This document shows positions 1 to 64,000 of a DNA stretch of 64,000 bases, one piece after another. Under the pieces are notes generated by a model. The model was not told where the DNA came from, did no database searches, and saw only the letters and a list, made by a program, of their open reading frames with translations. The DNA comes from Teredinibacter sp. KSP-S5-2 (GTDB lineage Bacteria; Pseudomonadota; Gammaproteobacteria; Pseudomonadales; Cellvibrionaceae), in the NCBI RefSeq assembly GCF_032773895.1, contig NZ_CP120416.1, positions 1,672,001 to 1,736,000 of the forward strand. Reading direction: 5' to 3'. The translations under genes and the position numbers were made by a program. Every line of letters starts with the position of its first letter. Position 1 is the stretch's first letter.

Positions 1-1
1 G

Positions 2-490
2 TTGTTCAACTCTGAATGTGGTGGACGCAGAGAGCTAAAACAAATATTCCTGGTATACCTGATTACCCTGGCTTATGCAGACGGCCACTTGCATGAAGCT
101 GAAGAACGAATTTTGGGCGAAACAGCCGAAAAGCTTGGCTATTCGCGGTTTGCCTTTAACCATCTACTGGGCATGATTCGAGCCCAGGCTCATTTTTACC
201 GTGGGCAGCAGCAGGAGAGTGGTTACCATTATCAGGAGCGAGCTCGGGGTGGTCATGGCTACAGTGCCACTGGCGCAGATGAGTTAAAGCTCGCATATGA
301 TGCTCTTGGTGTGAGCGAATCGGTAACTGATGCTGAATTGAAAAAGGCATATCGCAAATTGATGAGTGAGTATCACCCGGATAAACTGGCCGGCCGGGGG
401 GTTCCCGATGATATGGTGAAGCTTGCCACAGAAAGATCTCAAGAAATTCAGGTAGCCTATGACCTGATTAAAAAATCCAGAAAAAAATAA
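2..490 (+). CDS. djlA: DjlA-type DnaJ-domain co-chaperone, C-terminal part (5' end outside window)
   Basis: The window opens inside this gene, so the true start is missing. The visible 162 residues carry a TerB-like helical segment (about residues 10-65, with an acidic ADGHLHEAEE loop), a short Gly/Arg/Gln-rich spacer, and a J domain from about residue 95 to the end with the HPD motif at 125-127 (YHPDKL). This order matches DjlA, an inner-membrane co-chaperone that stimulates DnaK ATPase; its N-terminal membrane anchor would lie upstream of the window. The stop is TAA and the next gene starts 27 nt later on the same strand. The family call is firm; DjlA rather than another TerB-J protein is likely but not proven. 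Confidence 0.85.
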   Translation: MFNSECGGRRELKQIFLVYLITLAYADGHLHEAEERILGETAEKLGYSRFAFNHLLGMIRAQAHFYRGQQQESGYHYQERARGGHGYSATGADELKLAYDALGVSESVTDAELKKAYRKLMSEYHPDKLAGRGVPDDMVKLATERSQEIQVAYDLIKKSRKK

Positions 491-517
491 CAATAATTAT
501 TCAAATCGAGGTCTGAT

Positions 518-1492
518 ATGAAACCTATGATAAAAAACATACAGATTATTATCGTTACCACTGTTTTTGCACTGGCATCAACTCAGGTGCTTGCCTGGTC
601 AGAAAAAGGGCATCGAAAAATTACTGAAGATGCAATGCATCTATTACCTGAGAAATATCAAAAAACCTACCACCAATGGGCAGAAAATCTCAGGAACGAT
701 TCGGGTAAAGAAATAAAAAAGGGAGATAAGACGAAGAAAAATGTCAGTGAAAAGTGTGACGTCGTTGACCTCGCTTTGTTGCCAGACCAAGTACGTAAAG
801 AACCTTTGGGTGATGTCTTTGCCAGGTATGATGTGGCAGTGCCAAACGCCTTGAAATCATATGCTGACAGCTCCACTTCTGATTGGCACTATTCCAATAC
901 TCCTTATATCAAGGACGGTTCTAAAGCCTGTGAAAAACAAGCCTGCGAAATTGAGGAAAAAGGCAACCTGGTTCAAGCATTAATTGCATTGGATAAAGCC
1001 TTGCAGGAACCGATTAACGAGAAACAAAAAATTCTGGTTGTTGCCTTTCTTGTTCACTTGATAGCAGATGCGCATCAGCCTTTGCATGCCATGAGTTTAA
1101 TGACTGCTCCAGGAAAGCATGATCGAGGAGGCAATGGTTTTTGTGTGGTCAAAAAGAAATCTGGATGTAAGCAGAATTTACATCAACTCTGGGATGGCGG
1201 TTTTGGTGTTTTTGATAAAGATGCACCGCTGGCAGATAACATCGGTGATCAGTTCCTGCGTCGTGTTTGGTTCCAGCCCGAGCTATGGGTTCAGGAATCC
1301 TATGATATCGCTTCAGATGTCTATAGATTGAAAGAAGGGGTTAAACCCAGCAAAAAATACGAGGAAGTGGCTGAGCTTATTGTTACCACTCGTACTCGCC
1401 TGGCTGTTGAAAGAATTGCATTTTATTTACGTACCTATTTGCAGGACGAGAGTGAAAAACCTCGTTTGCCAACTAACCCAAGAGGCTTTTAA
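518..1492 (+). CDS. Secreted S1/P1-type zinc nuclease
   Basis: The 324-aa product has a signal peptide ending QVLA, and the mature protein would begin with Trp (WSEKGH). This is the hallmark of S1/P1 nucleases, where the N-terminal Trp and a nearby His bind zinc. Further zinc-ligand motifs are DVVDLALLPD, the HLIADAHQPLHA segment, and NLHQLWDGG. The family cleaves single-stranded RNA/DNA and 3'-nucleotides outside the cytoplasm, using three zinc ions. Length is normal. The stop TAA overlaps the next start by one base (TAATG), so it is probably translationally coupled to the SDR gene. A role in nucleotide scavenging is inferred. Confidence 0.9.
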   Translation: MKPMIKNIQIIIVTTVFALASTQVLAWSEKGHRKITEDAMHLLPEKYQKTYHQWAENLRNDSGKEIKKGDKTKKNVSEKCDVVDLALLPDQVRKEPLGDVFARYDVAVPNALKSYADSSTSDWHYSNTPYIKDGSKACEKQACEIEEKGNLVQALIALDKALQEPINEKQKILVVAFLVHLIADAHQPLHAMSLMTAPGKHDRGGNGFCVVKKKSGCKQNLHQLWDGGFGVFDKDAPLADNIGDQFLRRVWFQPELWVQESYDIASDVYRLKEGVKPSKKYEEVAELIVTTRTRLAVERIAFYLRTYLQDESEKPRLPTNPRGF

Positions 1493-2337
1493 TGACGGTT
1501 CATTGCAAACCTATTTTAGTGACAGGTTGTTCCAGTGGAATAGGGCTTAGTGCGGCTGAGATCCTGCAAAAAAGAGGATATAAAGTTGTCGCCAGTGCTC
1601 GTATACCTGAAGATGTTGAAGCGCTAAAAGAAAGAGGCTTGCAACATGTTGTTCAACTCGATCTGGAGTCGAGTGCATCCATTGATTCGGCGATTGAGCA
1701 GGTACTCGAAATTACCGATGGTAAATTATTTGCCCTGTTTAATAACGGGGCATATGGTATCCCGGGGGCGGTTGAAGATCTAAGTCGTGAAGCGCTCAGA
1801 ACGCAGTTTGAGACAAATCTATTTGGAACTCATGAGCTGACTGTAAAGTTGATTCCGACCTTACTTAAGGAGAAGGATGCCCGGATTGTTCAAAACAGTT
1901 CTGTACTGGGGTTTGCGGCTATGCCGATGCGTGGAGCATACAATGCTTCCAAGTTTGCGCTGGAAGGCTTGACCGATACCATGCGTATTGAACTGTCTGA
2001 AACCAATATTAAAGTCAGTTTGATTGAACCTGGCCCAATACATACCCGTTTTCGGGAAAACGCACTTGCGGCTATGAGGCGTCATATTGATTTTTCTAAA
2101 AGTCGTCATCGCCAGCGTTACGAAGAAGCCTTGGCTCGCCTTACCAAAGAAGGGCCGAGTTCAAAGTTTACCCTTATGCCTGAGGTGGTGGTGGATAAAT
2201 TGATCCATGCTTTGGAGTCGCCCAGGCCCAAGGTACGTTACTACGTAACCTTTCCTACCTACCTATTTGCTTATCTAAGGCACATTCTTTCTTACAGGCA
2301 AATGGATAAACTGCTGTTGAAGGTTGTTAAGTCCTGA
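1492..2337 (+). CDS. Short-chain dehydrogenase/reductase (SDR family)
   Basis: The 281-aa protein is a classical SDR. The Rossmann glycine motif TGCSSGIG is at residues 11-18, the NNGAYG segment follows beta-4, a Ser precedes the catalytic pair (QNSSVLGF), and the active-site motif is YNASK (Tyr and Lys). The C-terminal region ends with hydrophobic and basic residues (YLFAYLRHIL), as in SDRs that act on lipid or retinol-like substrates. Substrate and NAD/NADP preference cannot be read safely. It starts on the last base of the S1/P1 nuclease stop, so the two form an operon although their functions are not obviously linked. Confidence 0.9.
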   Translation: MTVHCKPILVTGCSSGIGLSAAEILQKRGYKVVASARIPEDVEALKERGLQHVVQLDLESSASIDSAIEQVLEITDGKLFALFNNGAYGIPGAVEDLSREALRTQFETNLFGTHELTVKLIPTLLKEKDARIVQNSSVLGFAAMPMRGAYNASKFALEGLTDTMRIELSETNIKVSLIEPGPIHTRFRENALAAMRRHIDFSKSRHRQRYEEALARLTKEGPSSKFTLMPEVVVDKLIHALESPRPKVRYYVTFPTYLFAYLRHILSYRQMDKLLLKVVKS

Positions 2338-2465
2338 TCCCGGTGGGAATGACATCAGAGTTTATTTAATACTTTCTTTTTCTACTGCTTCCTCTTCAAA
2401 ATTACTCTGTTGTATTTTTTTGATGTAATTTACGCCATACAATTGCATACGCCGGCTGCTGGGCT

Positions 2466-3101
2466 ATGTTGAATAAAAATAACAACAATGAGCAGCTTGC
2501 AATGTCTGATTCCCCTCCGCGAAGCCGGCCATCAACACCTGAGCCCAGACCATCTCCCAGAAGGGCTTCTTCGTCTGATGAATCACTTTCCCCTATGCCA
2601 AGCCCAGCGGCCGCTGGGCTATCATCTGCGTTATCAACACCACCGTCGTCACCAAGAGTCCGATCCGCTGCAGCGGCAAGTAGTTCAGCTGCAGCGGCAT
2701 CTCACCCTTCACCTAGAGCAATGGCTCCACCTCCAGAAACAGATTTTATGATGGGAATGGGTGGTTTGAACAAGCACACAAAAAGAGCCGAAGAGAAACA
2801 GACAACAGTCCCAAGAAAAGTAAAAGGAAGGCGCGGTAAACCAAGTGCAATGGTGAATACTACGGTAAGAAACGCCTCCACCTTACAACGCCATATGGCA
2901 CGGTTAAAGGCAGGACATGGTCGACCTACAGGCCGTACTGTGCCCACTGGAATGGGAAATGCAGATGTTTTCGAGTTATCCACCAGCACACCAGGGCGAG
3001 CCCCATCCCTTTACGCGAGAAAACCAGATGGTGGTACATTCCCTCTACCACCATCAGACGGCTTGGACTATGAGTCAAGCGATGACGAAAGCGGCAGCTG
3101 A
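2466..3101 (+). CDS. Ser/Pro/Ala-rich, probably intrinsically disordered protein of unknown function
   Basis: I do not recognise this 211-aa protein. Residues 1-90 are low complexity: an Asn run, then many SP and TP dipeptides (SPPRSRPSTPEPRPSPRR), then alternating Ser and Ala blocks (AAAASSSAAAAS). Residues 95-165 are basic (KHTKRAEEK, KVKGRRGKPS, RHMARLKAGHGRPTGR). The tail is acidic (DYESSDDESGS). There is no signal peptide or membrane segment. The proline-directed and acidic serine sites look more eukaryotic than bacterial. A second in-frame ATG at 2502 is possible, and neither start has a clear ribosome site. Codon use seems more GC-rich than its neighbours. Alternatives are an effector-like or nucleic-acid-binding disordered protein, or a recently arisen ORF. 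Confidence 0.5.
   Translation: MLNKNNNNEQLAMSDSPPRSRPSTPEPRPSPRRASSSDESLSPMPSPAAAGLSSALSTPPSSPRVRSAAAASSSAAAASHPSPRAMAPPPETDFMMGMGGLNKHTKRAEEKQTTVPRKVKGRRGKPSAMVNTTVRNASTLQRHMARLKAGHGRPTGRTVPTGMGNADVFELSTSTPGRAPSLYARKPDGGTFPLPPSDGLDYESSDDESGS
2601..2620. repeat. Perfect 20-bp palindrome inside the Ser/Pro-rich gene
   Basis: The sequence AGCCCAGCGG is followed at once by its exact reverse complement CCGCTGGGCT, giving a perfect 20-bp palindrome with a NotI-type GCGGCCGC core. The last bases, GCTGGGCTAT, repeat the stretch just before the gene's first ATG (about 2457-2466). It lies in a coding region for Pro-Ala-Ala-Ala-Gly, so codon bias explains part of it. Confidence 0.6.
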
Positions 3102-3165
3102 TGTTGAAAGAGTTTCTTTTGTTCTCGGTATATGCCTGGTACCACTTGATATTTTTATCTAGGCG

Positions 3166-3591
3166 TTACTCTCCATTTTCATGTGTATTATTTATGGTTG
3201 GATTGTTATTCGGAACAACTGGCACCACTGTCGGGCTTGTGCGCGAGCGATGTAATATATAAATACTTACGCTTAAACCAATGACAATCAATATGGCTGT
3301 AACCAGCGGTTTTTGCACAATGAATGCAGAAATCGCCAAGCATAACCACAAACTGAGAAGAATTTTATTGCGTGTTTTTTTGGGGATGGGTTGGCCAGAG
3401 CTCCAGGCATTTATTAGCGGGCCCAGTTTGGGGTGACTTGTTAACCAGTTGTGGAAAGAGCTGGATGAGCGTGCAAAACACCAGGCGGCGATGAGTAGAA
3501 AAACTGTCGTGGGCAGTAAGGGAAGGAAAATGCCCAGGGTGCCCAGAGCAACACATAACCAGCCGGTACCAATTAAGCAAATACGTTTCAT
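3166..3591 (-). CDS. YbaN-family (DUF454) small inner-membrane protein
   Basis: The 141-aa protein has an N-terminal pair of hydrophobic segments separated by a short loop rich in Pro and Leu (LGIFLPLLPTTVFLLIAAWCF), then the family-typical ARSS..FH.WL and HP..GP.I..W...G.IP segments, and a second hydrophobic pair. This pattern is the DUF454/YbaN family, whose biochemical role is unknown. The last 30 residues are polar and Asn/Thr-rich. It is a single gene, reading toward the Ser/Pro-rich gene. Confidence 0.85.
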   Translation of the reverse strand: MKRICLIGTGWLCVALGTLGIFLPLLPTTVFLLIAAWCFARSSSSFHNWLTSHPKLGPLINAWSSGQPIPKKTRNKILLSLWLCLAISAFIVQKPLVTAILIVIGLSVSIYILHRSRTSPTVVPVVPNNNPTINNTHENGE

Positions 3592-3699
3592 CTAACCTCA
3601 ACATCGGTTTATAAGGTTCAGATAAGAGTATATGTCAGGGAACAGAGAAACCCAATGACACATACGTAGTATGTGCCGTGTTAAGCGAGGGTAAAACCA

Positions 3700-3720
3700 T
3701 TCGCCCGCAGAGCGGGCGAA
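3700..3720 (-). terminator. Hairpin downstream of the cold-shock gene
   Basis: TTCGCCCG and CGGGCGAA pair around a five-base loop (8 bp, GC-rich). It lies 23 bases beyond the stop of the cold-shock gene on its strand. The following bases (TGGTTTTACC) give only a weak U run, so it may stabilise the mRNA 3' end rather than terminate efficiently. Confidence 0.6.
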
Positions 3721-3742
3721 AAGGAGAGAAAATTTACGTTAT

Positions 3743-3952
3743 TTAAACAGGTTCAACATTTTCTGCTTGAGGGCCTTTTTGACCTTCACCTTCAGTAAAG
3801 GTGACGGACTGACCTTCTTTCAATGTTTTGAATCCCGAGCCTTGAATATTGCTGAAGTGCACGAACAAGTCTGAACCGCCTTCTCGGCTAATAAAACCAT
3901 AACCTTTGCTTTCATTGAACCATTTAACAGTTCCAGTAAGTTTGTCTGACAT
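3743..3952 (-). CDS. CspA-family cold-shock / RNA-binding protein
   Basis: The 69-aa protein is a single cold-shock domain. RNP1 is seen as KGYGFIS and RNP2 as LFVHFS, with the usual GTVKWFN start and the acidic C-terminal end ENVEPV. Such proteins bind single-stranded RNA or DNA and melt RNA secondary structure. There are several paralogs per genome, so a specific Csp name cannot be assigned. About 260 nt upstream of the ATG is gene-free, consistent with the long 5' leader typical of csp mRNAs; I cannot confirm cold regulation. Confidence 0.95.
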
Positions 3953-4212
3953 TTTGTACTAACGACCTTTCTATATTCTATTGAAATCACTGAGCTATGC
4001 TGGAGGCTCTACGTGCTTTTGTCGTCTACGCAATTGCTAGATTACAGTCACGTAAGGTTTAGCTATAACAGCAGAAATACAGATAAACTTGGGTGCTTCC
4101 TACATAACGTACACTGGATTCTAGGAGTCTTCTATTACGAAAACAATACAAATTTGTGGATGTGTTTGTAATTGTGTCCGTGGGTGCAATATGTGTTAAT
4201 TTCGGCGACAAG

Positions 4213-4746
4213 TTAATAGGGGTCATCGCTGAACGGTAGGGTTGGCATATGACTTTTTACAAGGTCTAAGCCTTTTTCATATACTATTTTAACGTTCGGG
4301 TTTAGGCCTGCCTCCAGACGACGAGATAGCATTGTGATGGGGAAAATGCATTCTTGTGTATCTTTAACGCACACAGCGTGGGACTTGCCAAGCTCGTCTT
4401 CGTAGACTTTCCACTCCAGCGATTTGTATTGACTGGCGTATACATCACCCAAAATTACACCGATTGCTTGCAGCGAATCGGTATCATCTCGCTTAATGAC
4501 TTTCTCATCGACTACGCGTTGCAGCAAACTCAAGTCACTAAGGTTGCCGTGAAACTGACTGCCAAATTCTGAACGGGTTATCTCATTGGCCTTTTTGCGT
4601 TGCTTCTCCAAGAAATTTTGGTTCAGCCAGTTTAATTCGCTTATGGGGCTGGCAGATTCGTCATTAGCATAAATGGACGAGTCTGCGCTGGCCTGGATCG
4701 ATAGTGTCAGGGTGAGTACGAGAGATACAACGGGGAATACTTTCAT
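4213..4746 (-). CDS. Secreted DUF3806-like protein
   Basis: This is a 177-aa protein if it starts at the ATG at 4746, which gives a clean signal peptide (MKVFPVVSLVLTLTLSIQASA); an in-frame TTG at 4770 would add eight residues. The mature part contains the GVILGDVYASQ...LEW.VYEDELGKSHAV segment, which resembles DUF3806, a family of unknown function. The gene follows the glutamate-synthase-like gene by about 30 nt on the same strand, so the two are probably cotranscribed. Localisation is periplasmic or exported by inference. Confidence 0.65.
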   Translation of the reverse strand: MKVFPVVSLVLTLTLSIQASADSSIYANDESASPISELNWLNQNFLEKQRKKANEITRSEFGSQFHGNLSDLSLLQRVVDEKVIKRDDTDSLQAIGVILGDVYASQYKSLEWKVYEDELGKSHAVCVKDTQECIFPITMLSRRLEAGLNPNVKIVYEKGLDLVKSHMPTLPFSDDPY

Positions 4747-4777
4747 GAGTGAGAAAACCAATAAAACCAAATAAGTG

Positions 4778-6265
4778 TTAATTTACCCGAGCGCTGAGAA
4801 TATCATTCAGAGGGAGAGAGTAGCCGGTCTGAGTGACAACTCGAACATGTTCTCTGCTCAAGCCTCTAGGCTCAGCAACGCCGCAGGAGTGGGCAATTAT
4901 ATCAACGCTCTCGATGATGTTCTTGTGATAGTTTGCGACACGGGCAGATTTTTCTATGGGGTTGAGGCCATTTTGCAGGCGTTTGTTGTGTGTGGTGATA
5001 CCCGTAGGACAGGTGTTTTTGTTGCATTGCAGTGCTTGGATGCAGCCAAGAGAGAACATGAATCCTCTTGCGGAGGTGACAAAGTCGGCTCCAGTAGCCA
5101 GGGCCATAGCAACGTATGAGGGGGTGATGAGCTTGCCTGATGCAATTACTCTGATTCTATCCCTTAGGCCAAACCGAGAGAGTTCGTCCACCACAAAAGG
5201 TAAGCTTTCCTTGAGAGGCAACCCGACGAAGTCCATCAGGGGTTGTGGAGCCGCGCCAGTGCCGCCATCGGCGCTATCTATGGTAATAAAATCCGGGGCT
5301 GCTTCGGAGCCTAGTTTAACGATGTCTTCACAGAGACCGCTGAACCAGCTTGTGTCACCGATGACTAACTTGAAACCAACGGGTTTACCTGTAACTTTAC
5401 GTACCAGCTGAATCATTTCCAATAGCCCGGTATTGTCTTCTATTTCCAGATGGCGGTTAGGGCTGTGGGATGCGTGGCCCGCAGGTATACCTCGAATTTG
5501 GGCAATCTCTTCGGTGACTTTCTCCGCCGGTAGTATGCCGCCTTTACCCGGTTTAGCACCCTGGCTTAGTTTGATTTCAAACATTTTTATCTGTGGGTTG
5601 GCGGCCAGTTCCTGCAGCTTGTGCTTGCATAAGTTGCCGTGTTCGTCTCTTACTCCATACTTCGCTGTGCCGATTTGAAAAACAATGTCACAGTTTCCTT
5701 TTAGGTGGTGCTCGGACAGGCCACCCTCTCCAGTGTTGAGCCAGCATTTGGCCATAGCGGCTCCCATGGAAAGGGCGGTGACTGCGTTGGCAGATAGAGC
5801 CCCGTAGCTCATGCCTGAAATATTAAAGAACGACGGTGCTGCGTATGGTTGAGGGCAGTCAGGGCCAATGACCAGCGGAGACGACGCAGTGGTTTCGGTG
5901 CTGAGTTTTGGGTAGGCGGAATTCAGAAAATACACCTCGCCAGTTTTGTCCAGGTTGCGAGTTGAGCCGAATGCAATGTTGATGTCTTTGTCCTTGCTGG
6001 CGCGATATACCCATGTGCGCAGAGCCCGGTTAAATGGCATTTCTTCCCTGTCCATGGCAAAGAAGTATTGGCGAAAAAATTCGCCTAAATGTTCAAATAG
6101 TGTTCTGAAACGACCGATGACAGGATAATTGCGGCGAATCGCGCTTTTGACCTGTGTTGAATCTTTTATGTATAAAAACATAATGGCAATAGTAATTAGA
6201 GCCAGACCAAGGAGAAAAACTGTAGATAAAATGTCAGAGATAAGTTGTGTAGTGTGTTCCAGCAT
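4778..6265 (-). CDS. Membrane-anchored FMN-binding glutamate synthase-like protein
   Basis: The 495-aa protein begins with one transmembrane helix (about residues 10-30, LSTVFLLGLALITIAIMFLY) and continues into the FMN/Fe-S core of glutamate synthase: NISGMSYGALS, TGEGGLSEHH, GAKPGKGGILP, DSADGGTGAAP, and a Cys cluster GCIQALQCNKNTCPTGI near residue 420. The glutamine amidotransferase domain of true GltB is absent. Family members are widespread and often annotated as FMN-binding glutamate synthase family; the physiological substrate is not established. It is expressed divergently from the gene at 6371 and followed by a DUF3806-like gene. Confidence 0.88.
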   Translation of the reverse strand: MLEHTTQLISDILSTVFLLGLALITIAIMFLYIKDSTQVKSAIRRNYPVIGRFRTLFEHLGEFFRQYFFAMDREEMPFNRALRTWVYRASKDKDINIAFGSTRNLDKTGEVYFLNSAYPKLSTETTASSPLVIGPDCPQPYAAPSFFNISGMSYGALSANAVTALSMGAAMAKCWLNTGEGGLSEHHLKGNCDIVFQIGTAKYGVRDEHGNLCKHKLQELAANPQIKMFEIKLSQGAKPGKGGILPAEKVTEEIAQIRGIPAGHASHSPNRHLEIEDNTGLLEMIQLVRKVTGKPVGFKLVIGDTSWFSGLCEDIVKLGSEAAPDFITIDSADGGTGAAPQPLMDFVGLPLKESLPFVVDELSRFGLRDRIRVIASGKLITPSYVAMALATGADFVTSARGFMFSLGCIQALQCNKNTCPTGITTHNKRLQNGLNPIEKSARVANYHKNIIESVDIIAHSCGVAEPRGLSREHVRVVTQTGYSLPLNDILSARVN

Positions 6266-6370
6266 TGTAGCGGTTAACCTGGCAGTGTAAGCGTTTGGTT
6301 AAGTATACTGATCTGACTGCCTGGGTGGAATCTACCGCGTTGTTGCTTGACTTGTTTATGAGTAAAAAAT

Positions 6371-6748
6371 ATGCAAAACAAAATGATCATCGGAGTACTT
6401 TCTGTTCTGTGTGCTTTTCTGGCGTTTAGCTGGTTACATGCCAATCAGCGGGCTGAAGAGCTGTCTCACAAATTGTCGATAATGGAAGATCACGCGAAAG
6501 AGCTGGAGAAAAGTGTTGTCGCCTTAAAGCAGCAGCTGCAAATTGCTGAGGGAAAAAGTGTTGACAATATTATTCACGAAGCAAATGGCAAGGCTTTACA
6601 AACCTGGGATACACTCATTGACACATTGCAAAATCAACTTGGTGAGTTTGGCGATTTGATCAAAGAAGAGCTAGAGTCTCAATTGGAGCCTGAGGAGAAA
6701 ACACCAGGGAAAGAACCTCAGATTCAACCAGGCCAAAAAAGAACATAG
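6371..6748 (+). CDS. Small membrane-anchored coiled-coil protein, unknown function
   Basis: The 125-aa product has an N-terminal hydrophobic anchor (residues 5-22, MIIGVLSVLCAFLAFSW), followed by a Glu/Lys/Leu-rich coiled coil (about 27-62, AEELSHKLSIMEDHAKELEK) and a charged Pro/Glu tail ending in Lys-Arg-Thr. I know no family for it. It is the first gene of a run of five same-strand genes (6371-9423), 9 nt before the AsmA-like gene, and may work with it at the envelope. Confidence 0.65.
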   Translation: MQNKMIIGVLSVLCAFLAFSWLHANQRAEELSHKLSIMEDHAKELEKSVVALKQQLQIAEGKSVDNIIHEANGKALQTWDTLIDTLQNQLGEFGDLIKEELESQLEPEEKTPGKEPQIQPGQKRT

Positions 6749-6757
6749 GTTTATATT

Positions 6758-7567
6758 ATGAAAATGTTAAAGTGGATTTTTATACCTTTACTGTTACTCG
6801 TCCTTATCATTGCCGGTGTCAGCGTTTTTTTTCTGAGTAATATTAACCGTATCGTCGAAGATGCTGTGGAAACTGTTGGTCCAAAAGTAACTGAAACCAA
6901 AGTGGATTTACAGTCTGTTGATATTCAGCTTTTAAAAGGTGGTGGTGAGTTTAATAATCTGGTGATTGATAATCCTCCTGGTTATAAATCGCCTTATCTC
7001 TTTGAATCAAAAAAATTGGCGATGGAGATTGATCCAAAATCGATTCAAAACAAGGTGGTGGTGATCAATAAGCTGGATATACAAGGCGTAAAAATTGTTG
7101 CTGAACAAAAGGGTTTGACCACAAATATTCAGACCCTTTTGAAAACGCTCTCCAAGCAGCAGCCTTCTGATTCCTCAAAAACAGAAACTGCCAGCGATTC
7201 GGCAGCCTCAGATGTTCGTTTGGCTTTGAAATATCTCAACTTCTCTGGAAGCTCTATCCAGTTAATCACAGAAAAATATGGCGAATATACGGTTCCTCTT
7301 CCCGAGTTTCAGTTGAATAATATCGGTGATCCTGAAAAAGGCTTAACGCCAGAAGAGTTTGGCAGTGCGGTGTTAAAACCGTTAATGAAGCAAGCACAAA
7401 AAGCAGTGGAAAAACGAATTGAGCAAGAAGCCAAAAAACAGTTTGAGAAAGAGGTGGGAGATAAACTAGAGGACGAAGTAAGTAAGAAAGTAAATGAGGA
7501 ACTAGGAGAGGGCGCGAGCGAAAAAGCGGAAAAAACTTATAAAGAACTGAAAGGGCTATTTAAATAA
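6758..7567 (+). CDS. AsmA-like envelope protein
   Basis: The 269-aa protein has one N-terminal transmembrane helix (residues 5-27), then beta-rich sequence typical of the N-terminal part of AsmA/DUF748 proteins: a VDLQSVDIQLLKGGGEFNNLVIDNPPGY stretch (split here by its own Gly run) and FESKKLAMEIDPKSI. The last 70 residues are highly charged and helical (KAVEKRIEQEAKKQFEKE). AsmA-like proteins act in lipid or outer-membrane homeostasis; this one is much shorter than full AsmA. It lies 9 nt after the preceding gene and 6 nt before the pseudouridine synthase gene. Confidence 0.7.
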   Translation: MKMLKWIFIPLLLLVLIIAGVSVFFLSNINRIVEDAVETVGPKVTETKVDLQSVDIQLLKGGGEFNNLVIDNPPGYKSPYLFESKKLAMEIDPKSIQNKVVVINKLDIQGVKIVAEQKGLTTNIQTLLKTLSKQQPSDSSKTETASDSAASDVRLALKYLNFSGSSIQLITEKYGEYTVPLPEFQLNNIGDPEKGLTPEEFGSAVLKPLMKQAQKAVEKRIEQEAKKQFEKEVGDKLEDEVSKKVNEELGEGASEKAEKTYKELKGLFK

Positions 7568-7573
7568 CGCTCT

Positions 7574-8272
7574 ATGTTTAAAGTTTGTTTTGAAAATGAT
7601 TGCTTTGTAGTTGTACATAAATATCCCGGCGTCAGTGTTCAGGGAGACCAATCTCAAGAAGGGCTGGTCTCTCTGGTAAAAAAAGCTTTGTCATTACCGT
7701 GTTTGTTTCCTGTACATAGACTGGATAAAGTTACATCTGGCCTGGTGGTGCTGGCGAAAACTCAGACAGCAAACTCTGAGCTGTCGCAAGCCTTTCAGCA
7801 GCGGACAGTGGATAAAATGTATATTGCCTTGTCCCATAAAAAACCGGCAAAAAAAATGGGGCTACTTGCGGGGGATATGGAAAAAAGCCGGGATGGTGGT
7901 TGGAAGTTGTTGCGCACGGAAAATAATCCTGCCGTTACTCAATTTGTTAGTTTTGGGGTGGGGGTGAAGACGGAGAATGGGGAGCCTTTGAGAGGTTTTT
8001 TGTTGAAGCCGTATACAGGGAAAACCCACCAAATTCGAGTTGCTTTAAAGTCTGTAGGATCTCCAATATTGGGAGATACGTTATATTCTGGTAAAAAGGC
8101 AGATCGTGTTTACCTACATGCTTATCGGTTGGCATTTACTTTTAGTGGAGAGAAGTTCCATTTTTCCTGTTTACCGGAAGTTGGGGTTGAGTTTTTCCAT
8201 GACGCCATATCGGCGAAAATTCGGGAGAATGAAGAATATAAGTGGCCTGTGTTGCCAAGTAAATATTTGTAA
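7574..8272 (+). CDS. RluA-family RNA pseudouridine synthase (TIGR01621-like)
   Basis: This is a 232-aa, single-domain RluA-type enzyme. The catalytic motif HRLDKVTSGLVVLAK places the nucleophilic Asp at residue 51. Later motifs are LLKPYTGKTHQIRVAL and GSPILGDTLYSG. There is no S4 domain, so it is a short-type enzyme of the kind grouped as TIGR01621; the target RNA position is unknown. It starts 6 nt after the AsmA-like gene in the 6371-9423 operon. Confidence 0.88.
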   Translation: MFKVCFENDCFVVVHKYPGVSVQGDQSQEGLVSLVKKALSLPCLFPVHRLDKVTSGLVVLAKTQTANSELSQAFQQRTVDKMYIALSHKKPAKKMGLLAGDMEKSRDGGWKLLRTENNPAVTQFVSFGVGVKTENGEPLRGFLLKPYTGKTHQIRVALKSVGSPILGDTLYSGKKADRVYLHAYRLAFTFSGEKFHFSCLPEVGVEFFHDAISAKIRENEEYKWPVLPSKYL

Positions 8273-8284
8273 AGGCCTGATGTT

Positions 8285-9064
8285 ATGGCAATTATTTGGC
8301 AAAAGAAAACGGCAAATCAGATATATCAGGTTCGAACTGCAGGCCATTCTATTCGTTTATATTCAAATAATGTGTTTCATAGCCAATGGAACCCACACAC
8401 TCCAATAGCGGGCAGCCTTTGGGATTTGCTTTTCCTTCCTGTATTTTTTTCTCCTCAGGTTGATCGACTTAATAAGGCTCTGATTTTAGGTGTCGGTGGT
8501 GGAGCAATAATCAATTTGTTTAATCAATATTTATCCCTGGATTGTATTGATGGTGTGGACCTTGATTCGACACATATTTATATCGCGAAACGGTTTTTTG
8601 GTATTAACGGCAGTAACACCTATTTACATAGGGCGGAAGCACAGAGCTGGGTTTCAAATTCCGGTAGGGCAAAATATGACTTTGTTCTGGAGGACTTGTT
8701 TTTACCAGAAACGGATAGCCAGGATGCGGTGAGAGCGATTGAACCATCTACCGCTTGGTTTGAAACTCTGCTAAAGAAGCTCTCTGTTCGAGGTATTCTG
8801 GTGATGAATTTTGAAAGTGAAAAGCAGTTTAAGCGTAGTGATACATGCCGTAAGGCTAAAGAACTGTGTCGGTTAGGTAAGTTGGGCGGTGTTGCTTTTT
8901 TAAAGCATCCAAAATATGAAAACTGCATTGCAGTTTTTACCAAAGTCGCTATCTCAAAAAGAACGTTCGATGATAACCTGCAGTCTTATTTGTTTGCGGG
9001 TAAAGCCGCCGTTAAAATCCGGCTTGCCTATGAGTTAAAAATAATCCAGAGGGGGAGAAATTAA
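8285..9064 (+). CDS. Spermidine synthase-like SAM-dependent methyltransferase
   Basis: The 259-aa protein has a Rossmann SAM-binding core: LILGVGGGAIINLF is motif I, and GVDLDSTHIYIAKRFFGI carries the acidic residue after beta-2. FVLEDLFLPE follows, at the position where spermidine synthases hold their catalytic Asp. The fold matches spermidine-synthase-like proteins, but the residues needed to bind putrescine are not clear, so aminopropyl transfer should not be assumed. It begins 12 nt after the pseudouridine synthase gene. Confidence 0.7.
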   Translation: MAIIWQKKTANQIYQVRTAGHSIRLYSNNVFHSQWNPHTPIAGSLWDLLFLPVFFSPQVDRLNKALILGVGGGAIINLFNQYLSLDCIDGVDLDSTHIYIAKRFFGINGSNTYLHRAEAQSWVSNSGRAKYDFVLEDLFLPETDSQDAVRAIEPSTAWFETLLKKLSVRGILVMNFESEKQFKRSDTCRKAKELCRLGKLGGVAFLKHPKYENCIAVFTKVAISKRTFDDNLQSYLFAGKAAVKIRLAYELKIIQRGRN

Positions 9065-9066
9065 TA

Positions 9067-9423
9067 ATGCGTATTATGTATAAAATATCGTTTATCTTGG
9101 TGCTTCTTATGTCGTTGTTCAACAAAGGTTATGCCGAGCAGGATTCCTCTGCAATATGGATCGATGTTCGTACCGCTGGCGAATTTAGTACCGGTCATCA
9201 CCCAGAAGCAGTGAATATTCCTTACGATGTTATTGCTAGCCAAATTGCTTCAGTAACCGAAGACAAAAATGCGGATATTCGTCTCTATTGCCGCTCTGGT
9301 CGACGTTCCGGAATAGCCCAAATGACATTAAAAAATATGGGTTATACCAATGTTAGAAATGAAGGCGGGGTTAATAAAGTGATGAAGTCTGTAAAGAAAG
9401 CTGAAAGTGCGAATAACAAGTAA
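9067..9423 (+). CDS. Periplasmic single-domain rhodanese (PspE-like)
   Basis: The 118-aa protein has a signal peptide (about residues 1-23, ending KGYA) and one rhodanese domain. Motifs are WIDVRTAGEFSTGHHPEAVNIPYD at the start (shown in the family as DVR..EF..GH..GA.NIP) and the active-site loop LYCRSGRRSGIA with the catalytic Cys. The size and export signal match PspE-type sulfurtransferases, which move sulfane sulfur to thiophilic acceptors such as cyanide or thioredoxin. It starts 2 nt after the methyltransferase gene and ends the operon. Confidence 0.88.
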   Translation: MRIMYKISFILVLLMSLFNKGYAEQDSSAIWIDVRTAGEFSTGHHPEAVNIPYDVIASQIASVTEDKNADIRLYCRSGRRSGIAQMTLKNMGYTNVRNEGGVNKVMKSVKKAESANNK

Positions 9424-9430
9424 CGTCTGT

Positions 9431-10441
9431 TTATTTGGATAGTTGAATCACTTTAAAACTACCTGAGTTTGCTAGGCATTGAACGTTAGAAAAGAAGGAC
9501 TGGGCCTTTTTTTCTAACGGAATGAATGCATTCACTACGTAGTAGGCATGCCCGTTTTCTTTTAATAGTCTGTGGCTTTGTGCGAGAAATCTTTCTGTAA
9601 GATGATTTGCTACATCATAACCTTGATGAAAGGGTGGATTGCAAATGATAAGGTCGTGAGCTTTTGTTAACTGCATGCCTGCATCGGAAGCTTCAACGCT
9701 AAATTCCACTTGAGTTTGTTCCAGGTTTTTTTTACACGCATTCAGTGCCGTAATATTTGTATCTGTGGCGGTAATACGCTTTGCTCCCATATGTGCTAAC
9801 GCTAAACTGAGGTAGCCATAGCCGCAGCCTAAATCCAGCGCCTCTTCTATATCTGCATCATTTTGCTTAATGTGATTTGTGAGCGTTTCAACAAGCAGTT
9901 CGCTGCCAGCGTCTATTTTATTCCAGCCAAAAATGCCGGGTTTACTGAATACGTCGTACCCCCATAGGGAGAAAGTTTGTTTCAATTGAGGGTAGTCGTC
10001 GTCTCGAAGGTTGGGGTGTTCGTCTTTTGGTGGTGCGAGTTTCGCTGTGTAGTTATCTTTGTTTTTAACTATTTGCCCACTGTACCCCAGCTTTTTCCGG
10101 CAATTGTCGTAATAGCCTTTGATGCCTTGGTTCTTTTTCCCGAATAGAAATAGGTGTCCTGATGGGGTTAGGTGTTTGGCGCATTGGTTGAGGACATGGT
10201 TACTAACCATTTTTTCTTTTGACACTGGGAAAAGTATTGAATCGAAACCGTGTGTATCCAATAGCGATAAATTGAAATCAGCCAGAGTGACGTTTATGCC
10301 AGCCTTTTGCGCAGATTGACAGGTATCAAAGCGGTTACTTAATAAATGGGTAATTTGGTAAAGGCGAACCCATTCAGCGAGTTGGCTTTCTGACGTTTCT
10401 CCAACAACCAGTAAGTTGTTTTGATTCGCCCGCGTCATCAT
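9431..10441 (-). CDS. rsmC: 16S rRNA (guanine-1207-N2)-methyltransferase
   Basis: The 336-aa protein shows the RsmC layout: a degenerate N-terminal methyltransferase-like half and a functional C-terminal half with DLGCGYGYLSLALA (SAM motif I) and the N2-guanine signature NPPFHQG. RsmC methylates G1207 of 16S rRNA in the 30S subunit. The start overlaps the stop of rsuA by 4 nt (ATGA), so two small-subunit rRNA modification enzymes are translationally coupled here. Confidence 0.93.
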   Translation of the reverse strand: MMTRANQNNLLVVGETSESQLAEWVRLYQITHLLSNRFDTCQSAQKAGINVTLADFNLSLLDTHGFDSILFPVSKEKMVSNHVLNQCAKHLTPSGHLFLFGKKNQGIKGYYDNCRKKLGYSGQIVKNKDNYTAKLAPPKDEHPNLRDDDYPQLKQTFSLWGYDVFSKPGIFGWNKIDAGSELLVETLTNHIKQNDADIEEALDLGCGYGYLSLALAHMGAKRITATDTNITALNACKKNLEQTQVEFSVEASDAGMQLTKAHDLIICNPPFHQGYDVANHLTERFLAQSHRLLKENGHAYYVVNAFIPLEKKAQSFFSNVQCLANSGSFKVIQLSK

Positions 10442-11208
10442 TTATTGCTCCCGGTATTGTTGTCAGATTGGTTTTTCAAGGCGTAGACGGAGTTGACTTC
10501 CTCCAGGGTTAAGCGCCGTAATTTTCCCTCAGGTAACTCCGGGTCGAGTTGTATCTCACCTATTGATTGGCGATGTAGTTTTACCACTTTATTGCCGACA
10601 GCCGAGAACATGCGTTTTACCTGATGATATTTGCCTTCGCTGATTTCGAGCAGGACTTTTCGAGGAGCCTCAATAGTTAAAGAGGCAGGTTTGGTTTTTT
10701 TCTTTTCTCCTTCCAGCAGGATGCCGTCTGTAAAAAACTGTTTAACCTCATCTGAAATGTCCTGTTCCAGTTCTACGTGATAGCACTTTAAGCAAGAAAA
10801 GTTGGGAGAGGTAACTTTATGGTTCCAGTCACCATCGTTGGTAAGTAGCACCAGCCCTGTTGTATCGAGATCCAACCTTCCAGCAATTTGGAGATCATAA
10901 GGGGAGGGAGCCTGGGTGTTTTTTTCGTAGCTCTGCAGTTCTTGTTCTGCGACCAAATCGATGACCGTCAGATGTTCTCCGTCACTATTCGCACACACAA
11001 TCCCAGAGGGTTTGTTGAACATATAGTACGCCTTGCCAACCGGGCGGATTTCGGTGCCGCGGACAAGAATGGTATCAAGGTCGCTAATATGGATTGATGT
11101 ATCCTTGGTCACTTTGCCGTTAACGGAGATAAGGCCATCTTTGGCAAACCTTTTGATAATAGAGCGGGTCAGATCAGTATTGTTGCTGATAAATTTATCG
11201 AGTCGCAT
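10438..11208 (-). CDS. rsuA: 16S rRNA pseudouridine-516 synthase
   Basis: The 256-aa protein has an N-terminal S4 RNA-binding domain (MRLDKFISNNTDLTRS) and an RsuA/RluB/E/F catalytic domain with the motif AGRLDLDTTGLVLL, where Asp113 is the predicted nucleophile. YYMFNKPSG and KYHQVKRMF are also typical. RsuA makes pseudouridine 516 in 16S rRNA. It is the upstream partner of rsmC, with a 4-nt overlap. Confidence 0.92.
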   Translation of the reverse strand: MRLDKFISNNTDLTRSIIKRFAKDGLISVNGKVTKDTSIHISDLDTILVRGTEIRPVGKAYYMFNKPSGIVCANSDGEHLTVIDLVAEQELQSYEKNTQAPSPYDLQIAGRLDLDTTGLVLLTNDGDWNHKVTSPNFSCLKCYHVELEQDISDEVKQFFTDGILLEGEKKKTKPASLTIEAPRKVLLEISEGKYHQVKRMFSAVGNKVVKLHRQSIGEIQLDPELPEGKLRRLTLEEVNSVYALKNQSDNNTGSNK

Positions 11209-11224
11209 AGGAAGGGGGCAAGGC

Positions 11225-11241
11225 AGGGGCTATAAGCCCCT
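11225..11241 (-). terminator. Hairpin between folD and rsuA
   Basis: AGGGGCT and AGCCCCT pair around a three-base centre, just after the folD stop and just before rsuA on the minus strand. No U run follows, so it may be an attenuating or mRNA-stabilising hairpin rather than a full terminator. Confidence 0.45.
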
Positions 11242-11250
11242 ACGCTAGAG

Positions 11251-12093
11251 TTAAACCAGTTTCTTTTCGCCAGAGTCAACACTTTGGTAAATAAGCGTGT
11301 TGATGGTCATAGGGCCAACACCGCCGGGTACAGGGGTGAGCGCGCTGGCTTTATCAGCCAGGGGGCCAAGTTCAATGTCACCGACACCACCAGGGTGGTA
11401 GCCTGCGTCGACAACGACGGCTCCTTCTTTGATCCAGTCTGCCTTGATAAATTCAGGGCGTCCAACTGCACCAACCACAATATCTGCCTGGCGAATATAG
11501 TTGGCCAGGTCTTTAGTGCGTGAGTGACATATGGTTACTGTGGCGTTTGCGTTAAGCAGCATTGCGGCCATTGGTTTACCCAAAATAGGGCTGCGGCCAA
11601 CTACTACAGCGTGCTTGCCTTCCAGTTCGATGTTGTAGGCCTCTAGCAGGCGCATGATGCCTTTAGGGGTAGCGCAGCCGTATGCTTCCTCGCCCATTGC
11701 CATTCGGCCAAAGCCGAGGCAGGTTACACCGTCTACGTCTTTGTCCAGTGCAATTGCATCAAAGCAAGCGCGCTCGTCTATCTGTGATGGGACGGGATGT
11801 TGCAACAGGATGCCGTGCACATTCGGATTATCGTTGAGCTCCTGTATTTTTTGCAGAAGCTCCTCTGTAGTGGTGCTTTCCGCTAACTCGACTTTTAGGG
11901 ACTCCATACCAATGCGCTCACAGGCATTGCCTTTCATTTTTACATAGGTAGCCGATGCGGGGTCGCCTCCTACAAGAATGGTCGCGAGAATTGGGGTGCT
12001 GCCAGATTTTTCTTTAATCTTGGCTACACGTTGACTAAGTTCTTCTTCAGTTTTCTTTGCGAGAGCTTTGCCGTCGAGAATGAGCGCAGACAT
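11251..12093 (-). CDS. folD: Bifunctional methylenetetrahydrofolate dehydrogenase / cyclohydrolase
   Basis: I place the start at the ATG at 12093, giving [13 protein letters not shown] and 280 aa. This is the normal FolD length, with an AGGA site about 10 nt upstream; the frame is open a further 30 codons but that part does not look like FolD. Visible motifs are [14 protein letters not shown] (catalytic Tyr and Lys), [11 protein letters not shown], the cofactor-binding [17 protein letters not shown] and [11 protein letters not shown]. FolD interconverts one-carbon tetrahydrofolates in the cytoplasm. It is transcribed away from the tRNA cluster. Confidence 0.95.
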
Positions 12094-12271
12094 AGGCCGA
12101 TATTCCTGATTACTAATGAGGTACTGGATAAATGGGGCGTTATTTTCCCATAGAGGAGGCATTTGGCCAAACAATTGAGGCAAAAATCGGCGATAGGTGT
12201 TAATAAAATGAGCAATAGGGGCTAAGCGTTTGAGCGTTAAGGATTTTATTAAAAATCTTATCGATTTTTCG

Positions 12272-12300
12272 TTGACGATCCCTTAGCTCGAAGGTATTAT
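12272..12300 (+). promoter_or_regulatory. Sigma-70 promoter of the Pro-Arg-His tRNA cluster
   Basis: TTGACG (-35, 12272-12277) and TATTAT (-10, 12295-12300) are separated by exactly 17 bases. The next bases, GCACGCCC, form a GC-rich discriminator as expected for a stringently controlled stable-RNA promoter. The first tRNA begins 36 nt beyond the -10 box. Confidence 0.85.
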
Positions 12301-12335
12301 GCACGCCCTCGAAACGTGGTGCATACCACAGTTGT

Positions 12336-12412
12336 CGGAGTGTAGCGCAGCCTGGTAGCGCGTCTGCTTTGGGAGCAGAATGTCGGGGGTTCGAATCCCT
12401 CCACTCCGACCA
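12336..12412 (+). tRNA. tRNA-Pro (anticodon TGG)
   Basis: The gene folds as a full cloverleaf. CGGAGTG pairs with CACTCCG in the acceptor stem, the anticodon stem TCTGC/GCAGA encloses loop TTTGGGA with anticodon TGG at 12370-12372, the T arm contains GGTTCGAATCC, and the CCA end is encoded (12410-12412). It is the first of three tRNAs behind a strong promoter. Confidence 0.97.
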
Positions 12413-12434
12413 TTTTCGGGCCTGCATTTACGAT

Positions 12435-12511
<77 letters not shown>

Positions 12512-12555
12512 TCCTAGAAGGTTCCCAGAAGCGTAAAGTAAAGCTCACCTACAAT

Positions 12556-12632
12556 GGTGACCGTAGCTCAGTTGGTAGAGCCCTGGATTGTGATTCCAGT
12601 TGTCGCCGGTTCGATCCCGGTCGGTCACCCCA
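12556..12632 (+). tRNA. tRNA-His (anticodon GTG)
   Basis: The anticodon stem CTGGA/TCCAG encloses loop TTGTGAT with anticodon GTG. The acceptor stem is GTGACCG/CGGTCAC and the extra 5' G that marks tRNA-His (G-1) is encoded at 12556, facing the C discriminator. CCA is encoded at 12630-12632. It is the last member of the cluster; I see no clear terminator after it. Confidence 0.97.
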
Positions 12633-12807
12633 TTATTCCCTCCATACTTCTTTCTATACTCTTGTGTCGGTGTACACTTTTATCGTTTTCCAGAAAATGG
12701 CCTGGGCTGCATCTTTTGTGCCTTATGTCGCTTGGGAGGCTGGTCTGCTGATGTAACATCCTCTGATGTGCGTGTTCATAGTGTTATTAAGATAAAGAGA
12801 GGGATTT

Positions 12808-13542
12808 GTGCCGATTTTATTGATATCCATATTTATACAGGTATGTTTTATTGTTCATATCGTCAAAACAGGTAGAAGTACAACTTGGATATGGATTGTC
12901 TTAATGCTTCCTCTTGCAGGAGCTATTGCCTATGTTTTTCTTGAGGTTCTTCCGGATATTTCCAATTCCCGAGTGGGGCGAAACGCAAATAGAAAACTGC
13001 AGTCCGCCATAAACCCAAATAAAGACATTAAGCATGCGGCCAGCAACTACGCTTCTTCCGATACTGTAGAGACCTCTATGCGTTTAGCTGAGGCTTGTTT
13101 AGATAGAAAGATGTATGAAGAGGCTAAGAAGCTTTTTAAAAAGAGTTTGAGTGGGGCGTATTCAGACGATCCAAACTTGATGTTTGGTCTGGCTAAAGCA
13201 GAGTTTGGGCTTGGTAACTTTGAGCAGGTTAAACTGGTTCTGGATGAGCTTATAAAGAGCAATCCAGATTATAAGAATGCCGAAGCACATCTTCTTTATG
13301 CTAGGTCGTTAGAGAGGCTTGGTGAGGTAGATTCAGCGTTGCATGAATACGAAGTTTTATATACCTATTACCCCGGTCCGGATGCTGCGTTTTATTTTTC
13401 GATGTTTCTAAGGTGTCAGGGGCAGAGCGAAAGGGCGGATCAGCTTTTGCGCGAAATCCTAAGCAAGGCGGAGAATCGTCATTTTAGCAATAGGCACGCG
13501 GACATTATTCGTCAAGTAAAGAACGAGCTAAACGGAAAATAA
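12808..13542 (+). CDS. Membrane-anchored TPR-like protein with a PLDc_N-type N-terminus
   Basis: The protein is 244 aa from a GTG start with a good AGAGAGGG site just upstream. Residues 1-45 form two hydrophobic helices with the WIWIVLMLPLAGAIAYVFLEV pattern (split: WIWIVLML, then PLAGAIAYVFLEV) known from the short PLDc_N membrane hairpin. Residues about 75-240 are helical repeats resembling TPRs (AEACLDRKMYEEAKKLFKK, then NLMFGLAKAEFGLGNFEQ). It probably displays a TPR scaffold on the cytoplasmic face. The partner is unknown, and similar proteins are usually annotated only as TPR proteins. Confidence 0.75.
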   Translation: MPILLISIFIQVCFIVHIVKTGRSTTWIWIVLMLPLAGAIAYVFLEVLPDISNSRVGRNANRKLQSAINPNKDIKHAASNYASSDTVETSMRLAEACLDRKMYEEAKKLFKKSLSGAYSDDPNLMFGLAKAEFGLGNFEQVKLVLDELIKSNPDYKNAEAHLLYARSLERLGEVDSALHEYEVLYTYYPGPDAAFYFSMFLRCQGQSERADQLLREILSKAENRHFSNRHADIIRQVKNELNGK

Positions 13543-13557
13543 ATACGGGTTGAAAGA

Positions 13558-14463
13558 TCAGGTTTCTTCTTGCTTGTGCTGGATCTTTCTTCCTAGGGTA
13601 GTGATTGATATCCCCAATAAGTCAGCCGCTTTTTGACGGTTTCCTTCGGTTCTTAGTAGGGTTTCGCGAATTATCTCAGCTTCCACCAGGCGGGTTATTT
13701 CTTTCATGTTGCCGGACGGGTTGGAGATCTGTTCTGCAAAGGATTTCATAAACTCTTTTTGCGGGGACTTCGGTAGCCAATACATGAATTTGTATTGATT
13801 TTCGCGAGTTTCGATATAAATGAGGAACCATAAACTGGCACATACAAATAATGAGAATATACCCGTTGCGTTAACTTTGATCCCAACAGCCATAAGAAGC
13901 ACGATAGCAAGAATCGATACAATAATGGGGAGGCCGGCGACCAATAAGCTGAGCGACTTGCGTCGTAACAGCTGATCGTTATTTCGCTGCCATGAAAAGT
14001 ATCCAATCAGAAAGCTTAGAACCAAAGGAAGCAACAGGCCTAGCTGAATAACCCAATAGCCTTTGCCTGGCTCGCGTGTTAGGGAGTAGCCGAGGCTTTT
14101 TACGCCGACTATGGCAAAGTCAGGCCAATATATTGAAACTGTAACTAGGGAGAATAGGGTTCCAACGATTCTTAATATCAGCTTGTTGAGGTAATTAGCG
14201 GTTTCCAATGTTAGAAGGAAGTAACCGTTGAAGGTCAGTACCAGAAGGAAATAGTAAGTCTTTAAAAAAGGTAGAGAGCCTGAGGTATTGTGAAGGTTGA
14301 AGAAAACCAAAATCTCTAGAATATTTGCACAGAAAAGACCCGTGAAGAAAGCCAGAAAAAAAGGGCTGGCTTTCTTCAAAAAGTTACCACTCTGAATTAG
14401 TATCAGCACCTTCAACGAGATAGCCAGGATACTAATTGCTGCAAATAAATATACAATAGACAT
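13558..14463 (-). CDS. Seven-TM receptor-like protein fused to a Fis-type DNA-binding domain
   Basis: The start is the ATG at 14463, which shares its A with the stop of the ketosynthase gene (TGATG coupling); the product is 301 aa. Residues 1-222 contain seven hydrophobic segments of helix length, with short polar loops. Residues about 252-298 carry a Fis/HTH_8 helix-turn-helix (EAEIIRETLLRTEGNRQKAADLLGIS split over the recognition helix ITTLGRKIQ). This architecture is a one-component, membrane-bound transcription factor: an integral sensor with a cytoplasmic DNA-binding tail. There is no AAA+ sigma-54 domain and no kinase domain. Coupling to a ketosynthase III suggests it may sense or control that product; this is inference. 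Confidence 0.75.
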   Translation of the reverse strand: MSIVYLFAAISILAISLKVLILIQSGNFLKKASPFFLAFFTGLFCANILEILVFFNLHNTSGSLPFLKTYYFLLVLTFNGYFLLTLETANYLNKLILRIVGTLFSLVTVSIYWPDFAIVGVKSLGYSLTREPGKGYWVIQLGLLLPLVLSFLIGYFSWQRNNDQLLRRKSLSLLVAGLPIIVSILAIVLLMAVGIKVNATGIFSLFVCASLWFLIYIETRENQYKFMYWLPKSPQKEFMKSFAEQISNPSGNMKEITRLVEAEIIRETLLRTEGNRQKAADLLGISITTLGRKIQHKQEET

Positions 14464-15461
14464 CAGAATTGAAAAGCCGCTTGGCACATTGAAGCCCCAC
14501 TTCCGGCCCCGAGTACCAATACTTTGTCTCCTTTTTTAGGTCGATCAAAACACATGTTTACAGCATGTGTAGCACTAGTCAAGTTCCCAAACAAATGATA
14601 GCTTCTGGATACTCTTTCTGACGCCAAATTCGTCAGTTTTATCATTTGTTTATGGGGTCTTTCGCCGACTTGATGGAAATAGGCGTGGTCTATTTCCTCA
14701 GATTTCCAGCCAATTTTTTTATAGGTTTCGCCAATCATTTCCTGATGGTTTTCCACCATAGCACCGCTGATTTCCTCCATTCGCATCTCAAAGTCAATGC
14801 CTTCTGGGGTATGCCTGTAATAGCAGAGATTACGGAACTTCCCGTCAGCCTTAAAATGAATATATTTACACCCCGTATCGTCAGTGGATTTACTGACAAC
14901 AAAGGCACCGCCGCCATCTCCGACAGTGAAAGCCCCCAGGAGTTTACGGAAAAGCGACTTGTCATTGCTTTTCCGTAATTGCCTTATCGCGTCGATTGAT
15001 AATTGGCTGGGTTTTTCTCCTGTGCAGATAAGAATGTTTTCCGCCATGCCCGAATTAATATAGGCATGAGCAACAGAATAACCAGATAGCATACCTATGC
15101 AGGCATTACTGACATCAAGGCAGGCTGCGTTCCATGCTCCCAGCTCTGCTTGTACTTCGTGAGCAGTAGAGGGCTCCGGCTTATCCCGGTCAATTCCGCA
15201 AAATAAAATGAGATCGATATCCAGCGGGTTAATTCTTGCGTCAATAATTGCATCTCTAGCTGCCTGGATAGCAAGATATCCGTAGGATTGATTTGGGTCG
15301 GAAAAGCGTCGTTGTTTTATACCGCTCGCTCGACTTAAAAAACTTTCGGATACGCCAAATTTTCTGGATTGGGCTTCGTGCATAAGTTCTTCTGTCGTCA
15401 CAATGCTTTTTGGTAAAAACGCGCCAATTCCAGTGATTTTTGATCCACTACTTGTTTTCAT
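14463..15461 (-). CDS. 3-oxoacyl-ACP synthase III-family ketosynthase (FabH-like)
   Basis: The start is placed at the ATG at 15461 (MKTSSGSKITGIGAFLP) because a GGAGAAA site lies just upstream; the product is 332 aa, normal for KAS III. The active-site Cys sits in DVSNACIGMLSG, His in AYFHQVGERPHK and Asn in FGNLTSAT, so the Cys-His-Asn triad is intact. KAS III enzymes condense an acyl-CoA with malonyl-ACP or a second acyl unit. The N-terminal region (AQSRKFGVSESFLSRASGIKQ) differs from housekeeping FabH and no other fatty-acid genes are near, so a specialised product, perhaps a lipid signal, is likelier than bulk fatty acid. It is translationally coupled to the 7-TM regulator. Confidence 0.82.
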   Translation of the reverse strand: MKTSSGSKITGIGAFLPKSIVTTEELMHEAQSRKFGVSESFLSRASGIKQRRFSDPNQSYGYLAIQAARDAIIDARINPLDIDLILFCGIDRDKPEPSTAHEVQAELGAWNAACLDVSNACIGMLSGYSVAHAYINSGMAENILICTGEKPSQLSIDAIRQLRKSNDKSLFRKLLGAFTVGDGGGAFVVSKSTDDTGCKYIHFKADGKFRNLCYYRHTPEGIDFEMRMEEISGAMVENHQEMIGETYKKIGWKSEEIDHAYFHQVGERPHKQMIKLTNLASERVSRSYHLFGNLTSATHAVNMCFDRPKKGDKVLVLGAGSGASMCQAAFQF

Positions 15462-15477
15462 TATGTTTTCTCCGAGG

Positions 15478-15509
15478 TTAATTAGTTGCGTAATACACAC
15501 TCTAATTAA
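15478..15509. promoter_or_regulatory. Inverted repeat upstream of the ketosynthase gene (possible operator)
   Basis: TTAATTAG (15478-15485) and CTAATTAA (15502-15509) are perfect 8-bp inverted arms separated by 16 bases, beginning 17 nt before the ketosynthase ATG. Arm spacing of about 24 bp centre to centre places both on one DNA face or could form an mRNA hairpin. It is a candidate site for the adjacent Fis-type regulator; this is untested. Confidence 0.45.
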
Positions 15510-15694
15510 CTGGCAGAAATGGCAGTAATGCAACGATACGGCGCCAAAAATTAGTAGCAGACTTTAGTCGAACTTATCATTTGCCAAATGTATGCGTATT
15601 TGTTGTGTGTTTGTTGCAGAGAGGTTGGTTGACGGAATAGCGTAATGTGGTTCTTGAGAGGAGGTGTGTGTGAACGAAGCTTCTTGACGGCAAT

Positions 15695-15904
15695 CTACTT
15701 TTGACTATTCTCCTGATTCCATTTTGATAAAGCGTCAACAGGGTTCAAGCGGTTTGTCGCGGTTCTTCCGCAACAGTTAGGTGTGGGGCAGATTAGCTTA
15801 TATAACTGCTCACCGCTTGTATCGCTCAAGGAAAGATCTAGGAATGGGGGTTTGCCACAGCCAAGGCAGTTCGCAATATGGAGTTTTTTTTCGTTCGCCG
15901 TCAT
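15695..15904 (-). CDS. Small Lar-like zinc-ribbon protein
   Basis: The 69-aa protein has two Cys pairs, CLGCGKPPFLDL and LICPTPNCCGRTA, followed by NPVDALSKWNQE. This layout, two knuckles and a terminal A..KWN motif, resembles the restriction-alleviation protein Lar family, a small zinc ribbon often phage derived. The function is not established. It is an isolated gene between the ketosynthase operon and another small ORF. Confidence 0.55.
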   Translation of the reverse strand: MTANEKKLHIANCLGCGKPPFLDLSLSDTSGEQLYKLICPTPNCCGRTATNRLNPVDALSKWNQENSQK

Positions 15905-15991
15905 AGTTGTGCTCTATTATAGTGCATCCGAATAAGAGCGCATTATGAAGTAGTCTGACATCCATATCTACGACTGATTGAGGATTATTTC

Positions 15992-16228
15992 TTACGCGGT
16001 ATCACTGCTGTCCAGCGTTACAATATTAATTAAGTCAATTTCAATTAGCCAATCGGATAAGTTTGCATCTTCCCCGAGTATCATGCGCTTAGCTTGTTTT
16101 AAGCTGTTTAATGTTCCGAGAGGTTTGGTGACGCAAATTTCTCGATACACCTTTTCCACAATCATTCCGCTTGCTGTTTCTCTTCGGAGTTCGCACCGAT
16201 ACCAATATGCTCTTTGTTTATATAACAC
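15992..16228 (-). CDS. Small protein of unknown function
   Basis: The 78-aa reading frame starts with GTG at 16228 and has an AAAGGA ribosome site 8-10 nt upstream. Its composition looks coding (YWYRCELRRETASGMIVEKV), with no signal peptide. I recognise no family. An overlapping plus-strand frame exists but has no ribosome site. It could be a small cytoplasmic protein cotranscribed with the Lar-like gene 87 nt downstream. Confidence 0.45.
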   Translation of the reverse strand: MLYKQRAYWYRCELRRETASGMIVEKVYREICVTKPLGTLNSLKQAKRMILGEDANLSDWLIEIDLINIVTLDSSDTA

Positions 16229-16559
16229 TGGGTGTTCCTTTGTTGTCCTTTACCTCTGGGCAAGATTTGAGCGCATAAGTAGTATAAATCAAATAATAGA
16301 ATAGTCAGTTATTGCGTGCTGTAAAGGAGTGGCTTCGTTTCTAATCCACCTCCATTCTAATAGATTTATTTTCTAAGCATTTATCTTTTTTCTACAAGAT
16401 TCTTTATTTCGATTTGTTAGAAGACAAAAGGAATCGTTTGATGACTGGTTTTTTTATTCGTTAGATATTGCAACGGAGTTGTATGTTGGAAGTTGTATTT
16501 AGGTCGTGTGGAATCAATCGTGGTTGCATTCCGAGAGCGAGGCAACCACGATTTGCATT
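16229..16559. other. Gene-free stretch between a small ORF and hemN
   Basis: Within these 331 bases I see the hairpin downstream of hemN (16516-16553) and AT-rich sequence that probably holds the promoter of the small minus-strand gene. I found no other convincing coding frame. Confidence 0.6.
16516..16553 (-). terminator. 12-bp perfect hairpin just after hemN
   Basis: AATCGTGGTTGC (16516-16527) and GCAACCACGATT (16542-16553) pair perfectly around a 14-base loop, starting 6 nt after the hemN stop on its strand. The following bases ATTGATTCC have only a short T content, so it is either a terminator of modest strength or a 3'-end stabiliser. Confidence 0.6.
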
Positions 16560-17966
16560 TTAAAGGATACGAGAATATTTGGGTTGGCTAGTGGTTGTAG
16601 TGTTATCGATATAGGCGTCAAAAGTCATGCATATGTGTCTGATCAACAGTCTGCCTGATAACTCGACTCGAATTCCGTTTTTATCCAAAATTAGCAATCC
16701 ATCCTCCTCAAGAGATTTCAGGGCAGTTAACTCTGACTGAAAATATTCTGCGAACTGGATATTGAAATGGGTTTCAACTTTTTTGAAGTTCAGTTCAAAG
16801 TTGCAGATAAGTTGATTAATGATGTATCGACGGATCAGGTCGTCTTGCGTAAGTTGAATACCTTTCGTAAGTGGTAAACGGTTATCTGCAATAGCCGTAT
16901 AGTAGTTATCAATATTCTTTTGGTTCTGGCAATAAGTGTCACCAAAAAAACTAATTGATGAAACGCCAAAAGCAAATAGATCGCACTCTGCACGAGTTGC
17001 GTAGCCCTGGAAATTTCTATTCAAACTGCCATGTTGTTGCGCAAGCGTTAGTTCATCGTCAGGTTTAGCAAAATGATCCATACCAATATACACGTAGCCT
17101 GCCTCAAGAAGTCTTTCTATCGTGGCGTGAAGGATTTTTAATTTTTCCTGAGGTTCTGGCAGATACTGTGCGTCGATTTGTTTCTGCGTTTTAAAAAGGT
17201 GAGGCATATGGGCGTAGTTAAATACAGATAGCCTGTCTGGCGATATATGTATGACTTTATCGAGCGTTGCTAAAAAAGAATCCTTAGTCTGGTGGGGGAG
17301 GCCATAAATAAGGTCCAGGCTAAACGATTTAAAGTTGTTTGCCCTAATCGCATCGGCGAGATCCCGAACTTCTGATTCTGAGTTAAAGCGATTTACGGCT
17401 TTTTGTACCGTTGGATCAAAATCCTGTACACCCATACTTATGCGGTTGAATCCAAGGTTGCGAAGATATGCAACTCGCTCAGGGGTTACACCGTGGGGAT
17501 GTATTTCTATCGAGTACTCCCCTTGTTCGTCATCGGCGAGGGTGAAAATATCACGAGTGACTTCCATTAACCGGGCCATTTGCTGGTCGTTAATGTAGGT
17601 TGGTGTTCCACCTCCCCAGTGGAGTTGTTCTACTACGCGTCGAGTATCTATATAGTCTGCCTGCAGCATCATTTCTTTATGAAGTGCTTTCAAATACGGT
17701 GTTGCACGCTCTTTGTTGGCTGTGACAATTTTGTTGCAACCACAGTAGTAACAAACCGTGTCACAAAAAGGGATGTGGAAATAGAGCGACAATGGTTGTT
17801 TGGTTTTATTGCTTCTAGATACGGCCTCAAGCCACTTGTTTTCGTCAAAGTCTTCCGAAAACTGGGGCGCGGTTGGATACGATGTGTATCTGGGGCCAGA
17901 CAAGTTATATTTTTTAATTAACTCAGCATTCCACAGATTTTGTAGGGTGTTTGAGTGTATAGTCAT
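16560..17966 (-). CDS. hemN: Oxygen-independent coproporphyrinogen III oxidase
   Basis: The protein is 468 aa from the ATG at 17966; the 12 codons upstream do not look like HemN. It is a radical-SAM enzyme with the cluster motif CDTVCYYCGC (Cys68, Cys72, Cys75 plus Cys77), the family motif GPRYTSYPTA near the N-terminus, and HWGGGTPTYI. HemN oxidatively decarboxylates coproporphyrinogen III to protoporphyrinogen IX in haem synthesis without oxygen. An Anr/FNR-type box 64 nt upstream of the ATG predicts induction at low oxygen. It is a monocistronic gene followed by a hairpin. Confidence 0.95.
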   Translation of the reverse strand: MTIHSNTLQNLWNAELIKKYNLSGPRYTSYPTAPQFSEDFDENKWLEAVSRSNKTKQPLSLYFHIPFCDTVCYYCGCNKIVTANKERATPYLKALHKEMMLQADYIDTRRVVEQLHWGGGTPTYINDQQMARLMEVTRDIFTLADDEQGEYSIEIHPHGVTPERVAYLRNLGFNRISMGVQDFDPTVQKAVNRFNSESEVRDLADAIRANNFKSFSLDLIYGLPHQTKDSFLATLDKVIHISPDRLSVFNYAHMPHLFKTQKQIDAQYLPEPQEKLKILHATIERLLEAGYVYIGMDHFAKPDDELTLAQQHGSLNRNFQGYATRAECDLFAFGVSSISFFGDTYCQNQKNIDNYYTAIADNRLPLTKGIQLTQDDLIRRYIINQLICNFELNFKKVETHFNIQFAEYFQSELTALKSLEEDGLLILDKNGIRVELSGRLLIRHICMTFDAYIDNTTTTSQPKYSRIL

Positions 17967-18029
17967 TGAATATTCATTTCTGTTAGTTAGATTCTTTTGC
18001 AAGTTTAGAGAGCACCTATATTAACTCGA

Positions 18030-18043
18030 TTGATGCAGGTCAA
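18030..18043 (-). promoter_or_regulatory. Anr/FNR-type box upstream of hemN
   Basis: TTGAT-GCAG-GTCAA matches the FNR/Anr consensus TTGAT-N4-ATCAA with one mismatch. It lies in the 143-nt region between divergent hemN and the flavin reductase gene. FNR/Anr control of hemN is well known in Pseudomonas and enteric bacteria. Confidence 0.8.
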
Positions 18044-18109
18044 TCCGCTAGGTTTTATGTCTCGTTTAGTTATAATGGGCGGCCATTTTGGTTCAAATGA
18101 GTATTATCT

Positions 18110-18622
18110 ATGAATAGCATGCTTACTCAAGATTTAGCACAAGCTATGAAAACCGGTATGAGACGGTTGGCGTCAGGCGTGTCAATTATCGCTTCTCGTG
18201 GAAGTGATGGGCGAAAGTGTGCCATGACGGCTAGTTCGGTGACATCTCTATCTGATACGCCAGCATCTTTATTGGTTTGCATTCATAAAGATGCTCGAAT
18301 TAATAGTGTTATAGCGGAATCCAACTTTTTTTCAGTAAACGTTCTGCACGAAAGCCAGCAACAAATCTCCCAGGTTTGTGCTTCGTCGGAAGACAGTGAC
18401 AAGCGATTCTCTGTTGGTGATTGGCATACTGCGCCGGAGTCAGGGTTGCCATATCTCGCCGATGCTGAGTCTGTATTTATTTGTTCGTTATCAGCTAAAC
18501 ATGTCTACGGTACTCATAACATCTATATTGGCGATATATGTGGTGTGCAGGTTACTGATCGTGAAGCCGCACCATTACTTTATCTTGATGGTGGTTATTG
18601 CGGTGTTAAAAAGAGCGTCTAA
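18110..18622 (+). CDS. Flavin reductase-like FMN-binding split-barrel protein
   Basis: The 170-aa protein matches the flavin reductase family (HpaC/RutF type). Seen are MRRLASGVSIIASRGSDG at the start of the barrel, CAMTASSVTSLSDTPASLLVCI for flavin contact (quoted in part as MTASSVTSLS) and NFFSVNVLHESQQQ. The C-terminal LYLDGGYCGV is also usual. These proteins reduce FMN with NAD(P)H to feed a partner monooxygenase, but no monooxygenase gene is adjacent. It is divergent from hemN and may share the Anr-site region. Confidence 0.85.
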   Translation: MNSMLTQDLAQAMKTGMRRLASGVSIIASRGSDGRKCAMTASSVTSLSDTPASLLVCIHKDARINSVIAESNFFSVNVLHESQQQISQVCASSEDSDKRFSVGDWHTAPESGLPYLADAESVFICSLSAKHVYGTHNIYIGDICGVQVTDREAAPLLYLDGGYCGVKKSV

Positions 18623-18624
18623 TC

Positions 18625-20169
18625 CTAATGTTGTGTTGGATGTATATGAGGGAGCCTATTTGGGGATGGGGATATAGGGAGTTTTATAGTAAAGCAGGTT
18701 CCTTCTCCTGCTTTTGATTCAACCTGAATCGTTCCTTGATGATGCTCTGTAATAATAAAATACGAAACAGATAAACCTAATCCAGTGCCTTTGCCTACAT
18801 CCTTTGTTGTATAGAAAGGCTCAAAAATATGCTTTTGCACGGGTTCAGGAATACCTGGCCCATTATCAGAAACCTCCAGTATCACTGTATTGTTCTGTGT
18901 TGAAAGATTGATTCGAATAACTGGTTCGAGTGGTGGACCATATTCGTTTGATTGAAATGACTGGGCGGCATTGGATAGCAGGTTGAGCAACACCTGTTGG
19001 ATTTCGCTGGATGAGCAGACTACTAGGGGAAGGTCCTTCTGGGCATTCAGCTCAACGCGGGGGATTTCTACGCCCTCTGCGGTTTCAAGTTCAAAGTTGT
19101 TTTGTGCCAGTTGTAATGAATGCTCTACCAGATGGAGGAGGTTGGTTGCTACGTGGGTGCTATTGTTGTTTCTGGAAAACTCCAGCATGTTGGTAACGAT
19201 TTGGGCGGCTCTATCACCGGCTTCCCGAATTTTTTCCAGGAAGCCAAATATTCCGCGAGCTTCGAGATAGGCTTGCAATTTGGGTAGCTCAATACCCAGT
19301 TCGTCAGCAATTCGTTTGTTCGCTTCCAATTCAAGAGATGTTCTGCGAAATATATTTTGTACATTATTCAGAACACCCGATAGCGGGTTGTTGATCTCGT
19401 GGGCAAGGCCAGCTGCAAGCTCCCCAAGACTTCGCATTTTTTCATTTTGGATCATCATACTTTCGACGCGCACACGCTTGGTTACATCCTCCGCCAGAAT
19501 TACTGCTCCGGCGATGTCGACAGCGTTTAATGGAAATAAAGTGATGTCGATAAATGTGGCATTGGAGCCTTGTCCTTCCTGGACGTTTTCCTTATGGAAG
19601 GGGAGGCCGCTGGAAAATATGGATTCAATGGTTTCCACATCTATGGGTAGATTGGGGTAAACCTGATTCACATGAGCGCCAAGCGCTTCCTCTGCCGGGA
19701 GGCCAGTTGCTTTTTCTGCTGCGTTATTCCAGTGGGTGACATAACCATCGGGGGTGATTCCCACAAGAACATAGGGCATGGAGTTGACGATACACTGCAT
19801 ATATTCTTGCGTTTCGCGCAAGAGTTCTTCGGTAGCTTCATGCCTGGCTATTTCCCGGTAAAGCTGCTGTTTCGTTTTCGCCAGGATTTGGGGTTGTGGG
19901 TTATTGCTGCCAGGCTTTTTTTCCAGCTCCCTGTTACGTTTGGATAAAAGCATGATGATTCCTGCTTGAAGCACAATCAGAATCAACGCACAGATCAGTA
20001 GAGTGTATGCCATTCCTTCTCGGATGAATGGGTCAGCATGCGAGGGCGAGGGATACAGGAAAAAAGGCAGGCTAATCCCCAACCATGCGAAGACGGGGGA
20101 TGAAGCATTGGTTGATACCGTTTTTCGTTTTGAGTAGCGCATATTCTTGTTTGTGTTCGCAACTGACAC
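18625..20169 (-). CDS. PAS-domain sensor histidine kinase
   Basis: The protein is 514 aa from GTG at 20169; an ATG nine codons in (20142) is equally possible. A hydrophobic stretch, a short periplasmic piece (ADPFIREG) and a second helix (YTLLICALILIVLQAGIIML) come first. A PAS domain follows (MPYVLVGITPDGYVTHWNNAAEKATG), then a HisKA H-box HEINNPLSGVLNNV and an HATPase domain with N-box LLNLLSNAAQSF, G1 DNGPGIP and G2 GKGTGLGLSV. It is an orthodox membrane kinase with no receiver and no neighbouring response regulator. The stop lies 2 nt from the stop of the flavin reductase gene (convergent). Confidence 0.92.
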   Translation of the reverse strand: MSVANTNKNMRYSKRKTVSTNASSPVFAWLGISLPFFLYPSPSHADPFIREGMAYTLLICALILIVLQAGIIMLLSKRNRELEKKPGSNNPQPQILAKTKQQLYREIARHEATEELLRETQEYMQCIVNSMPYVLVGITPDGYVTHWNNAAEKATGLPAEEALGAHVNQVYPNLPIDVETIESIFSSGLPFHKENVQEGQGSNATFIDITLFPLNAVDIAGAVILAEDVTKRVRVESMMIQNEKMRSLGELAAGLAHEINNPLSGVLNNVQNIFRRTSLELEANKRIADELGIELPKLQAYLEARGIFGFLEKIREAGDRAAQIVTNMLEFSRNNNSTHVATNLLHLVEHSLQLAQNNFELETAEGVEIPRVELNAQKDLPLVVCSSSEIQQVLLNLLSNAAQSFQSNEYGPPLEPVIRINLSTQNNTVILEVSDNGPGIPEPVQKHIFEPFYTTKDVGKGTGLGLSVSYFIITEHHQGTIQVESKAGEGTCFTIKLPISPSPNRLPHIHPTQH

Positions 20170-20809
20170 CTAGTGTATAACTCTATAAGGGGTTGAGGCC
20201 ATAGCTTTATTCTGTTCACGAAACTGGTTAGGTTTAAAAATTCAGTTTGGTCCTCTGTGAGGCTCATAGGGGTATGTGCATTGGGGGGGGGTAAAAATCG
20301 GTGTTCAACTTTGGTCAAACATAGACAAAAAATCTAAAAAGCCAAACATGCAGTTTTTGACTACTTAAAGAACAAAACCTGGATCAGTGAATTGTTCGTC
20401 GTAAGAGACTGTTCTTTTAATTTTTCAGTTTTAATTACCTCATAAAGGTTTTTTAAGGCTTTTCTAAGCTTAAATAGATGGGCTTCAGCTTTTTATGTCG
20501 GTCGAGTTTTAGATTTTTAAAATGCATCCTTGTCGACTATTACATTGGCCTAGATGGCTAAGAAAAAGACATATGTCAACATCACAAATTTTCGTGATTA
20601 ATTTTTTTGTTTCGTCTAAATCAATGGTCCTCTCTCCATGAGATCTTAAGTAAGGGGGCCATGAAAATGCAATTTTTAACCCCCGTCTCCTCGCTTTGAC
20701 TTAACCCAAATTTCACCCCATTCATCTATCATCCCGCCACTGAATTTACACGCCAGCGTAAGACACGAAACACTGCACAGCACTTATGCAAGTGCCCGAT
20801 AAAACATCT
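20170..20809. other. 640-nt gene-free region
   Basis: This AT-rich spacer separates the divergent histidine kinase and kelch genes. It contains a run of nine G at 20283-20291, and near its right end an 11-codon mini-ORF (20661-20696) with a GGGGG stretch just before its ATG and a CCCCC stretch inside it that could pair. No full-length coding frame is convincing. Promoters of both flanking genes must lie here, but I cannot place them with confidence. Confidence 0.5.
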
Positions 20810-21865
20810 ATGCACAGAAGAACGTTTTTAAAATCCATTGCGGGATTAAGCTTTGTCTCCGCTTTCCCTGCATGCCACTTGGCGTTATCCGGCAACACAA
20901 GACGATACCAATGGCAAGCGAGTCCTTCGTTACCCAACGCTATGCAGGAAATGTATCCCGCGCTATTTGAAAATCACATTTGCGTAGCGGGTGCTCTTGA
21001 AGTTGCCAGAGATGGAGTAGGAACCATGGGGCCGCTCAGCGCATCGTCGCATATGCATGTTTTTGATCCTCGCAGTGCTCAATGGACATCCGGCCCAGAG
21101 CTCCCCAGCGCACGGCATCATTTAGGCCTTGCGGCAACAGGCTCGAACTTATTTGGGGTAGGCGGCTTTGCCGCAGATGCTAGCAACGCATGGCAAATCA
21201 AAGCGGACTGTTTTGTACTGGATTCCCTTTCTGGGGATTGGCTTTCTCATACACCATTACCACAAGCTCAAGGCGAATCGGTTTATGCCGCGTATGAAAA
21301 CAAGGTTCATGTTATTGGTGGGCGTGCAATTAAAAACGGGAAGCTGCAGGATACTTCAAGCCATTGGGTATTGGATGGAGACAGATGGTACCAAGCAGCA
21401 CCACTTAAGTTAGCGAGGAACTCTGCTGCCAGTTGCGTTGTTAATGGGCAAATATATGTTGCAGGAGGGCGATTAGATGGCGCTGAACCCAAAAACCAGA
21501 GTTTGTTCGAGTGTTATAACCCCAAAACGGATTCGTGGGAGACCTTACCCCCAATGCCCATTCCCAGCGCAGGATTAGCTTGCGCGGCCTATAACGACGA
21601 CTTATTTGTATTCGGCGGGGAGTACTATCGTTATGACATGGACGATAATAATGAACCCAAGCTTGTTAGCAAAACTTACGGCGAGCTATGGCTCTATTCA
21701 CTTAAAACACAGCAATGGCAACGTTTGAATGACCATGGCACACCTTCACCTCGGCATGGCCACGGTGCGGTTTTTGTCGATGGCAAGCTCTATGTTCTTG
21801 GCGGTTCAACGGATATCTGGGGGAAAGCCACAACAGCAAAGATGTTTGAATTACCTTTGACGTAG
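20810..21865 (+). CDS. Tat-exported kelch-repeat (beta-propeller) protein
   Basis: I choose the ATG at 20810 because it gives a twin-arginine signal, MHRRTFLKSIAGLSF; an ATG eight codons earlier is possible. The signal ends near AFPACHLAL, so lipid attachment at that Cys cannot be excluded. The 351-aa product shows six kelch-type blades marked by a hydrophobic strand and GG: VAGALEV, GVGGFAA, VIGGRAI, VAGGRLD, VFGGEYY and VLGGSTD. Such propellers bind proteins or sugars, and the Tat route means it folds before export. No enzymatic function can be assigned. Confidence 0.82.
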   Translation: MHRRTFLKSIAGLSFVSAFPACHLALSGNTRRYQWQASPSLPNAMQEMYPALFENHICVAGALEVARDGVGTMGPLSASSHMHVFDPRSAQWTSGPELPSARHHLGLAATGSNLFGVGGFAADASNAWQIKADCFVLDSLSGDWLSHTPLPQAQGESVYAAYENKVHVIGGRAIKNGKLQDTSSHWVLDGDRWYQAAPLKLARNSAASCVVNGQIYVAGGRLDGAEPKNQSLFECYNPKTDSWETLPPMPIPSAGLACAAYNDDLFVFGGEYYRYDMDDNNEPKLVSKTYGELWLYSLKTQQWQRLNDHGTPSPRHGHGAVFVDGKLYVLGGSTDIWGKATTAKMFELPLT

Positions 21866-21913
21866 ATCCCCCATAATTCGTTCTGTCTAATCAGTCAGTT
21901 ATTCGGGAGACTC

Positions 21914-23245
21914 TTAATTGGGGATGATCTTATTCGGGGCGCTTTGCCAAATTCGTATCCCTGAGTCCGAACCAACCGCCAAAAATGTGTTTCCACCTGC
22001 GTCAACCACGCCAACAATGTTGCTAATAAGCTCTCCACCTACGGGAGCTGTTGCGATAACTTCGACGGGATTCATACTATGCAGTGCAATGGTATCTCGA
22101 GTGGGGTTGACCAGCACCATTTCAAACTCGCCCTTGGGGGTGTGGAACCCCAAGCCTCTGCCAAGATTGCGTGAGTGCATTGCATGTGAGGTATATTGCG
22201 TCCAGTTCGCTTGAGCAATTTCAAGGGTGGTGTCCTTCATTTCATAGCGTTCCACGTCCCCTGGCCCATGAGGCATGGAAACAACGCCAATAGAATTGCT
22301 TTTTGTATCTGCAGAAATAACATGCCGCCATCGGTTACCCGTTCCAATAGCTGGCCCTTTGGCAAGCAGTTCTCCAGCTTCGCTGTACACTGCAAGATAG
22401 GAACCCATATCAATATGGCTGATGGTGGTGATAAGTTCGCGGCCTTCTGATTCGTGAATATCCGCCCAAAGCGGCGCTAAGCCTTCAAAAACATAAGGGC
22501 TTTCCAATTCAATCGTTGTGACTACCTTATTTTCAGTCCCCGTTTCTATCACGAGTAAACGCGCAGATTCGATATCATCGCCCAGAACCGCATGCTGGTA
22601 CCTGTTGGTAGGCGCAGCGTAAAGCGCAATCTTGTCATTCTGATCGACAAGGATTCGGGCATCGGGAAGGGCATTTACCATTAGCTCGCTATTGGTTCCA
22701 TTACCCTGAATGACTAAAGCTCCGTCCTTACGGATATACGCTGTCTTACCACTTTTGGGTAAAAGCGCATGAACGGAATGAGGAGACATGTCCTTGGGGG
22801 GAACTTCAATATGCACTTTTGAATTTTTGACAAACGTTACCGGTGGAACAACCGCAGAATTGAGTAGAAAGGCGTTTTTTGTTTCAGTTACGTGCTTTCC
22901 ACTGCTTTGGAAAGTCAGTTCCAGGGGGTGAGGCTCCCCTCCATTATTGACCCATGCTTTGGCAGACCCATCTTCCAATGTCGCAACCAAAACCGCCTGG
23001 CCATTTAACGTTGTGTACAGTAACCATTGTGGTTTCTGGTCTAGAGGAATGTTCCAGACTTTTGCATTTTCGAGATCTACTTGTCCGCCATCGACCAGTT
23101 TACTGCCTGTTGTATCGGTGAGGAATGTGCCGACTGATAACGGTTTTACCGTTTCTTGCTTGATTGTTTTACACCCTAAGATGGTGGATATCGTTATAGC
23201 AACTAACAACAGGGGGAAGTGTTTCACTCGTAAGCTATTCAGCAT
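21914..23245 (-). CDS. Lipoprotein of unknown function, beta-propeller-like
   Basis: From the ATG at 23245, which has a GGAG site 6 nt upstream, the 443-aa product starts with a lipoprotein signal (MLNSLRVKHFPLLLVAITIS, lipobox TILGC). The mature protein has repeated short beta segments with aromatic and Gly turns (GSDSGIRIWQSAP, AVYSEAGELLAKGPAIG) that look like propeller blades, but no named family is recognised. Lys follows the lipid Cys, so outer-membrane sorting is plausible. It is convergent with the kelch protein gene, ending 48 nt from it. Confidence 0.65.
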   Translation of the reverse strand: MLNSLRVKHFPLLLVAITISTILGCKTIKQETVKPLSVGTFLTDTTGSKLVDGGQVDLENAKVWNIPLDQKPQWLLYTTLNGQAVLVATLEDGSAKAWVNNGGEPHPLELTFQSSGKHVTETKNAFLLNSAVVPPVTFVKNSKVHIEVPPKDMSPHSVHALLPKSGKTAYIRKDGALVIQGNGTNSELMVNALPDARILVDQNDKIALYAAPTNRYQHAVLGDDIESARLLVIETGTENKVVTTIELESPYVFEGLAPLWADIHESEGRELITTISHIDMGSYLAVYSEAGELLAKGPAIGTGNRWRHVISADTKSNSIGVVSMPHGPGDVERYEMKDTTLEIAQANWTQYTSHAMHSRNLGRGLGFHTPKGEFEMVLVNPTRDTIALHSMNPVEVIATAPVGGELISNIVGVVDAGGNTFLAVGSDSGIRIWQSAPNKIIPN

Positions 23246-23575
23246 GAGATCTCCGGTACTCGCGGTTGGTATTAGGTGGCTCGGGTTTCTATGTAAAGCA
23301 GTAATATAAAACAATTAATACTTAAGTGCCAAAATCAAATTTTAGGTGTCGCCGCGGGTTCACAGCCGGTAATCTGTTCTTCGAGAGCTGGGGGTTAACA
23401 TTGGTGTCGGCCGTATCAAGCTTTTACTTGATTTGATGATAAGACGAGGTTGATCGGTAATATTTGCATGAGCAAAAAAATGTTCGATCGTCATAATGGT
23501 TATTTCTCGATATGGGGGTGTAGCGATTAGTTTTTAATCAGGTCATGGCTTGGTATGTATAGCTGAAAGTAATTG
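23246..23575. other. Gene-free stretch upstream of the tRNA-Val/Asp cluster
   Basis: About 330 bases with no convincing gene. It should hold the promoter of the minus-strand lipoprotein gene. A 20-codon open frame near 23468 has no ribosome site and I do not call it. Confidence 0.5.
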
Positions 23576-23603
23576 TTGACATGGCGTCTTATTTCGGTAG
23601 AAT
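23576..23603 (+). promoter_or_regulatory. Sigma-70 promoter of the tRNA-Val/Asp cluster
   Basis: TTGACA (23576-23581) is a perfect -35 box, followed 16 bases later by TAGAAT (23598-23603). The next bases GCGCCCC form a GC-rich discriminator like that of the other tRNA promoter in this window. tRNA-Val starts 18 nt downstream. Confidence 0.85.
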
Positions 23604-23620
23604 GCGCCCCTCTTCACAAT

Positions 23621-23696
23621 GGGTGGTTAGCTCAGTTGGGAGAGCGACGGCCTTACAAGCCGTAGGTCACAGGTTCGACCCCTGTACCACCCACCA
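23621..23696 (+). tRNA. tRNA-Val (anticodon TAC)
   Basis: The acceptor stem is GGGTGGT/ACCACCC. The anticodon stem ACGGC/GCCGT encloses loop CTTACAA with anticodon TAC. The T arm reads AGGTTCGACCCCT and CCA is encoded at 23694-23696. Confidence 0.97.
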
Positions 23697-23732
23697 AATT
23701 CCGTTAGGAATTTGTAATGAAGAAACTACTGC

Positions 23733-23809
23733 GGCCCGGTAGTTCAGTTGGTTAGAATGCCGGCCTGTCACGCCGGAGGTCGAGGGTTCAAGTCCCTTCC
23801 GGGTCGCCA
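23733..23809 (+). tRNA. tRNA-Asp (anticodon GTC)
   Basis: The acceptor stem GGCCCGG/CCGGGTC contains one G-U pair. The anticodon loop CTGTCAC gives anticodon GTC, the T arm reads GGGTTCAAGTCCC, and CCA is encoded at 23807-23809. It follows tRNA-Val by 36 nt in the same transcript. Confidence 0.97.
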
Positions 23810-23813
23810 TATT

Positions 23814-23848
23814 AAAAAAAGCCTGTACTTTACAGTACAGGCTTTTTT
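23814..23848 (+). terminator. Rho-independent terminator of the tRNA-Val/Asp transcript
   Basis: GCCTGTACT (23821-23829) pairs with AGTACAGGC (23834-23842) around a four-base loop and is followed by six T; a run of A before the stem lengthens it and makes it work on either strand. Confidence 0.93.
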
Positions 23849-24337
23849 ATTGCCTGCAATTTGAAAAACAGAGACGTTAATACTGCTCAGTTTTAGCGTT
23901 TTGAGTTTTATGTCTGGCGCACAACCTAAAAATCATTCCAGGCCACACTCCAGTCGTGTTGAAAGCTAATTTCAAGGGGAACAGCTTGTTTGTAAGGTGA
24001 TGGCTCATCACATTGAATAGGCTGAGTTGGATAGAAGTGGGGCGTGTAGTCAGGTACGTTCAATATTTTATCAATGATAAAACTTGTCCCTTCTCCATTT
24101 TAGTTTTTTGAAAAACCTTTTGGCTTATCTGGTGTCCACTTCAAAGAGCGATGTGGGAATACTGTCATTTTTACAAAGGTTTTTTGGGAAGAGTTGGCAC
24201 AACCTGAATTTGAATGGCGTTGGAGTTAATGCATAAAGTTGCGACTTCACCAATTATTCTAGTATTTGTCAAATAACAGTCATTTTATGCATCTAAAATC
24301 TAATTAACGTTTTAAAAAAAATTATTTGAGGTGCTTT
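23849..24337. other. Region between the tRNA terminator and the micropeptide gene
   Basis: Apart from the interrupted minus-strand ORF listed separately, this stretch shows no gene. It is AT-rich toward its right end, just before the micropeptide's ribosome site, and probably contains that gene's promoter. Confidence 0.5.
23926..24168 (-). pseudogene. Interrupted small ORF (in-frame stop) downstream of the tRNA cluster
   Basis: On the minus strand a frame starting at ATG 24168 reads MTVFPHRSLKWTPDKPKGFS, meets TAA at 24100-24102, and then continues in the same frame for 57 codons, including DYTPHFYPTQPIQCDEPSPY and FQHDWSVAWNDF, before a TAG at 23926. The composition on both sides (Trp, Pro, Tyr, His rich) looks coding. 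The simplest reading is an 80-residue gene broken by a nonsense mutation, or a decayed fragment of a larger gene. I recognise no family. Stop-codon readthrough is possible but there is no evidence for it. Confidence 0.4.
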
Positions 24338-24442
24338 ATGCAAGATTATTTGGAAGAGCTGATTGAGATAGGTATGCTGGAAAACGAATTTGATGATGAT
24401 TTTGATGATGATCGTTTTGTTGATGACTATGCAGAAGTGTAA
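24338..24442 (+). CDS. 34-aa highly acidic micropeptide
   Basis: The frame has an ATG with a GAGGTG ribosome site 5 nt upstream and ends TAA. The product begins MQDYLEELIEIGMLE and continues with two DDD blocks; 15 of 34 residues are Asp or Glu and only one is basic. The first half could form an amphipathic helix and the second half is a polyanionic tail. I know no family. Possible roles are a DNA-mimic or protein-binding regulator. It lies 246 nt upstream of the coiled-coil gene, same strand. Confidence 0.55.
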   Translation: MQDYLEELIEIGMLENEFDDDFDDDRFVDDYAEV

Positions 24443-24688
24443 GACGAACTAACCCCTTTATAGTATTCCGTTCTGACCTATAGATTTAAACGCTTGTTTC
24501 CCTCCTGTTTTCGCTAAAAATAAGTTTTTTTCGCGAAACTTTTTCTCTCCAGATGTGCGAAATATAACAAAAATACCTTTTAATTAGCATTTGATCTTAA
24601 TATTTGAGAGCCCGTCACATTTAAAACAAAAATAATGTCCGATAATTTAGTTCAGTACGTGTATCTCACTTAGATTAAGGCGTTTCTT

Positions 24689-26077
24689 TTGGTTCACGAT
24701 TACGACGAACTTGCACCCGGAATTTTCTTCTTTGGCGATGATGGTAAGGTCGCGAAGGAGATGCATTATTCAGAGTTTGAAGCTGTTTTGGACGGATACG
24801 TTCCCGCAGCTGAATGGGCTGGCCGGTCGGCTAAAGCTGTTTATGCTGAAATTGACTCTGACTTCGAAGTTCGTTCTGCGGTTTTCTTCCATGTGTCGTT
24901 CACTAAAAAGGGGGAGGTTGATCCTTCCTGGAACTTGCCTTTAGATCAACTGGCGCGGGCTGCTACAGCGGGTCCAGATTTGGGATCAGGCCCAATTCGT
25001 CTGGCTTGCTCCAGTCAATGCCCAATTCAGCACTTCCGTGACTTCTTATGGGATCCCGACCTGCGTATGGGGAAGGGGCAGCTCAAACAACTTCATACTG
25101 CTTGTAAGCGAAATAAACTTGCCATTCAGTTCCGTGAGCCAGACCTATACAGAACGGATCACGAAGTGGGTTTTCCCGCCGGCCACTCCGTTAAATCGGG
25201 CATGAGTAGTGATCTTCTCGAGAAGAGCCTGTTTGACCGTTTGCGAAAGGAATACGAAAAAGAATTTCGCGATCATATGGCGCAGATGCTGCGAGAGCAG
25301 AGATTAAAAGCCTCCACCTTAACTACGGAAAGTGAGAAGAGCATTCAGGAACTTAAAGCTGAGCATACTCGACGGCTTGACGAATACCGGGCAATGCTGG
25401 AAGAAAAAGACCGTATTCTTCATGAAGAGAAAGAAAAAAATGCTCAGTTGAAAGAAACCATCGACGGGCAGGCAAAGAAGATCGAAGGTTTAAGAGAGTA
25501 CTTCGAGCATAAGCTTGAGCAGGCTCAGGGCGCGGAAGAGTTTCATATCGAGCGCTTACGAGAGAATTACGAAGCCGAAATGGCGGCCAAAATCGAGTCG
25601 GCGGTAAAAGAAGTAAAAGAGACTTTGCAGATGCGAGAAGTCGAATTGCTTTATCGTAACGAGCAGGAAGCCCATCTTCAGGTGGAGATTGCTCACCTGA
25701 GAGAAGAAAATCATAGTCTGATTTCCAATAGTGGCGACCAGCTTCTGGAAAAGATGGTCTCTAAAGGCATTAGCTTTGTGACCTATCAGCCTGGGGCTGG
25801 CCATATCACCATTCCTGCAACCGATGTCTCTACTTTTATGGAAAGCCCTGCTGTCTATGCGGCAAAACACTGTGGCGTGAATGAGCAGCACTACATCGCT
25901 TGGCTAGCCCATTACCAAGCACCGGTCTGCAACTGTAAAGGGGCGGATGGTTCCATCTGTGGTGCCAATATTCCACGTATTAATTCTCCCGTAGACTTTA
26001 TTCTTGGTGACGGTGACCGTTGCGCAACGCACAAAGACCTTCAAGGGGCTACCAAGCTCGTTCGTGCAGGTGCATAA
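24689..26077 (+). CDS. Large coiled-coil protein with Cys-rich C-terminus, unknown function
   Basis: This 462-aa protein starts with TTG at 24689, with a TAAGG site 8 nt upstream. Residues 1-170 are a globular domain (PGIFFFGDDGKVAKEM, RLACSSQCPIQHFRDFLWDP). Residues about 180-355 form a long Glu/Lys/Leu-rich coiled coil. Residues 365-462 form a second globular part with a Cys cluster, CNCKGADGSICGANIPRI and DRCATHKD, that could bind metal. No signal peptide or membrane helix is seen. It is a conserved-looking hypothetical and I do not know its role. Its end overlaps the start of the next gene, so it is in an operon with a PLP enzyme and a cNMP-rhodanese protein. Confidence 0.75.
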   Translation: MVHDYDELAPGIFFFGDDGKVAKEMHYSEFEAVLDGYVPAAEWAGRSAKAVYAEIDSDFEVRSAVFFHVSFTKKGEVDPSWNLPLDQLARAATAGPDLGSGPIRLACSSQCPIQHFRDFLWDPDLRMGKGQLKQLHTACKRNKLAIQFREPDLYRTDHEVGFPAGHSVKSGMSSDLLEKSLFDRLRKEYEKEFRDHMAQMLREQRLKASTLTTESEKSIQELKAEHTRRLDEYRAMLEEKDRILHEEKEKNAQLKETIDGQAKKIEGLREYFEHKLEQAQGAEEFHIERLRENYEAEMAAKIESAVKEVKETLQMREVELLYRNEQEAHLQVEIAHLREENHSLISNSGDQLLEKMVSKGISFVTYQPGAGHITIPATDVSTFMESPAVYAAKHCGVNEQHYIAWLAHYQAPVCNCKGADGSICGANIPRINSPVDFILGDGDRCATHKDLQGATKLVRAGA

Positions 26078-27056
26078 AAGTTTTCTCCCTCCAGACTGGT
26101 TAGATATTGAACCAGATGTTATTTCCAGATGTACCCCTTTTCAGGAGGTTAGCTTTCCTGTGCTGGCGAAGCGTGGCCTGTCGCTGGTGGTTAAAAGAGA
26201 AGACCAGCTGGACGCCAATATCAGTGGGAATAAATTTTATAAGCTCTGGGGGCATCTCCAGGCGTATAAGCAGTTCTGTTTTGAATCCAGGACAAAGCCG
26301 CCGTTGGCGACATTTGGTGGAGCCTATTCAAACCATATTCACGCCACAGCAGCAGCTGGAAAACTGTTGGGAATACCCACCGTCGGGGTTATTCGTGGTG
26401 AGAGAACAACGCCATTAAACCCTAGTTTGCAGGATGCAGAGGAAATGGGAATGCGCCTGGAGTTTGTTTCTCGGTCGGATTACCAGAATCGCCACGAGCT
26501 TTTTTTTCAAGATACGTTAGAATCGCGCCTCGGAAAGTGTTTTTGGGTGCCGGAAGGTGGTTCTGGATCTCAGGGGATTACAGGATGTATCGGTCTAGGG
26601 CGCGTCCTGGGTGAGTACCTACAGGGGAAGAATGGTGTTGTGTGTATGGCGTGTGGAACAGCAACTACCCTTGCCGGCGTGCGAATTGGTATGGCTGAGG
26701 AAATACCCTTGTTGGGGGTTTCCGCCTTAAAAGGCGAGGGCATGTTTGATGCTTATTTGAGCTCGGTATTTGCTCAACATGGGCTATCTTCGACTAATCT
26801 AATAATTAACTATGGTTATCATTGCGGCGGTTATGCCAAATTTCCGCAATACTTAATGAATTTTATGCGAGATTTTGAAACATCGACAGGGGTTCTACTG
26901 GACCCGGTGTACACCGGTAAGCTGATGTGGGCTATTTGCCAGCTTGCTGAACAGGACTATTGGAAGGAGGGAACCAAAATTGTGGCCCTGCATTCCGGTG
27001 GTTTGCAAGGGCGGCGAGGCGTTCCACAGCTAGAACAAAGGATGAGCGATGTTTAA
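26064..27056 (+). CDS. PLP-dependent ACC deaminase / D-cysteine desulfhydrase family enzyme
   Basis: The start is uncertain: GTG at 26064 (330 aa) or GTG at 26070 gives the normal family length, while the frame is open from 26004. The PLP-binding segment is KREDQLDANISGNKFYKL, whose NKFYKL carries the Schiff-base Lys. GGAYSNHIHATAAAGKLLG and CGTATTLAGV (phosphate-binding loop) follow. Members either deaminate 1-aminocyclopropane-1-carboxylate or release sulfide from D-cysteine; sequence alone does not decide. It overlaps the upstream coiled-coil gene and, by 8 nt, the downstream rhodanese fusion, which makes a sulfur-related role attractive. Confidence 0.8.
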   Translation: MQVHKSFLPPDWLDIEPDVISRCTPFQEVSFPVLAKRGLSLVVKREDQLDANISGNKFYKLWGHLQAYKQFCFESRTKPPLATFGGAYSNHIHATAAAGKLLGIPTVGVIRGERTTPLNPSLQDAEEMGMRLEFVSRSDYQNRHELFFQDTLESRLGKCFWVPEGGSGSQGITGCIGLGRVLGEYLQGKNGVVCMACGTATTLAGVRIGMAEEIPLLGVSALKGEGMFDAYLSSVFAQHGLSSTNLIINYGYHCGGYAKFPQYLMNFMRDFETSTGVLLDPVYTGKLMWAICQLAEQDYWKEGTKIVALHSGGLQGRRGVPQLEQRMSDV

Positions 27057-28185
27057 TGATATGAGTTCCCCCAGAATGAAGAGTCAGCAGGATCTGGATG
27101 CCTTGAGTACCGCGGGTACTTTGGTGCCGTTAAAAGCGTTAAAACCGTCCTTCTTACAGGATCTGTTTAATCATATCGCCGTGCAAAGCGTGTTTGCCGG
27201 TCAGACCTTATTTGAGTACGGCAGCTACGACAGGCAGCATATTTTTCTTATCTCTGGCCAAGTCATGCTGGAATATGAAAATGGCTACAAGGAGCTTGTA
27301 CGGGCGAGAGACACCATGTTACCCATTGCCCATCAGCAGCCTCGACCATGTAAGGCGGTTGTGGACAGAGACAGTACAATCTTGCGTATCGACAGCGAGC
27401 GTCTGGATCGCACCTTAAGCTGGAGTCAGATTGCCGAATACTTATTGTCAGAAATCGCAATAGAGCGGGATTTGGATGAGGATGTTGAATGGATGCAAAC
27501 CGTTTTAAATTCCAATTTATTTTTCAAAGTTCCACCCGTCAATGTTGAACAGATATTTTCGCGATTGACCCCGATGGTTGTGCATAAAGATGAAGTAATT
27601 ATTCGTCAGGGGCAAATTGGTGATTGTTGTTACTTCATTAAAGAAGGTGATGCGGATGTGCTTGTCAGAAATGACGAAAAGAGTGCACCGGAAAAAGTGG
27701 CGGAAATTGGTATTGGACGTTGTTTCGGTGAAGACGCTTTGGTCAACGAAACCGTGCGTAATGCCAGCATTAAAATGAAAACTGATGGGGTGTTGATGCG
27801 TTTGGAGAAAAGTGATTTTCTTCTGCTATTAAAACAACCCGCCATAGAGGAAGTCACCGAAAAGGAAATTGCAGAAATGCTGCAATCTCCTATTTTAATT
27901 GATGTACGAACAGACGATGAATACTCTTTGGGACATTTGGCTTTTTCAGCCAATGTACCACTGAATTTGTTGAGCATGAAAAAGCGTCTTTTATCGCCGG
28001 AAAAACTGTATATCTGTTACTGCGATACCGGTCGACGAAGTCAGGCCGCCGCCTTTTTATTGGGCAAGCAAGGATACAACGTAATGGCCTTAAAAGGCGG
28101 TTATATCGGTGCCAAAATGTCTGATCAACTGGTGGTTGAGGAAGGACACATTCTACGTGGCGGTGAGCTGGCCGCGGCAAGTTAA
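27049..28185 (+). CDS. Double cyclic-nucleotide-binding domain protein fused to rhodanese
   Basis: This 378-aa protein has three domains. Residues about 30-145 are a cNMP-binding-like fold (FEYGSYDRQHIFLISGQVML). Residues 158-275 are a second, better preserved one (IRQGQIGDCCYFIKEGDADV and GRCFGEDALV, the phosphate-binding cassette region). Residues 283-360 are a rhodanese with IDVRTDDEYSLGHL and the active loop CYCDTGRRSQAAA carrying the catalytic Cys. There is no DNA-binding domain, so it is not a CRP regulator. The design suggests a sulfurtransferase whose activity is gated by a cyclic nucleotide. It overlaps the PLP enzyme gene by 8 nt. Confidence 0.85.
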   Translation: MFNDMSSPRMKSQQDLDALSTAGTLVPLKALKPSFLQDLFNHIAVQSVFAGQTLFEYGSYDRQHIFLISGQVMLEYENGYKELVRARDTMLPIAHQQPRPCKAVVDRDSTILRIDSERLDRTLSWSQIAEYLLSEIAIERDLDEDVEWMQTVLNSNLFFKVPPVNVEQIFSRLTPMVVHKDEVIIRQGQIGDCCYFIKEGDADVLVRNDEKSAPEKVAEIGIGRCFGEDALVNETVRNASIKMKTDGVLMRLEKSDFLLLLKQPAIEEVTEKEIAEMLQSPILIDVRTDDEYSLGHLAFSANVPLNLLSMKKRLLSPEKLYICYCDTGRRSQAAAFLLGKQGYNVMALKGGYIGAKMSDQLVVEEGHILRGGELAAAS

Positions 28186-29090
28186 TTGGCGGATGGCCAA
28201 TGATCTGGAACAATCATTAAACGAAATATGACATGTGGTTGGCGGGTTAATCTCGCCATGCATTGATTCGGGATTAGTTCGTTTTCCGCATTATTAGAAA
28301 ATATTGCCGCCTTGTCCCCCGTGATCCAGGCAGTACGCTGTAAAAAGCAAATGGATAACACGTTGGTTTTGAGCTTTTGCTGAAGCTCGGATCTTCGCAA
28401 CCAATAACCACTCACACAAGATTTTTCACATTTCTCAGGAAACAAATCTTCCCGTTGCGTAGCTTGATTTAAGTGAATAAAAAAACACCCTTTAATTAAA
28501 TGCCTTATCTGTAAGTTTGCGCTGTCGACGCCATACGTATGAAGTGCATCCTTGGTGGCTTGGTGCGAAGACAATCGTAGTTGATGATTCTGCATGCGAT
28601 GCAGTTTTAAATCCAGTCGGTCTTTGCTGTTGGGGCCTATCCAATTAAGCCAGTGTGCAGTTTCGTTTGGTGAAACCCGGTCGTTGAGCAAATAAAATTT
28701 AATCGCGGTTTCCAAGTGTATAGGTGTGTTATTTTTATCGGCTAAAATAAAATCAAACTCACCTAGGGTCACTTTGTTGTGTTGAACCTGAAGGTTCTTT
28801 TTTATGAGTTTGTACGGAAATATGCCATCCTCGAAACCCCGTGTGGTTAAAAATTCAATTAAGGCTTCAAAATATAACCCCACTCGGGAAAAGTGTTTTC
28901 TCTCTGGGAATTGCGCGTTTTTGTGTGTATCCAACTCACTCAACCATCTTTTCTGGTCTTGGTTAAATGGGTATTCAAGGCTGGGAATGCCGCCCAGATC
29001 GTAAATAATGTTGTTAGATGAGAGAATAAATGCCAGATCAACAACAGTGAGAATGGAAAACGGAAAATGTGGCCAGGGAATGATAGGCAT
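28182..29090 (-). CDS. DUF1853 family protein
   Basis: The 302-aa protein matches DUF1853: LGGIPSLEYPFNQDQKRWL near residue 33, VGLYFEALIEFL, a GEFDFILAD motif with HLETAIKFYLL (a PD-(D/E)xK-like arrangement of Asp and Glu, which may be a nuclease core), and WIGPNSKDRLDLKLHRMQ. The function is not known. It converges on the cNMP-rhodanese gene, sharing 4 nt at the stops, and is divergent from nadK. Confidence 0.82.
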   Translation of the reverse strand: MPIIPWPHFPFSILTVVDLAFILSSNNIIYDLGGIPSLEYPFNQDQKRWLSELDTHKNAQFPERKHFSRVGLYFEALIEFLTTRGFEDGIFPYKLIKKNLQVQHNKVTLGEFDFILADKNNTPIHLETAIKFYLLNDRVSPNETAHWLNWIGPNSKDRLDLKLHRMQNHQLRLSSHQATKDALHTYGVDSANLQIRHLIKGCFFIHLNQATQREDLFPEKCEKSCVSGYWLRRSELQQKLKTNVLSICFLQRTAWITGDKAAIFSNNAENELIPNQCMARLTRQPHVIFRLMIVPDHWPSAN

Positions 29091-29157
29091 GAACTTTAGG
29101 CACAGACAGATATTCGGATGCGCTCTATAATAGCAATTTTTTGGCAGAGAACCTGGA

Positions 29158-30042
29158 ATGAGTGAATTTAAGTGTATAGGCCTTATTGGGCGATTGGCGA
29201 GCGAGAGTACGCAATACTCCCTTCAGCGCCTGGTAAGCTACCTTTCAAAGCAGAAGACGGTGGAAGTCATTCTGGACGAGGAAACTTCCTCTGTTTTGCC
29301 GGGAACTGAGCTTAAAATTCAACCACGCAGTGTGCTGGCGAAGAAATGCGATCTCATTATTGTTGTTGGTGGCGATGGTAGCTTATTGGCAGCGGCACGA
29401 GCGTTTGCGGGCTTCGATGTCAAAATACTGGGTATTAACCGTGGTCGGCTTGGCTTTTTAACGGATATCAGCCCGGATGAAATTGAATATAAAGTCGGGG
29501 AAGTCCTGGAAGGAGAGTACACCAGTGAGCAGCGCTTTTTGCTTAATTCCGAGGTGTACCGGGATGGCGAGTTAATATCCAAAGATTTGGCGTTAAACGA
29601 CGTTGTCATCCATCCGGGCAAGTTTATCCGTATGATCGAATTCGAACTCTATATCGATGGTGAGTTTGTCTACCGGCAACGTTCTGATGGTTTGATTATT
29701 TCGTCACCAACAGGTTCAACGGCATATGCATTGAGTTGTGGTGGCCCCATTATGCATCCGCAATTGAACGCGATGATCTTGGCACCAATGAACCCCCACA
29801 CACTAACCAGTCGTCCTATTGTGGTATCAGGCGATAGTCAGGTAAGGTTATTGGTCAGTAAGGTAAACAATTTGAATCCACATGTATCCTGTGATGGACA
29901 AACCCACGTTGTTTCCCAGCCAGAGGACGAAATTCTGGTAAAAAAATCAGATAGAAAATTACAATTAATTCATCCTGTCGGCCATAATTTTTATGATACT
30001 TGCCGAACCAAATTAGGATGGGCTAGTCAGGCAGCCAAATAA
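29158..30042 (+). CDS. nadK: NAD kinase
   Basis: The 294-aa protein has the NAD kinase motifs GGDGSLLAAAR (the catalytic GGDG, near residue 71), NRGRLGFLTD, and SDGLIISSPTGSTAYALSCGG (quoted across the NAD site). It phosphorylates NAD to NADP in the cytoplasm. It is the first gene of the run nadK, phosphoesterase, rhomboid protease, yeaC-like, pepN, an order I recall from Pseudomonas. Confidence 0.96.
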   Translation: MSEFKCIGLIGRLASESTQYSLQRLVSYLSKQKTVEVILDEETSSVLPGTELKIQPRSVLAKKCDLIIVVGGDGSLLAAARAFAGFDVKILGINRGRLGFLTDISPDEIEYKVGEVLEGEYTSEQRFLLNSEVYRDGELISKDLALNDVVIHPGKFIRMIEFELYIDGEFVYRQRSDGLIISSPTGSTAYALSCGGPIMHPQLNAMILAPMNPHTLTSRPIVVSGDSQVRLLVSKVNNLNPHVSCDGQTHVVSQPEDEILVKKSDRKLQLIHPVGHNFYDTCRTKLGWASQAAK

Positions 30043-30057
30043 CCGAAAGGCGTAGTA

Positions 30058-31017
30058 GTGAACTTTAGTGGTTATGACATAATTGGTGATGTTCATGGGT
30101 GTGCAAACACTCTGGAGAAACTGTTAGATAAACTCGGCTATCGGTTGGATAGCGGTGTCTTCCATCACCAGCAGCGGCAGGCGATTTTTGTCGGCGATAT
30201 TCTTGATCGCGGCCCCCATATCCGGGAAACCTTACACATTGTTAAAAAAATGGTGGATGCCGGCACCGCTCAATGTGTTATGGGAAATCACGAATTTAAT
30301 ATCCTCTGTTACACAACTCCAATTAAAGTTCATGAGTCGGAAGAAACCCGGTTTATTCGACCACACAATGTACGAAATAACCGTTTGGTTGCAGAAACTC
30401 TTACCCAATTCTCCCCATATCCAGAAGAGTGGCGGGTTTTTCTCGATTGGTTTGTGACACTGCCTTTGTTTTTAGAAATGCCGGGTTTTCGGGTTGTGCA
30501 TGCTTGCTGGGATGAACGCTATATCTCTCAGTTTAAAGAGAAATATAACGGTAATCAGATAAATAAAGATTATATTCTCGCGTGTCTGGATCGAAAGTCT
30601 TTTGAGTTTGAGTGCGTCGATCGCTTAACCCGTGGAACGGATCTTAAATTACCGGATAACCGCGTTATTCGCAGTAAAGATGGCATTGAGCGGAATTTCT
30701 TCCGTACCAAGTTTTGGGCACATCAGCCGGAATTTTATAAGGATGTTGTTTTTCAGCCAGATCCGTTGCCGGAAGATTTGCTAGACCAGCCGCTTGTTGA
30801 GCGTGAGCGCGGTACGCTCCTTTCTTATGCCGCTGACCAACCGCCCGTTTTCATCGGGCACTACTGGTTGCACGGTAAACCCAAACCCCTGCGTAAGAAC
30901 GTGGCCTGCCTGGATTACAGCGCCGTAAAATATGGTCGTTTGGCTGCCTATCGTTATGATGGTGAAACCGAGCTGCGGGATGAAAAATTTGAATGGGTTT
31001 ACGTTGATCCCAGTTAA
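30058..31017 (+). CDS. Calcineurin-like metallophosphoesterase (PrpE/ApaH-like)
   Basis: This 319-aa protein starts with GTG, with an AAAGG site upstream. The metal-binding signature is complete: DIIGDVHGC, FVGDILDRGP and MGNHEFN, with a later FIGHYWLHG His. This is the PPP-type phosphatase fold of ApaH and bacterial protein phosphatases. The substrate, dinucleotide or phosphoprotein, is not determined. It lies 15 nt after nadK. Confidence 0.88.
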   Translation: MNFSGYDIIGDVHGCANTLEKLLDKLGYRLDSGVFHHQQRQAIFVGDILDRGPHIRETLHIVKKMVDAGTAQCVMGNHEFNILCYTTPIKVHESEETRFIRPHNVRNNRLVAETLTQFSPYPEEWRVFLDWFVTLPLFLEMPGFRVVHACWDERYISQFKEKYNGNQINKDYILACLDRKSFEFECVDRLTRGTDLKLPDNRVIRSKDGIERNFFRTKFWAHQPEFYKDVVFQPDPLPEDLLDQPLVERERGTLLSYAADQPPVFIGHYWLHGKPKPLRKNVACLDYSAVKYGRLAAYRYDGETELRDEKFEWVYVDPS

Positions 31018-31037
31018 TAACTGATTGGTTTTTTATT

Positions 31038-31883
31038 ATGGAATGGTTTTGTTACGCCAAGTTTCCACTTGATGCGAATTTATCGGATATTGATGCGTTG
31101 TTAACACAGCATAATATTCCACATCGTTTTACCGAAGAGCAGGGCGAGCAGCTTCTTTGGATTACTGATCCGAATACGATTCCTCTTATTAACCAGATTT
31201 TGCAGGGTGAAGTTCAAGCTGCATCCTCTGATATTATTGGGCGCAGTGGACAAGGGGCTTCATCTAACTTCTTTGCCAACTTTTTAACAACACTATTCCA
31301 TTCTCCCATATGTATTTTGACTGTCTTGCTTGGATGGGCCGGTTTTATTATTTTAAATTTCGTTTCAAGCGAGTGGGTAGCCAAGCATTTATTATTTGTG
31401 CATTCTGCAGAAGTGACACATTTTCATCACTACTGGAAGCTAATTACGCCTGCATTTGTGCATTTCTCGTGGATGCATGTAATTTTCAATACCCTGTGGA
31501 TTTGGGAGTTTGGTAGTAAGATCGAAGCGCATATCGGGAAGTTTAAGTCGCTTGTTTTATTTTTGCTAATTGCCTTAACATCAAACCTGATTCAATATTT
31601 TTCGATGAAAGAGCCAGGCTATTTTGGTGGTTTATCCGGTGTGGTCTACGGTTATATGGGGTTTGTCTGGTACATGGCCAAATTCCATCAGGTGGCTTTT
31701 TACAGAATGATTCCCCAGGGGATCTTCATGTTTATGTTTGTTTGGCTGGTGCTTGGCTTCAGCGGTTTAATCGATTTATTTATTCCTGGTAGCGTCGCAA
31801 ATTGGGCGCACCTCGGTGGTTTGGTTGGAGGGGTTGCCTTAGCCAAAATATACAGCCTTATCTGGCCTCAACGACAAGTTTAG
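31038..31883 (+). CDS. glpG: GlpG-type rhomboid intramembrane serine protease
   Basis: The 281-aa protein has a cytoplasmic N-terminal domain (residues 1-75) like that of GlpG, then six predicted transmembrane helices. The rhomboid motifs are WRH-like FVHFSWMHVIFNTLWIWEFG (in part), the catalytic Ser in GGLSGVVYGYMGF and the catalytic His in ANWAHLGGLVGG. It cleaves membrane-protein segments within the inner membrane. It sits between the phosphoesterase and the yeaC-like gene in one operon. Confidence 0.9.
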   Translation: MEWFCYAKFPLDANLSDIDALLTQHNIPHRFTEEQGEQLLWITDPNTIPLINQILQGEVQAASSDIIGRSGQGASSNFFANFLTTLFHSPICILTVLLGWAGFIILNFVSSEWVAKHLLFVHSAEVTHFHHYWKLITPAFVHFSWMHVIFNTLWIWEFGSKIEAHIGKFKSLVLFLLIALTSNLIQYFSMKEPGYFGGLSGVVYGYMGFVWYMAKFHQVAFYRMIPQGIFMFMFVWLVLGFSGLIDLFIPGSVANWAHLGGLVGGVALAKIYSLIWPQRQV

Positions 31884-31886
31884 TGG

Positions 31887-32147
31887 GTGAGTATGTACAT
31901 AGAGAAAATGCTTGAGGCGGTAACGCCAGATATATACGAAAAGTTTAAAACAGCAGTTGAAATTGGTAAGTGGCCGGATGGAAACCCGCTATCCGCAGAA
32001 CAAAAAGAAATTTGTCTGCAGGCCATTATTGCCTATGATGCAAAGTATCTCGCTGAAGATCAAAGAATAGGGTACGTTCCTCCCAAAGAAAGTCCCTGTG
32101 ATTCGTCTGAAGAACAAGAAAAGCCATTAAAGTGGGCGGATGACTAA
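31887..32147 (+). CDS. YeaC-like DUF1315 protein
   Basis: The 86-aa product contains the DUF1315 core: MLEAVTPDIYEKFKTAVEIG, KWPDGNPLSAEQKEICLQAI and IAYDAKYL. It has no known function. The start may be GTG at 31887 or the ATG two codons later. It overlaps a possible upstream start of pepN and is 3 nt after the rhomboid gene. Confidence 0.85.
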   Translation: MSMYIEKMLEAVTPDIYEKFKTAVEIGKWPDGNPLSAEQKEICLQAIIAYDAKYLAEDQRIGYVPPKESPCDSSEEQEKPLKWADD

Positions 32148-32163
32148 TTTTCCGGAATCTATC

Positions 32164-34818
32164 ATGTCAAAAAATCAACCTAAAACGATTTACCTTAAAG
32201 ACTATAAGAAGCCTGATTTTTCTATTGAAAAAACGCAGCTTACTTTCGAGCTGGAAGACGAATATACCCTGGTCACCTCAACTCTCTCGATAAAGCGGGA
32301 GCAAGCGGGCCAGCCTTTGCGTTTGCATGGTCAGGAACTTGAACTTGTATCGGTCAAGGTTGCAGGCAGGTTGCTTAGCCAGGAAGAGTACGATCAGGAT
32401 GATGAGTTTCTTACTGTGGCTGATGTGCCGGATGTCTTTGAATTTGAATGTGTAACAAAAATTTATCCGCAAAATAACGCTTCGCTGGAAGGCTTGTATA
32501 AATCCAATACGATGTATTGCACCCAGTGTGAAGCAGAGGGTTTTCGTAAGATTACCTATTATCTTGACCGTCCTGATGTATTGAGTGAATTCACAACAAC
32601 TATTATTGCTGATAAAAAACAATATCCTGTTTTATTGTCAAACGGTAACAAAATTCAGGAAGAAAAATTAGTTGATGGTCGACATAAAACTGTATGGCAC
32701 GATCCGCATTTAAAACCCTGTTACTTATTTGCTCTGGTCGCAGGGGATTTAATCCATATCGATGATCACTTTGTGACGGCTTCCGGGCGAGAGGTTTTAC
32801 TGCGGATTTTTGTTGAAGAAAAAGATAAGAAAAAATGTGCTCATGCCATGACCTCGTTAAAGAATGCGATGAAATGGGATGAAGAAGTCTATGGTAGAGA
32901 ATACGATCTGGACATCTTTATGATCGTTGCTGTCGACGACTTTAATATGGGGGCGATGGAAAACAAGGGGTTAAATATTTTCAATACCTCCTGTGTCTTG
33001 GCGGCTCAGGAAACTACAACTGATGAAGCCTTTCAGCGCGTCGAAGGTGTGGTTGCCCATGAGTATTTTCATAACTGGTCTGGCAATCGGGTGACCTGTC
33101 GGGATTGGTTTCAGCTGAGTTTGAAAGAAGGTTTCACCGTTTTCAGAGATGCTGAGTTTTCTGCCGATATGGGGTCACGAACGGTTAAGCGAGTGGAAGA
33201 TGTTTCTTTGCTTAGAAGTATGCAATTTGCCGAAGATGCTGGTCCTATGGCGCATCCCGTTCAGCCTTCGTCATTTATTGAAATATCCAACTTCTACACC
33301 TTGACCATCTATGAGAAAGGGGCGGAAGTGGTGCGTATGATCCACACGTTGCTTGGCCCTGAATTATTCCGCAAAGGTTCAGATTTATATTTTGAACGAC
33401 ATGACGGCCAGGCTGTCACGATTGAGGATTTTGTGGCCGCGATGCGTGACGTGTCCGGGCGGGACTTCGACCAATTTATGAATTGGTATCGACAAGCTGG
33501 TACGCCGGACCTGCGAGTAACATCGAAATACGATGAAGAACAAAAAACTTACACTCTGAATTTTAAACAAAGTTGTAGAGCGACTTCTGAATCAGCAGAG
33601 AAGAAGCCGTTCCATATTCCTGTTGCTATGGGGTTACTTGGTGAGGCCGGGGCATTACCTCTTAAATGTGATGGCGTTGTATCGCCGGAAACCAATGACA
33701 ACACCCACTGTGTATTGGAAATCACTGAAGCTGAACAAAGTTTTACCTTTGAGAATGTGCAAGAGTGTCCCGTGCCTTCTCTGTTGAGAAATTTCTCTGC
33801 TCCTGTAAAACTGCGCTATCGTTATTCCCGTGATGAGTTGCTGACTCTGATGAGTCGTGATGAAGATGGTTTTTGTCGTTGGGATGCCTGTCAGGAGTTG
33901 GCGATCCAGGTTATCCAGGAAGTTATGACTGAATTAACGACGGAACCGGCCCCTTCCGTTGATGAAAAAATTATAACGGGTTACAAACGCTTACTTACGG
34001 ACGAAACGCTGGACCCGGCTATGGTTGCTTTGATGTTAAAGCTGCCTTCGGAAGGCTATATCGCTGAATTACAAACGGTGGCAGATATGGATTTGATCCA
34101 TCATGCCCGTGCTCGTGTGGAAAGAAAGCTCGCCGTAGCATTGAAAGACGAATTTATGTCTACTTATCTGCGTATGAATGAGCAAACTGAATTTGCTGTT
34201 GATTCGGCATCCATTGCCAGGCGCAGTTTAAAAAATGCAGCCTTACATTATTTAATGGTACATGCCTCTGCGGAGCATGTTGAGTTGTGTAAAGAGCAGT
34301 TCTATACCGCGAATAATATGACGGATGAGTATGGCGCGTTAAAGGCAATTGTGCATTCCTCCAAAGCATCACTTAAAGATTTAAAACAGGAAGTGCTGGA
34401 GAGTTTTTATGCCAAATGGAAACACGAACCCTTGGTTGTCAACCAGTGGTTTGCGGTGCAATCAACAGCACCGATTCCAGAAACCAACAAAACTGTAAAC
34501 GAACTGCTTACTCATGAAGCATTTGATTTGAAAAATCCGAATAAACTTCGTGCGCTTATAGGTGGTTTTTCGATGCGAAACCCGATTTGTTTTCATGATA
34601 AGAGTGGCTCAGGGTATCGATTTTTGGGTGAGCAAATCCGTAAGCTAAATAGTCAAAACCCTCAAGTTGCCGCACGCTTGTTAACTCCGTTGACCAAATG
34701 GAAAAAGTTTGACGAAGGGAGGCAGAAACTTATGCTTGCGGAACTACAGAAAATTGAACAGCTTCCCGATCTATCAAAAGATGTGTATGAAGTTGTGACA
34801 AAGAGTATTCATTCTTAG
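32164..34818 (+). CDS. pepN: Aminopeptidase N
   Basis: The protein is 884 aa from the ATG at 32164, which has a GGAA site 8 nt upstream; an ATG at 32140 would add eight residues. This is an M1 metallopeptidase: NMGAMENKGLNIF is the exopeptidase motif, and VAHEYFHNWSGNRVTCRDWF holds the zinc-binding HExxH with the third ligand Glu in LSLKEGFTVF. Length and C-terminal helical domain match E. coli PepN. It removes N-terminal residues from peptides in the cytoplasm. It ends the nadK operon, followed by a hairpin. Confidence 0.96.
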   Translation: MSKNQPKTIYLKDYKKPDFSIEKTQLTFELEDEYTLVTSTLSIKREQAGQPLRLHGQELELVSVKVAGRLLSQEEYDQDDEFLTVADVPDVFEFECVTKIYPQNNASLEGLYKSNTMYCTQCEAEGFRKITYYLDRPDVLSEFTTTIIADKKQYPVLLSNGNKIQEEKLVDGRHKTVWHDPHLKPCYLFALVAGDLIHIDDHFVTASGREVLLRIFVEEKDKKKCAHAMTSLKNAMKWDEEVYGREYDLDIFMIVAVDDFNMGAMENKGLNIFNTSCVLAAQETTTDEAFQRVEGVVAHEYFHNWSGNRVTCRDWFQLSLKEGFTVFRDAEFSADMGSRTVKRVEDVSLLRSMQFAEDAGPMAHPVQPSSFIEISNFYTLTIYEKGAEVVRMIHTLLGPELFRKGSDLYFERHDGQAVTIEDFVAAMRDVSGRDFDQFMNWYRQAGTPDLRVTSKYDEEQKTYTLNFKQSCRATSESAEKKPFHIPVAMGLLGEAGALPLKCDGVVSPETNDNTHCVLEITEAEQSFTFENVQECPVPSLLRNFSAPVKLRYRYSRDELLTLMSRDEDGFCRWDACQELAIQVIQEVMTELTTEPAPSVDEKIITGYKRLLTDETLDPAMVALMLKLPSEGYIAELQTVADMDLIHHARARVERKLAVALKDEFMSTYLRMNEQTEFAVDSASIARRSLKNAALHYLMVHASAEHVELCKEQFYTANNMTDEYGALKAIVHSSKASLKDLKQEVLESFYAKWKHEPLVVNQWFAVQSTAPIPETNKTVNELLTHEAFDLKNPNKLRALIGGFSMRNPICFHDKSGSGYRFLGEQIRKLNSQNPQVAARLLTPLTKWKKFDEGRQKLMLAELQKIEQLPDLSKDVYEVVTKSIHS

Positions 34819-34856
34819 AACTATTTCACTCAAACATCACGAAATCTAAGCACAAT

Positions 34857-34882
34857 AACGCCTCAGAGAACTTTGAGGCGTT
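34857..34882 (+). terminator. Hairpin after pepN, directly before the cytochrome b561 gene
   Basis: AACGCCTCA pairs with TGAGGCGTT over 9 bp around an eight-base loop, then GTTGGTTTT follows. It begins 38 nt after the pepN stop and ends 9 nt before the next ATG. The GAGG in its right arm might serve as ribosome site for the next gene, so the hairpin may also affect that gene's translation. Confidence 0.65.
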
Positions 34883-34891
34883 GTTGGTTTT

Positions 34892-35458
34892 ATGCATCTA
34901 AAAAACACTTCTTCTTCCTATGGAATATTGTCCCTGATTTTTCACTGGGTATCAGCGGGCATGATTATAACCTTGTTTATTTTAGGGTTATGGATGATGG
35001 GTCTGGATTACTACGATCCTTGGTATCGTAAAGGGCCGGATTTACATCGAAGCCTGGGCATTCTTTTCGGGGCAGTTCTACTTGCCCGAATAATATGGCG
35101 CCTCTCATCACAACAGCCGACACCGATTACAACCCATAAACCTTGGGAGAAACGGTTATCGAAAGCAGTGCATGTGTTTTTATATTTGCTAATGTTTACC
35201 ATGATTCCAACCGGATACCTCATTACTACAGCGAAAGGCCAGAGTCTCGAAGTCTTCGGCCTATTTGAAATACCGGCCTTAATAACCGGCATAGATCAAC
35301 TCGAAGACTACGCTGGTGAATTTCATGAAATTATTGCTTTTTCTTTAATAGGTTTGGCAGCACTTCACGCGTTAGCGGCAGTCAAACATCACTTTATTGA
35401 TCGGGATAAGACATTACTGCGTATGTTGGCGAAAGGTGACTCGTCAGCACGTGAATAA
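34892..35458 (+). CDS. Cytochrome b561 (four-helix di-haem membrane protein)
   Basis: The 188-aa protein has four hydrophobic helices with haem-ligand His at SLIFHWVSAG, DLHRSLGILFG, VHVFLYLLMFTMIPTGYL and the C-terminal LAALHALAAVKHHFI. The family passes electrons across the inner membrane, usually from ubiquinol. The next gene is a YceI protein; cytochrome b561 and YceI are often adjacent, consistent with YceI binding isoprenoid quinones. Confidence 0.9.
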   Translation: MHLKNTSSSYGILSLIFHWVSAGMIITLFILGLWMMGLDYYDPWYRKGPDLHRSLGILFGAVLLARIIWRLSSQQPTPITTHKPWEKRLSKAVHVFLYLLMFTMIPTGYLITTAKGQSLEVFGLFEIPALITGIDQLEDYAGEFHEIIAFSLIGLAALHALAAVKHHFIDRDKTLLRMLAKGDSSARE

Positions 35459-35504
35459 AAATGTCTCATTTTGTTTATAACAAAAACTTTAAGAGGAAAT
35501 AACA

Positions 35505-36089
35505 ATGAAACAAATATTTGGAATAGCTTTGGTGTTGCTCACTCTGAGCTCTTCGCAACTTTGGGCAGAAAGTTATGTGATTGATACCAAAGGATCGCAT
35601 GCGTTTATCCAGTTTCGAATTAAGCATCTGGGTTACAGTTGGCTATATGGTCGTTTCAATGATTTCTCTGGCGAGTTTTCCTACGACCCGAAAAAACCGG
35701 AAGACACCCGTTTTGCTGTTGAAATTGACATGGAGAGCTTAGACAGTAACCACGCTGAACGGGACAAACACCTTCGTTCTGACAAATATCTGGATGTAAA
35801 AAAGTATCCTAAAGCGAAATTTGTGACCAAACACTATGAGCCAACCGGTGACAAAACTGCCAAGTTAACCGGTGACCTGACGTTCTACGGAACCACCAAG
35901 TCGATCACTATTGACGTTGAGCATATTGGTGGTGGTGCTGCCCCCTGGGATCCGAAAGAGCACCGTGAGGGCTTTGAAGGGCGAGCAGTGATTAAGCCGG
36001 CAGATTTTGGTTTGAACCTGGTTCCTCAACTTGGTCCAACAGCGGCTGAAGTAGAGCTGATGCTTTCAGTTGAAGGTGTCCGTAAGTAG
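35505..36089 (+). CDS. Periplasmic YceI-family lipid-binding protein
   Basis: The 194-aa protein has a signal peptide ending QLWA and the YceI lipocalin-like barrel motifs: YVIDTKGSHAFIQFRIKHLG (start), LYGRFNDFSGEFSYDPKKP, and HLRSDKYLDVKKYPKAKFV. YceI proteins bind isoprenoid chains such as ubiquinone precursors in the periplasm. It has a strong AAGAGGAAA ribosome site and follows the cytochrome b561 gene by 46 nt. Confidence 0.93.
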   Translation: MKQIFGIALVLLTLSSSQLWAESYVIDTKGSHAFIQFRIKHLGYSWLYGRFNDFSGEFSYDPKKPEDTRFAVEIDMESLDSNHAERDKHLRSDKYLDVKKYPKAKFVTKHYEPTGDKTAKLTGDLTFYGTTKSITIDVEHIGGGAAPWDPKEHREGFEGRAVIKPADFGLNLVPQLGPTAAEVELMLSVEGVRK

Positions 36090-36567
36090 TCGTTTCTCTT
36101 TTCTCTGCTTCTACGTGTGTAGGGGCAGGGAAGCTCGCCAATTAATCCTTATTCCCAACTTTTTTTAGACTGTCTGGCTATATAAAATTGGTTTATGTTG
36201 ATTTTAGTGCCATACAAAATGCGCAATCCCTGTCAGTATTGGTTGTTTTTTAGTTTTTCTGAGCGTTTTTTCCTCTTTTTTGTTCTTTTTCTCATACTTT
36301 ATGTTGACCCAAATCTGTCCTTAGTTAATTTAATCTGTACAAAATCTAATCGAAAAAGTTATAGCAAAATAATGTTTTATGATATTTCGCCGATAACCGG
36401 ATTAGAGACTACAAGACTCGTGCAAGACGGTAATAGGCAAACTGTGCTAAACCTTATTAATAAGGCATGGTTTAAAAAAGCGACTGGAAAAGCTTTACAG
36501 GAGAAGTTAAGCAGGAGAGGTGCCGCTGCTCTGTGGCCAAATGATCATTAGGTAATAGAGAGTTTCT
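36090..36567. other. Region between yceI and the chemoreceptor gene
   Basis: This AT-rich 478-nt stretch holds one doubtful small ORF (36372-36551, listed separately). The rest shows no gene, and the chemoreceptor promoter probably lies here. Confidence 0.5.
36372..36551 (+). CDS. Possible 59-aa protein upstream of the chemoreceptor
   Basis: A frame from ATG 36372 to TAG 36551 has coding-like composition (ISPITGLETTRLVQDG, NLINKAWFKKATGKA, LSRRGAAALWPNDH). It stays open further upstream to 36195, but that part is Phe/Leu rich and looks non-coding. There is no clear ribosome site and no known family. It ends 16 nt before the chemoreceptor ATG, so it could be a small leader gene or chance. Confidence 0.25.
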   Translation: MFYDISPITGLETTRLVQDGNRQTVLNLINKAWFKKATGKALQEKLSRRGAAALWPNDH

Positions 36568-38592
36568 ATGAAATTAACGGTTATCCAGCGTATCAGTGTC
36601 GGTTTTTTATTGTTGATAGTCTTTTTGGTTGGGATTGGCTACACCGGAATCGCCAGTGTTATAGGTATCAATGACAACCTGCAAAAAGTAACTAGTCAGG
36701 CTATGCCCATTAGTTCAGATACTACTGAACTTGCTACTGCGTTCGCCGCTGTCAACCTTGCAATGTACCGTCACTACAATGCATCCGATCTTAACGAGTT
36801 AGACCAATCAGAAGAAATCTTTAACCGGGTAAATACCCATTATCAAAATAATTTGAACGACTTGATGGAGCGTTTAAGGAAAACAGAAAATACTGAAGCG
36901 CAGCAAGAACAGGTAAGAGCTTTACTGGTTAAGGTTCCTGAAGTTTTTGCGGAAATTGCGCAGACCATGCGTGTCTATCGTTCTTCGTTTGATATGGCGC
37001 ACGAGCTTAAAGCGCTGGATATCGAAGTCAAAAAATTGCAGGAAAAGAGTGTTCCTATCTTTAAAAAAGTTCGTGCATTAAATATAACCGGGAATGATAA
37101 AAAAATTGTTGATGACAGTGTGTTTTCTGTCTCTCAAGGGATATCTCTGGTGAAACTGGTGAGTACCACCAATGATATAGGGCAGTTTCGTTTATTTGTC
37201 GATGAATATACTGCTTGGTTAGATGAACATGTCATTCTTGCTTTTAAGTTAAGAGAATTAATAAAAAGAAGTTCCCCTGATGTGAGTAGTGCTCTATTAG
37301 AGCAGAATAAACTAGTCAGCGATTTAATAGGGCTGTTTGGTAGTTTGGAAGGCTATGGAAACGTTAAGGATCTCCATCTTTCCACAAAAGATACTCTGTC
37401 AAAAAACCTGGCCAGTAATCAGGAGGCTTTGGGTGAAATACGTGAGGAGTTGCAGGGCGTGAACGAGTTTGCTCAGCAGTTCTCCACTAACGTTGCAGAG
37501 GATGCCAGTGATTCGGTCTCAGAGAATAAACGAATTATTATAATTATTAGTATCATCGCTATATTGTTTGGTGTGGTGATTGCCATATTACTGATCTCAA
37601 GTATTCGTAAAGGGTTATACAGCACTCTCAATGCATTACAACGAATGGCTACTGGTGATCTTACGGAAGATTTAAGTAAGCATTCTGATGATGAGTTTGG
37701 TCGTTTACGATCATCAGCTCATACTCTAAGCAACTATCTACGAGACATGATTGAAGCAATTAAAAACCAGTCTCACTTCATCATGCAGTCTATTGAACAA
37801 ACCCAAGCTGTGACCACAGAAACCAAGTCTGCCATTTCCGGGCAAAAGTCAGAAATTGATATGGTGGCTACCGCAATGCAGGAAATGACCGCGACGATTC
37901 GAGAAGTTTCCCATATTGCACAGGATACCTTTAACGAAATGGTTGAAGCTCATGATTATGCCAGTCATGGTCAGGAGCATATTCAACAAAATAAAGAGCT
38001 GACCGTTACTTTGAAAGGCGATATGGATTCCGCTTCAACCGTTATTGAACAGCTTGATCATGATGTGAGAAAAATTGAAGAAATTCTCCAAGTGATTGAT
38101 GCGATCGCCCAGCAAACCAATTTACTTGCGCTCAACGCTGCAATTGAGGCTGCGAGAGCGGGTGAGCATGGTCGTGGTTTTTCGGTTGTGGCTGATGAAG
38201 TGAGAACGCTTGCGAGCCGAACCCAAGAGTCGACCGAAGAAATAAAACAGAACATTGAAACCTTGCTTGAAAGCTCAGAACAAGCCGTCACTTCAATTAA
38301 CCGTTCACAGGAAAAAACGGGTCAATCCGTTGAGAAAGCACAAGCGATTAATGAACAAATTGAACATATTGTGCAGATAATGACAAAAACAAAAGATATG
38401 AACATGCAGATCGCCACAGCATCCGAAGAACAAAGTGCTGTTACGGAAGAAGTAACGAAAAACATTACCAAAATATTGGATTTGGCTGAGAGTACCGAGA
38501 AGGGTGCGGAGTTAAATGAAAGCCGTATGAATGAGCTGGTTGAATCAGCCCATTTATTAGAATCCATTGTTGAGAAATTTAAGTTGGACTAA
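36568..38592 (+). CDS. Methyl-accepting chemotaxis protein
   Basis: The 674-aa receptor has a first membrane helix (residues 8-30), a long, helical periplasmic domain (about 31-320), a second helix ([20 protein letters not shown]), a HAMP domain (about 345-400, [19 protein letters not shown]) and a cytoplasmic signalling domain with the hairpin tip [20 protein letters not shown] split from [17 protein letters not shown]. No CheR-binding pentapeptide ends it. Its helical ligand domain has no Cache signature that I can see. The next gene, 23 nt downstream, is a sugar-type binding protein, which suggests the receptor may read the binding protein's load. Confidence 0.93.
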
Positions 38593-38615
38593 CCTGGCTT
38601 GGTGGGAGAGTTTGA

Positions 38616-39869
38616 ATGAGACACTATGCTTTGCTATTGCTGATACTGATTTTTGCAAGCATACAGGCTAGCGCTGTAACAACGATTAACTATTACACAT
38701 GGCGTGCTCAAGAGCAGGTTTTGTGGGAAGAGATCTCTAATCGTAATTTGATTCCTGGCGTAAAGATCAATGTCAGAGTGGTGCGCTACCAGGCTCACGA
38801 GTCTTTTAAACCGCACGTTACGATAGAGATGTTGCACGACGAAGCAGATTTATTTCAATGGTCTCCCGGTGCCTCTAATTTAAAACCGCTTATCGACAAA
38901 GGCTTGATTAAGCCAAACCAAGCCGACGTAAGTGACATCAATAAAGCCGCGTTACTGGCTTCTATGGGGCCGGATGGGCGGTATTACGGTGTACCTTTTG
39001 CCCTGCAATTGCAGTCATTGCTCGTTAATCGTAAACAAGTTAATAAGTCTGGAATAGATGGCCAACCTAGTAGTCTGGATGAGCTAGATCGAAATTTTGC
39101 GAAGTTGAAATCAAACGGTGTAACACCGTTACATCTTGCCGGATCGGCTAACTGGCTGCTCAATCAAGTTGTATCCGAAGTGATGATGGCCGGTTTGGTT
39201 GAAGAAGAATTTGCAGATCGATTGGAGAAAGGGCAGGCATGTTTTACCGATAGGAACTACACCGAGATTTTTCGAGTAATGGGAACCTGGCGGGATAAAG
39301 GGTATTTCAATACTGAATGGGAGAAAGAGGGCTATGCTGGGATGAATAACAGTGTTGCTCTTGGAAACTCTGCGATGGCTTTTGACGGTGGTTGGAAAAC
39401 CGGGCCTGCATCGAATTTTTGGGAGGTTGATGCGGATTTTCAATTTGACTTTTGGGCGGTTCCTGGAAAAGTTGCCAAAGTCTATGCTTTGGGTGACGGC
39501 ACTTATCAGGTGAACCATACCTCCTCTCGTGCTGAGGCCGCCTACAAAGCTCTTCAATTTACGGCGACTCAAGAGTTTGCCACATTATTTGCTGAATATG
39601 TAAAAGAGATTCCTGCCTACGGTGGCAGTATATCCATATCGAACCCAATACTCAGGCGTATGTCCAGTTTGCTTGCAGATAATTCTTATACTGTGAGTCT
39701 GTTTACCTCCGACCGGCTTAATAAAGGCTCGCCAAGTTACAATGACTTAGTGGCTGAGGCGTTTAAGAAGGTTCTGACGCGCGAGTTCTCACCAGAAGAA
39801 GCAGGCCGATTTATTCAGAAGGGGTTAAATTCCTGGAACTATGTCGGCAAACAACGTTGTGGAACGTAA
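38616..39869 (+). CDS. Periplasmic solute-binding protein, family 1 (sugar type)
   Basis: The 417-aa protein has a signal peptide (about residues 1-20, ending QASA), then a two-lobe binding fold: DLFQWSPGASNLKPLIDKG, GPDGRYYGVPFALQLQSLLV, NSAMAFDGGWKTGPASNFWE. This is the family of carbohydrate binding proteins such as MalE or oligosaccharide receptors. Unusually no ABC permease or ATPase gene is adjacent; the gene pairs with a chemoreceptor gene upstream (23-nt gap) and a porin downstream. A sensory rather than transport role is an inference. Confidence 0.82.
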   Translation: MRHYALLLLILIFASIQASAVTTINYYTWRAQEQVLWEEISNRNLIPGVKINVRVVRYQAHESFKPHVTIEMLHDEADLFQWSPGASNLKPLIDKGLIKPNQADVSDINKAALLASMGPDGRYYGVPFALQLQSLLVNRKQVNKSGIDGQPSSLDELDRNFAKLKSNGVTPLHLAGSANWLLNQVVSEVMMAGLVEEEFADRLEKGQACFTDRNYTEIFRVMGTWRDKGYFNTEWEKEGYAGMNNSVALGNSAMAFDGGWKTGPASNFWEVDADFQFDFWAVPGKVAKVYALGDGTYQVNHTSSRAEAAYKALQFTATQEFATLFAEYVKEIPAYGGSISISNPILRRMSSLLADNSYTVSLFTSDRLNKGSPSYNDLVAEAFKKVLTREFSPEEAGRFIQKGLNSWNYVGKQRCGT

Positions 39870-40004
39870 GCAACGATTTAAAAATATCCTACCGACAACA
39901 TTTTCATAGTTTGTCTATAATTTACTCAATGTCTGCTTTTTTTAGCTAATTGCTAAACAAGTAGCATTTTCAGGGCGGATTTATGGTAACCTCGCCCGCC
40001 GAAT

Positions 40005-40028
40005 TGTAGGGGTAAACTTACCCCTACA
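40005..40028 (+). promoter_or_regulatory. Strong hairpin in the porin leader
   Basis: TGTAGGGGTAA and TTACCCCTACA are 11-base inverted arms with only two central bases between them, ending 35 nt before the porin ATG. It could end the preceding transcript, though no T run follows, or act as a stable 5' leader structure or a binding site. Confidence 0.55.
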
Positions 40029-40063
40029 TTATCCTAATCATACCGACAATTTGTTACTGCGAA

Positions 40064-40984
40064 ATGAATAAAATATTACATTCTCTTGCTGTTGTTTCTT
40101 TAATGCCTGTTTTTGCCAATGCAGGTGAACTTAATCAACCCCAGTTTTACGGTAAAGCTAATTTGTCTTGGCAGTATGTTTCCGAAAATGACGATAATTA
40201 TACTGAACTGGTTTCTAATGCTTCTCGCTTGGGTGTGAAGGGTAGTGTCAGTCTGGACAGTGGTTTGACCGGTATTTATCAGGTCGAAGTTGAAGTGGAC
40301 GAAGACGGTGACTCTGACGACTTGTTTAAGCAGAGAAATACCTATATTGGCGTCGAGGGTGAGTTTGGTGAGTTTATCGCAGGGTATTTTGATACTCCGT
40401 TAAAGCAGGCTCAGAAAAAAGTGGATCTGTTTAATGACCTTGAAGGTGATATTAAAAGCGTCATTACACGTAGCGAAAATCGCGGAGAAAACAGTGTTCA
40501 ATATACCTCTCCAGATTTCAGCGGATTTAAAGCAAAAGTAAATGTTTTGAACTCTGAAGAAGAAAACGTTGAAAACGGTGTCTCTTCATCTTTGTCATAT
40601 GAGCAGGAAAATGTTTATGTTGCTGTAGCTTACGATAGTAACGTTGAGGGCGAAAACATTAATGTCCTGCGTGTTGTTGGCCAATTTACATTTGGTCCTG
40701 TGCAACTGGGCGCACTATTTGAGCGTGACGAACAAAATGATAATTCAGAAGATGGTTCTTTGGTTTCTGTTATGTTTAAAGCCTCAGATAAAACTTTTAT
40801 TAAGCTTCAGGCAGGTGAATCCGATATCCTTCATCAAGATGCAGTAACTTCTAACGTTGGCGTGGATTATAAGCTTAGTAAGAAATCAAAAGTTTTTGCT
40901 TATCTTACCCATGAGGAATATGAGAACGGGAATCTTGACGTAGAAAATGATTATGCTGGTGTAGGGTTAGAAATAAAATTTTAA
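40064..40984 (+). CDS. Outer-membrane porin (Gram-negative trimeric type)
   Basis: The 306-aa protein has a signal peptide ending FANA and a mature start FYGKANLSWQYV typical of general porins. SRLGVKGSVSLDSGLTGIYQ, NTYIGVEGEFGEFIAGYFDT and the C-terminal strand YAGVGLEIKF with final Phe are classic porin features. The many Asp and Glu loops suggest preference for cations or a role in sugar uptake. Single gene with its own terminator. Confidence 0.92.
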   Translation: MNKILHSLAVVSLMPVFANAGELNQPQFYGKANLSWQYVSENDDNYTELVSNASRLGVKGSVSLDSGLTGIYQVEVEVDEDGDSDDLFKQRNTYIGVEGEFGEFIAGYFDTPLKQAQKKVDLFNDLEGDIKSVITRSENRGENSVQYTSPDFSGFKAKVNVLNSEEENVENGVSSSLSYEQENVYVAVAYDSNVEGENINVLRVVGQFTFGPVQLGALFERDEQNDNSEDGSLVSVMFKASDKTFIKLQAGESDILHQDAVTSNVGVDYKLSKKSKVFAYLTHEEYENGNLDVENDYAGVGLEIKF

Positions 40985-41004
40985 ACTCTGTCCTGTCTAA
41001 TGTT

Positions 41005-41035
41005 AAAAAGCCCTGCTTTTAGTCAGGGCTTTTTT
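41005..41035 (+). terminator. Rho-independent terminator of the porin gene
   Basis: AGCCCTG (41009-41015) pairs with CAGGGCT (41024-41030) around an eight-base loop and is followed by five T, with complementary A bases before the stem. Confidence 0.92.
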
Positions 41036-41609
41036 GTGCCACAAAAGAAATAATAAGAAATTGACCGTTTTTACCTTATTTCAAAGAGGTATTAAACGAA
41101 TCCAATTAAATTCTATAGTCGTCTAAAATTTCAGACTTTAGTTCAATTTAGAATAATAAGAATCTTTATTTCTCAGAAAATAACAGTAATTGAGGATTTT
41201 TCGTGCAAAATCACATTGACGGAAAAAAAATCCGATGATAACTTCAGTTTTAATTGTTGCGGGCTAATATAGATTTTACTAATCGATATAACAGAAAAAA
41301 TCTATTACTGGTTTGGCAACCATCGTTGGCGAAAGCCGTCTGCTCTGAGTGGCTGTATAAAAACATAAGGATGCGACTAGAGCTTTATTGGACACGTTAC
41401 GACGCATGAAAAAAATTAAAATGCGTTAACTATCACAAAACGTGTAGTAATACTAAAAGGTTTATACCCTGAGCTGAAGGGTCAGAATTTTGGTCCGCGT
41501 GAATGTGGTTGGTTAAGTCACGCATGCGAGAACCAAAATGCAATAGCATTGAGGTTAGATAATAAAAATGAAACCCAATGTGCTTCTTTTGATCAAGAGG
41601 AAATACATA
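41036..41609. other. 574-nt leader region of the chitinase gene
   Basis: No gene is convincing here. The sequence holds a small cluster of short stems (CAAC/GTTG and GGC-GAAA-GCC near 41316-41336) and an inverted repeat ACGCAT-N13-ATGCGT at 41402-41426. These could be part of a structured leader or operator for chitinase control, but I match them to no known riboswitch. Confidence 0.45.
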
Positions 41610-43358
41610 ATGAAAAAAATAATGGCTACAGCTATCACCGCTGGTGCTGTTATGCTTTCTGGACAAGCTATGGCAGCTGTAGACTGCTCTGGCTTACCGG
41701 AGTGGCAAAACGGCGATACATTTACCGGTGGTCAATCCGTTCAGAGAAATGGCAGTAAGTACACAGCTAATTGGTGGACTCAATCTGATCCCGAAACAAA
41801 TTCTGGTCCATGGCAAGAGTGGACTTTTAACGACGTATGCTCTGGTTCAACTTCAAGTTCTTCCAGTTCATCTTCCAGCTCTAGCAGTTCTTCGAGCTCA
41901 AGCTCGTCCTCAAGTTCAAGCAGCTCATCTAGCTCTTCGTCCTCTTCTGGTGGCAGTACTTGTGAAGCTTACCAAGCTGGCGCAACTTACCAAGTCGGCG
42001 ATAAAGTAAGTAATGCTGGTGGCACCTTCGAGTGTACAGTAGCGGGCTGGTGTTCTTCTGGCGGTGCATACGAGCCTGGCGTAGGTTGGGCATGGGAATA
42101 TGCTTGGACTTCTCCTGCGGATTGTGGAAGCAGCTCAAGCTCATCTTCCAGCTCAAGCAGTTCTTCTTCAAGTTCTAGCAGCTCAAGCTCATCGTCCAGT
42201 TCTTCAAGCTCTTCATCATCCAGTAGTTCTTCTTCAAGTTCTTCTGGTGGTACTGGTGGCAAGCTTCTAGCGGGTTACTTCACCGAGTGGGGTATCTACG
42301 ACCGTAACTACCATCCTAAAAATTTGGTCACCAGCGGTTCTGCCGAGAAGCTAACGCACATTGTTTTCGCGTTTGGTAATGTGACTAACGGTCAGTGTGT
42401 ACTTGGCGATTCCTATGCCGATTACGATCGTTTCTACTCTGCTGCAGAATCTGTAGACGGCACCAGCGATGACTGGAACAGCACTGAAGTACGTGGTCTG
42501 TTTGGTCAGTTCAAGAAATTGAAAGCCATGTACCCACACTTGAAGATCGTATGGTCTTTCGGTGGCTGGACCTGGTCTGGTGGTTTCGGTCAAGCAGCAG
42601 CAAACGCAACAGCATTCGCTGATCAATGTTATGGTTTGGTCAATGATCCACGTTGGGCGGGTGTATTCGACGGTATCGACATCGATTGGGAATATCCAAA
42701 CGAGTGTGGTCTAACCTGTGACACGTCTGGTTTCGACAGCTACCGCGTATTGATGCAAGCATTGCGTGCTCGATTCGGCAACCAGCTTGTGACTTCTGCG
42801 ATTGGTGCGGGTGAATCCAAACTATTGGCAGCAGACTACGGCGGTGCAGCTCAGTACCTGGATTTCTACATGATCATGACCTATGACTTCTTCGGTGCAT
42901 GGGCGAAGAACGGTCCTACCGCGCCTCACTCACCATTGAACGATTGGGCTGGCATGCCAATTCAAGGCTTCAGCACAGACCACGGTATCGACACTCTACT
43001 TAGTCTGGGCGTACCAGCGAACAAAGTATTGTTAGGTATTGGTTTCTACGGTCGTGGTTGGACGGGTGTTACGCAAGCCGCGCCTGGTGGAACGGCAACC
43101 GGTGCAGCAGCAGGTACTTACGAAGCCGGTATTGAAGACTACAAAGTGTTGAAAGGTAGTTGTCCTATCACCGGCCAAATTGCGGGAACCAACTACGCAT
43201 ACTGTGGCAACAACTGGTGGTCCTATGACGATCCAGCGACCATCCGTGCGAAGATGCAATATGCTAACGGTCGTGGCCTGGGCGGTGCATTCTTCTGGGA
43301 GACTAATGGTGATACTGCAAATGGTGAACTGATCAGTGCGATGAAATCTGGCCTGTAA
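41610..43358 (+). CDS. Secreted multi-domain GH18 chitinase with polyserine linkers
   Basis: From the ATG at 41610 (AGAGG site upstream) the product is 582 aa: signal peptide 1-22 ending AMA; a CBM5/12-type chitin-binding module about 24-77 (LPEWQNGDTFTGGQSV, KYTANWWTQSDP); a polyserine linker about 80-113; a second Cys-paired module about 117-172 (AYQAGATYQVGDKVSN, WCSSGGAYEPG), perhaps CBM73-like; a second polyserine linker about 174-212; and a GH18 domain from about 218 with FDGIDIDWEYP, Glu361 being the predicted acid/base. GH18 enzymes cleave chitin with retention of configuration. The polyserine linkers are a known trait of Saccharophagus and relatives. It is a monocistronic gene. Confidence 0.95.
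   Translation: MKKIMATAITAGAVMLSGQAMAAVDCSGLPEWQNGDTFTGGQSVQRNGSKYTANWWTQSDPETNSGPWQEWTFNDVCSGSTSSSSSSSSSSSSSSSSSSSSSSSSSSSSSSSSGGSTCEAYQAGATYQVGDKVSNAGGTFECTVAGWCSSGGAYEPGVGWAWEYAWTSPADCGSSSSSSSSSSSSSSSSSSSSSSSSSSSSSSSSSSSSSSSGGTGGKLLAGYFTEWGIYDRNYHPKNLVTSGSAEKLTHIVFAFGNVTNGQCVLGDSYADYDRFYSAAESVDGTSDDWNSTEVRGLFGQFKKLKAMYPHLKIVWSFGGWTWSGGFGQAAANATAFADQCYGLVNDPRWAGVFDGIDIDWEYPNECGLTCDTSGFDSYRVLMQALRARFGNQLVTSAIGAGESKLLAADYGGAAQYLDFYMIMTYDFFGAWAKNGPTAPHSPLNDWAGMPIQGFSTDHGIDTLLSLGVPANKVLLGIGFYGRGWTGVTQAAPGGTATGAAAGTYEAGIEDYKVLKGSCPITGQIAGTNYAYCGNNWWSYDDPATIRAKMQYANGRGLGGAFFWETNGDTANGELISAMKSGL
41851..41946 (+). repeat. Polyserine-coding tract 1 of the chitinase
   Basis: An almost pure Ser run of about 30 codons mixes AGC, AGT, TCA, TCT, TCC and TCG codons, so it is selected at protein level rather than a simple DNA slippage repeat. 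It links the two carbohydrate-binding modules. Confidence 0.85.
42130..42243 (+). repeat. Polyserine-coding tract 2 of the chitinase
   Basis: This holds 38 near-continuous Ser codons, again with mixed codons, joining the second binding module to the GH18 domain. Near-repeats of AGCTCAAGCTCATC occur within it, which would allow recombination-driven length change. Confidence 0.85.
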
Positions 43359-43383
43359 GTTAATACCAAAAAGTAAGACCTCT

Positions 43384-43412
43384 AAAAAACCCGCCTTATG
43401 GCGGGTTTTTTT
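43384..43412 (+). terminator. Rho-independent terminator of the chitinase gene
   Basis: ACCCGCC (43389-43395) pairs with GGCGGGT (43400-43406) around TTAT, followed by six T and preceded by six A. Confidence 0.93.
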
Positions 43413-43649
43413 GTTAGCCACAAATAAATGACGATTGTCTGTAAGCTTTGCTTATATCTGATTTTAAAAAAAGTATTCTGATTTATCACCATACACATAA
43501 AACTCGACGGTTTGTATTCTGGTCATCAGTTTTTTATAGGAAGGGAATGCTTAAAATTTTGCTTATTCAAAAATACGCTGTGATATGAATTATTCTTGGT
43601 CAACAGTGTATGCGGTTAATTCGAGAAGTGTATTAAAGTAGAGGGAAAT

Positions 43650-43682
43650 AAAAAAAGCCACCTGATAAGGCGGCTTTTTTTT
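43650..43682 (-). terminator. Rho-independent terminator of valS
   Basis: On the minus strand GCCGCC pairs with GGTGGC (one G-U pair) around TTATCA and is followed by seven T. It begins within about 10 nt of the valS stop. Confidence 0.88.
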
Positions 43683-43687
43683 ATCAT

Positions 43688-46456
43688 TTATAGTGTTTTG
43701 ATTTTCTTCTTTTGCTCTTCCAGTTTTTGTGCCGAAGATTGGTACTCCGTTAATTTGTCCTTTTCCTTTTGCACTACATCCGCTGGGGCTTTATCGACAA
43801 ACTTGGGATTATTTAGCTTACCTTCCAAACGCTTTACTTCTTTTTGCGTTTTCTCCAGCTCTTTGTTTAATCGAGCTAATTCTGCATCTTTATCGATCAG
43901 TCCAGCCATTGGCACAAGTACTTCCATTTCACCAACAATGGCCGTCGCGGAAAGCGGTGCTTCCTGACCAGCGTCTAACCATTCAAGCTGCTCTAGTGAT
44001 GCAAGTTTCTTGAGGAATTGCAGGTTTTCTTCCATGCAGCGTTTGTCATTCACACTGCCGTTTTGGAAATAAACTGGCAATTGTTTGGATGGAGCAATAT
44101 TCATTTCACCGCGAATATTACGAATACCCACGACAACATTTTTCACCCATTCAATATCTGCCAGTGCCTGCTGATCCACTTTACTTTCGTCGGGCTCAGG
44201 GTAGCGAGCCAGCATAATGGTGTCGCCTTCGGCGCCGGTCAGCGGCTTCACTCGTTGCCAGATTTCTTCGGTGATAAACGGAATGAGTGGGTGTGCTAAA
44301 CGCAATGTGGTTTCCAGTACGCGAACCAGTGTACGGCGTGTGCCTTTTTTAATTGCGGCAGAAGCGTTTTCATCCCAGAGTACAGGTTTGGTCAGTTCCA
44401 AATACCAATCGCAGTAATCTTTCCATACGAAGTCGTAGAGCGCCTGACTGGCTAAATCCAGACGATAAGTATTCACGCCTTCGATAACGGCTTTTTCGGC
44501 TTGCTGCAAGCGGGCGATAATCCAGCGATCAGCAAGGCTCAATTGATAGTCATCAGAGCCATCTTGGCCGCAGTCTTCGCCTTCTGTATTCATGAACACG
44601 TAGTTGGACGCATTCCAAAGTTTGTTACAGAAGTTACGGAAGCCTTCAATACGGCCCACATCAAAATTAATATCACGGCCGGTTGAGGCCAGTGAGTAGT
44701 AGGTGTAACGCAGGGCATCTGTTCCGTACGAAGCAATGCCCTCGGGGAAATCCTTGCGGGTCATCTTTTCAATTTTTTCTTTCAGATGCGGTAGCATCAT
44801 GCCTGCGGTACGCTTTTGTACTAAAGATTCCAAATCAATTCCGTCGATCAGATCGATAGGGTCGAGTACGTTACCTTTCGATTTCGACATCTTCTGGCCG
44901 TGGCTGTCACGCACCAAGCCGTGAACATAGACGGTGTGGAAGGGCACTTCTTTTTTGAAGTAAAGGGTCAGCATAATCATGCGTGCAACCCAGAAGAAGA
45001 TAATGTCAAAGCCGGTTACCAGAACCGAGGACGGATGGAATGTTTTAAGGAAATCGGTATCTTCAGGCCAGCCCAAGGTGCCGAATGTCCATAAACCGGA
45101 AGAGAACCAGGTATCCAGTACGTCTTCGTCCTGACGTAGTTCTACGTCGGCTGCAATGTTGTTCTTTTGTCGAATTTCTTCTTCATTACGAGCAACATAA
45201 ACATTGCCGTCATTGTCGTACCAGGCTGGGATTCGGTGTCCCCACCAGAGTTGACGGGAAATACACCAATCCTGAATGTCACGCATCCATGAGAAATACA
45301 TATTTTCGTATTGTTTGGGCACGAACTGAATGGAGCCATCCTCAACGTTTTTGATGGCTTCATCGGCAAGGGATTGGGTTTTTACGTACCACTGGTTGGT
45401 GAGATAGGGTTCGATCACCACGCCGGTTCGATCGCCGCGGGGGACCTTCAGTTTGTGATCTTGAATCTTCTCAAGCAGACCCAAAGCTTCCAGGTCTTCC
45501 ACCACTTGTTTACGCGCATCGAAACGATCCATGCCACGGTATTTTTCTGGAACCGTGTTATTGAGTTTTGCATCATCAGTAAGAATGTTGATGACATCCA
45601 GATTGTGACGTTTGCCCATGTCGTAGTCGTTGAAGTCATGGGCTGGTGTGATTTTTACACAGCCGGTACCGAACTCTTTGTCTACATAATCGTCGGCAAT
45701 AATCGGAATTTCACGGCCAACCAACGGTAGCGTGATGGTTTTGCCTATGAGGTCTTTGTACCGCTCGTCCTCAGGGTGTACTGCAACTGCGGTATCGCCC
45801 AGCATCGTTTCTGGGCGGGTAGTAGCAACAACCAAGTGGCCTGAGCCGTCCGTTAGGGGGTAGCGGAAGTGCCACAGGTGACCGTTTTCTTCTTCACTGA
45901 TGACTTCCAGATCGGAAACGGCGGTATGGAGTTTCGGATCCCAGTTAACCAGACGTTTGCCACGATAGATTAATCCGTCTTCATGGAGGCGAATGAACAC
46001 TTCCTGCACGGCTTTATAAAACCCGTCGTCCATGGTGAAGCGTTCGCGGCTCCAATCTGGTGATGCACCTAAACGACGAAGCTGGCGAGTGATATTACCG
46101 CCGGACTCTTCTTTCCATTCCCAAACGCGTTCAATGAATTTTTCGCGACCTAAGTCATGTCGGCTTTTGCCTTCGGCATCCAGCAAGCGCTCAACAACCA
46201 TTTGCGTGGCAATACCTGCGTGGTCTGTACCCACTTGCCAAAGAGTGTTATTGCCTTTCATTCGATGGTAACGAACCAGAGCGTCCATAATGCTTTCCTG
46301 GAAACCGTGTCCCATGTGGAGGCTACCAGTGACGTTGGGTGGGGGAATCATGATGCAGTATGGGTCGCCTTCACCGCTGGGGGCAAAATAACCGCTGTTT
46401 TCCCAAGTTTGGTACCACTTTTGTTCGATGGATGACGGCTGGTAGGTTTTATCCAT
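43688..46456 (-). CDS. valS: Valyl-tRNA synthetase
   Basis: The 922-aa class I synthetase shows the HIGH motif as [15 protein letters not shown], the KMSKS motif as [10 protein letters not shown], an editing domain with [17 protein letters not shown], and a C-terminal coiled coil ([20 protein letters not shown]) unique to ValRS. It charges tRNA-Val with valine and edits threonine. It is the last gene of the pepA-holC-orf-valS run. Confidence 0.97.
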
Positions 46457-46627
46457 AGTCGTATTCTGGAGCCTTTCTCTATTGAATCTATGTTAGTTAG
46501 GTCGAAAGCGCCGAATTATACCTTGTAGCGCTGCATTCTGCAGCGCCGCAAGCTATTGATTTTTTGGGCTTTATCAGGAAATGCTGAATTATGTGGGGGG
46601 AGTATGGAAAAAGGGCGAAAAATACCG

Positions 46628-47284
46628 TTATTTTTTTTGCGTAAGACGTTTACTTAGCTCTTTTCGCAGTTCTTGCTCAATTTGCGGCAAGAATTGCTTA
46701 ACCAGTTTATCCACTAGTTCCTCATTCGAATTGTTGTTCTGCTGACTAGCTGACTGAGCCAGTTGCTTCTGGTGGATTGCCTGTGACGACTTGAGCAGGG
46801 TTTTGGAGTCTTCAACTGACCTTGAAAGAGTTTCACCCACCATATTCAGGTCGTTAACTAACTTGGAGCGGTGTTGATTCAGTTTTTGTCGAATACTGGC
46901 TGGCAAAAAAGGGTTTTCACTTTTTGGGGTTAACTCCACTTTGGGTTCCAGCTTTATTTCTGAATCGTCTTCCTTACCATCAATGGTGATTTCATAGTCA
47001 AGGTCATCTTCTGAGATGTTATCCAGAGTGGCGCTGGCTTCTTCAAATAGTGAACGTTGGCCGGGAAGCACTTTTGGCGGCTGTGTACGTGGCATGGACT
47101 GGGTACCTAGGTCCTTATTTGTTATAAAATTTGGTTTTTTTTCAGCCTGATCAGAGTTATCCGGTATGGCGTCTCTTATCAGTGTTTTGTTCGGGTCGGA
47201 AAAAATGCTGCCATTGATAAGAGACTCATGAATTGCTTCCAGTTCAAGTAGCAGGTCGTTCTTATTTGGTTTGCCGTTTTCCAA
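46628..47284 (-). CDS. Hypothetical protein between holC and valS
   Basis: The 218-aa protein is charged and mostly low complexity: an acidic middle (EDDLDYEITIDGKEDDSEIK) and a helical C-terminal part (ELVDKLVKQFLPQIEQELRK). There is no signal peptide or membrane helix. A gene of this kind is found between holC and valS in related gammaproteobacteria, from memory, but its function is not known. It lies 19 nt after holC. Confidence 0.75.
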   Translation of the reverse strand: MENGKPNKNDLLLELEAIHESLINGSIFSDPNKTLIRDAIPDNSDQAEKKPNFITNKDLGTQSMPRTQPPKVLPGQRSLFEEASATLDNISEDDLDYEITIDGKEDDSEIKLEPKVELTPKSENPFLPASIRQKLNQHRSKLVNDLNMVGETLSRSVEDSKTLLKSSQAIHQKQLAQSASQQNNNSNEELVDKLVKQFLPQIEQELRKELSKRLTQKK

Positions 47285-47303
47285 GGAAAGGATCTCGTTA
47301 CTG

Positions 47304-47738
47304 TTATTTCATTGTATGGGTTTTTAGTGGGTAACCTCGCGAGCGGTAATATTTAAAGTTATCTCGCGTTGAGCTAAGTATAGGTTCGTTTTGTACGACA
47401 ATTTCTGCCATCCGTTTAAACCGGCTAAAAAAAGCAGGTCGCCCTTGCGTTAAGTTTACCAGTACATCGTGATGTTCAATATCATCTTGATCATGACTAA
47501 TGACAACTGGTTCAAGGTTTTCCGCTGAAGGCTCATTTCCCAGCACGCGATGTGGAATAAATGACTCAGGTCGGAAACTCCAGAGCAATTCATCAAAGGC
47601 CTGGCTCATGTTCTGGTCTTGAGTGGCCACAAGAACTCTGTTGCCCTGACGCACAGCTTTTTCTATGTAGCGGCACGCAAAACGGTGCCGCTCATTAATG
47701 TCCTGGCTTTGCAGTACGTAAAAATCAATTAAAGTCAT
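47304..47738 (-). CDS. holC: DNA polymerase III chi subunit
   Basis: The 144-aa protein has the HolC features DFYVLQSQDINERHRFACRY, KAVRQGNRVLVATQD and an SFIPHRV segment. Chi links the clamp loader, through psi, to SSB. The position next to pepA and upstream of valS is the conserved holC location. Confidence 0.93.
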   Translation of the reverse strand: MTLIDFYVLQSQDINERHRFACRYIEKAVRQGNRVLVATQDQNMSQAFDELLWSFRPESFIPHRVLGNEPSAENLEPVVISHDQDDIEHHDVLVNLTQGRPAFFSRFKRMAEIVVQNEPILSSTRDNFKYYRSRGYPLKTHTMK

Positions 47739-47750
47739 GGCAATATCGTA

Positions 47751-49256
47751 TTAAGCGTTCAGCAGGTAGTCCAAAAGCAGTGCGACAGGTCTCCCAGTTG
47801 CCCCTTTGGCTCCGCCTTGTACCCACGCTGTTCCTGCGATATCCAAATGTGCCCAAGGGTACTTTTTGGTAAAGCGGGATAAGAAACAGGCTGCGGTCAC
47901 GCTTCCTGCTTGGGGGCCACCAATATTTGCCATATCGGCAAAATTGCTATCCAGTTGTTTTTGGTATTCATCCCATAAAGGCATTTGCCACGCGCGGTCA
48001 TGCATCTTTTCGCCACTGGCTAACAATTTGTCAGCGAGGGCTTGGTCGTTACTGAATAGTCCAGTTGCATGATTACCCAACGCAACCACGCAAGCACCAG
48101 TTAGCGTGGCAATGTCCACTACTGATTTAGGCTTGTATCTCTCGGCATAGGTCAGGGCGTCGCATAATACCAGCCTGCCTTCGGCATCGGTATTTAAAAT
48201 TTCGATTGTTTGCCCTGACATGGAGGTAACCACATCCCCAGGTTTGGACGCGCGGCCAGATGGCATATTTTCTGCGGCAGCGATGATCGCAACCACATTA
48301 ACGGATGCCTGTAGTTCAACCAGGGCTGTCATCACACCCATTACAGAAGCCGCACCACACATATCAAACTTCATTTCATCCATGGCAGGGCCGGGCTTTA
48401 AGCTGATGCCGCCGGTGTCAAAGGTAATGCCTTTACCCACAATAACATTGGGCTTTGCTGTTTTTGCGCCACCACGGTATTCCATGATGATGAGTTTGCC
48501 GTCCTGGGCGCTACCTTTGGCCACGGAGAGAAAGGCACCCATGCCCAATTTTTCGATTTGTTTTTCTGTTAACACCTTGGTGGTGAGTTTGGTCGAAGAA
48601 GTTGCCAGTTTTTTCGCTTGGTTGGCCAGATATTCCGGTGTGCAGATGTTGCCGGGCAGGTTACCCAGCTCCCGAGTGGTATTGATGCCGTTACCCAGTG
48701 CTTGTCCCAGTTTGAGGCCTTTTTTTGCGTCGTTGACCTGTTTTGCGTCATCAACAACCAATGTGAGTTTCTCTAACTTGGAGGAATCTTTATCGGAAGC
48801 TTTGGTTGTGGCGTATTTGTAATCGACTCTCTTGGCTTCTGTGGCAAATAGTTGTGCAATGGTTGATGGAGAGTTGTCTGTGTCTGACAGATTCACCTGA
48901 TCCAAATAAACCGCAGCGTTTTTAATGTGCGAGCCTTTTAATGCTTTCAACCCAGATTGGATGCTGGAAATGTAGTCTTTGCTTGAAATGCTGGATTTGC
49001 TTTTCTTTTCTGCTTGCCCAAGTGATACCAGTAACACATGTTCATATGCGCGTTTTTTATTGGGGGCAAGATGAACCCAGCAGTGACTGCCTGCTTTATT
49101 TTTAAGCGCTTTGCTCTCTAGTATGTGTGATAGGGTGCCGTTAGCTTCTTTATCGATGAGTTGGGCACTTGATTGCAATGTGTTGTCCAAGGCAAATACC
49201 ACGGCACATTGAGTTTTTAGAGAGTTAGCATTTGCGCGTTTTACGATCAAATCCAT
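47751..49256 (-). CDS. pepA: Leucyl aminopeptidase (M17)
   Basis: The 501-aa protein carries the M17 signature [18 protein letters not shown], the metal-binding [15 protein letters not shown], and the Lys/Asp segment [13 protein letters not shown]. It is a two-metal cytosolic aminopeptidase, and in E. coli PepA also binds DNA. It reads divergently from lptF, as in many proteobacteria, and leads the holC-valS run. Confidence 0.96.
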
Positions 49257-49518
49257 AAGTAGTTGGCAACCTGTTGTTGATGCGAAGAGTTGAGTTTCGA
49301 TGTTTTCTTTTACTATAGTGGCAATTGTAAAGAAAAATCGTCACAAGAACAGATGCACATCGCCTTCATTGTGAAAACTGATAAAATGCGCCGCTTGTGA
49401 TCAGACCTGTTCAGACACCTTGGGAGTCACTAAACTACGCATATTTCGCGTGGCTGGGGATAACGTGCGCTCCGGCAGCAGGTACTAATAAATACTCATT
49501 AAAATTGAGATTAGCTGT

Positions 49519-50640
49519 TTGATTATTTTCCGTTACCTTGCAAAAGAATTACTGGGCAGTTTATTTGCTGTCAGTTTTGTACTTTTGCTTATTATTATCA
49601 GTGCACGATTTGTTTCTTATCTGGCAGAAGCTGCAGCAGGTGGTTTGGATACCGGTGTGCTTCTGACACTCATGGCCCTGCGTTTGCCGGGGTATCTCGA
49701 GTTGATTCTTCCGTTGGGGTTGGTCATCGGAATTATTATGGGGTACGGCCGTTTATATGTGGACAGCGAACTGACAGTGCTTTCCGCTTGCGGCTTCAGT
49801 GAGCGTCGCTTTTTGGTTTATACCCTGATGACGTCTTCCTTTGTTGCACTACTGGTCGCCTTGTTCAGCACCTATCTCGGCCCTATTGGTGTGCGTGCAT
49901 CAGAGGCTCTGCTTGCAGAACAACGTAATCGAACGGATTTTGAAACTTTGAAACCTGCACGTTTTCATGAACTGGATGACGGTCGTGGGATCAGTTATGC
50001 GGAATCGGTATCGGAGGACAAAACCGAGCTGATTCAGGTGTTTATGGCTCAGGTTTCTCTGGACGATACCGACGAGCGCTTAACAGTATTGACTGCCTCC
50101 TCGGGTGAAACTGTCATTGATCAGGATACCGGCAACAAGTTTCTGTTATTGAAAAATGGTCGTCGGTATATCGGACGACCCGGCGATAAGGATTACCAGA
50201 TAATCCGTTTTAACAGCTATGCGCAAAAACTGCCAGAGCCGGACTATAACGTCAAACCCAAACGGGAAACGGATGGTTTATCCACATTTGAGTTGCTTGA
50301 GCGCGATAGCAAAGAGGCACGGGCGGCCATTCAGTGGCGTATTTCCTTACCCGTTTTGGTGATGATTGTGTCGTTAATCGCGCTGCCGTTGAGTAAAACC
50401 CAACCTCGTCGCGGGCGCTACGGCAAGTTGCTGCCTGCAATTATCATCTACGTACTGTATCTGGTTGCTATCAACGCGGCCCGGGGAATGGAGGAAGGTG
50501 GTGATGCGCCTTTTTCCGGCGTGATATGGTACGTGCACTCCGGCTTTTTCTTGTTGGGCATATTTTTGTATAAAGCCTCCAGTATCAAGCGTCTGTTGCA
50601 GAAGAAAAACCAATCAGCAAACGTTAAAACGGCAGTATAG
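49519..50640 (+). CDS. lptF: LPS export permease LptF
   Basis: The protein is 373 aa from a TTG start (GAGATTAG upstream). Six transmembrane helices flank a periplasmic beta-jellyroll domain. The N-terminal IFRYLAKELLGSLFAVSF and LILPLGLVIGIIMGYGRL match LptF. With LptG and the ATPase LptB it extracts lipopolysaccharide from the inner membrane. It lies 14 nt before lptG. Confidence 0.94.
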   Translation: MIIFRYLAKELLGSLFAVSFVLLLIIISARFVSYLAEAAAGGLDTGVLLTLMALRLPGYLELILPLGLVIGIIMGYGRLYVDSELTVLSACGFSERRFLVYTLMTSSFVALLVALFSTYLGPIGVRASEALLAEQRNRTDFETLKPARFHELDDGRGISYAESVSEDKTELIQVFMAQVSLDDTDERLTVLTASSGETVIDQDTGNKFLLLKNGRRYIGRPGDKDYQIIRFNSYAQKLPEPDYNVKPKRETDGLSTFELLERDSKEARAAIQWRISLPVLVMIVSLIALPLSKTQPRRGRYGKLLPAIIIYVLYLVAINAARGMEEGGDAPFSGVIWYVHSGFFLLGIFLYKASSIKRLLQKKNQSANVKTAV

Positions 50641-50654
50641 GCAACCGGTAACCT

Positions 50655-51719
50655 ATGAAAAAAATAAAGCGATATATTGCCACTACCATTCTTAAATCCA
50701 TTGTCGGGGTATTATTTGTCATCCTTTCTTTGGATGTGTTATCCGCGTTAATCGACCAGCTTGATCAGCTTCGAGGAGGGTATAACTTTCTGGAAGCGAT
50801 TATTTATGTTGGTTTGTATGTGCCATCCAGTACTTATGATTTTCTGCCATTATCCGCATTAGTCGGATGTTTGTTAGGCCTGGGTTCGTTAGCCAACACC
50901 AGTGAACTGGTGGTGATGCGCTCTGTTGGTGTATCCATTCTACAGGTCATTTGGGCTGTAACCCGGCCGGTATTGTTGATTATTGCCGGGGGTATTCTGC
51001 TAGGGGAATACGTTGCACCATATACCGACCAATACGCCGACAGCCGCCGGGCTTTGGCTCAGGGACACGAAAGTGCCATGCGGATTGAGCGTGGGGTATG
51101 GAACCGCGAAGGTAATGAATACATGCATTTCAACGCGGTATTACCCAACGGTAAATTGTATGGGGTGACACGCTATATCTTTGATGAACAGAAGAATTTA
51201 ATCGAAGCGAGTTTTGTTGATTCTGCTATTTACCAGGGGGAAGGGTTGTGGATTGAGCAGGATGGTGTGGTGACATATTTCAATCAGGATTCTGTTCAAA
51301 ACTCCGGGTTTACCTTTCGGGAGTGGCGTACTGAAGTCTCACCGAATCTGCTGAATATTCTGGTTTTAGACGCCGACGAGTTACCCATGCAGCGTTTGTA
51401 TTCGTACTCTAATTACCTGGACAAGCAAAATCTGGATTCCAGTGAGTACCGGTTAGCGTTTTGGCAAAAAGCTCTGCAGCCGCTAGCCACCATTAGTCTG
51501 GTGGTCATTGCAATATCATTTATCCTTGGCCCTCTGCGTCAGGTTTCAATGGGCTTTCGGGTTTTTGTTGGCGTGCTGATTGGGCTCGTCTTTCAGACCT
51601 CACAACAGCTACTTGGCCCTGTGAGTATTATCTGGGGGTTTTCGCCCATGCTTGCGGTCTTGATCCCAATTGCCTGCTGTTTTGTTATTGGTGGCGCTTT
51701 GATTAAACGGGCGAAGTAA
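50655..51719 (+). CDS. lptG: LPS export permease LptG
   Basis: The 354-aa protein is the LptF paralog with the same six-helix plus jellyroll plan: RYIATTILKSIVGVLFVILS, DFLPLSALVGCLLGLGSLA, and the C-terminal LGPLRQVSMGFRVFVGVLIG. It completes the LptFG pair. The stop is 1 nt from the stop of the convergent RDD gene. Confidence 0.94.
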   Translation: MKKIKRYIATTILKSIVGVLFVILSLDVLSALIDQLDQLRGGYNFLEAIIYVGLYVPSSTYDFLPLSALVGCLLGLGSLANTSELVVMRSVGVSILQVIWAVTRPVLLIIAGGILLGEYVAPYTDQYADSRRALAQGHESAMRIERGVWNREGNEYMHFNAVLPNGKLYGVTRYIFDEQKNLIEASFVDSAIYQGEGLWIEQDGVVTYFNQDSVQNSGFTFREWRTEVSPNLLNILVLDADELPMQRLYSYSNYLDKQNLDSSEYRLAFWQKALQPLATISLVVIAISFILGPLRQVSMGFRVFVGVLIGLVFQTSQQLLGPVSIIWGFSPMLAVLIPIACCFVIGGALIKRAK

Positions 51720-51720
51720 C

Positions 51721-52206
51721 TCACTTCGCTTTTTTCTTTTTCTTCCTGGGTGGTTCTAGTAATACCTTGGTTTGCGATAAGCGATCATGTAAGCAGAGCT
51801 TGTCCTTATCCAGCCATGTCCAAACATAGCCAATCAGGGAAGGGGCAAGAAATGAAGAAAGCACTGCTCGAATATAGGCTGCTTTAACTGATGGATGTCG
51901 GTTTTCTTCGCCAATTATAGTGAGTCGCCAGGCTTTCATACCTGCCGTTTGGCCGGCTCGGCACCAGAAAAACACGTAAAAACTGCTGAGACAAATATAC
52001 CAGCCGATTGGGAAGAGCGGGTGTGTCAGTCGAGGTTGATACTCTTCCGAGCCCGTACCAAACAAAGCGACATGGATCGCGAGTGCAATACCACCGTATG
52101 CCATGCTCAGGGCCAATAACAGCAAGCTGTCATATACTAGCGCAGCAATACGTCGCCAGACTGGCGCGACGGGAAGAGGTATTTGATAGTGTGGAGACTG
52201 ATACAT
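51721..52206 (-). CDS. RDD-family membrane protein
   Basis: This 161-aa protein has the RDD motif as PVWRRIAALVYDSLLL (Arg, Asp), helices at 20-45 and 70-90, and FWCRAGQTAGMKAWRL, the second conserved part. The tail is Lys rich (PPRKKKKKAK). RDD proteins have been linked to ion or small-molecule transport, but no substrate is known here. Only 1 nt separates its stop from that of lptG, so transcription runs together. Confidence 0.88.
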   Translation of the reverse strand: MYQSPHYQIPLPVAPVWRRIAALVYDSLLLLALSMAYGGIALAIHVALFGTGSEEYQPRLTHPLFPIGWYICLSSFYVFFWCRAGQTAGMKAWRLTIIGEENRHPSVKAAYIRAVLSSFLAPSLIGYVWTWLDKDKLCLHDRLSQTKVLLEPPRKKKKKAK

Positions 52207-52402
52207 ATTGAACCCGGAATATAGTGAGGCGGGTATTTTACCGATTTTCCTGGTTTATTAAACGTGTGATCGCAATGCGGTCGTTGGGGATTGTCGAAGG
52301 AAATAGGGAAACGCAACCGAATTATCATTGCTAGAGTCTTTTTTCATTCCTAAGCTAATAAGAAATACAACGTTAAATAATCACCGACCTAACGGAGGTT
52401 TT

Positions 52403-52966
52403 GTGCCGAATTCCTGGGACCCGGATATTTATTCCAGAGCGTGGGACTATGCAACTCTAGCGCATGAAGGACAAACGTACGGCGGAGCCGAGGAGGGTGT
52501 GCAGGTTCCCTATATCAATCATGTGGCGAGCGTGGCGATGGAAGTGGTATGTGCGTTGATTCATACTGATGAGCAGCTTGATGCCAATCTCGCCGTACAG
52601 TGTGCGTTATTGCATGATGTGGTGGAGGATACTTCCATTGGATACCATGAGCTAGTAGATAGCTTTGGATTATCTGTTGCTGATGGTGTTCAGGCATTAA
52701 CGAAAGATTTTCAACTGACGACAAAGCGCGAACAGATGGCGGATTCTGTGAAGAGAATTCAGCAACAGCCAAAAGAAATCTGGATCGTGAAGTTGGCCGA
52801 TAGAGTGAGCAACTTATATCGTCCTCCATTTTTCTGGGATCAGGAGCGAATTTCATATTACCGTGACGAATCTCAGTTCATATTGTCGGAGCTGGGAGAA
52901 TGTAATGCCATTTTACATTCCCGGTTACGAAAAAAAATTGAAGAATACGGTGATTTTCTACGTTGA
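52403..52966 (+). CDS. HD-domain hydrolase, MESH1/SpoT-like
   Basis: I choose the GTG at 52403 because AACGGAGG lies 4 nt before it; the frame stays open to 52328 without a ribosome site. The 187-aa protein resembles single-domain ppGpp hydrolases: YINHVASVAMEVV, the HD pair in CALLHDVVEDT, and a KLADRVSNLYRPP segment. MESH1-type enzymes hydrolyse (p)ppGpp or NADPH with manganese. Length is right and there is no synthetase domain. It overlaps nothing; csaA follows after 44 nt. Confidence 0.82.
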   Translation: MPNSWDPDIYSRAWDYATLAHEGQTYGGAEEGVQVPYINHVASVAMEVVCALIHTDEQLDANLAVQCALLHDVVEDTSIGYHELVDSFGLSVADGVQALTKDFQLTTKREQMADSVKRIQQQPKEIWIVKLADRVSNLYRPPFFWDQERISYYRDESQFILSELGECNAILHSRLRKKIEEYGDFLR

Positions 52967-53010
52967 TACTTGGTCAGTGTTCTTCTAAAACTCCAGGTAT
53001 AAATAAGAAA

Positions 53011-53349
53011 ATGAATGAAATAAGTTGGAACGATTTTCAGAAAGTTGAATTGCGAATTGGTACTGTTATAGAAGTTCAGGATTTTCCCGAGGCCCGAAAC
53101 CCCGCCTATATATTGCAAGTTGACTTTGGTTGCGAAATTGGCATTAAAAAATCCAGTGCACAAATAACAGATTTGTATTCCAGAGAAAGTTTAGTCGGTA
53201 AACAAGTTGTGGCGGTTGTTAACTTTCCGGCAAAACAAATTGGACCGATTATGTCCGAGTGCTTGGTTACAGGTTTTCATCGTGAGGATGGGGCGGTTGT
53301 ATTGGCTGTGCCTGACGCAGAAATTCAAAATGGCGCTCGTTTGGCTTAA
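53011..53349 (+). CDS. CsaA-like tRNA-binding-domain chaperone
   Basis: From the ATG at 53011 the product is 112 aa, the normal CsaA length. It is an OB-fold Trbp111-type domain: DFQKVELRIGTVIEV, DFPEARNPAYILQVDFG, and AVVNFPAKQIGPIMSECLV. CsaA was described as a secretion chaperone in Bacillus, and the domain binds tRNA in other proteins; the role here is not clear. Same strand as the HD hydrolase. Confidence 0.88.
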   Translation: MNEISWNDFQKVELRIGTVIEVQDFPEARNPAYILQVDFGCEIGIKKSSAQITDLYSRESLVGKQVVAVVNFPAKQIGPIMSECLVTGFHREDGAVVLAVPDAEIQNGARLA

Positions 53350-53457
53350 TTAATCAGAGTCAGGTTGGTATATGTTATATACGTATATAAATAGAGCCCA
53401 CTGGGTGGGCTCAACTGTGCGAAATTATATCATGCCGTTTATGTTTAAAGTCTTTTA

Positions 53458-54483
53458 TTAAAAACAAACACCAGTATAGGACCACACTTGTCGCCAATGA
53501 CTGCCGCTGCCAGGAAAAATGACAGCTGAGTTATTTAACGAACACCAGGGACCGTGTAAACACTTGTAAATGGTATTGTCTGTTGTTACCACGAGATCTC
53601 CAGTGTTGTATGAGTTACCTAGTGTAAATGACGGAATTCCACAATCTGTTGTAGAACTACTGCTGCCATTTCCTCCAACTTCACCGTTGGTAGAATCAAT
53701 AATCCATTGACGAACGTGTTGTACATCAACGTATATTCCAATACCGCTAACGGTTCCACATTGATTACCTGAGGCGATAACACCGGCTAAGTAAGATGTA
53801 TTATTCGCGTTAATCATCAGTGGGCCGCCACTATCACCACCGCAGGGGCCAGGTGCACCAATTTCGCCTCCGCATAAAATGCTGTTATTGCCTGAAAAAC
53901 CAAATGGGGTGAAAAATGTGTCGACACAAATGTTTTTATTGACAACCGAGACATTGACTTCTTGTAGGGTGTTACTTGGGTTCGGGTTGCCAAAGCCTGA
54001 AAACCCCCATCCGCTAACAACACCAGTTTGACCGGCTCGTATTGTATTTTCAGGTGGGATGGATAAGCGTGTCAGTTGACTACTAGGCGCTCTGTTAAGC
54101 TGAATTAAGGCAATGTCGTAGCCGGAAAAACTATTCCTGTAATTAGGGTGAGTGATTGTTTGGGCAACCTGAAAACGTTGGCCGCCATTTGTTAGATCTC
54201 CAGTTCCTGCAACGATGCTTAAACCGCTTATTTGATCGATACAATGTGCCGCACTAATTACCCAACGTTCTCCAACTAAGGTTCCACCGCATTTATGTTT
54301 TTGCGATCCATCCTGTAGGGAAACCTGGTAGCTTCTCTGAGAGAAATTGGATGAGCCTCCTCCAATAACCCTTGTTTGAATAGTGTCTTGTGCCCAGGAT
54401 GGTGATAGGGGACTGATGGCAAGAAGGAAAAAAGGTATGTTTTTTAATTTTTTTATTGAGGATTTAATTATTTTAAATTTCAT
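53458..54483 (-). CDS. Secreted chymotrypsin-fold serine protease with C-terminal chitin-binding-type module
   Basis: The 341-aa protein has a signal peptide (about 1-31, ending PSWA) and a mature S1 peptidase starting RVIGGGSS. The triad is His in ISAAHC, Asp in GYDIALIQL and Ser in GGDSGGPL. The residue six before that Ser is Gly, not Asp, so trypsin specificity is unlikely. A Gly/Ser linker leads to residues about 283-341, a Cys-paired module (LGNSYNTGDLVVTTDN, GPWCSLNN, WRQVWSYTGVC) that matches the second binding module of the chitinase in this window. The protease is probably held on chitin. Single gene. Confidence 0.9.
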   Translation of the reverse strand: MKFKIIKSSIKKLKNIPFFLLAISPLSPSWAQDTIQTRVIGGGSSNFSQRSYQVSLQDGSQKHKCGGTLVGERWVISAAHCIDQISGLSIVAGTGDLTNGGQRFQVAQTITHPNYRNSFSGYDIALIQLNRAPSSQLTRLSIPPENTIRAGQTGVVSGWGFSGFGNPNPSNTLQEVNVSVVNKNICVDTFFTPFGFSGNNSILCGGEIGAPGPCGGDSGGPLMINANNTSYLAGVIASGNQCGTVSGIGIYVDVQHVRQWIIDSTNGEVGGNGSSSSTTDCGIPSFTLGNSYNTGDLVVTTDNTIYKCLHGPWCSLNNSAVIFPGSGSHWRQVWSYTGVCF

Positions 54484-54850
54484 TTTTTATCTCCCAGTTT
54501 GAGGTGTTGATTAGTGTTGTTTCTTTGGGAGGAAAAAATCAATACGCGTGAGAGTGATATTTTTATTGCGTGTAATGGATTTTAGACGTGAATCAATCTG
54601 GTGCTGAATTTTACAAGGTTTTACCTTTTTATTTAGTACATCTAATTTATGTAATAAATAAAAAAACCATTTTCAACGGTATTTTTTTGTTGAGGATTAT
54701 TTTTTTACGTTCGTCCATATTTATTTGTTTTTTATGATAGTGAAAAAAATAATTGATGGAAAGTGTTATTTCTTCGTCTCGGTTTTTGTGGCGTTTTTAA
54801 TCTTAAAAAGAACCCTGCGAAAAAGCAGGGTTCCATGTTGAATGGAAAGA
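54484..54850. other. Gene-free stretch between the protease and the nuclease genes
   Basis: Very AT-rich DNA, likely carrying the minus-strand protease promoter near its left end and the nuclease terminator at its right end. No coding frame is convincing. Confidence 0.6.
54805..54832 (-). terminator. Rho-independent terminator of the secreted nuclease gene
   Basis: AACCCTGC and GCAGGGTT pair over 8 bp around a six-base loop. On the minus strand it is followed by CTTTTT, and it lies about 20 nt after the stop. Confidence 0.9.
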
Positions 54851-56398
54851 TTACTGGTAATAGTATTCGAGGTTAACGTCGCTGTATGCTGAATAACCAT
54901 AAATACTTATCCACCATGTGTCTTGAGCTGGCGTATTGATTGTGCAGGATTCATTGTTCCCAGAAAGATATGGTCTGCAGTCGTATGTGCTGAGTGTCGC
55001 GTAACTACCTTTTCGTACATACAAATCGGCATCACCAGTCCCGCTATTCATTGATACTTCCAGTTTTGTTGTGCCCGATGGAACTTGAATCGTGTAATTA
55101 CGCCATTGACCTGCAGAGCCGGATATATTGGTGTGACTTTCTCCTACGGGCTGCCCGGAAGAGGAACCACCAGTTATGAAACTTGCCGTCAGATTGAGGT
55201 TGCTAAAGCTCTCGTAAGCTCTCACACCAATATAATAGTCTCCCGCACTGGGCGAAGAGACTGAACAGCTTTCAGCATTACCGGATTCATAAGGTCGGCA
55301 GTCGTATGTGGATGTGGTGGGCTTGCTGCCGTAGCGGATATATAAATCTGCATCGCCTGTCCCTCCAGATATAGCGATGTTTAAATCCGAGGCATTTGAG
55401 GGAACATTGATTTTATATTCCACCCAATTGCCCGTAGATGCGGATAAACCTGCAATTGTTTGCCCATTGCTTATTGTTCCTGTGCCACCAGATGAACTGC
55501 TGCTACTTGAACTGCTGGAGCTACTGCTACTGGAGGATGAACTGCTGCCTGAGCAGTTATTTTGGTAAATACAGGCAACCCATTCCGGGTGATCAATAAA
55601 AGGGTTTCGATTGCCTTGGTAACCATAGACTTTGTCATTACGTAGCATTTCGTTGCTGTCTACCGGGTCTTGGTTATGCCATTGAATTAACGTGGACAGC
55701 TTGCCCATGTAGGCTAATGAAGCATTAGAGCCAGTACCCTGTATCAAGCTGGTGTTGTCGGTGAGTTGCAAATTGGGCTCGGAAGCACCGGTAACTCCGT
55801 GATAACCCCCTTCATAGCGAATGTCCATGTAAAACATGGCTCGGGCAATGTCGCCTTTGCGTTCGTCCCAGACTTCCCAGCTATCGCTATCCGTCCAGTT
55901 GGAATCTCCCGAGCCGCCACGACCGTCGTTATATGCGGTTGCTTTTTCACTGCATCCGCTGGTGCAGTTGTCAAAGTATTTGTTACTGCGAGAAGAGTTA
56001 TAAGACACATCGGCGGCAAACAGGTGGTGAACGTCCGTGTAGGGGTAGTTGCTGCTGTTATCGTTGGGAAAACCTATGGACTTTGGCCAGGAGTGCTCGC
56101 GGTTGTAGTTTGTGTTGCCACCAGAGGCTTTGGGGTAGGCAGAATTTTTGTATATTACGGCTACTTGCCCCGAGTTTGTTTGGTCTTCATCTGCATCGGC
56201 AATAATGTCCCAGGTATCTGTTGCCGATGAGGTGTAAGGGTATCGGGTGTGGTCATCAATAATGTTATGCAACGATGATCTAAGGCTGGAAGCACTTGAT
56301 GGATTTGCACTGTTGTAGTAGCTAGAAGGGGCCTCGGAAAAAGCATTTACTGCCAGAAATAAAAAAATGCCAATAAAAAAAATCTTTGATGTTCTCAT
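54851..56398 (-). CDS. Secreted endonuclease I with polyserine linker and two PPC domains
   Basis: The 515-aa protein has a signal peptide (about 1-22) and an endonuclease I domain (about 25-280) with the beta-beta-alpha metal motif YNREHSWPKS and DVHHLFAAD. A polyserine linker (about 283-303) follows, then two similar pre-peptidase C-terminal (PPC) domains (about 310-400 and 415-515), each with DADLY-type repeats (GTGDADLYIRYGSKP, GTGDADLYVRKGSYA) and a Cys pair. Endonuclease I degrades double-stranded DNA outside the cell. PPC domains usually occur on exported proteases, so this extension is unusual for a nuclease. Confidence 0.92.
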   Translation of the reverse strand: MRTSKIFFIGIFLFLAVNAFSEAPSSYYNSANPSSASSLRSSLHNIIDDHTRYPYTSSATDTWDIIADADEDQTNSGQVAVIYKNSAYPKASGGNTNYNREHSWPKSIGFPNDNSSNYPYTDVHHLFAADVSYNSSRSNKYFDNCTSGCSEKATAYNDGRGGSGDSNWTDSDSWEVWDERKGDIARAMFYMDIRYEGGYHGVTGASEPNLQLTDNTSLIQGTGSNASLAYMGKLSTLIQWHNQDPVDSNEMLRNDKVYGYQGNRNPFIDHPEWVACIYQNNCSGSSSSSSSSSSSSSSSSSSSGGTGTISNGQTIAGLSASTGNWVEYKINVPSNASDLNIAISGGTGDADLYIRYGSKPTTSTYDCRPYESGNAESCSVSSPSAGDYYIGVRAYESFSNLNLTASFITGGSSSGQPVGESHTNISGSAGQWRNYTIQVPSGTTKLEVSMNSGTGDADLYVRKGSYATLSTYDCRPYLSGNNESCTINTPAQDTWWISIYGYSAYSDVNLEYYYQ

Positions 56399-56578
56399 TA
56401 AAACTGCTCCGAAATAAGTGGAAGCAGTTTTGTACGGCCTGAAGATTAATAAGAAGTGACATTCCTATTGCTTTTCTGTTAACTATTTATGTAATGAACA
56501 ATAGAAAGATCATTGCATGCCAAATAAAAGATTATGATCCCTGCAATTTGGTGGAGGATGGCGTTTATTTTTTAAAGC

Positions 56579-57067
56579 TTAAAAAGCGTACGAAAATTTC
56601 ACTTTTACTTTATTTTCGGATAAATGCAGATCGTAATTTCTTAATTCGGTGAACTGTGTATATGCACTTCTTTTAGGGGATGAAAAGCGAGTTACTCGAT
56701 AAGGTTTTTTACTGGTATGACCAGTTGCATTCCAATAGCTATCCACGCTTAGTTTAAGGAACTTACGTAGTGCTTCTGTACCTGAATAATTGTTCCCATG
56801 TGTATTGGCTAGCCATCGATTATTAGCCAGTTTTTGGGATAACGACATGCTCGAATCTTTTTCTGCTGCTGCAGAGAGAAAAAGTGTTTCGTTATCCATC
56901 ATACGTATTGGGGTGAGTGGAATCTCACTGCAATTATCGCGTGTTACCCCGAACTCTGTTAATGCTGGCGCGGCATAAGTTACCGAAGAGAATGCAATAC
57001 TCACAATTGGCAAACCAAATGCCAAACAATGAGATATACATTTTTTTAGTGCGCGAAATAAAACCAT
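56579..57067 (-). CDS. Exported protein of unknown function
   Basis: The ATG at 57067 has an excellent GGAGGT site 7 nt upstream, giving a 162-aa protein with a signal peptide ending VTYA. The mature part includes two Cys-poor, Ser/Asn-rich regions and ends HLSENKVKVKFSYAF, whose final aromatic strand could be a small outer-membrane or secreted protein end. I recognise no family. Single gene. Confidence 0.65.
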   Translation of the reverse strand: MVLFRALKKCISHCLAFGLPIVSIAFSSVTYAAPALTEFGVTRDNCSEIPLTPIRMMDNETLFLSAAAEKDSSMSLSQKLANNRWLANTHGNNYSGTEALRKFLKLSVDSYWNATGHTSKKPYRVTRFSSPKRSAYTQFTELRNYDLHLSENKVKVKFSYAF

Positions 57068-57233
57068 TTTTGCACCTCCGGTATTAAAAGTATGGTCCAA
57101 GCTTATCGAAAAACTAGGTTTATTTGGTGGTGAGAATTAGATCAAATTGTCATGAATTCTGATAAAAAATGGCAGCTTCATTTAATATACGAGGAGGGTG
57201 GGTAAGGAGATCAGTTTGGCTCATTATCTAAAG

Positions 57234-57249
57234 GTTAGCGACTGCTAAC
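57234..57249 (-). terminator. Hairpin downstream of the 56-aa ORF
   Basis: GTTAGC and GCTAAC form a 6-bp stem with a four-base loop, about 30 nt after the stop of the small minus-strand ORF; no strong T run follows, so the call is tentative. Confidence 0.35.
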
Positions 57250-57280
57250 GTAAGCGTTGTCTAATATTTTCTTTTATGCA

Positions 57281-57451
57281 TTACTCCTTGTCGATTTTGG
57301 CGACATGATAACGAAAATGTCTAATTTGTTTGTGGGTAGCTTCTTCGGCATATTTACTGGCTGGGGTAATAGTAATAACCAAAAGGCATAGCTGAGTGGT
57401 TTTTATAACCTTACCTGCTTTGAGCTCGTGTTCAGCGTTTATAGATTTCAT
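57281..57451 (-). CDS. Possible 56-aa protein overlapping the DUF3108 gene end
   Basis: A minus-strand frame starts at ATG 57451, inside the last 20 nt of the DUF3108 gene, and runs to TAA at 57281. The 56 residues look coding: KSINAEHELKAG, KTTQLCLLVITITPASKYAE and a basic, His-rich end HKQIRHFRYHVAKIDKE. There is no strong ribosome site, so expression would depend on coupling to the upstream gene. No family is recognised. Confidence 0.5.
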   Translation of the reverse strand: MKSINAEHELKAGKVIKTTQLCLLVITITPASKYAEEATHKQIRHFRYHVAKIDKE

Positions 57452-58151
57452 CTGTGAGCTGCTTGGAACCGTTATAGTTGACCAAGTTTAATTCAGATGT
57501 TTTACCGTCCTTTTCTTGATGTTGAATCCTGCCTATTTGATAGTTAAGTTCAGGAATAAACCATATTCGGGTTTGTTTTTCATCATCGAGGTTAATTCTT
57601 TCGTATTTTAGAGCGAGATATTTTTTTTCCTTCACCAAAATTTCTTCTTGCCCAATTAATACATAATTTCTTTCATTTATCCGTTCCTTTTTTACAAATT
57701 TGAAGTTGAACTTTTTCTTTTGATTAAATGCATCTCGTTGAAGTTGCAATTGATATATTGCTGGGTCAAGTACGCCACTGAATATGTTATGTGTGGTATT
57801 TTTTTCTGGCTTCTTTTTGCTGGTGTATTGTGCTGTGAGTGTTTTCCAGTCGAACTGAATTCGTTCGATGCGAGAAATGCCCAGGGCTTTTTTTCTTTCT
57901 TCGTAATACTTTGGGTGAAGAATCCCTTCTTTTATAAAAAACTCACTTTTTTCTTTAATTGAGCCGAGAAGGTTCGATGCTTCCGATTGGGAGAGATATT
58001 GATCGACACCGGTTTTATACAAAGTACGTGTTAAGTCAACGGGAAAACCGGAAATTTCACCTTCGTATTGTGCGGAGTACAAAACCTGATTTTTAGCGAA
58101 CAGGTTGCTGGAAAAGGTGAGAAGAACGAAAAGTGTTAACAGAAATCTCAT
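57432..58151 (-). CDS. Exported DUF3108 protein
   Basis: The 239-aa protein has a signal peptide (MRFLLTLFVLLTFSSNLFA) and a beta-rich mature part with the DUF3108 pattern: VLYSAQYEGEISGFPVDLTR at the start, KEGILHPKYYEERKK and LKYERINLDDEKQTRIWFIP. Family function is unknown; members are periplasmic and often close to purMN, which is not the case here. Its end overlaps the 56-aa ORF. Confidence 0.8.
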   Translation of the reverse strand: MRFLLTLFVLLTFSSNLFAKNQVLYSAQYEGEISGFPVDLTRTLYKTGVDQYLSQSEASNLLGSIKEKSEFFIKEGILHPKYYEERKKALGISRIERIQFDWKTLTAQYTSKKKPEKNTTHNIFSGVLDPAIYQLQLQRDAFNQKKKFNFKFVKKERINERNYVLIGQEEILVKEKKYLALKYERINLDDEKQTRIWFIPELNYQIGRIQHQEKDGKTSELNLVNYNGSKQLTDEIYKR

Positions 58152-58739
58152 GGTTCCAATTTGGCTCGTTGTTTATTCATATTAGCCTCAGAGTATACTA
58201 CAGGAGCTGAATTCAAACTGAATTAGGCGGGGGGCCGGCCTTTTCGTATTAAATTAAGGAGAAGGCCTGCTGAATGGTTGGGTGTAAATTGATCAATATG
58301 GCTCGAATGAGCCTAGTGATATGGCACAGGAGCCCTCGTTTTCCGGTGTAGGGGCGTCTTCATAGTTGAAATTTACGCCGTGCGCGGTCTAAAATACGCC
58401 GCATTTGAGGGCTGGCCCATAGTGTTACAGGGCAATACTGCTCAATCAATCGCAGCAACTGCTATCCTGAACTTTAGGTGAAATGGTGGCGAGTTGCTCT
58501 CATATGAAGACGTGGCGGTGAGTGCCGTTACTCTCTTCAATCATCTTCATAAATCTCGTTCAGTAAGAATGTAGGCTGCAGAAGAGATGTAAAAGCGCCT
58601 AGTTCAAAGCGGATGTGTGTTTTTAATAAATACATCATCGAATTGGAATAGTGTGTTTTGCAGAGATAATAGTTGTCCCTGTGTGGACACGTAAGTAGCA
58701 ATGTGTATTTTTGAAAAAATCTGAAGGTGCCATTCAGTT
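58152..58739. other. 588-nt gene-free region upstream of zwf
   Basis: No gene is convincing. The right third holds a near-palindrome at 58618-58634 (TGT-N11-ACA) that could be an operator for the zwf operon. The promoters of DUF3108 (minus) and zwf (plus) must lie here. Confidence 0.5.
58618..58634. promoter_or_regulatory. 17-bp near-palindrome upstream of zwf
   Basis: TGTTTTTAATAAATACA has symmetric arms with seven of eight base pairs matching around a central A. It sits about 105 nt before the zwf ATG. HexR, the usual repressor of zwf/edd/eda, binds TGT/ACA half-sites, but with 7-9 bases between them in the sites I know, whereas here there are 11; HexR is therefore only a possibility. Confidence 0.35.
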
Positions 58740-60212
58740 ATGAACACAGATTTCTTGATTGTCGGTGGAGACGGGGATTTAGCTTTACGTAAGCTTTATC
58801 CTTCTTTGTACTACTTAGAACTAAATAATTGCATGCCTGAAAATACACGTATTTTTGGTATGGCAAGAACCGGTCAGACGCAAGAAGAATTCTTGGGTAA
58901 AGTCCAAAAATGGTTGAAAGAAAATGTTGCTGATGAATTGTATTCTGATGAAAAGTGGCAGGCTTTCTCGCAAAAAATGCGATTTATTCAGGGGGACGCA
59001 ACCAACCCTGAATCATTGGAAAATTTTAAAGATTCCCACCTTGATCAGGACAGTGTATTAATCGTTTATCTTGCTATTCCTCCCATGATTTTTGGCAAGG
59101 TAACCACTTCACTCGAAGTTTGTGGGCTGGCAAAACCGACAACCCGCCTAGTGGTGGAAAAGCCATTAGGTGATAGTCGTGAATCTTTCATGGCCATTAA
59201 TAATGAGTTAGCCCGGGTTTTTCCTGAAGAGCAAATATTCCGTATCGACCATTATCTTGGCAAAGAGTCTGTACAAAACCTGCTTGCATTGCGTTTTGCT
59301 AACGATATTTTTGAGCCTTTGTGGAACTCTAAATACATTGATCACGTACAGATCACTGTGACCGAAACTGTGGGTGTGGGTAACCGTTGGAGTTTCTACG
59401 ACCAAACCGGCGCAACGCGGGACATGATGCAAAATCATTTATTACAAGTGTTATGTCTAATGGCGATGGAGCCGCCAGCGGTAATGAATGCACATTCTGT
59501 GCGTACTGAGAAATTAAAAGTGCTTAATTGCCTGCGTCCGGTTACTCCGGAATGTGTGCAGGAACTCACTGTTCGCGGTCAATACCAAGCGGGTGAAGTT
59601 GATGGCGTGACGGTACCTGGCTACTTAGAAGAAGAATCAGATAAGTACGAAATTGATCCAAACAGTAAGACGGAAACATTCGTTGCAATTCAGGCTGAGG
59701 TTATCAATTGGCGTTGGTCGGGTGTACCAATTTATTTACGTACCGGCAAGCGTTTGAACAAGCGTCATTCTGAAATTGTTGTGCAGTTTAAACAACGAAA
59801 CCATCAGATTTTTGATAAGCAGGAACACACTGGTCACAAGCCTAACCAGCTGATTATTCAGTTGCAGCCAGATGAAGGTATTCGTTTGCGTGTGATGAAC
59901 AAAGTGGCTGGCTTGGATGCGGGTATTCCGTTGGAAGACGGTTTTCTGGATTTGTCATTCGAGAAGAATAAGCAGCAGAAGCATGATGCATACTCGCGTT
60001 TGTTGTCAGATGTAATACGCAATGACCAAACACTTTTTGTCAGTGCACAGGAAGTGGAAGCAGCCTGGAAGTGGATCGATCAGATTTTTGCCAGCTGGAA
60101 AGCGGTGGACCAAAAACCTGAACCATATGAAGCGGGTAGCTTCGGCCCGCAAGCTGCGGACGATATGATCGGCAAAGTACCTTGTCGTTCCTGGAACAAC
60201 GACATCTGCTAG
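58740..60212 (+). CDS. zwf: Glucose-6-phosphate 1-dehydrogenase
   Basis: The 490-aa protein has a variant nucleotide-binding motif GGDGDLALRKLYPSLY where most family members have GASGDLAKRKL. The active-site segment is RIDHYLGKESVQNLLALRF and the substrate motif RLVVEKPLG. It oxidises glucose-6-phosphate with NAD(P) in the first step of the Entner-Doudoroff and pentose phosphate routes. A terminator-like hairpin lies between zwf and edd. Confidence 0.96.
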   Translation: MNTDFLIVGGDGDLALRKLYPSLYYLELNNCMPENTRIFGMARTGQTQEEFLGKVQKWLKENVADELYSDEKWQAFSQKMRFIQGDATNPESLENFKDSHLDQDSVLIVYLAIPPMIFGKVTTSLEVCGLAKPTTRLVVEKPLGDSRESFMAINNELARVFPEEQIFRIDHYLGKESVQNLLALRFANDIFEPLWNSKYIDHVQITVTETVGVGNRWSFYDQTGATRDMMQNHLLQVLCLMAMEPPAVMNAHSVRTEKLKVLNCLRPVTPECVQELTVRGQYQAGEVDGVTVPGYLEEESDKYEIDPNSKTETFVAIQAEVINWRWSGVPIYLRTGKRLNKRHSEIVVQFKQRNHQIFDKQEHTGHKPNQLIIQLQPDEGIRLRVMNKVAGLDAGIPLEDGFLDLSFEKNKQQKHDAYSRLLSDVIRNDQTLFVSAQEVEAAWKWIDQIFASWKAVDQKPEPYEAGSFGPQAADDMIGKVPCRSWNNDIC

Positions 60213-60274
60213 ACGTTCTCCACGTTTAATGCCGCTATTGCCTAAACTGGTTTTAGCGGTGTGCAAATTCCGAT

Positions 60275-60299
60275 AAAGCCGGTCAGTAATGCCGGCTTT
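60275..60299 (+). terminator. Hairpin between zwf and edd
   Basis: AAAGCCGG and CCGGCTTT pair over 8 bp around a nine-base loop, followed by TCCTG. Few T follow, so part of the transcription may read through into edd. Confidence 0.65.
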
Positions 60300-60354
60300 T
60301 CCTGTTAACAATACGTGCCTCTACCCAGTAATTTAGAGATTTAAGGTTTGCCCT

Positions 60355-62232
60355 ATGAATACCCTCATTGAAGCCGTTACTCAGCGGATTATTTTACGCA
60401 GTCAGGACCAGCGCAAAGCGTATTTAAAATCTATGAGGGATACGATGGAGCAAAACCCTCCCAAAAAACGGCTTTCCTGCGGTAACCTGGCCCATGCATA
60501 TGCCGCATGCGGGCAGGGAGATAAACAAACTATTCGCTTAATGCAGAGTGCCAACCTGGGCATTATCACTTCCTACAACGATATGCTCTCTGCCCATCAG
60601 CCCTACGAAACCTACCCCAATATCATTAAAGATGAAGCGCGTTCAATGGGAAGTACTGCGCAAGTAGCGGGTGGTGTTCCGGCCATGTGTGACGGTGTGA
60701 CGCAAGGGCAGGCAGGTATGGAGTTGAGTTTGTTCAGCCGTGAGATTGTGGCCATGTCTACCGCAATTGGCCTGACCCACAATATGTTCGATGCTAATGT
60801 CTTTTTAGGTGTGTGTGACAAGATTGTCCCTGGAATGTTGATGGGGGCATTGCAGTTTGGTCATCTACCCGCTGTATTTATTCCTGCTGGCCCAATGCAT
60901 TCCGGTTTACCCAATAAAGAAAAAGCTAAAGTTCGTCAGCAGTTTGCCGCGGGAGAGGTTGGGCAGGACAAGTTGCTTGAAGCCGAAACCGCTTCTTATC
61001 ACAGCGCAGGAACCTGTACCTTCTATGGTACTGCCAATACCAACCAAATGATGGTGGAGTTACTGGGTGTTCAGTTACCGGGTTCTTCCTTTGTGCATCC
61101 GCATTCGGATTTGCGTGAAGCATTAACCCGAGCGGCGGTGCGCAAAGTCATTGGGCTAACCGCAAGTGCGGGTACATACCGTCCGCTCTATGATGTGGTG
61201 ACAGAAAAGTCTTTGGTTAATGCGATTGTCGGCCTATTGGCAACTGGGGGCTCGACTAATCACACCTTGCATATTGTGGCGATTGCCAAATCCTGTGGGA
61301 TCGAAATTAATTGGCAGGATATGGATGATCTCTCCAGTGCCACGCCATTACTCGCTCGTGTTTATCCAAACGGTCAGGCGGATGTTAACCAATTCCATGA
61401 AGCTGGAGGCATGACCTACTTGGTAAAAGAACTGCGCTCTGGTGGGTTGCTGAATGAAGATGTGGTAAACATCATGGGTGAGGGGCTGGATCAATACGAC
61501 AAGTTACCTGAGCTGGATGGAAAGGCTGGCGTTGTATGGAACACCGCACCCAAAGCCAGCGGTGATACGGAAGTCTTACGTGGTGTTGATAATCCATTCG
61601 ATGAAGAAGGTGGAATGCGGGTGATGAAAGGTAATCTCGGTGATGCCGTGATTAAGATCTCTGCCGTGGCCAAAGAGCATCGTTTTGTTCAGGCTCCGTG
61701 TATTGTTTTTGAAGACCAGCACGAACTCATTGAGGCATTTAAACGAGGTGAGTTGGATAAAGACTTTGTTGCAGTGGTGCGCTTCCAGGGGCCTTCAGCA
61801 AATGGCATGCCTGAGTTACACAAAATGACGCCACCTCTTGGTGTATTGCAAGATAAAGGCTATAAAGTCGCTTTGGTTACCGATGGCCGAATGTCAGGTG
61901 CTTCGGGCAAAGTGCCTGCGGCAATTCATTTGTCCCCAGAAGCCAAAAACGGCGGCATGTTAGCTAAGGTGAGAACGGGCGACTTGATTCATTTTGATGC
62001 CGAAAAAGGTGTGCTGGCATTAGAAGTAAGCGAAGAAGTGCTGGCGAGAAGGGACCCGGTTAAACAGGGTAAGCGCTCGCAAAATCTTGGTCGTAATTTG
62101 TTTTCCGGGATTCGTAAGCTTTCCGGTGATTCATTACATGGTGCGACCATGTTTAATTTCACTAAAAAATTAAAAACACGAAAACGTTCTGAAGTGACTC
62201 CTTCTTCAGAAACGAAAAATTATTTTGAGTAA
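60355..62232 (+). CDS. edd: 6-Phosphogluconate dehydratase
   Basis: The 625-aa protein has ILVD/Edd signatures: GGVPAMCDGVTQGQAGMELS, CDKIVPGMLMGAL, GLLATGGSTNHTLH and VTDGRMSGASGKVPAAIHL. Cys residues for an Fe-S cluster are present. It converts 6-phosphogluconate to KDPG, the committed Entner-Doudoroff step. It is followed by eda after 12 nt. Confidence 0.97.
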   Translation: MNTLIEAVTQRIILRSQDQRKAYLKSMRDTMEQNPPKKRLSCGNLAHAYAACGQGDKQTIRLMQSANLGIITSYNDMLSAHQPYETYPNIIKDEARSMGSTAQVAGGVPAMCDGVTQGQAGMELSLFSREIVAMSTAIGLTHNMFDANVFLGVCDKIVPGMLMGALQFGHLPAVFIPAGPMHSGLPNKEKAKVRQQFAAGEVGQDKLLEAETASYHSAGTCTFYGTANTNQMMVELLGVQLPGSSFVHPHSDLREALTRAAVRKVIGLTASAGTYRPLYDVVTEKSLVNAIVGLLATGGSTNHTLHIVAIAKSCGIEINWQDMDDLSSATPLLARVYPNGQADVNQFHEAGGMTYLVKELRSGGLLNEDVVNIMGEGLDQYDKLPELDGKAGVVWNTAPKASGDTEVLRGVDNPFDEEGGMRVMKGNLGDAVIKISAVAKEHRFVQAPCIVFEDQHELIEAFKRGELDKDFVAVVRFQGPSANGMPELHKMTPPLGVLQDKGYKVALVTDGRMSGASGKVPAAIHLSPEAKNGGMLAKVRTGDLIHFDAEKGVLALEVSEEVLARRDPVKQGKRSQNLGRNLFSGIRKLSGDSLHGATMFNFTKKLKTRKRSEVTPSSETKNYFE

Positions 62233-62244
62233 GAGTGTTCCGTT

Positions 62245-62874
62245 ATGGCGATAACAAAAGAATTTCTTCAACCCTTTGGTGTTATGCCGGTAGTGGTGAT
62301 TCACAATGTGGAAGATGCCGTACCTATTACTAATGCATTAAAAGCCGGCGGTATTAATGCTGTCGAGGTGACGTTACGTACCCCTTGTGCATTGGATGCG
62401 ATTCGCGCGATTAAAAATGAGTGTGAAGGTGTTTCTGTTGGTGTGGGTACCGTCGTGAACACACAAAACCTGGAAGACATTGCTGAAATCGGTGTGGACT
62501 TTGCGGTCTCTCCAGGTTACACGCCTAATTTAATTAAATCGGCGCAAGATTTAGGTGTGGATTTATTACCGGGTGTGGCCAGTCCATCGGAAGTGATGAT
62601 GGGTATGGAGTTGGGCTTAAGTTGTTTTAAACTTTTCCCGGCTGTCGCTGTGGGTGGTTTACCGCTACTAAAATCCATTGGCGGACCTTTGCCTCAAGTG
62701 AGTTTTTGTCCAACCGGTGGTTTGACTGTGGATACGTTTACCGATTTTCTGGCACTGCCAAATGTTGCCTGTGTTGGTGGAACCTGGTTGGTACCACCAG
62801 CGGCTGTTGAAAATAAAGACTGGCAGGCAATTACGGAAATCGCCCGGCAAACTATGGCAAAAATTACTGAATAG
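62245..62874 (+). CDS. eda: KDPG aldolase
   Basis: The 209-aa protein is a class I aldolase: VEVTLRTPCALDAIRAI (active Glu) and GVDFAVSPGYTPNLIKSAQD, with the Schiff-base Lys in CFKLFPAVAVGG, and the phosphate site CPTGGLTV. It cleaves KDPG to pyruvate and glyceraldehyde-3-phosphate. It is adjacent to edd, together with zwf. Confidence 0.97.
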   Translation: MAITKEFLQPFGVMPVVVIHNVEDAVPITNALKAGGINAVEVTLRTPCALDAIRAIKNECEGVSVGVGTVVNTQNLEDIAEIGVDFAVSPGYTPNLIKSAQDLGVDLLPGVASPSEVMMGMELGLSCFKLFPAVAVGGLPLLKSIGGPLPQVSFCPTGGLTVDTFTDFLALPNVACVGGTWLVPPAAVENKDWQAITEIARQTMAKITE

Positions 62875-62945
62875 TATTTTTACAACAAGGATGTTGATAT
62901 AGGTGCGGGCAGGGTGTCACGCTGAGCAAGCTTGGAGCAGGGGGG

Positions 62946-64000
62946 TTATCTACCGTCTTCCAGTAAAAGCCGGGGAAGGGTAAAACTGACACTTGTGCCC
63001 TTGTTGAGTTCTGATTTTACTATCATGGTGCCGTTGGCACTGGTAATAAAATCTTTAACTAACAGCATGCCAATGCCCGATCCTTCTTCTCCTGCTGTGC
63101 CTTTACTGCTACTTCCTCCTTCAAAAAGTTTATTCGCTTTTTCTTGTGTCATACCAACACCCTGGTCTTCAACTGTAACGCTAACCTGGGTTGGAGAGTG
63201 TTCAACTTGTAGTGTGACGGTGGTGTTTTCGTTGGAAAATTTAATTGCGTTAGAGAGCAGGTTTTGAATCGTGGAATTCAGCAAACAGCGGTTAACGAAA
63301 ACTTCTACTCCTTCATCGGCCTGAACTTGAATACGAATATTTTTCGGGTCGGACAAATCGCCCATCATAATAACGGTGTCATCACACACTTGTTTTAAAT
63401 CGACTCGCTCAGGTGCATGTTTTTTTTCTTCCAGGTGTTCCGCACTCCACTCCAAAATCGCCATAAGTAGCTGATGCGCACGCTGCCCGGCTTGCTGAAT
63501 ATGGGACACAGATCGGACAATGGCGTGTGTGTCCATGTCTTTAGCGCGTTGCTTTAAGCGCGTGGAGAAACCAATAACGGCGTTGAATGAAGATTTGAGA
63601 TCGTGAGATAGCAATGCCAACAAACGGTCACGAAGTTGATTCATCTGTTGCAGTCGAATCGTTTGACGACGCAACTCCATTAAGCAGGTAATTTGTCTGC
63701 CCAATGCATTGAGCGCTGTTTTTTGTCCATCAGTGAGTTGGTTGGGAACGTAATCAATCACACAAAGGGTGCCAAGCGCTAAGCCTTCGGTATTGATTAA
63801 GGGTGCTCCTGCGTAAAAACGTATGTTTGGATCTTCTGTTACTAGAGGATTGTCAAAAAAACGCTCATCTTGAGACGCATCGCTTACTTCAAAAATATGT
63901 TCTTCCAATATTGCGTGAGCACAAAAGGCGAGGTCGCGGTGTGTCTCGTGGGCATCGAGACCCACTCTGGATTTAAACCACTGGCGTTTTCCATCGATCA
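62946..64000 (-). CDS. GAF-domain sensor histidine kinase (5' end outside window)
   Basis: The frame stays open to the window edge, where [20 protein letters not shown] (GAF start) is readable, so the gene is cut. The visible part has the end of a GAF domain ([37 protein letters not shown]), a HisKA H-box [16 protein letters not shown] and an HATPase domain ([36 protein letters not shown]). It is a cytoplasmic-type sensor of the kind found in GAF-HisKA kinases. No receiver or partner regulator is visible. Confidence 0.9.

Follow-up and report, generated by a model that had tools for sequence, protein, structure and literature searches.

Within a 64,000-nucleotide stretch of Teredinibacter sp. 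KSP-S5-2 DNA (contig NZ_CP120416.1; the window), a gene for a ketosynthase III (KAS III)-like enzyme is followed on the minus strand by a gene for a protein combining seven predicted transmembrane (7TM) helices with a Fis-type helix-turn-helix (HTH). The features of the locus are collected in Table 1.

Table 1. Features of the KAS/7TM-Fis locus, numbered from the first letter of the window
Feature	Position	Strand	Remarks
7TM-Fis protein	13558..14463	-	301 aa; seven predicted TM helices, TM4-TM5 beta-hairpin, C-terminal HTH_8
Fis-type helix-turn-helix HTH_8, residues 258-295	13579..13692	-	Pfam, alignment
Seven-helix domain, residues 1-230	13774..14463	-	model and alignment
TGATG stop/start overlap of the KAS and 7TM-Fis genes	14461..14465	-	TGA 14465-14463, ATG 14463-14461; not a conserved feature
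KAS III-like ketosynthase	14463..15461	-	332 aa, ATG at 15461; Pfam, alignment, AlphaFold model
Inverted repeat GTTAATTAG-N16-CTAATTAAC	15477..15510		shortly before the KAS start; homologs do not share it
Palindrome CATTTGGCAAATG, 6-bp arms	15578..15590		weak candidate for an operator, 129 to 117 bases before the KAS gene starts

The KAS III-like enzyme

An earlier note on this DNA had described a specialised KAS III enzyme with an intact Cys-His-Asn triad, and both parts of the description held. The enzyme exceeded the Pfam cut-offs for ACP_syn_III (46.3 bits) and ACP_syn_III_C (43.2 bits), and alignment located the complete triad at Cys121, His263 and Asn293. Across the aligned family the Cys and the Asn are kept in 48/48 rows and the His in 47/48, the exception being L100 with Tyr in its place; these rows include one enzyme without a nearby 7TM gene (L089) and two identical pairs (L043/L080 and L045/L088) from genomes met twice. 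Glu96-Pro97 aligns with the EP pair of OleA, at the position of OleA E117 and PpyS E105 (numbering as in PMC4578411). Glu occupies this position in all 48 family rows versus 13 of 33 other KAS III enzymes, and FabH 2ebd has Phe. Replacement E105A in PpyS abolishes formation of photopyrone, a known signal (PMC4578411). Judged by its sequence, the enzyme differs from ordinary FabH in possessing the OleA/PpyS glutamate, with which a lipid or pyrone product would fit. Glu-Pro and Cys-His-Asn together give it the OleA/PpyS-type head-to-head signature, and it is predicted to fuse two fatty-acid chains.

The AlphaFold model of the ketosynthase (pLDDT 95.0) found FabH and OleA chains as its best solved structural matches (TMq up to 0.90 for OleA and about 0.85 for FabH); ranked by E-value, Foldseek placed FabH first, and by whole-sequence score FabH 2ebd (115.6 bits) likewise exceeded OleA (94.3 bits). 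A housekeeping FabH identity was rejected, with TIGR00747 scoring 144.6 bits where its cut-off requires 292.1, and Glu standing in place of Phe. FabH is still the top-scoring solved relative despite this failure against the curated FabH model. DarB, which the earlier note had offered as a comparison, proved a poor one: DarB/StlD identity was discarded at 13.8 bits versus 550 for NF053539 (NCBIfam DarB) and 15.1 versus 450 for NF005293, and OleA and PpyS are better references. In a tree built without PpyS, a branch with 100/96 support separated the family enzymes from OleA, itself a long branch; L141, whose active site is broken, and rows no longer than 250 residues were excluded. OleA proper was rejected on this separate placement and on the lack of a recurrent third gene adjoining the pair.

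The 7TM-Fis protein

The seven membrane helices and Fis tail that had been read from the letters reappeared in the AlphaFold model of the downstream protein (pLDDT 93.9, pTM 0.88), which has seven long helices (3-24, 34-55, 60-88, 94-112, 136-160, 164-192 and 200-216) followed by shorter ones, the HTH among them; the HTH_8 match, at 49.6 bits, exceeded its cut-off of 22. Input and DNA-binding HTH_8 domains are predicted to share one chain, which is a one-component architecture. The N-out/C-in topology expected by the earlier note is supported by the model and by loop charges in 64 aligned receptors (two genomes counted twice), with mean K+R of 2.2, 1.8, 2.3 and 2.4 in the predicted cytoplasmic stretches and 0.4, 1.4 and 0.6 in the periplasmic ones. 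Three polar residues in predicted helices are nearly invariant in the same alignment: Lys18 in TM1 (60/64), Asn47 in TM2 (62/64) and Glu50 in TM2 (63/64). HTH_8 was matched at E 0.01 in 59 of the 64 and not in the other five; the receptor tail of L035 gave no alignment to the HTH, and a distant paired protein, L155, is without any Pfam match.

Among the matches listed, the best solved VIA hits of the 7TM model were GPCR seven-helix domains, mostly of class C. The top row, titled only GPCR, gave Z 16.8 and 3.6 Å over 210 residues at 11% identity, and mGlu5 gave Z 16.6 and 3.6 Å over 211 residues at 8%; identities ranged from 6 to 15% among the matches listed. Foldseek reached a best E of 0.003, with no hit at 0.001. 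The best 50 VIA matches listed contained no microbial rhodopsin.

Conservation of the pair and of its upstream sequences

Relatives of the ketosynthase were collected by an alignment query of genome contigs in a public genome collection, and the best 80 of 135 were kept; a genome-contig scan with the single KAS sequence had detected no relative. The closest 43 KAS loci of this set include 40 with the 7TM gene directly downstream, an arrangement seen at none of the 37 KAS III loci that are more distant (L112-L148, of which L113, L120, L135 and L146 lack a KAS ORF; some, such as L118 and L123, have short 3′ flanks, where an absent neighbour means less). Counted from the receptor side, 144 genomes of the bacterial family yielded 30 receptor genes, 22 of them with a KAS gene within 1.5 kb. 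The pairing is far beyond chance and recurs in various Gammaproteobacteria. Adjacency, whose rarity the earlier note had named as grounds for dropping its idea, is the rule on both counts. Across the lineages represented by 48 compared loci only KAS (47) and 7TM (45) genes recur, and no further enzyme is therefore conserved beside the pair; the next commonest neighbour family occurs at 15 loci, all of one syntenic group. Chance adjacency of genes with unrelated roles has in its favour that the receptor is present in only 15 of the 144 genomes, but is hardly credible, already contradicted by adjacency across dozens of loci whose surroundings otherwise differ. The full 7TM-Fis profile matched 385 of 390 genomes because the Fis HTH is common, and only full-length or 7TM-covering matches among those listed were counted; later receptor searches used a 7TM-only profile, which in a phylum sample found the host genome alone (1/398).

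The arrangement of the two genes is less constant. The TGATG coupling reported earlier is present in the window, but such a stop/start overlap was found in only 4 of 43 pairs examined (one locus counted twice, L070/L193). The KAS and 7TM genes of L160 are convergent and form no operon, and L089 carries KAS with 4 kb on both sides and no 7TM gene. The host genome has three KAS-7TM pairs and one solo receptor, OFTM290 has pairs at L096, L104 and two in L109, and both solo receptors and tandem receptors behind a single KAS occur. The close pairing and the near-invariant Lys18, Asn47 and Glu50 would suit a KAS product held tightly in the 7TM protein, like retinal in rhodopsin, as a prosthetic ligand for sensing light, redox or a third molecule. 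We regard this as quite improbable, as there are solo 7TM genes without KAS within 1.5 kb, one of them in a genome (G025) where searching the whole sequence with the KAS detected none, and there is no pointer to a chromophore.

Distances between KAS enzymes correlate with those between their 7TM partners (r = 0.936 over 45 pairs, reached in 0 of 5000 permutations; shared species history was not corrected and two genomes enter twice). Such a correlation would also suit a ketosynthase that worked on the receptor itself, by acylation or in a complex, instead of via a free product, and ketosynthases with acylating activity are known (PMC4578411). The conserved Glu-Pro, a signature of C-C condensing enzymes, makes this very improbable, and condensation explains all four conserved catalytic positions.

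The earlier note had also pointed to a perfect 8-bp inverted repeat upstream of the ketosynthase gene. The repeat is real and its arms are in fact 9 bp long (GTTAATTAG at 15477-15485 and CTAATTAAC at 15502-15510, spacer 16 bases), but it is not conserved, and palindromes in other lineages are better conserved. Nor is it clearly beyond chance: when the 60 bp upstream were dinucleotide-shuffled 500 times, equally long arms with a spacer of at most 25 arose in 1 shuffle; 500 shuffles of the 300 bp upstream yielded 20 with such arms, which are also present in 20 of the window's 213 tiles of 300 bp. As a conserved operator it was rejected, being missing upstream of 11 other KAS genes (those of the host's two other pairs and nine more), several of which have different short repeats. 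Conserved palindromes do lie upstream of the KAS gene in two other lineages, and CATTTGGCAAATG stands at about the same distance from the KAS start as TTTCA-N4-TGAAA in two other lineages; the 50 upstream regions compared, like the 45 pairs, contain the same two genomes twice. Genome-wide, TTTCATNNNTGAAA and its reversed control have similar frequencies. The exact palindrome TGTAGGA-N5-TCCTACA has a single copy in genome G381, located 5′ of the KAS gene of the pair, and is absent from the other three of four genomes searched, the host included. A regulon drawn from the relaxed palindrome was rejected for want of enrichment: with two mismatches the pattern was rarer than its reversed control in all four genomes (10 versus 18 in G381). 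The single other one-mismatch site of G381, L169:1501, precedes a 306-aa ORF.

These palindromes fit autoregulation of the operon, which is open to a purely local interpretation: the 7TM-Fis protein might sense a membrane lipid, a fatty acid or the state of the membrane and set the level of the synthase, whose product would be an antibiotic or a lipid with a structural or protective role. A regulator predicted to lie in the membrane beside a lipid-forming enzyme agrees with this, as does the role of OleA in starting hydrocarbon and beta-lactone synthesis (PMC7064751). We nevertheless consider such local feedback unlikely, given that no finishing enzyme recurs adjoining the pair, that three or four pairs per genome with extra solo receptors are odd for lipid homeostasis, and that receptors diverge faster than enzymes when two pairs of the host genome are compared by sequence (35% versus 70% identity).

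A putative lipid signal and its receptor

We favor, at a probability of roughly 0.55, the interpretation that the two genes form a cassette of a lipid-signal synthase and its own membrane-embedded one-component receptor. An acyl thioester would be loaded onto Cys121 of the ketosynthase, and Glu96, contributed by the partner subunit as in OleA, would deprotonate the alpha carbon of the loaded acyl group before its head-to-head condensation with another acyl or beta-ketoacyl thioester. The product would be hydrophobic, either an alpha-pyrone or a beta-keto acid together with its ketone; it would partition into the membrane, possibly leave the cell, and bind within the helices of the neighbouring 7TM protein. 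Binding would alter the cytoplasmic Fis HTH, probably a dimer, at operators including that of its own operon promoter. The analysis itself establishes that the pairing is conserved, that the active site bears the head-to-head signature, that seven helices and an HTH are predicted in one protein, and that conserved palindromes lie upstream in other lineages. The identity of the product, its export and autoregulation are our inference, as are the diffusible nature of the signal and the binding of product and DNA by the 7TM protein that the earlier note had envisaged.

More tentatively, and with the odds somewhat against it, the cassette may represent a previously undescribed form of lipid communication, in which an autoinducer made by a head-to-head ketosynthase of a distinct clade would be read within the membrane by a receptor of GPCR-like fold with its own DNA-binding domain, and parallel synthase-receptor channels could coexist in one cell. 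In that reading a GPCR-like protein would itself be the transcription factor, since the receptor carries the DNA-binding domain. Among the literature matches listed, from a search leaving subscription papers mostly uncovered, we recognised none on a regulator of the 7TM-Fis type, on a KAS III paired with a membrane receptor, or on a GPCR-like transcription factor from bacteria. If true, the cassette would unite receptor and transcription factor for a hydrophobic signal in a minimal, portable form and would mark a new class of synthase-receptor pairs among marine and uncultured Gammaproteobacteria. It would also offer a bacterial seven-helix receptor whose ligand is directly findable, because the gene for its synthesis adjoins that of the receptor, and would make it testable whether GPCR-like seven-helix sensor domains read lipids in bacteria.

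Several known systems share parts of this arrangement. In structural alignment the 7TM model, which also includes the TM4-TM5 hairpin, resembles class C GPCRs such as mGlu and CaSR in the arrangement of its seven helices (Z up to about 16.8). Class C GPCRs are characterised by a cysteine in the TM4-TM5 loop bonded to TM3 and by a venus-flytrap domain. We rejected class C membership on both counts, as residues 111-137 of the window protein are without Cys and its first helix begins at residue 3 of 301; it differs further in its DNA-binding tail and in an identity of about 10%. The resemblance of the modelled domain to class C GPCRs is one of predicted fold and does not amount to homology. The ketosynthase is like OleA (PDB 3row) in the Glu-Pro at the 117 position, the Cys-His-Asn triad and the fold (TMq up to 0.90), and unlike it in belonging to a separate clade and in having a regulator gene adjoining and no recurrent ole-type partners beside it.

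PluR of Photorhabdus is a soluble protein. PpyS and PluR, a LuxR-like receptor, serve photopyrone signalling in that organism (PMC4578411). Common to PpyS/PluR and the present pair, compared without the PpyS sequence, are one ketosynthase that carries the additional glutamate and a hydrophobic signal, proposed in our case, that is read by a transcription factor; where PluR is LuxR-like, the candidate receptor here is predicted to span the membrane with seven helices and to carry a Fis HTH. HisKA_7TM (PF16927), a sensor domain of histidine kinases (PMC5847659), is an input domain matched by 27 of the 64 aligned receptors (best 1.1e-10), with the window protein below detection. The receptor output differs in being a DNA-binding HTH on the same chain and no kinase. 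Regulators of the ToxR/CadC kind are membrane-bound one-component proteins. Such proteins (see PMC11856585) resemble the 7TM-Fis protein as transcription factors that remain in the membrane, from which it is set apart by seven helices, no sizeable periplasmic domain, a Fis HTH and a synthase gene as its usual neighbour.

Distribution and arrangement of the gene pair

In the window, a KAS III-like ketosynthase (KAS) gene and a 7TM-Fis gene, encoding seven predicted membrane helices and a C-terminal HTH_8 domain, share a TGATG stop/start overlap.

Features of the gene pair and its upstream region (window positions)
Feature	Position	Strand	Remarks
KAS III gene	15461 down to 14463	minus	332 aa; ACP_syn_III and ACP_syn_III_C above cut-off (Pfam)
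7TM-Fis gene	14463 down to 13558	minus	301 aa; HTH_8 sole Pfam match above cut-off
Inverted repeat of the earlier note	15477-15510		weak, not conserved
Short palindrome	15578-15590		upstream of window KAS

Genome contigs were scanned with the KAS alignment and the best 80 of 135 loci were kept, the first 43 of which (L069-L111, with 30% identity or more in the best segment) form the closest KAS group. Among these 80, a 7TM ORF lies downstream on the same strand in 40 of the 43 closest loci, beginning no more than about 500 bases from the KAS match, and in 0 of the 37 more distant KAS III loci (L112-L148). Two closest loci without a 7TM ORF (L081 and L106) are on contigs that stop near or inside KAS, and at L089 a 7TM gene was looked for and was absent within 4 kb of KAS; at several of the 43 (e.g. 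L077, L094 and L107) the match is longer than the KAS ORF. The receptor is present in 15 of 144 genomes of the host family (8 of 32 genera), and KAS lies within 1.5 kb of 22 of their 30 receptor genes. The adjacency pointed out in the earlier note is thus that of a recurrent pair.

When 58 genomes, the own one included, were searched with the 7TM protein, matches covering most of the protein turned up in six: the own genome plus five more. With the own genome included each time, the 7TM domain was detected in at least 9 of 390 genomes of an order sample (counted among the matches listed), 7 of 321 of a class sample and 1 of 398 of a phylum sample, the last being the own genome alone. Clustering of neighbouring ORFs at 48 loci (two contigs represented twice) placed KAS in 47 and 7TM in 45, the next family occurring in at most 15, all from one syntenic group. 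The pair is thus a unit of two genes, a sporadic cassette in varying surroundings. Across 45 pairs the KAS and 7TM distance matrices correlate at r = 0.936, with no control for phylogeny. The translational coupling also claimed in the earlier note is present in the window but rare elsewhere: a TGATG or TAATG overlap occurs in 4 of 43 pairs examined, in one of which (L079) the 7TM ORF begins at a codon other than the overlapping ATG, and coupling is therefore not what is conserved.

The own genome, a single contig of 5.03 Mb in which the window spans C1:1672001-1736000, carries one solo 7TM gene besides three pairs: that of the window and those at C1:2851127-2852994 and C1:2856505-2858364. Between the first of these and its closest counterpart there, receptors are 35% and enzymes 70% identical; judged from such sequences, the enzymes diverge more slowly than the receptors. 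Parallel pairs, three or four to a genome, are also present in OFTM290 (loci L096, L104 and two at L109), tandem receptors follow one KAS at L032, L033, L107 and L191, and 7TM genes standing alone (no KAS within 1.5 kb) are found at L159/L030:7082-8041, L171, L175, L192, L187, L189, L195 and L183, several in genomes also holding pairs. At L160 (G558) 7TM (1498-2418, plus) and KAS (2431-3513, minus) are convergent rather than tandem. A distant pair-like arrangement at L155 (G708; 1144-2130 and 2132-3331) has a second protein with no Pfam match and a weak 7TM profile score. Other window ORFs include a low-complexity one of 211 aa very rich in Pro, Ser and Ala (2466-3101) and two with long poly-serine linkers, named from reading the sequence as chitinase-like (41568-43358) and nuclease-like (54851-56398).

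A Glu-type ketosynthase clade

Against curated FabH and DarB models the window KAS scores far under the cut-off. By sequence score a FabH nonetheless ranks highest among solved chains (2ebd, 115.6 bits, versus 94.3 bits for OleA). The catalytic triad is intact, as the earlier note says; its Cys and Asn are kept in 48 of 48 family rows and its His in 47.

Glu96-Pro97 of the window enzyme aligns with the Glu-Pro of OleA, a head-to-head condensing ketosynthase, in the solved-chain alignment (E117 according to entry titles). Passages of PMC4578411 describe the OleA glutamate as extending into the partner subunit's active site as general base, the equivalent E105 as required in the photopyrone signal synthase PpyS, and MxnB and CorB as being without it; a passage of PMC7064751 reports glutamate followed by proline in all but two proteins of an OleA alignment. 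The glutamate is present in 48/48 family rows versus 13/33 other KAS III sequences. In a maximum-likelihood tree without PpyS and with OleA on a long branch, a branch with support 100/96 separates the 48 family KAS from OleA, the other Glu-bearing enzymes and FabH. For the predicted KAS model (pLDDT 95.0), TMq reaches 0.90 with OleA chains and about 0.85 with FabH chains, and a FabH ranks first by E-value in the structure search. By analogy with the known chemistry of Glu-type enzymes, the window KAS would be expected to join two acyl thioesters head-to-head.

The paired KAS at L100:3992-4984 has Tyr at the aligned catalytic His position, and its activity may be lost or changed. The own genome has one more, distant KAS III-like gene (L038:8164-9186, C1 about 1826200; 28% identity over query 5-148), and none of the 7TM matches found in that genome with the 7TM protein is close to it.

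The 7TM-Fis protein and candidate operators

The model of the 7TM-Fis protein, built from 64 aligned sequences (pLDDT 93.9, pTM 0.88), comprises seven long helices, a helical stalk and the HTH in that order, with a beta-hairpin (residues 118-132) in the TM4-TM5 loop. Positive charges are enriched in the loops that would face the cytoplasm with the C-terminus inside, supporting the N-out/C-in topology named in the earlier note. In the first two helices of the model, Lys18, Asn47 and Glu50 are conserved in 60, 62 and 63 of the 64 receptors respectively, hinting at a functional polar site. HTH_8 was matched in 59 of the 64 and HisKA_7TM in 27, the window protein not among the latter. The first solved Foldseek matches were GPCRs, of class C and others, all with E above 0.001; VIA gave Z 16.8 (3.6 A, 210 residues, 11% identity) with a chain whose title says just GPCR, and most of the next chains were of mGlu, CaSR and GABA(B), with Z between 15 and 16.6. 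Since helical bundles may score about Z 13 without kinship, the modelled domain reads as resembling GPCRs in fold only.

Two long paired receptors combine 7TM with an extended linker: L110:5134-7785 (883 aa) ends in HTH_8, and L154:1483-3705 (859-aa frame cut in the locus) has a sub-threshold match to the sigma-54 activator domain. They suggest that the Fis tail could derive from the sigma-54 activator family, and possibly represent the ancestral form of the short protein. At L035:8379-9254 the C-terminus of a paired 7TM protein does not align with the Fis HTH, and in the order-level search a stop interrupts the match, so the reading frame may shift close to the end.

The inverted repeat that the earlier note placed upstream of KAS does exist in the window but is weak and has no conservation in homologs. 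Two other lineages have palindromes conserved upstream of KAS, namely TGTAGGA-N5-TCCTACA, in full or as half-sites, and TTTCA-N4-TGAAA; the window contains neither motif. Across 50 upstream regions, many related and two genomes present twice, TTTCA-N3-5-TGAAA occurs in 15, GTAGGA-N3-6-TCCTAC in 10 and the TCCTACA half-site in 23. A search of four genomes for the exact TGTAGGA palindrome gave a single copy in G381 (L165:1501 = G381:C46:21623-21641, about 200 bases 5' of KAS) and none in G398, G414 or the window's genome; two-mismatch sites lie between KAS and 7TM in G381 and upstream of KAS in G414, and such matches are overall rarer than the reversed control. The 7TM-Fis protein might bind any of these candidate palindromes. 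A one-mismatch copy at L169:1501 lies upstream of a 306-aa ORF, a possible regulatory target.

A putative synthase and putative receptor

We propose that the KAS, a lone synthase in that no tailoring partner is conserved next to it, would condense acyl thioesters head-to-head and serve a dedicated membrane-embedded transcription factor, the adjoining 7TM-Fis protein acting as receptor. That the pair is a synthase and its receptor, in any form, is by analogy slightly favoured (probability about 0.55). The full reading, in which a signal is released and perceived by a GPCR-like receptor, is judged less likely than not; the main rival, that the pair works as a local lipid-feedback regulator, is rated a little lower. 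Hydrophobic signals from a single ketosynthase (photopyrones) and membrane one-component regulators are already known. What appears new is a seven-helix Fis regulator as the usual partner of a distinct Glu-type ketosynthase clade, which was not recognised in the open-licence literature among the matches listed.

LuxI and LuxR are an autoinducer synthase and its receptor, and LuxR solos occur. With its lone synthase, dedicated membrane regulator, parallel pairs and solo or tandem receptors, the KAS/7TM pair resembles such autoinducer systems.
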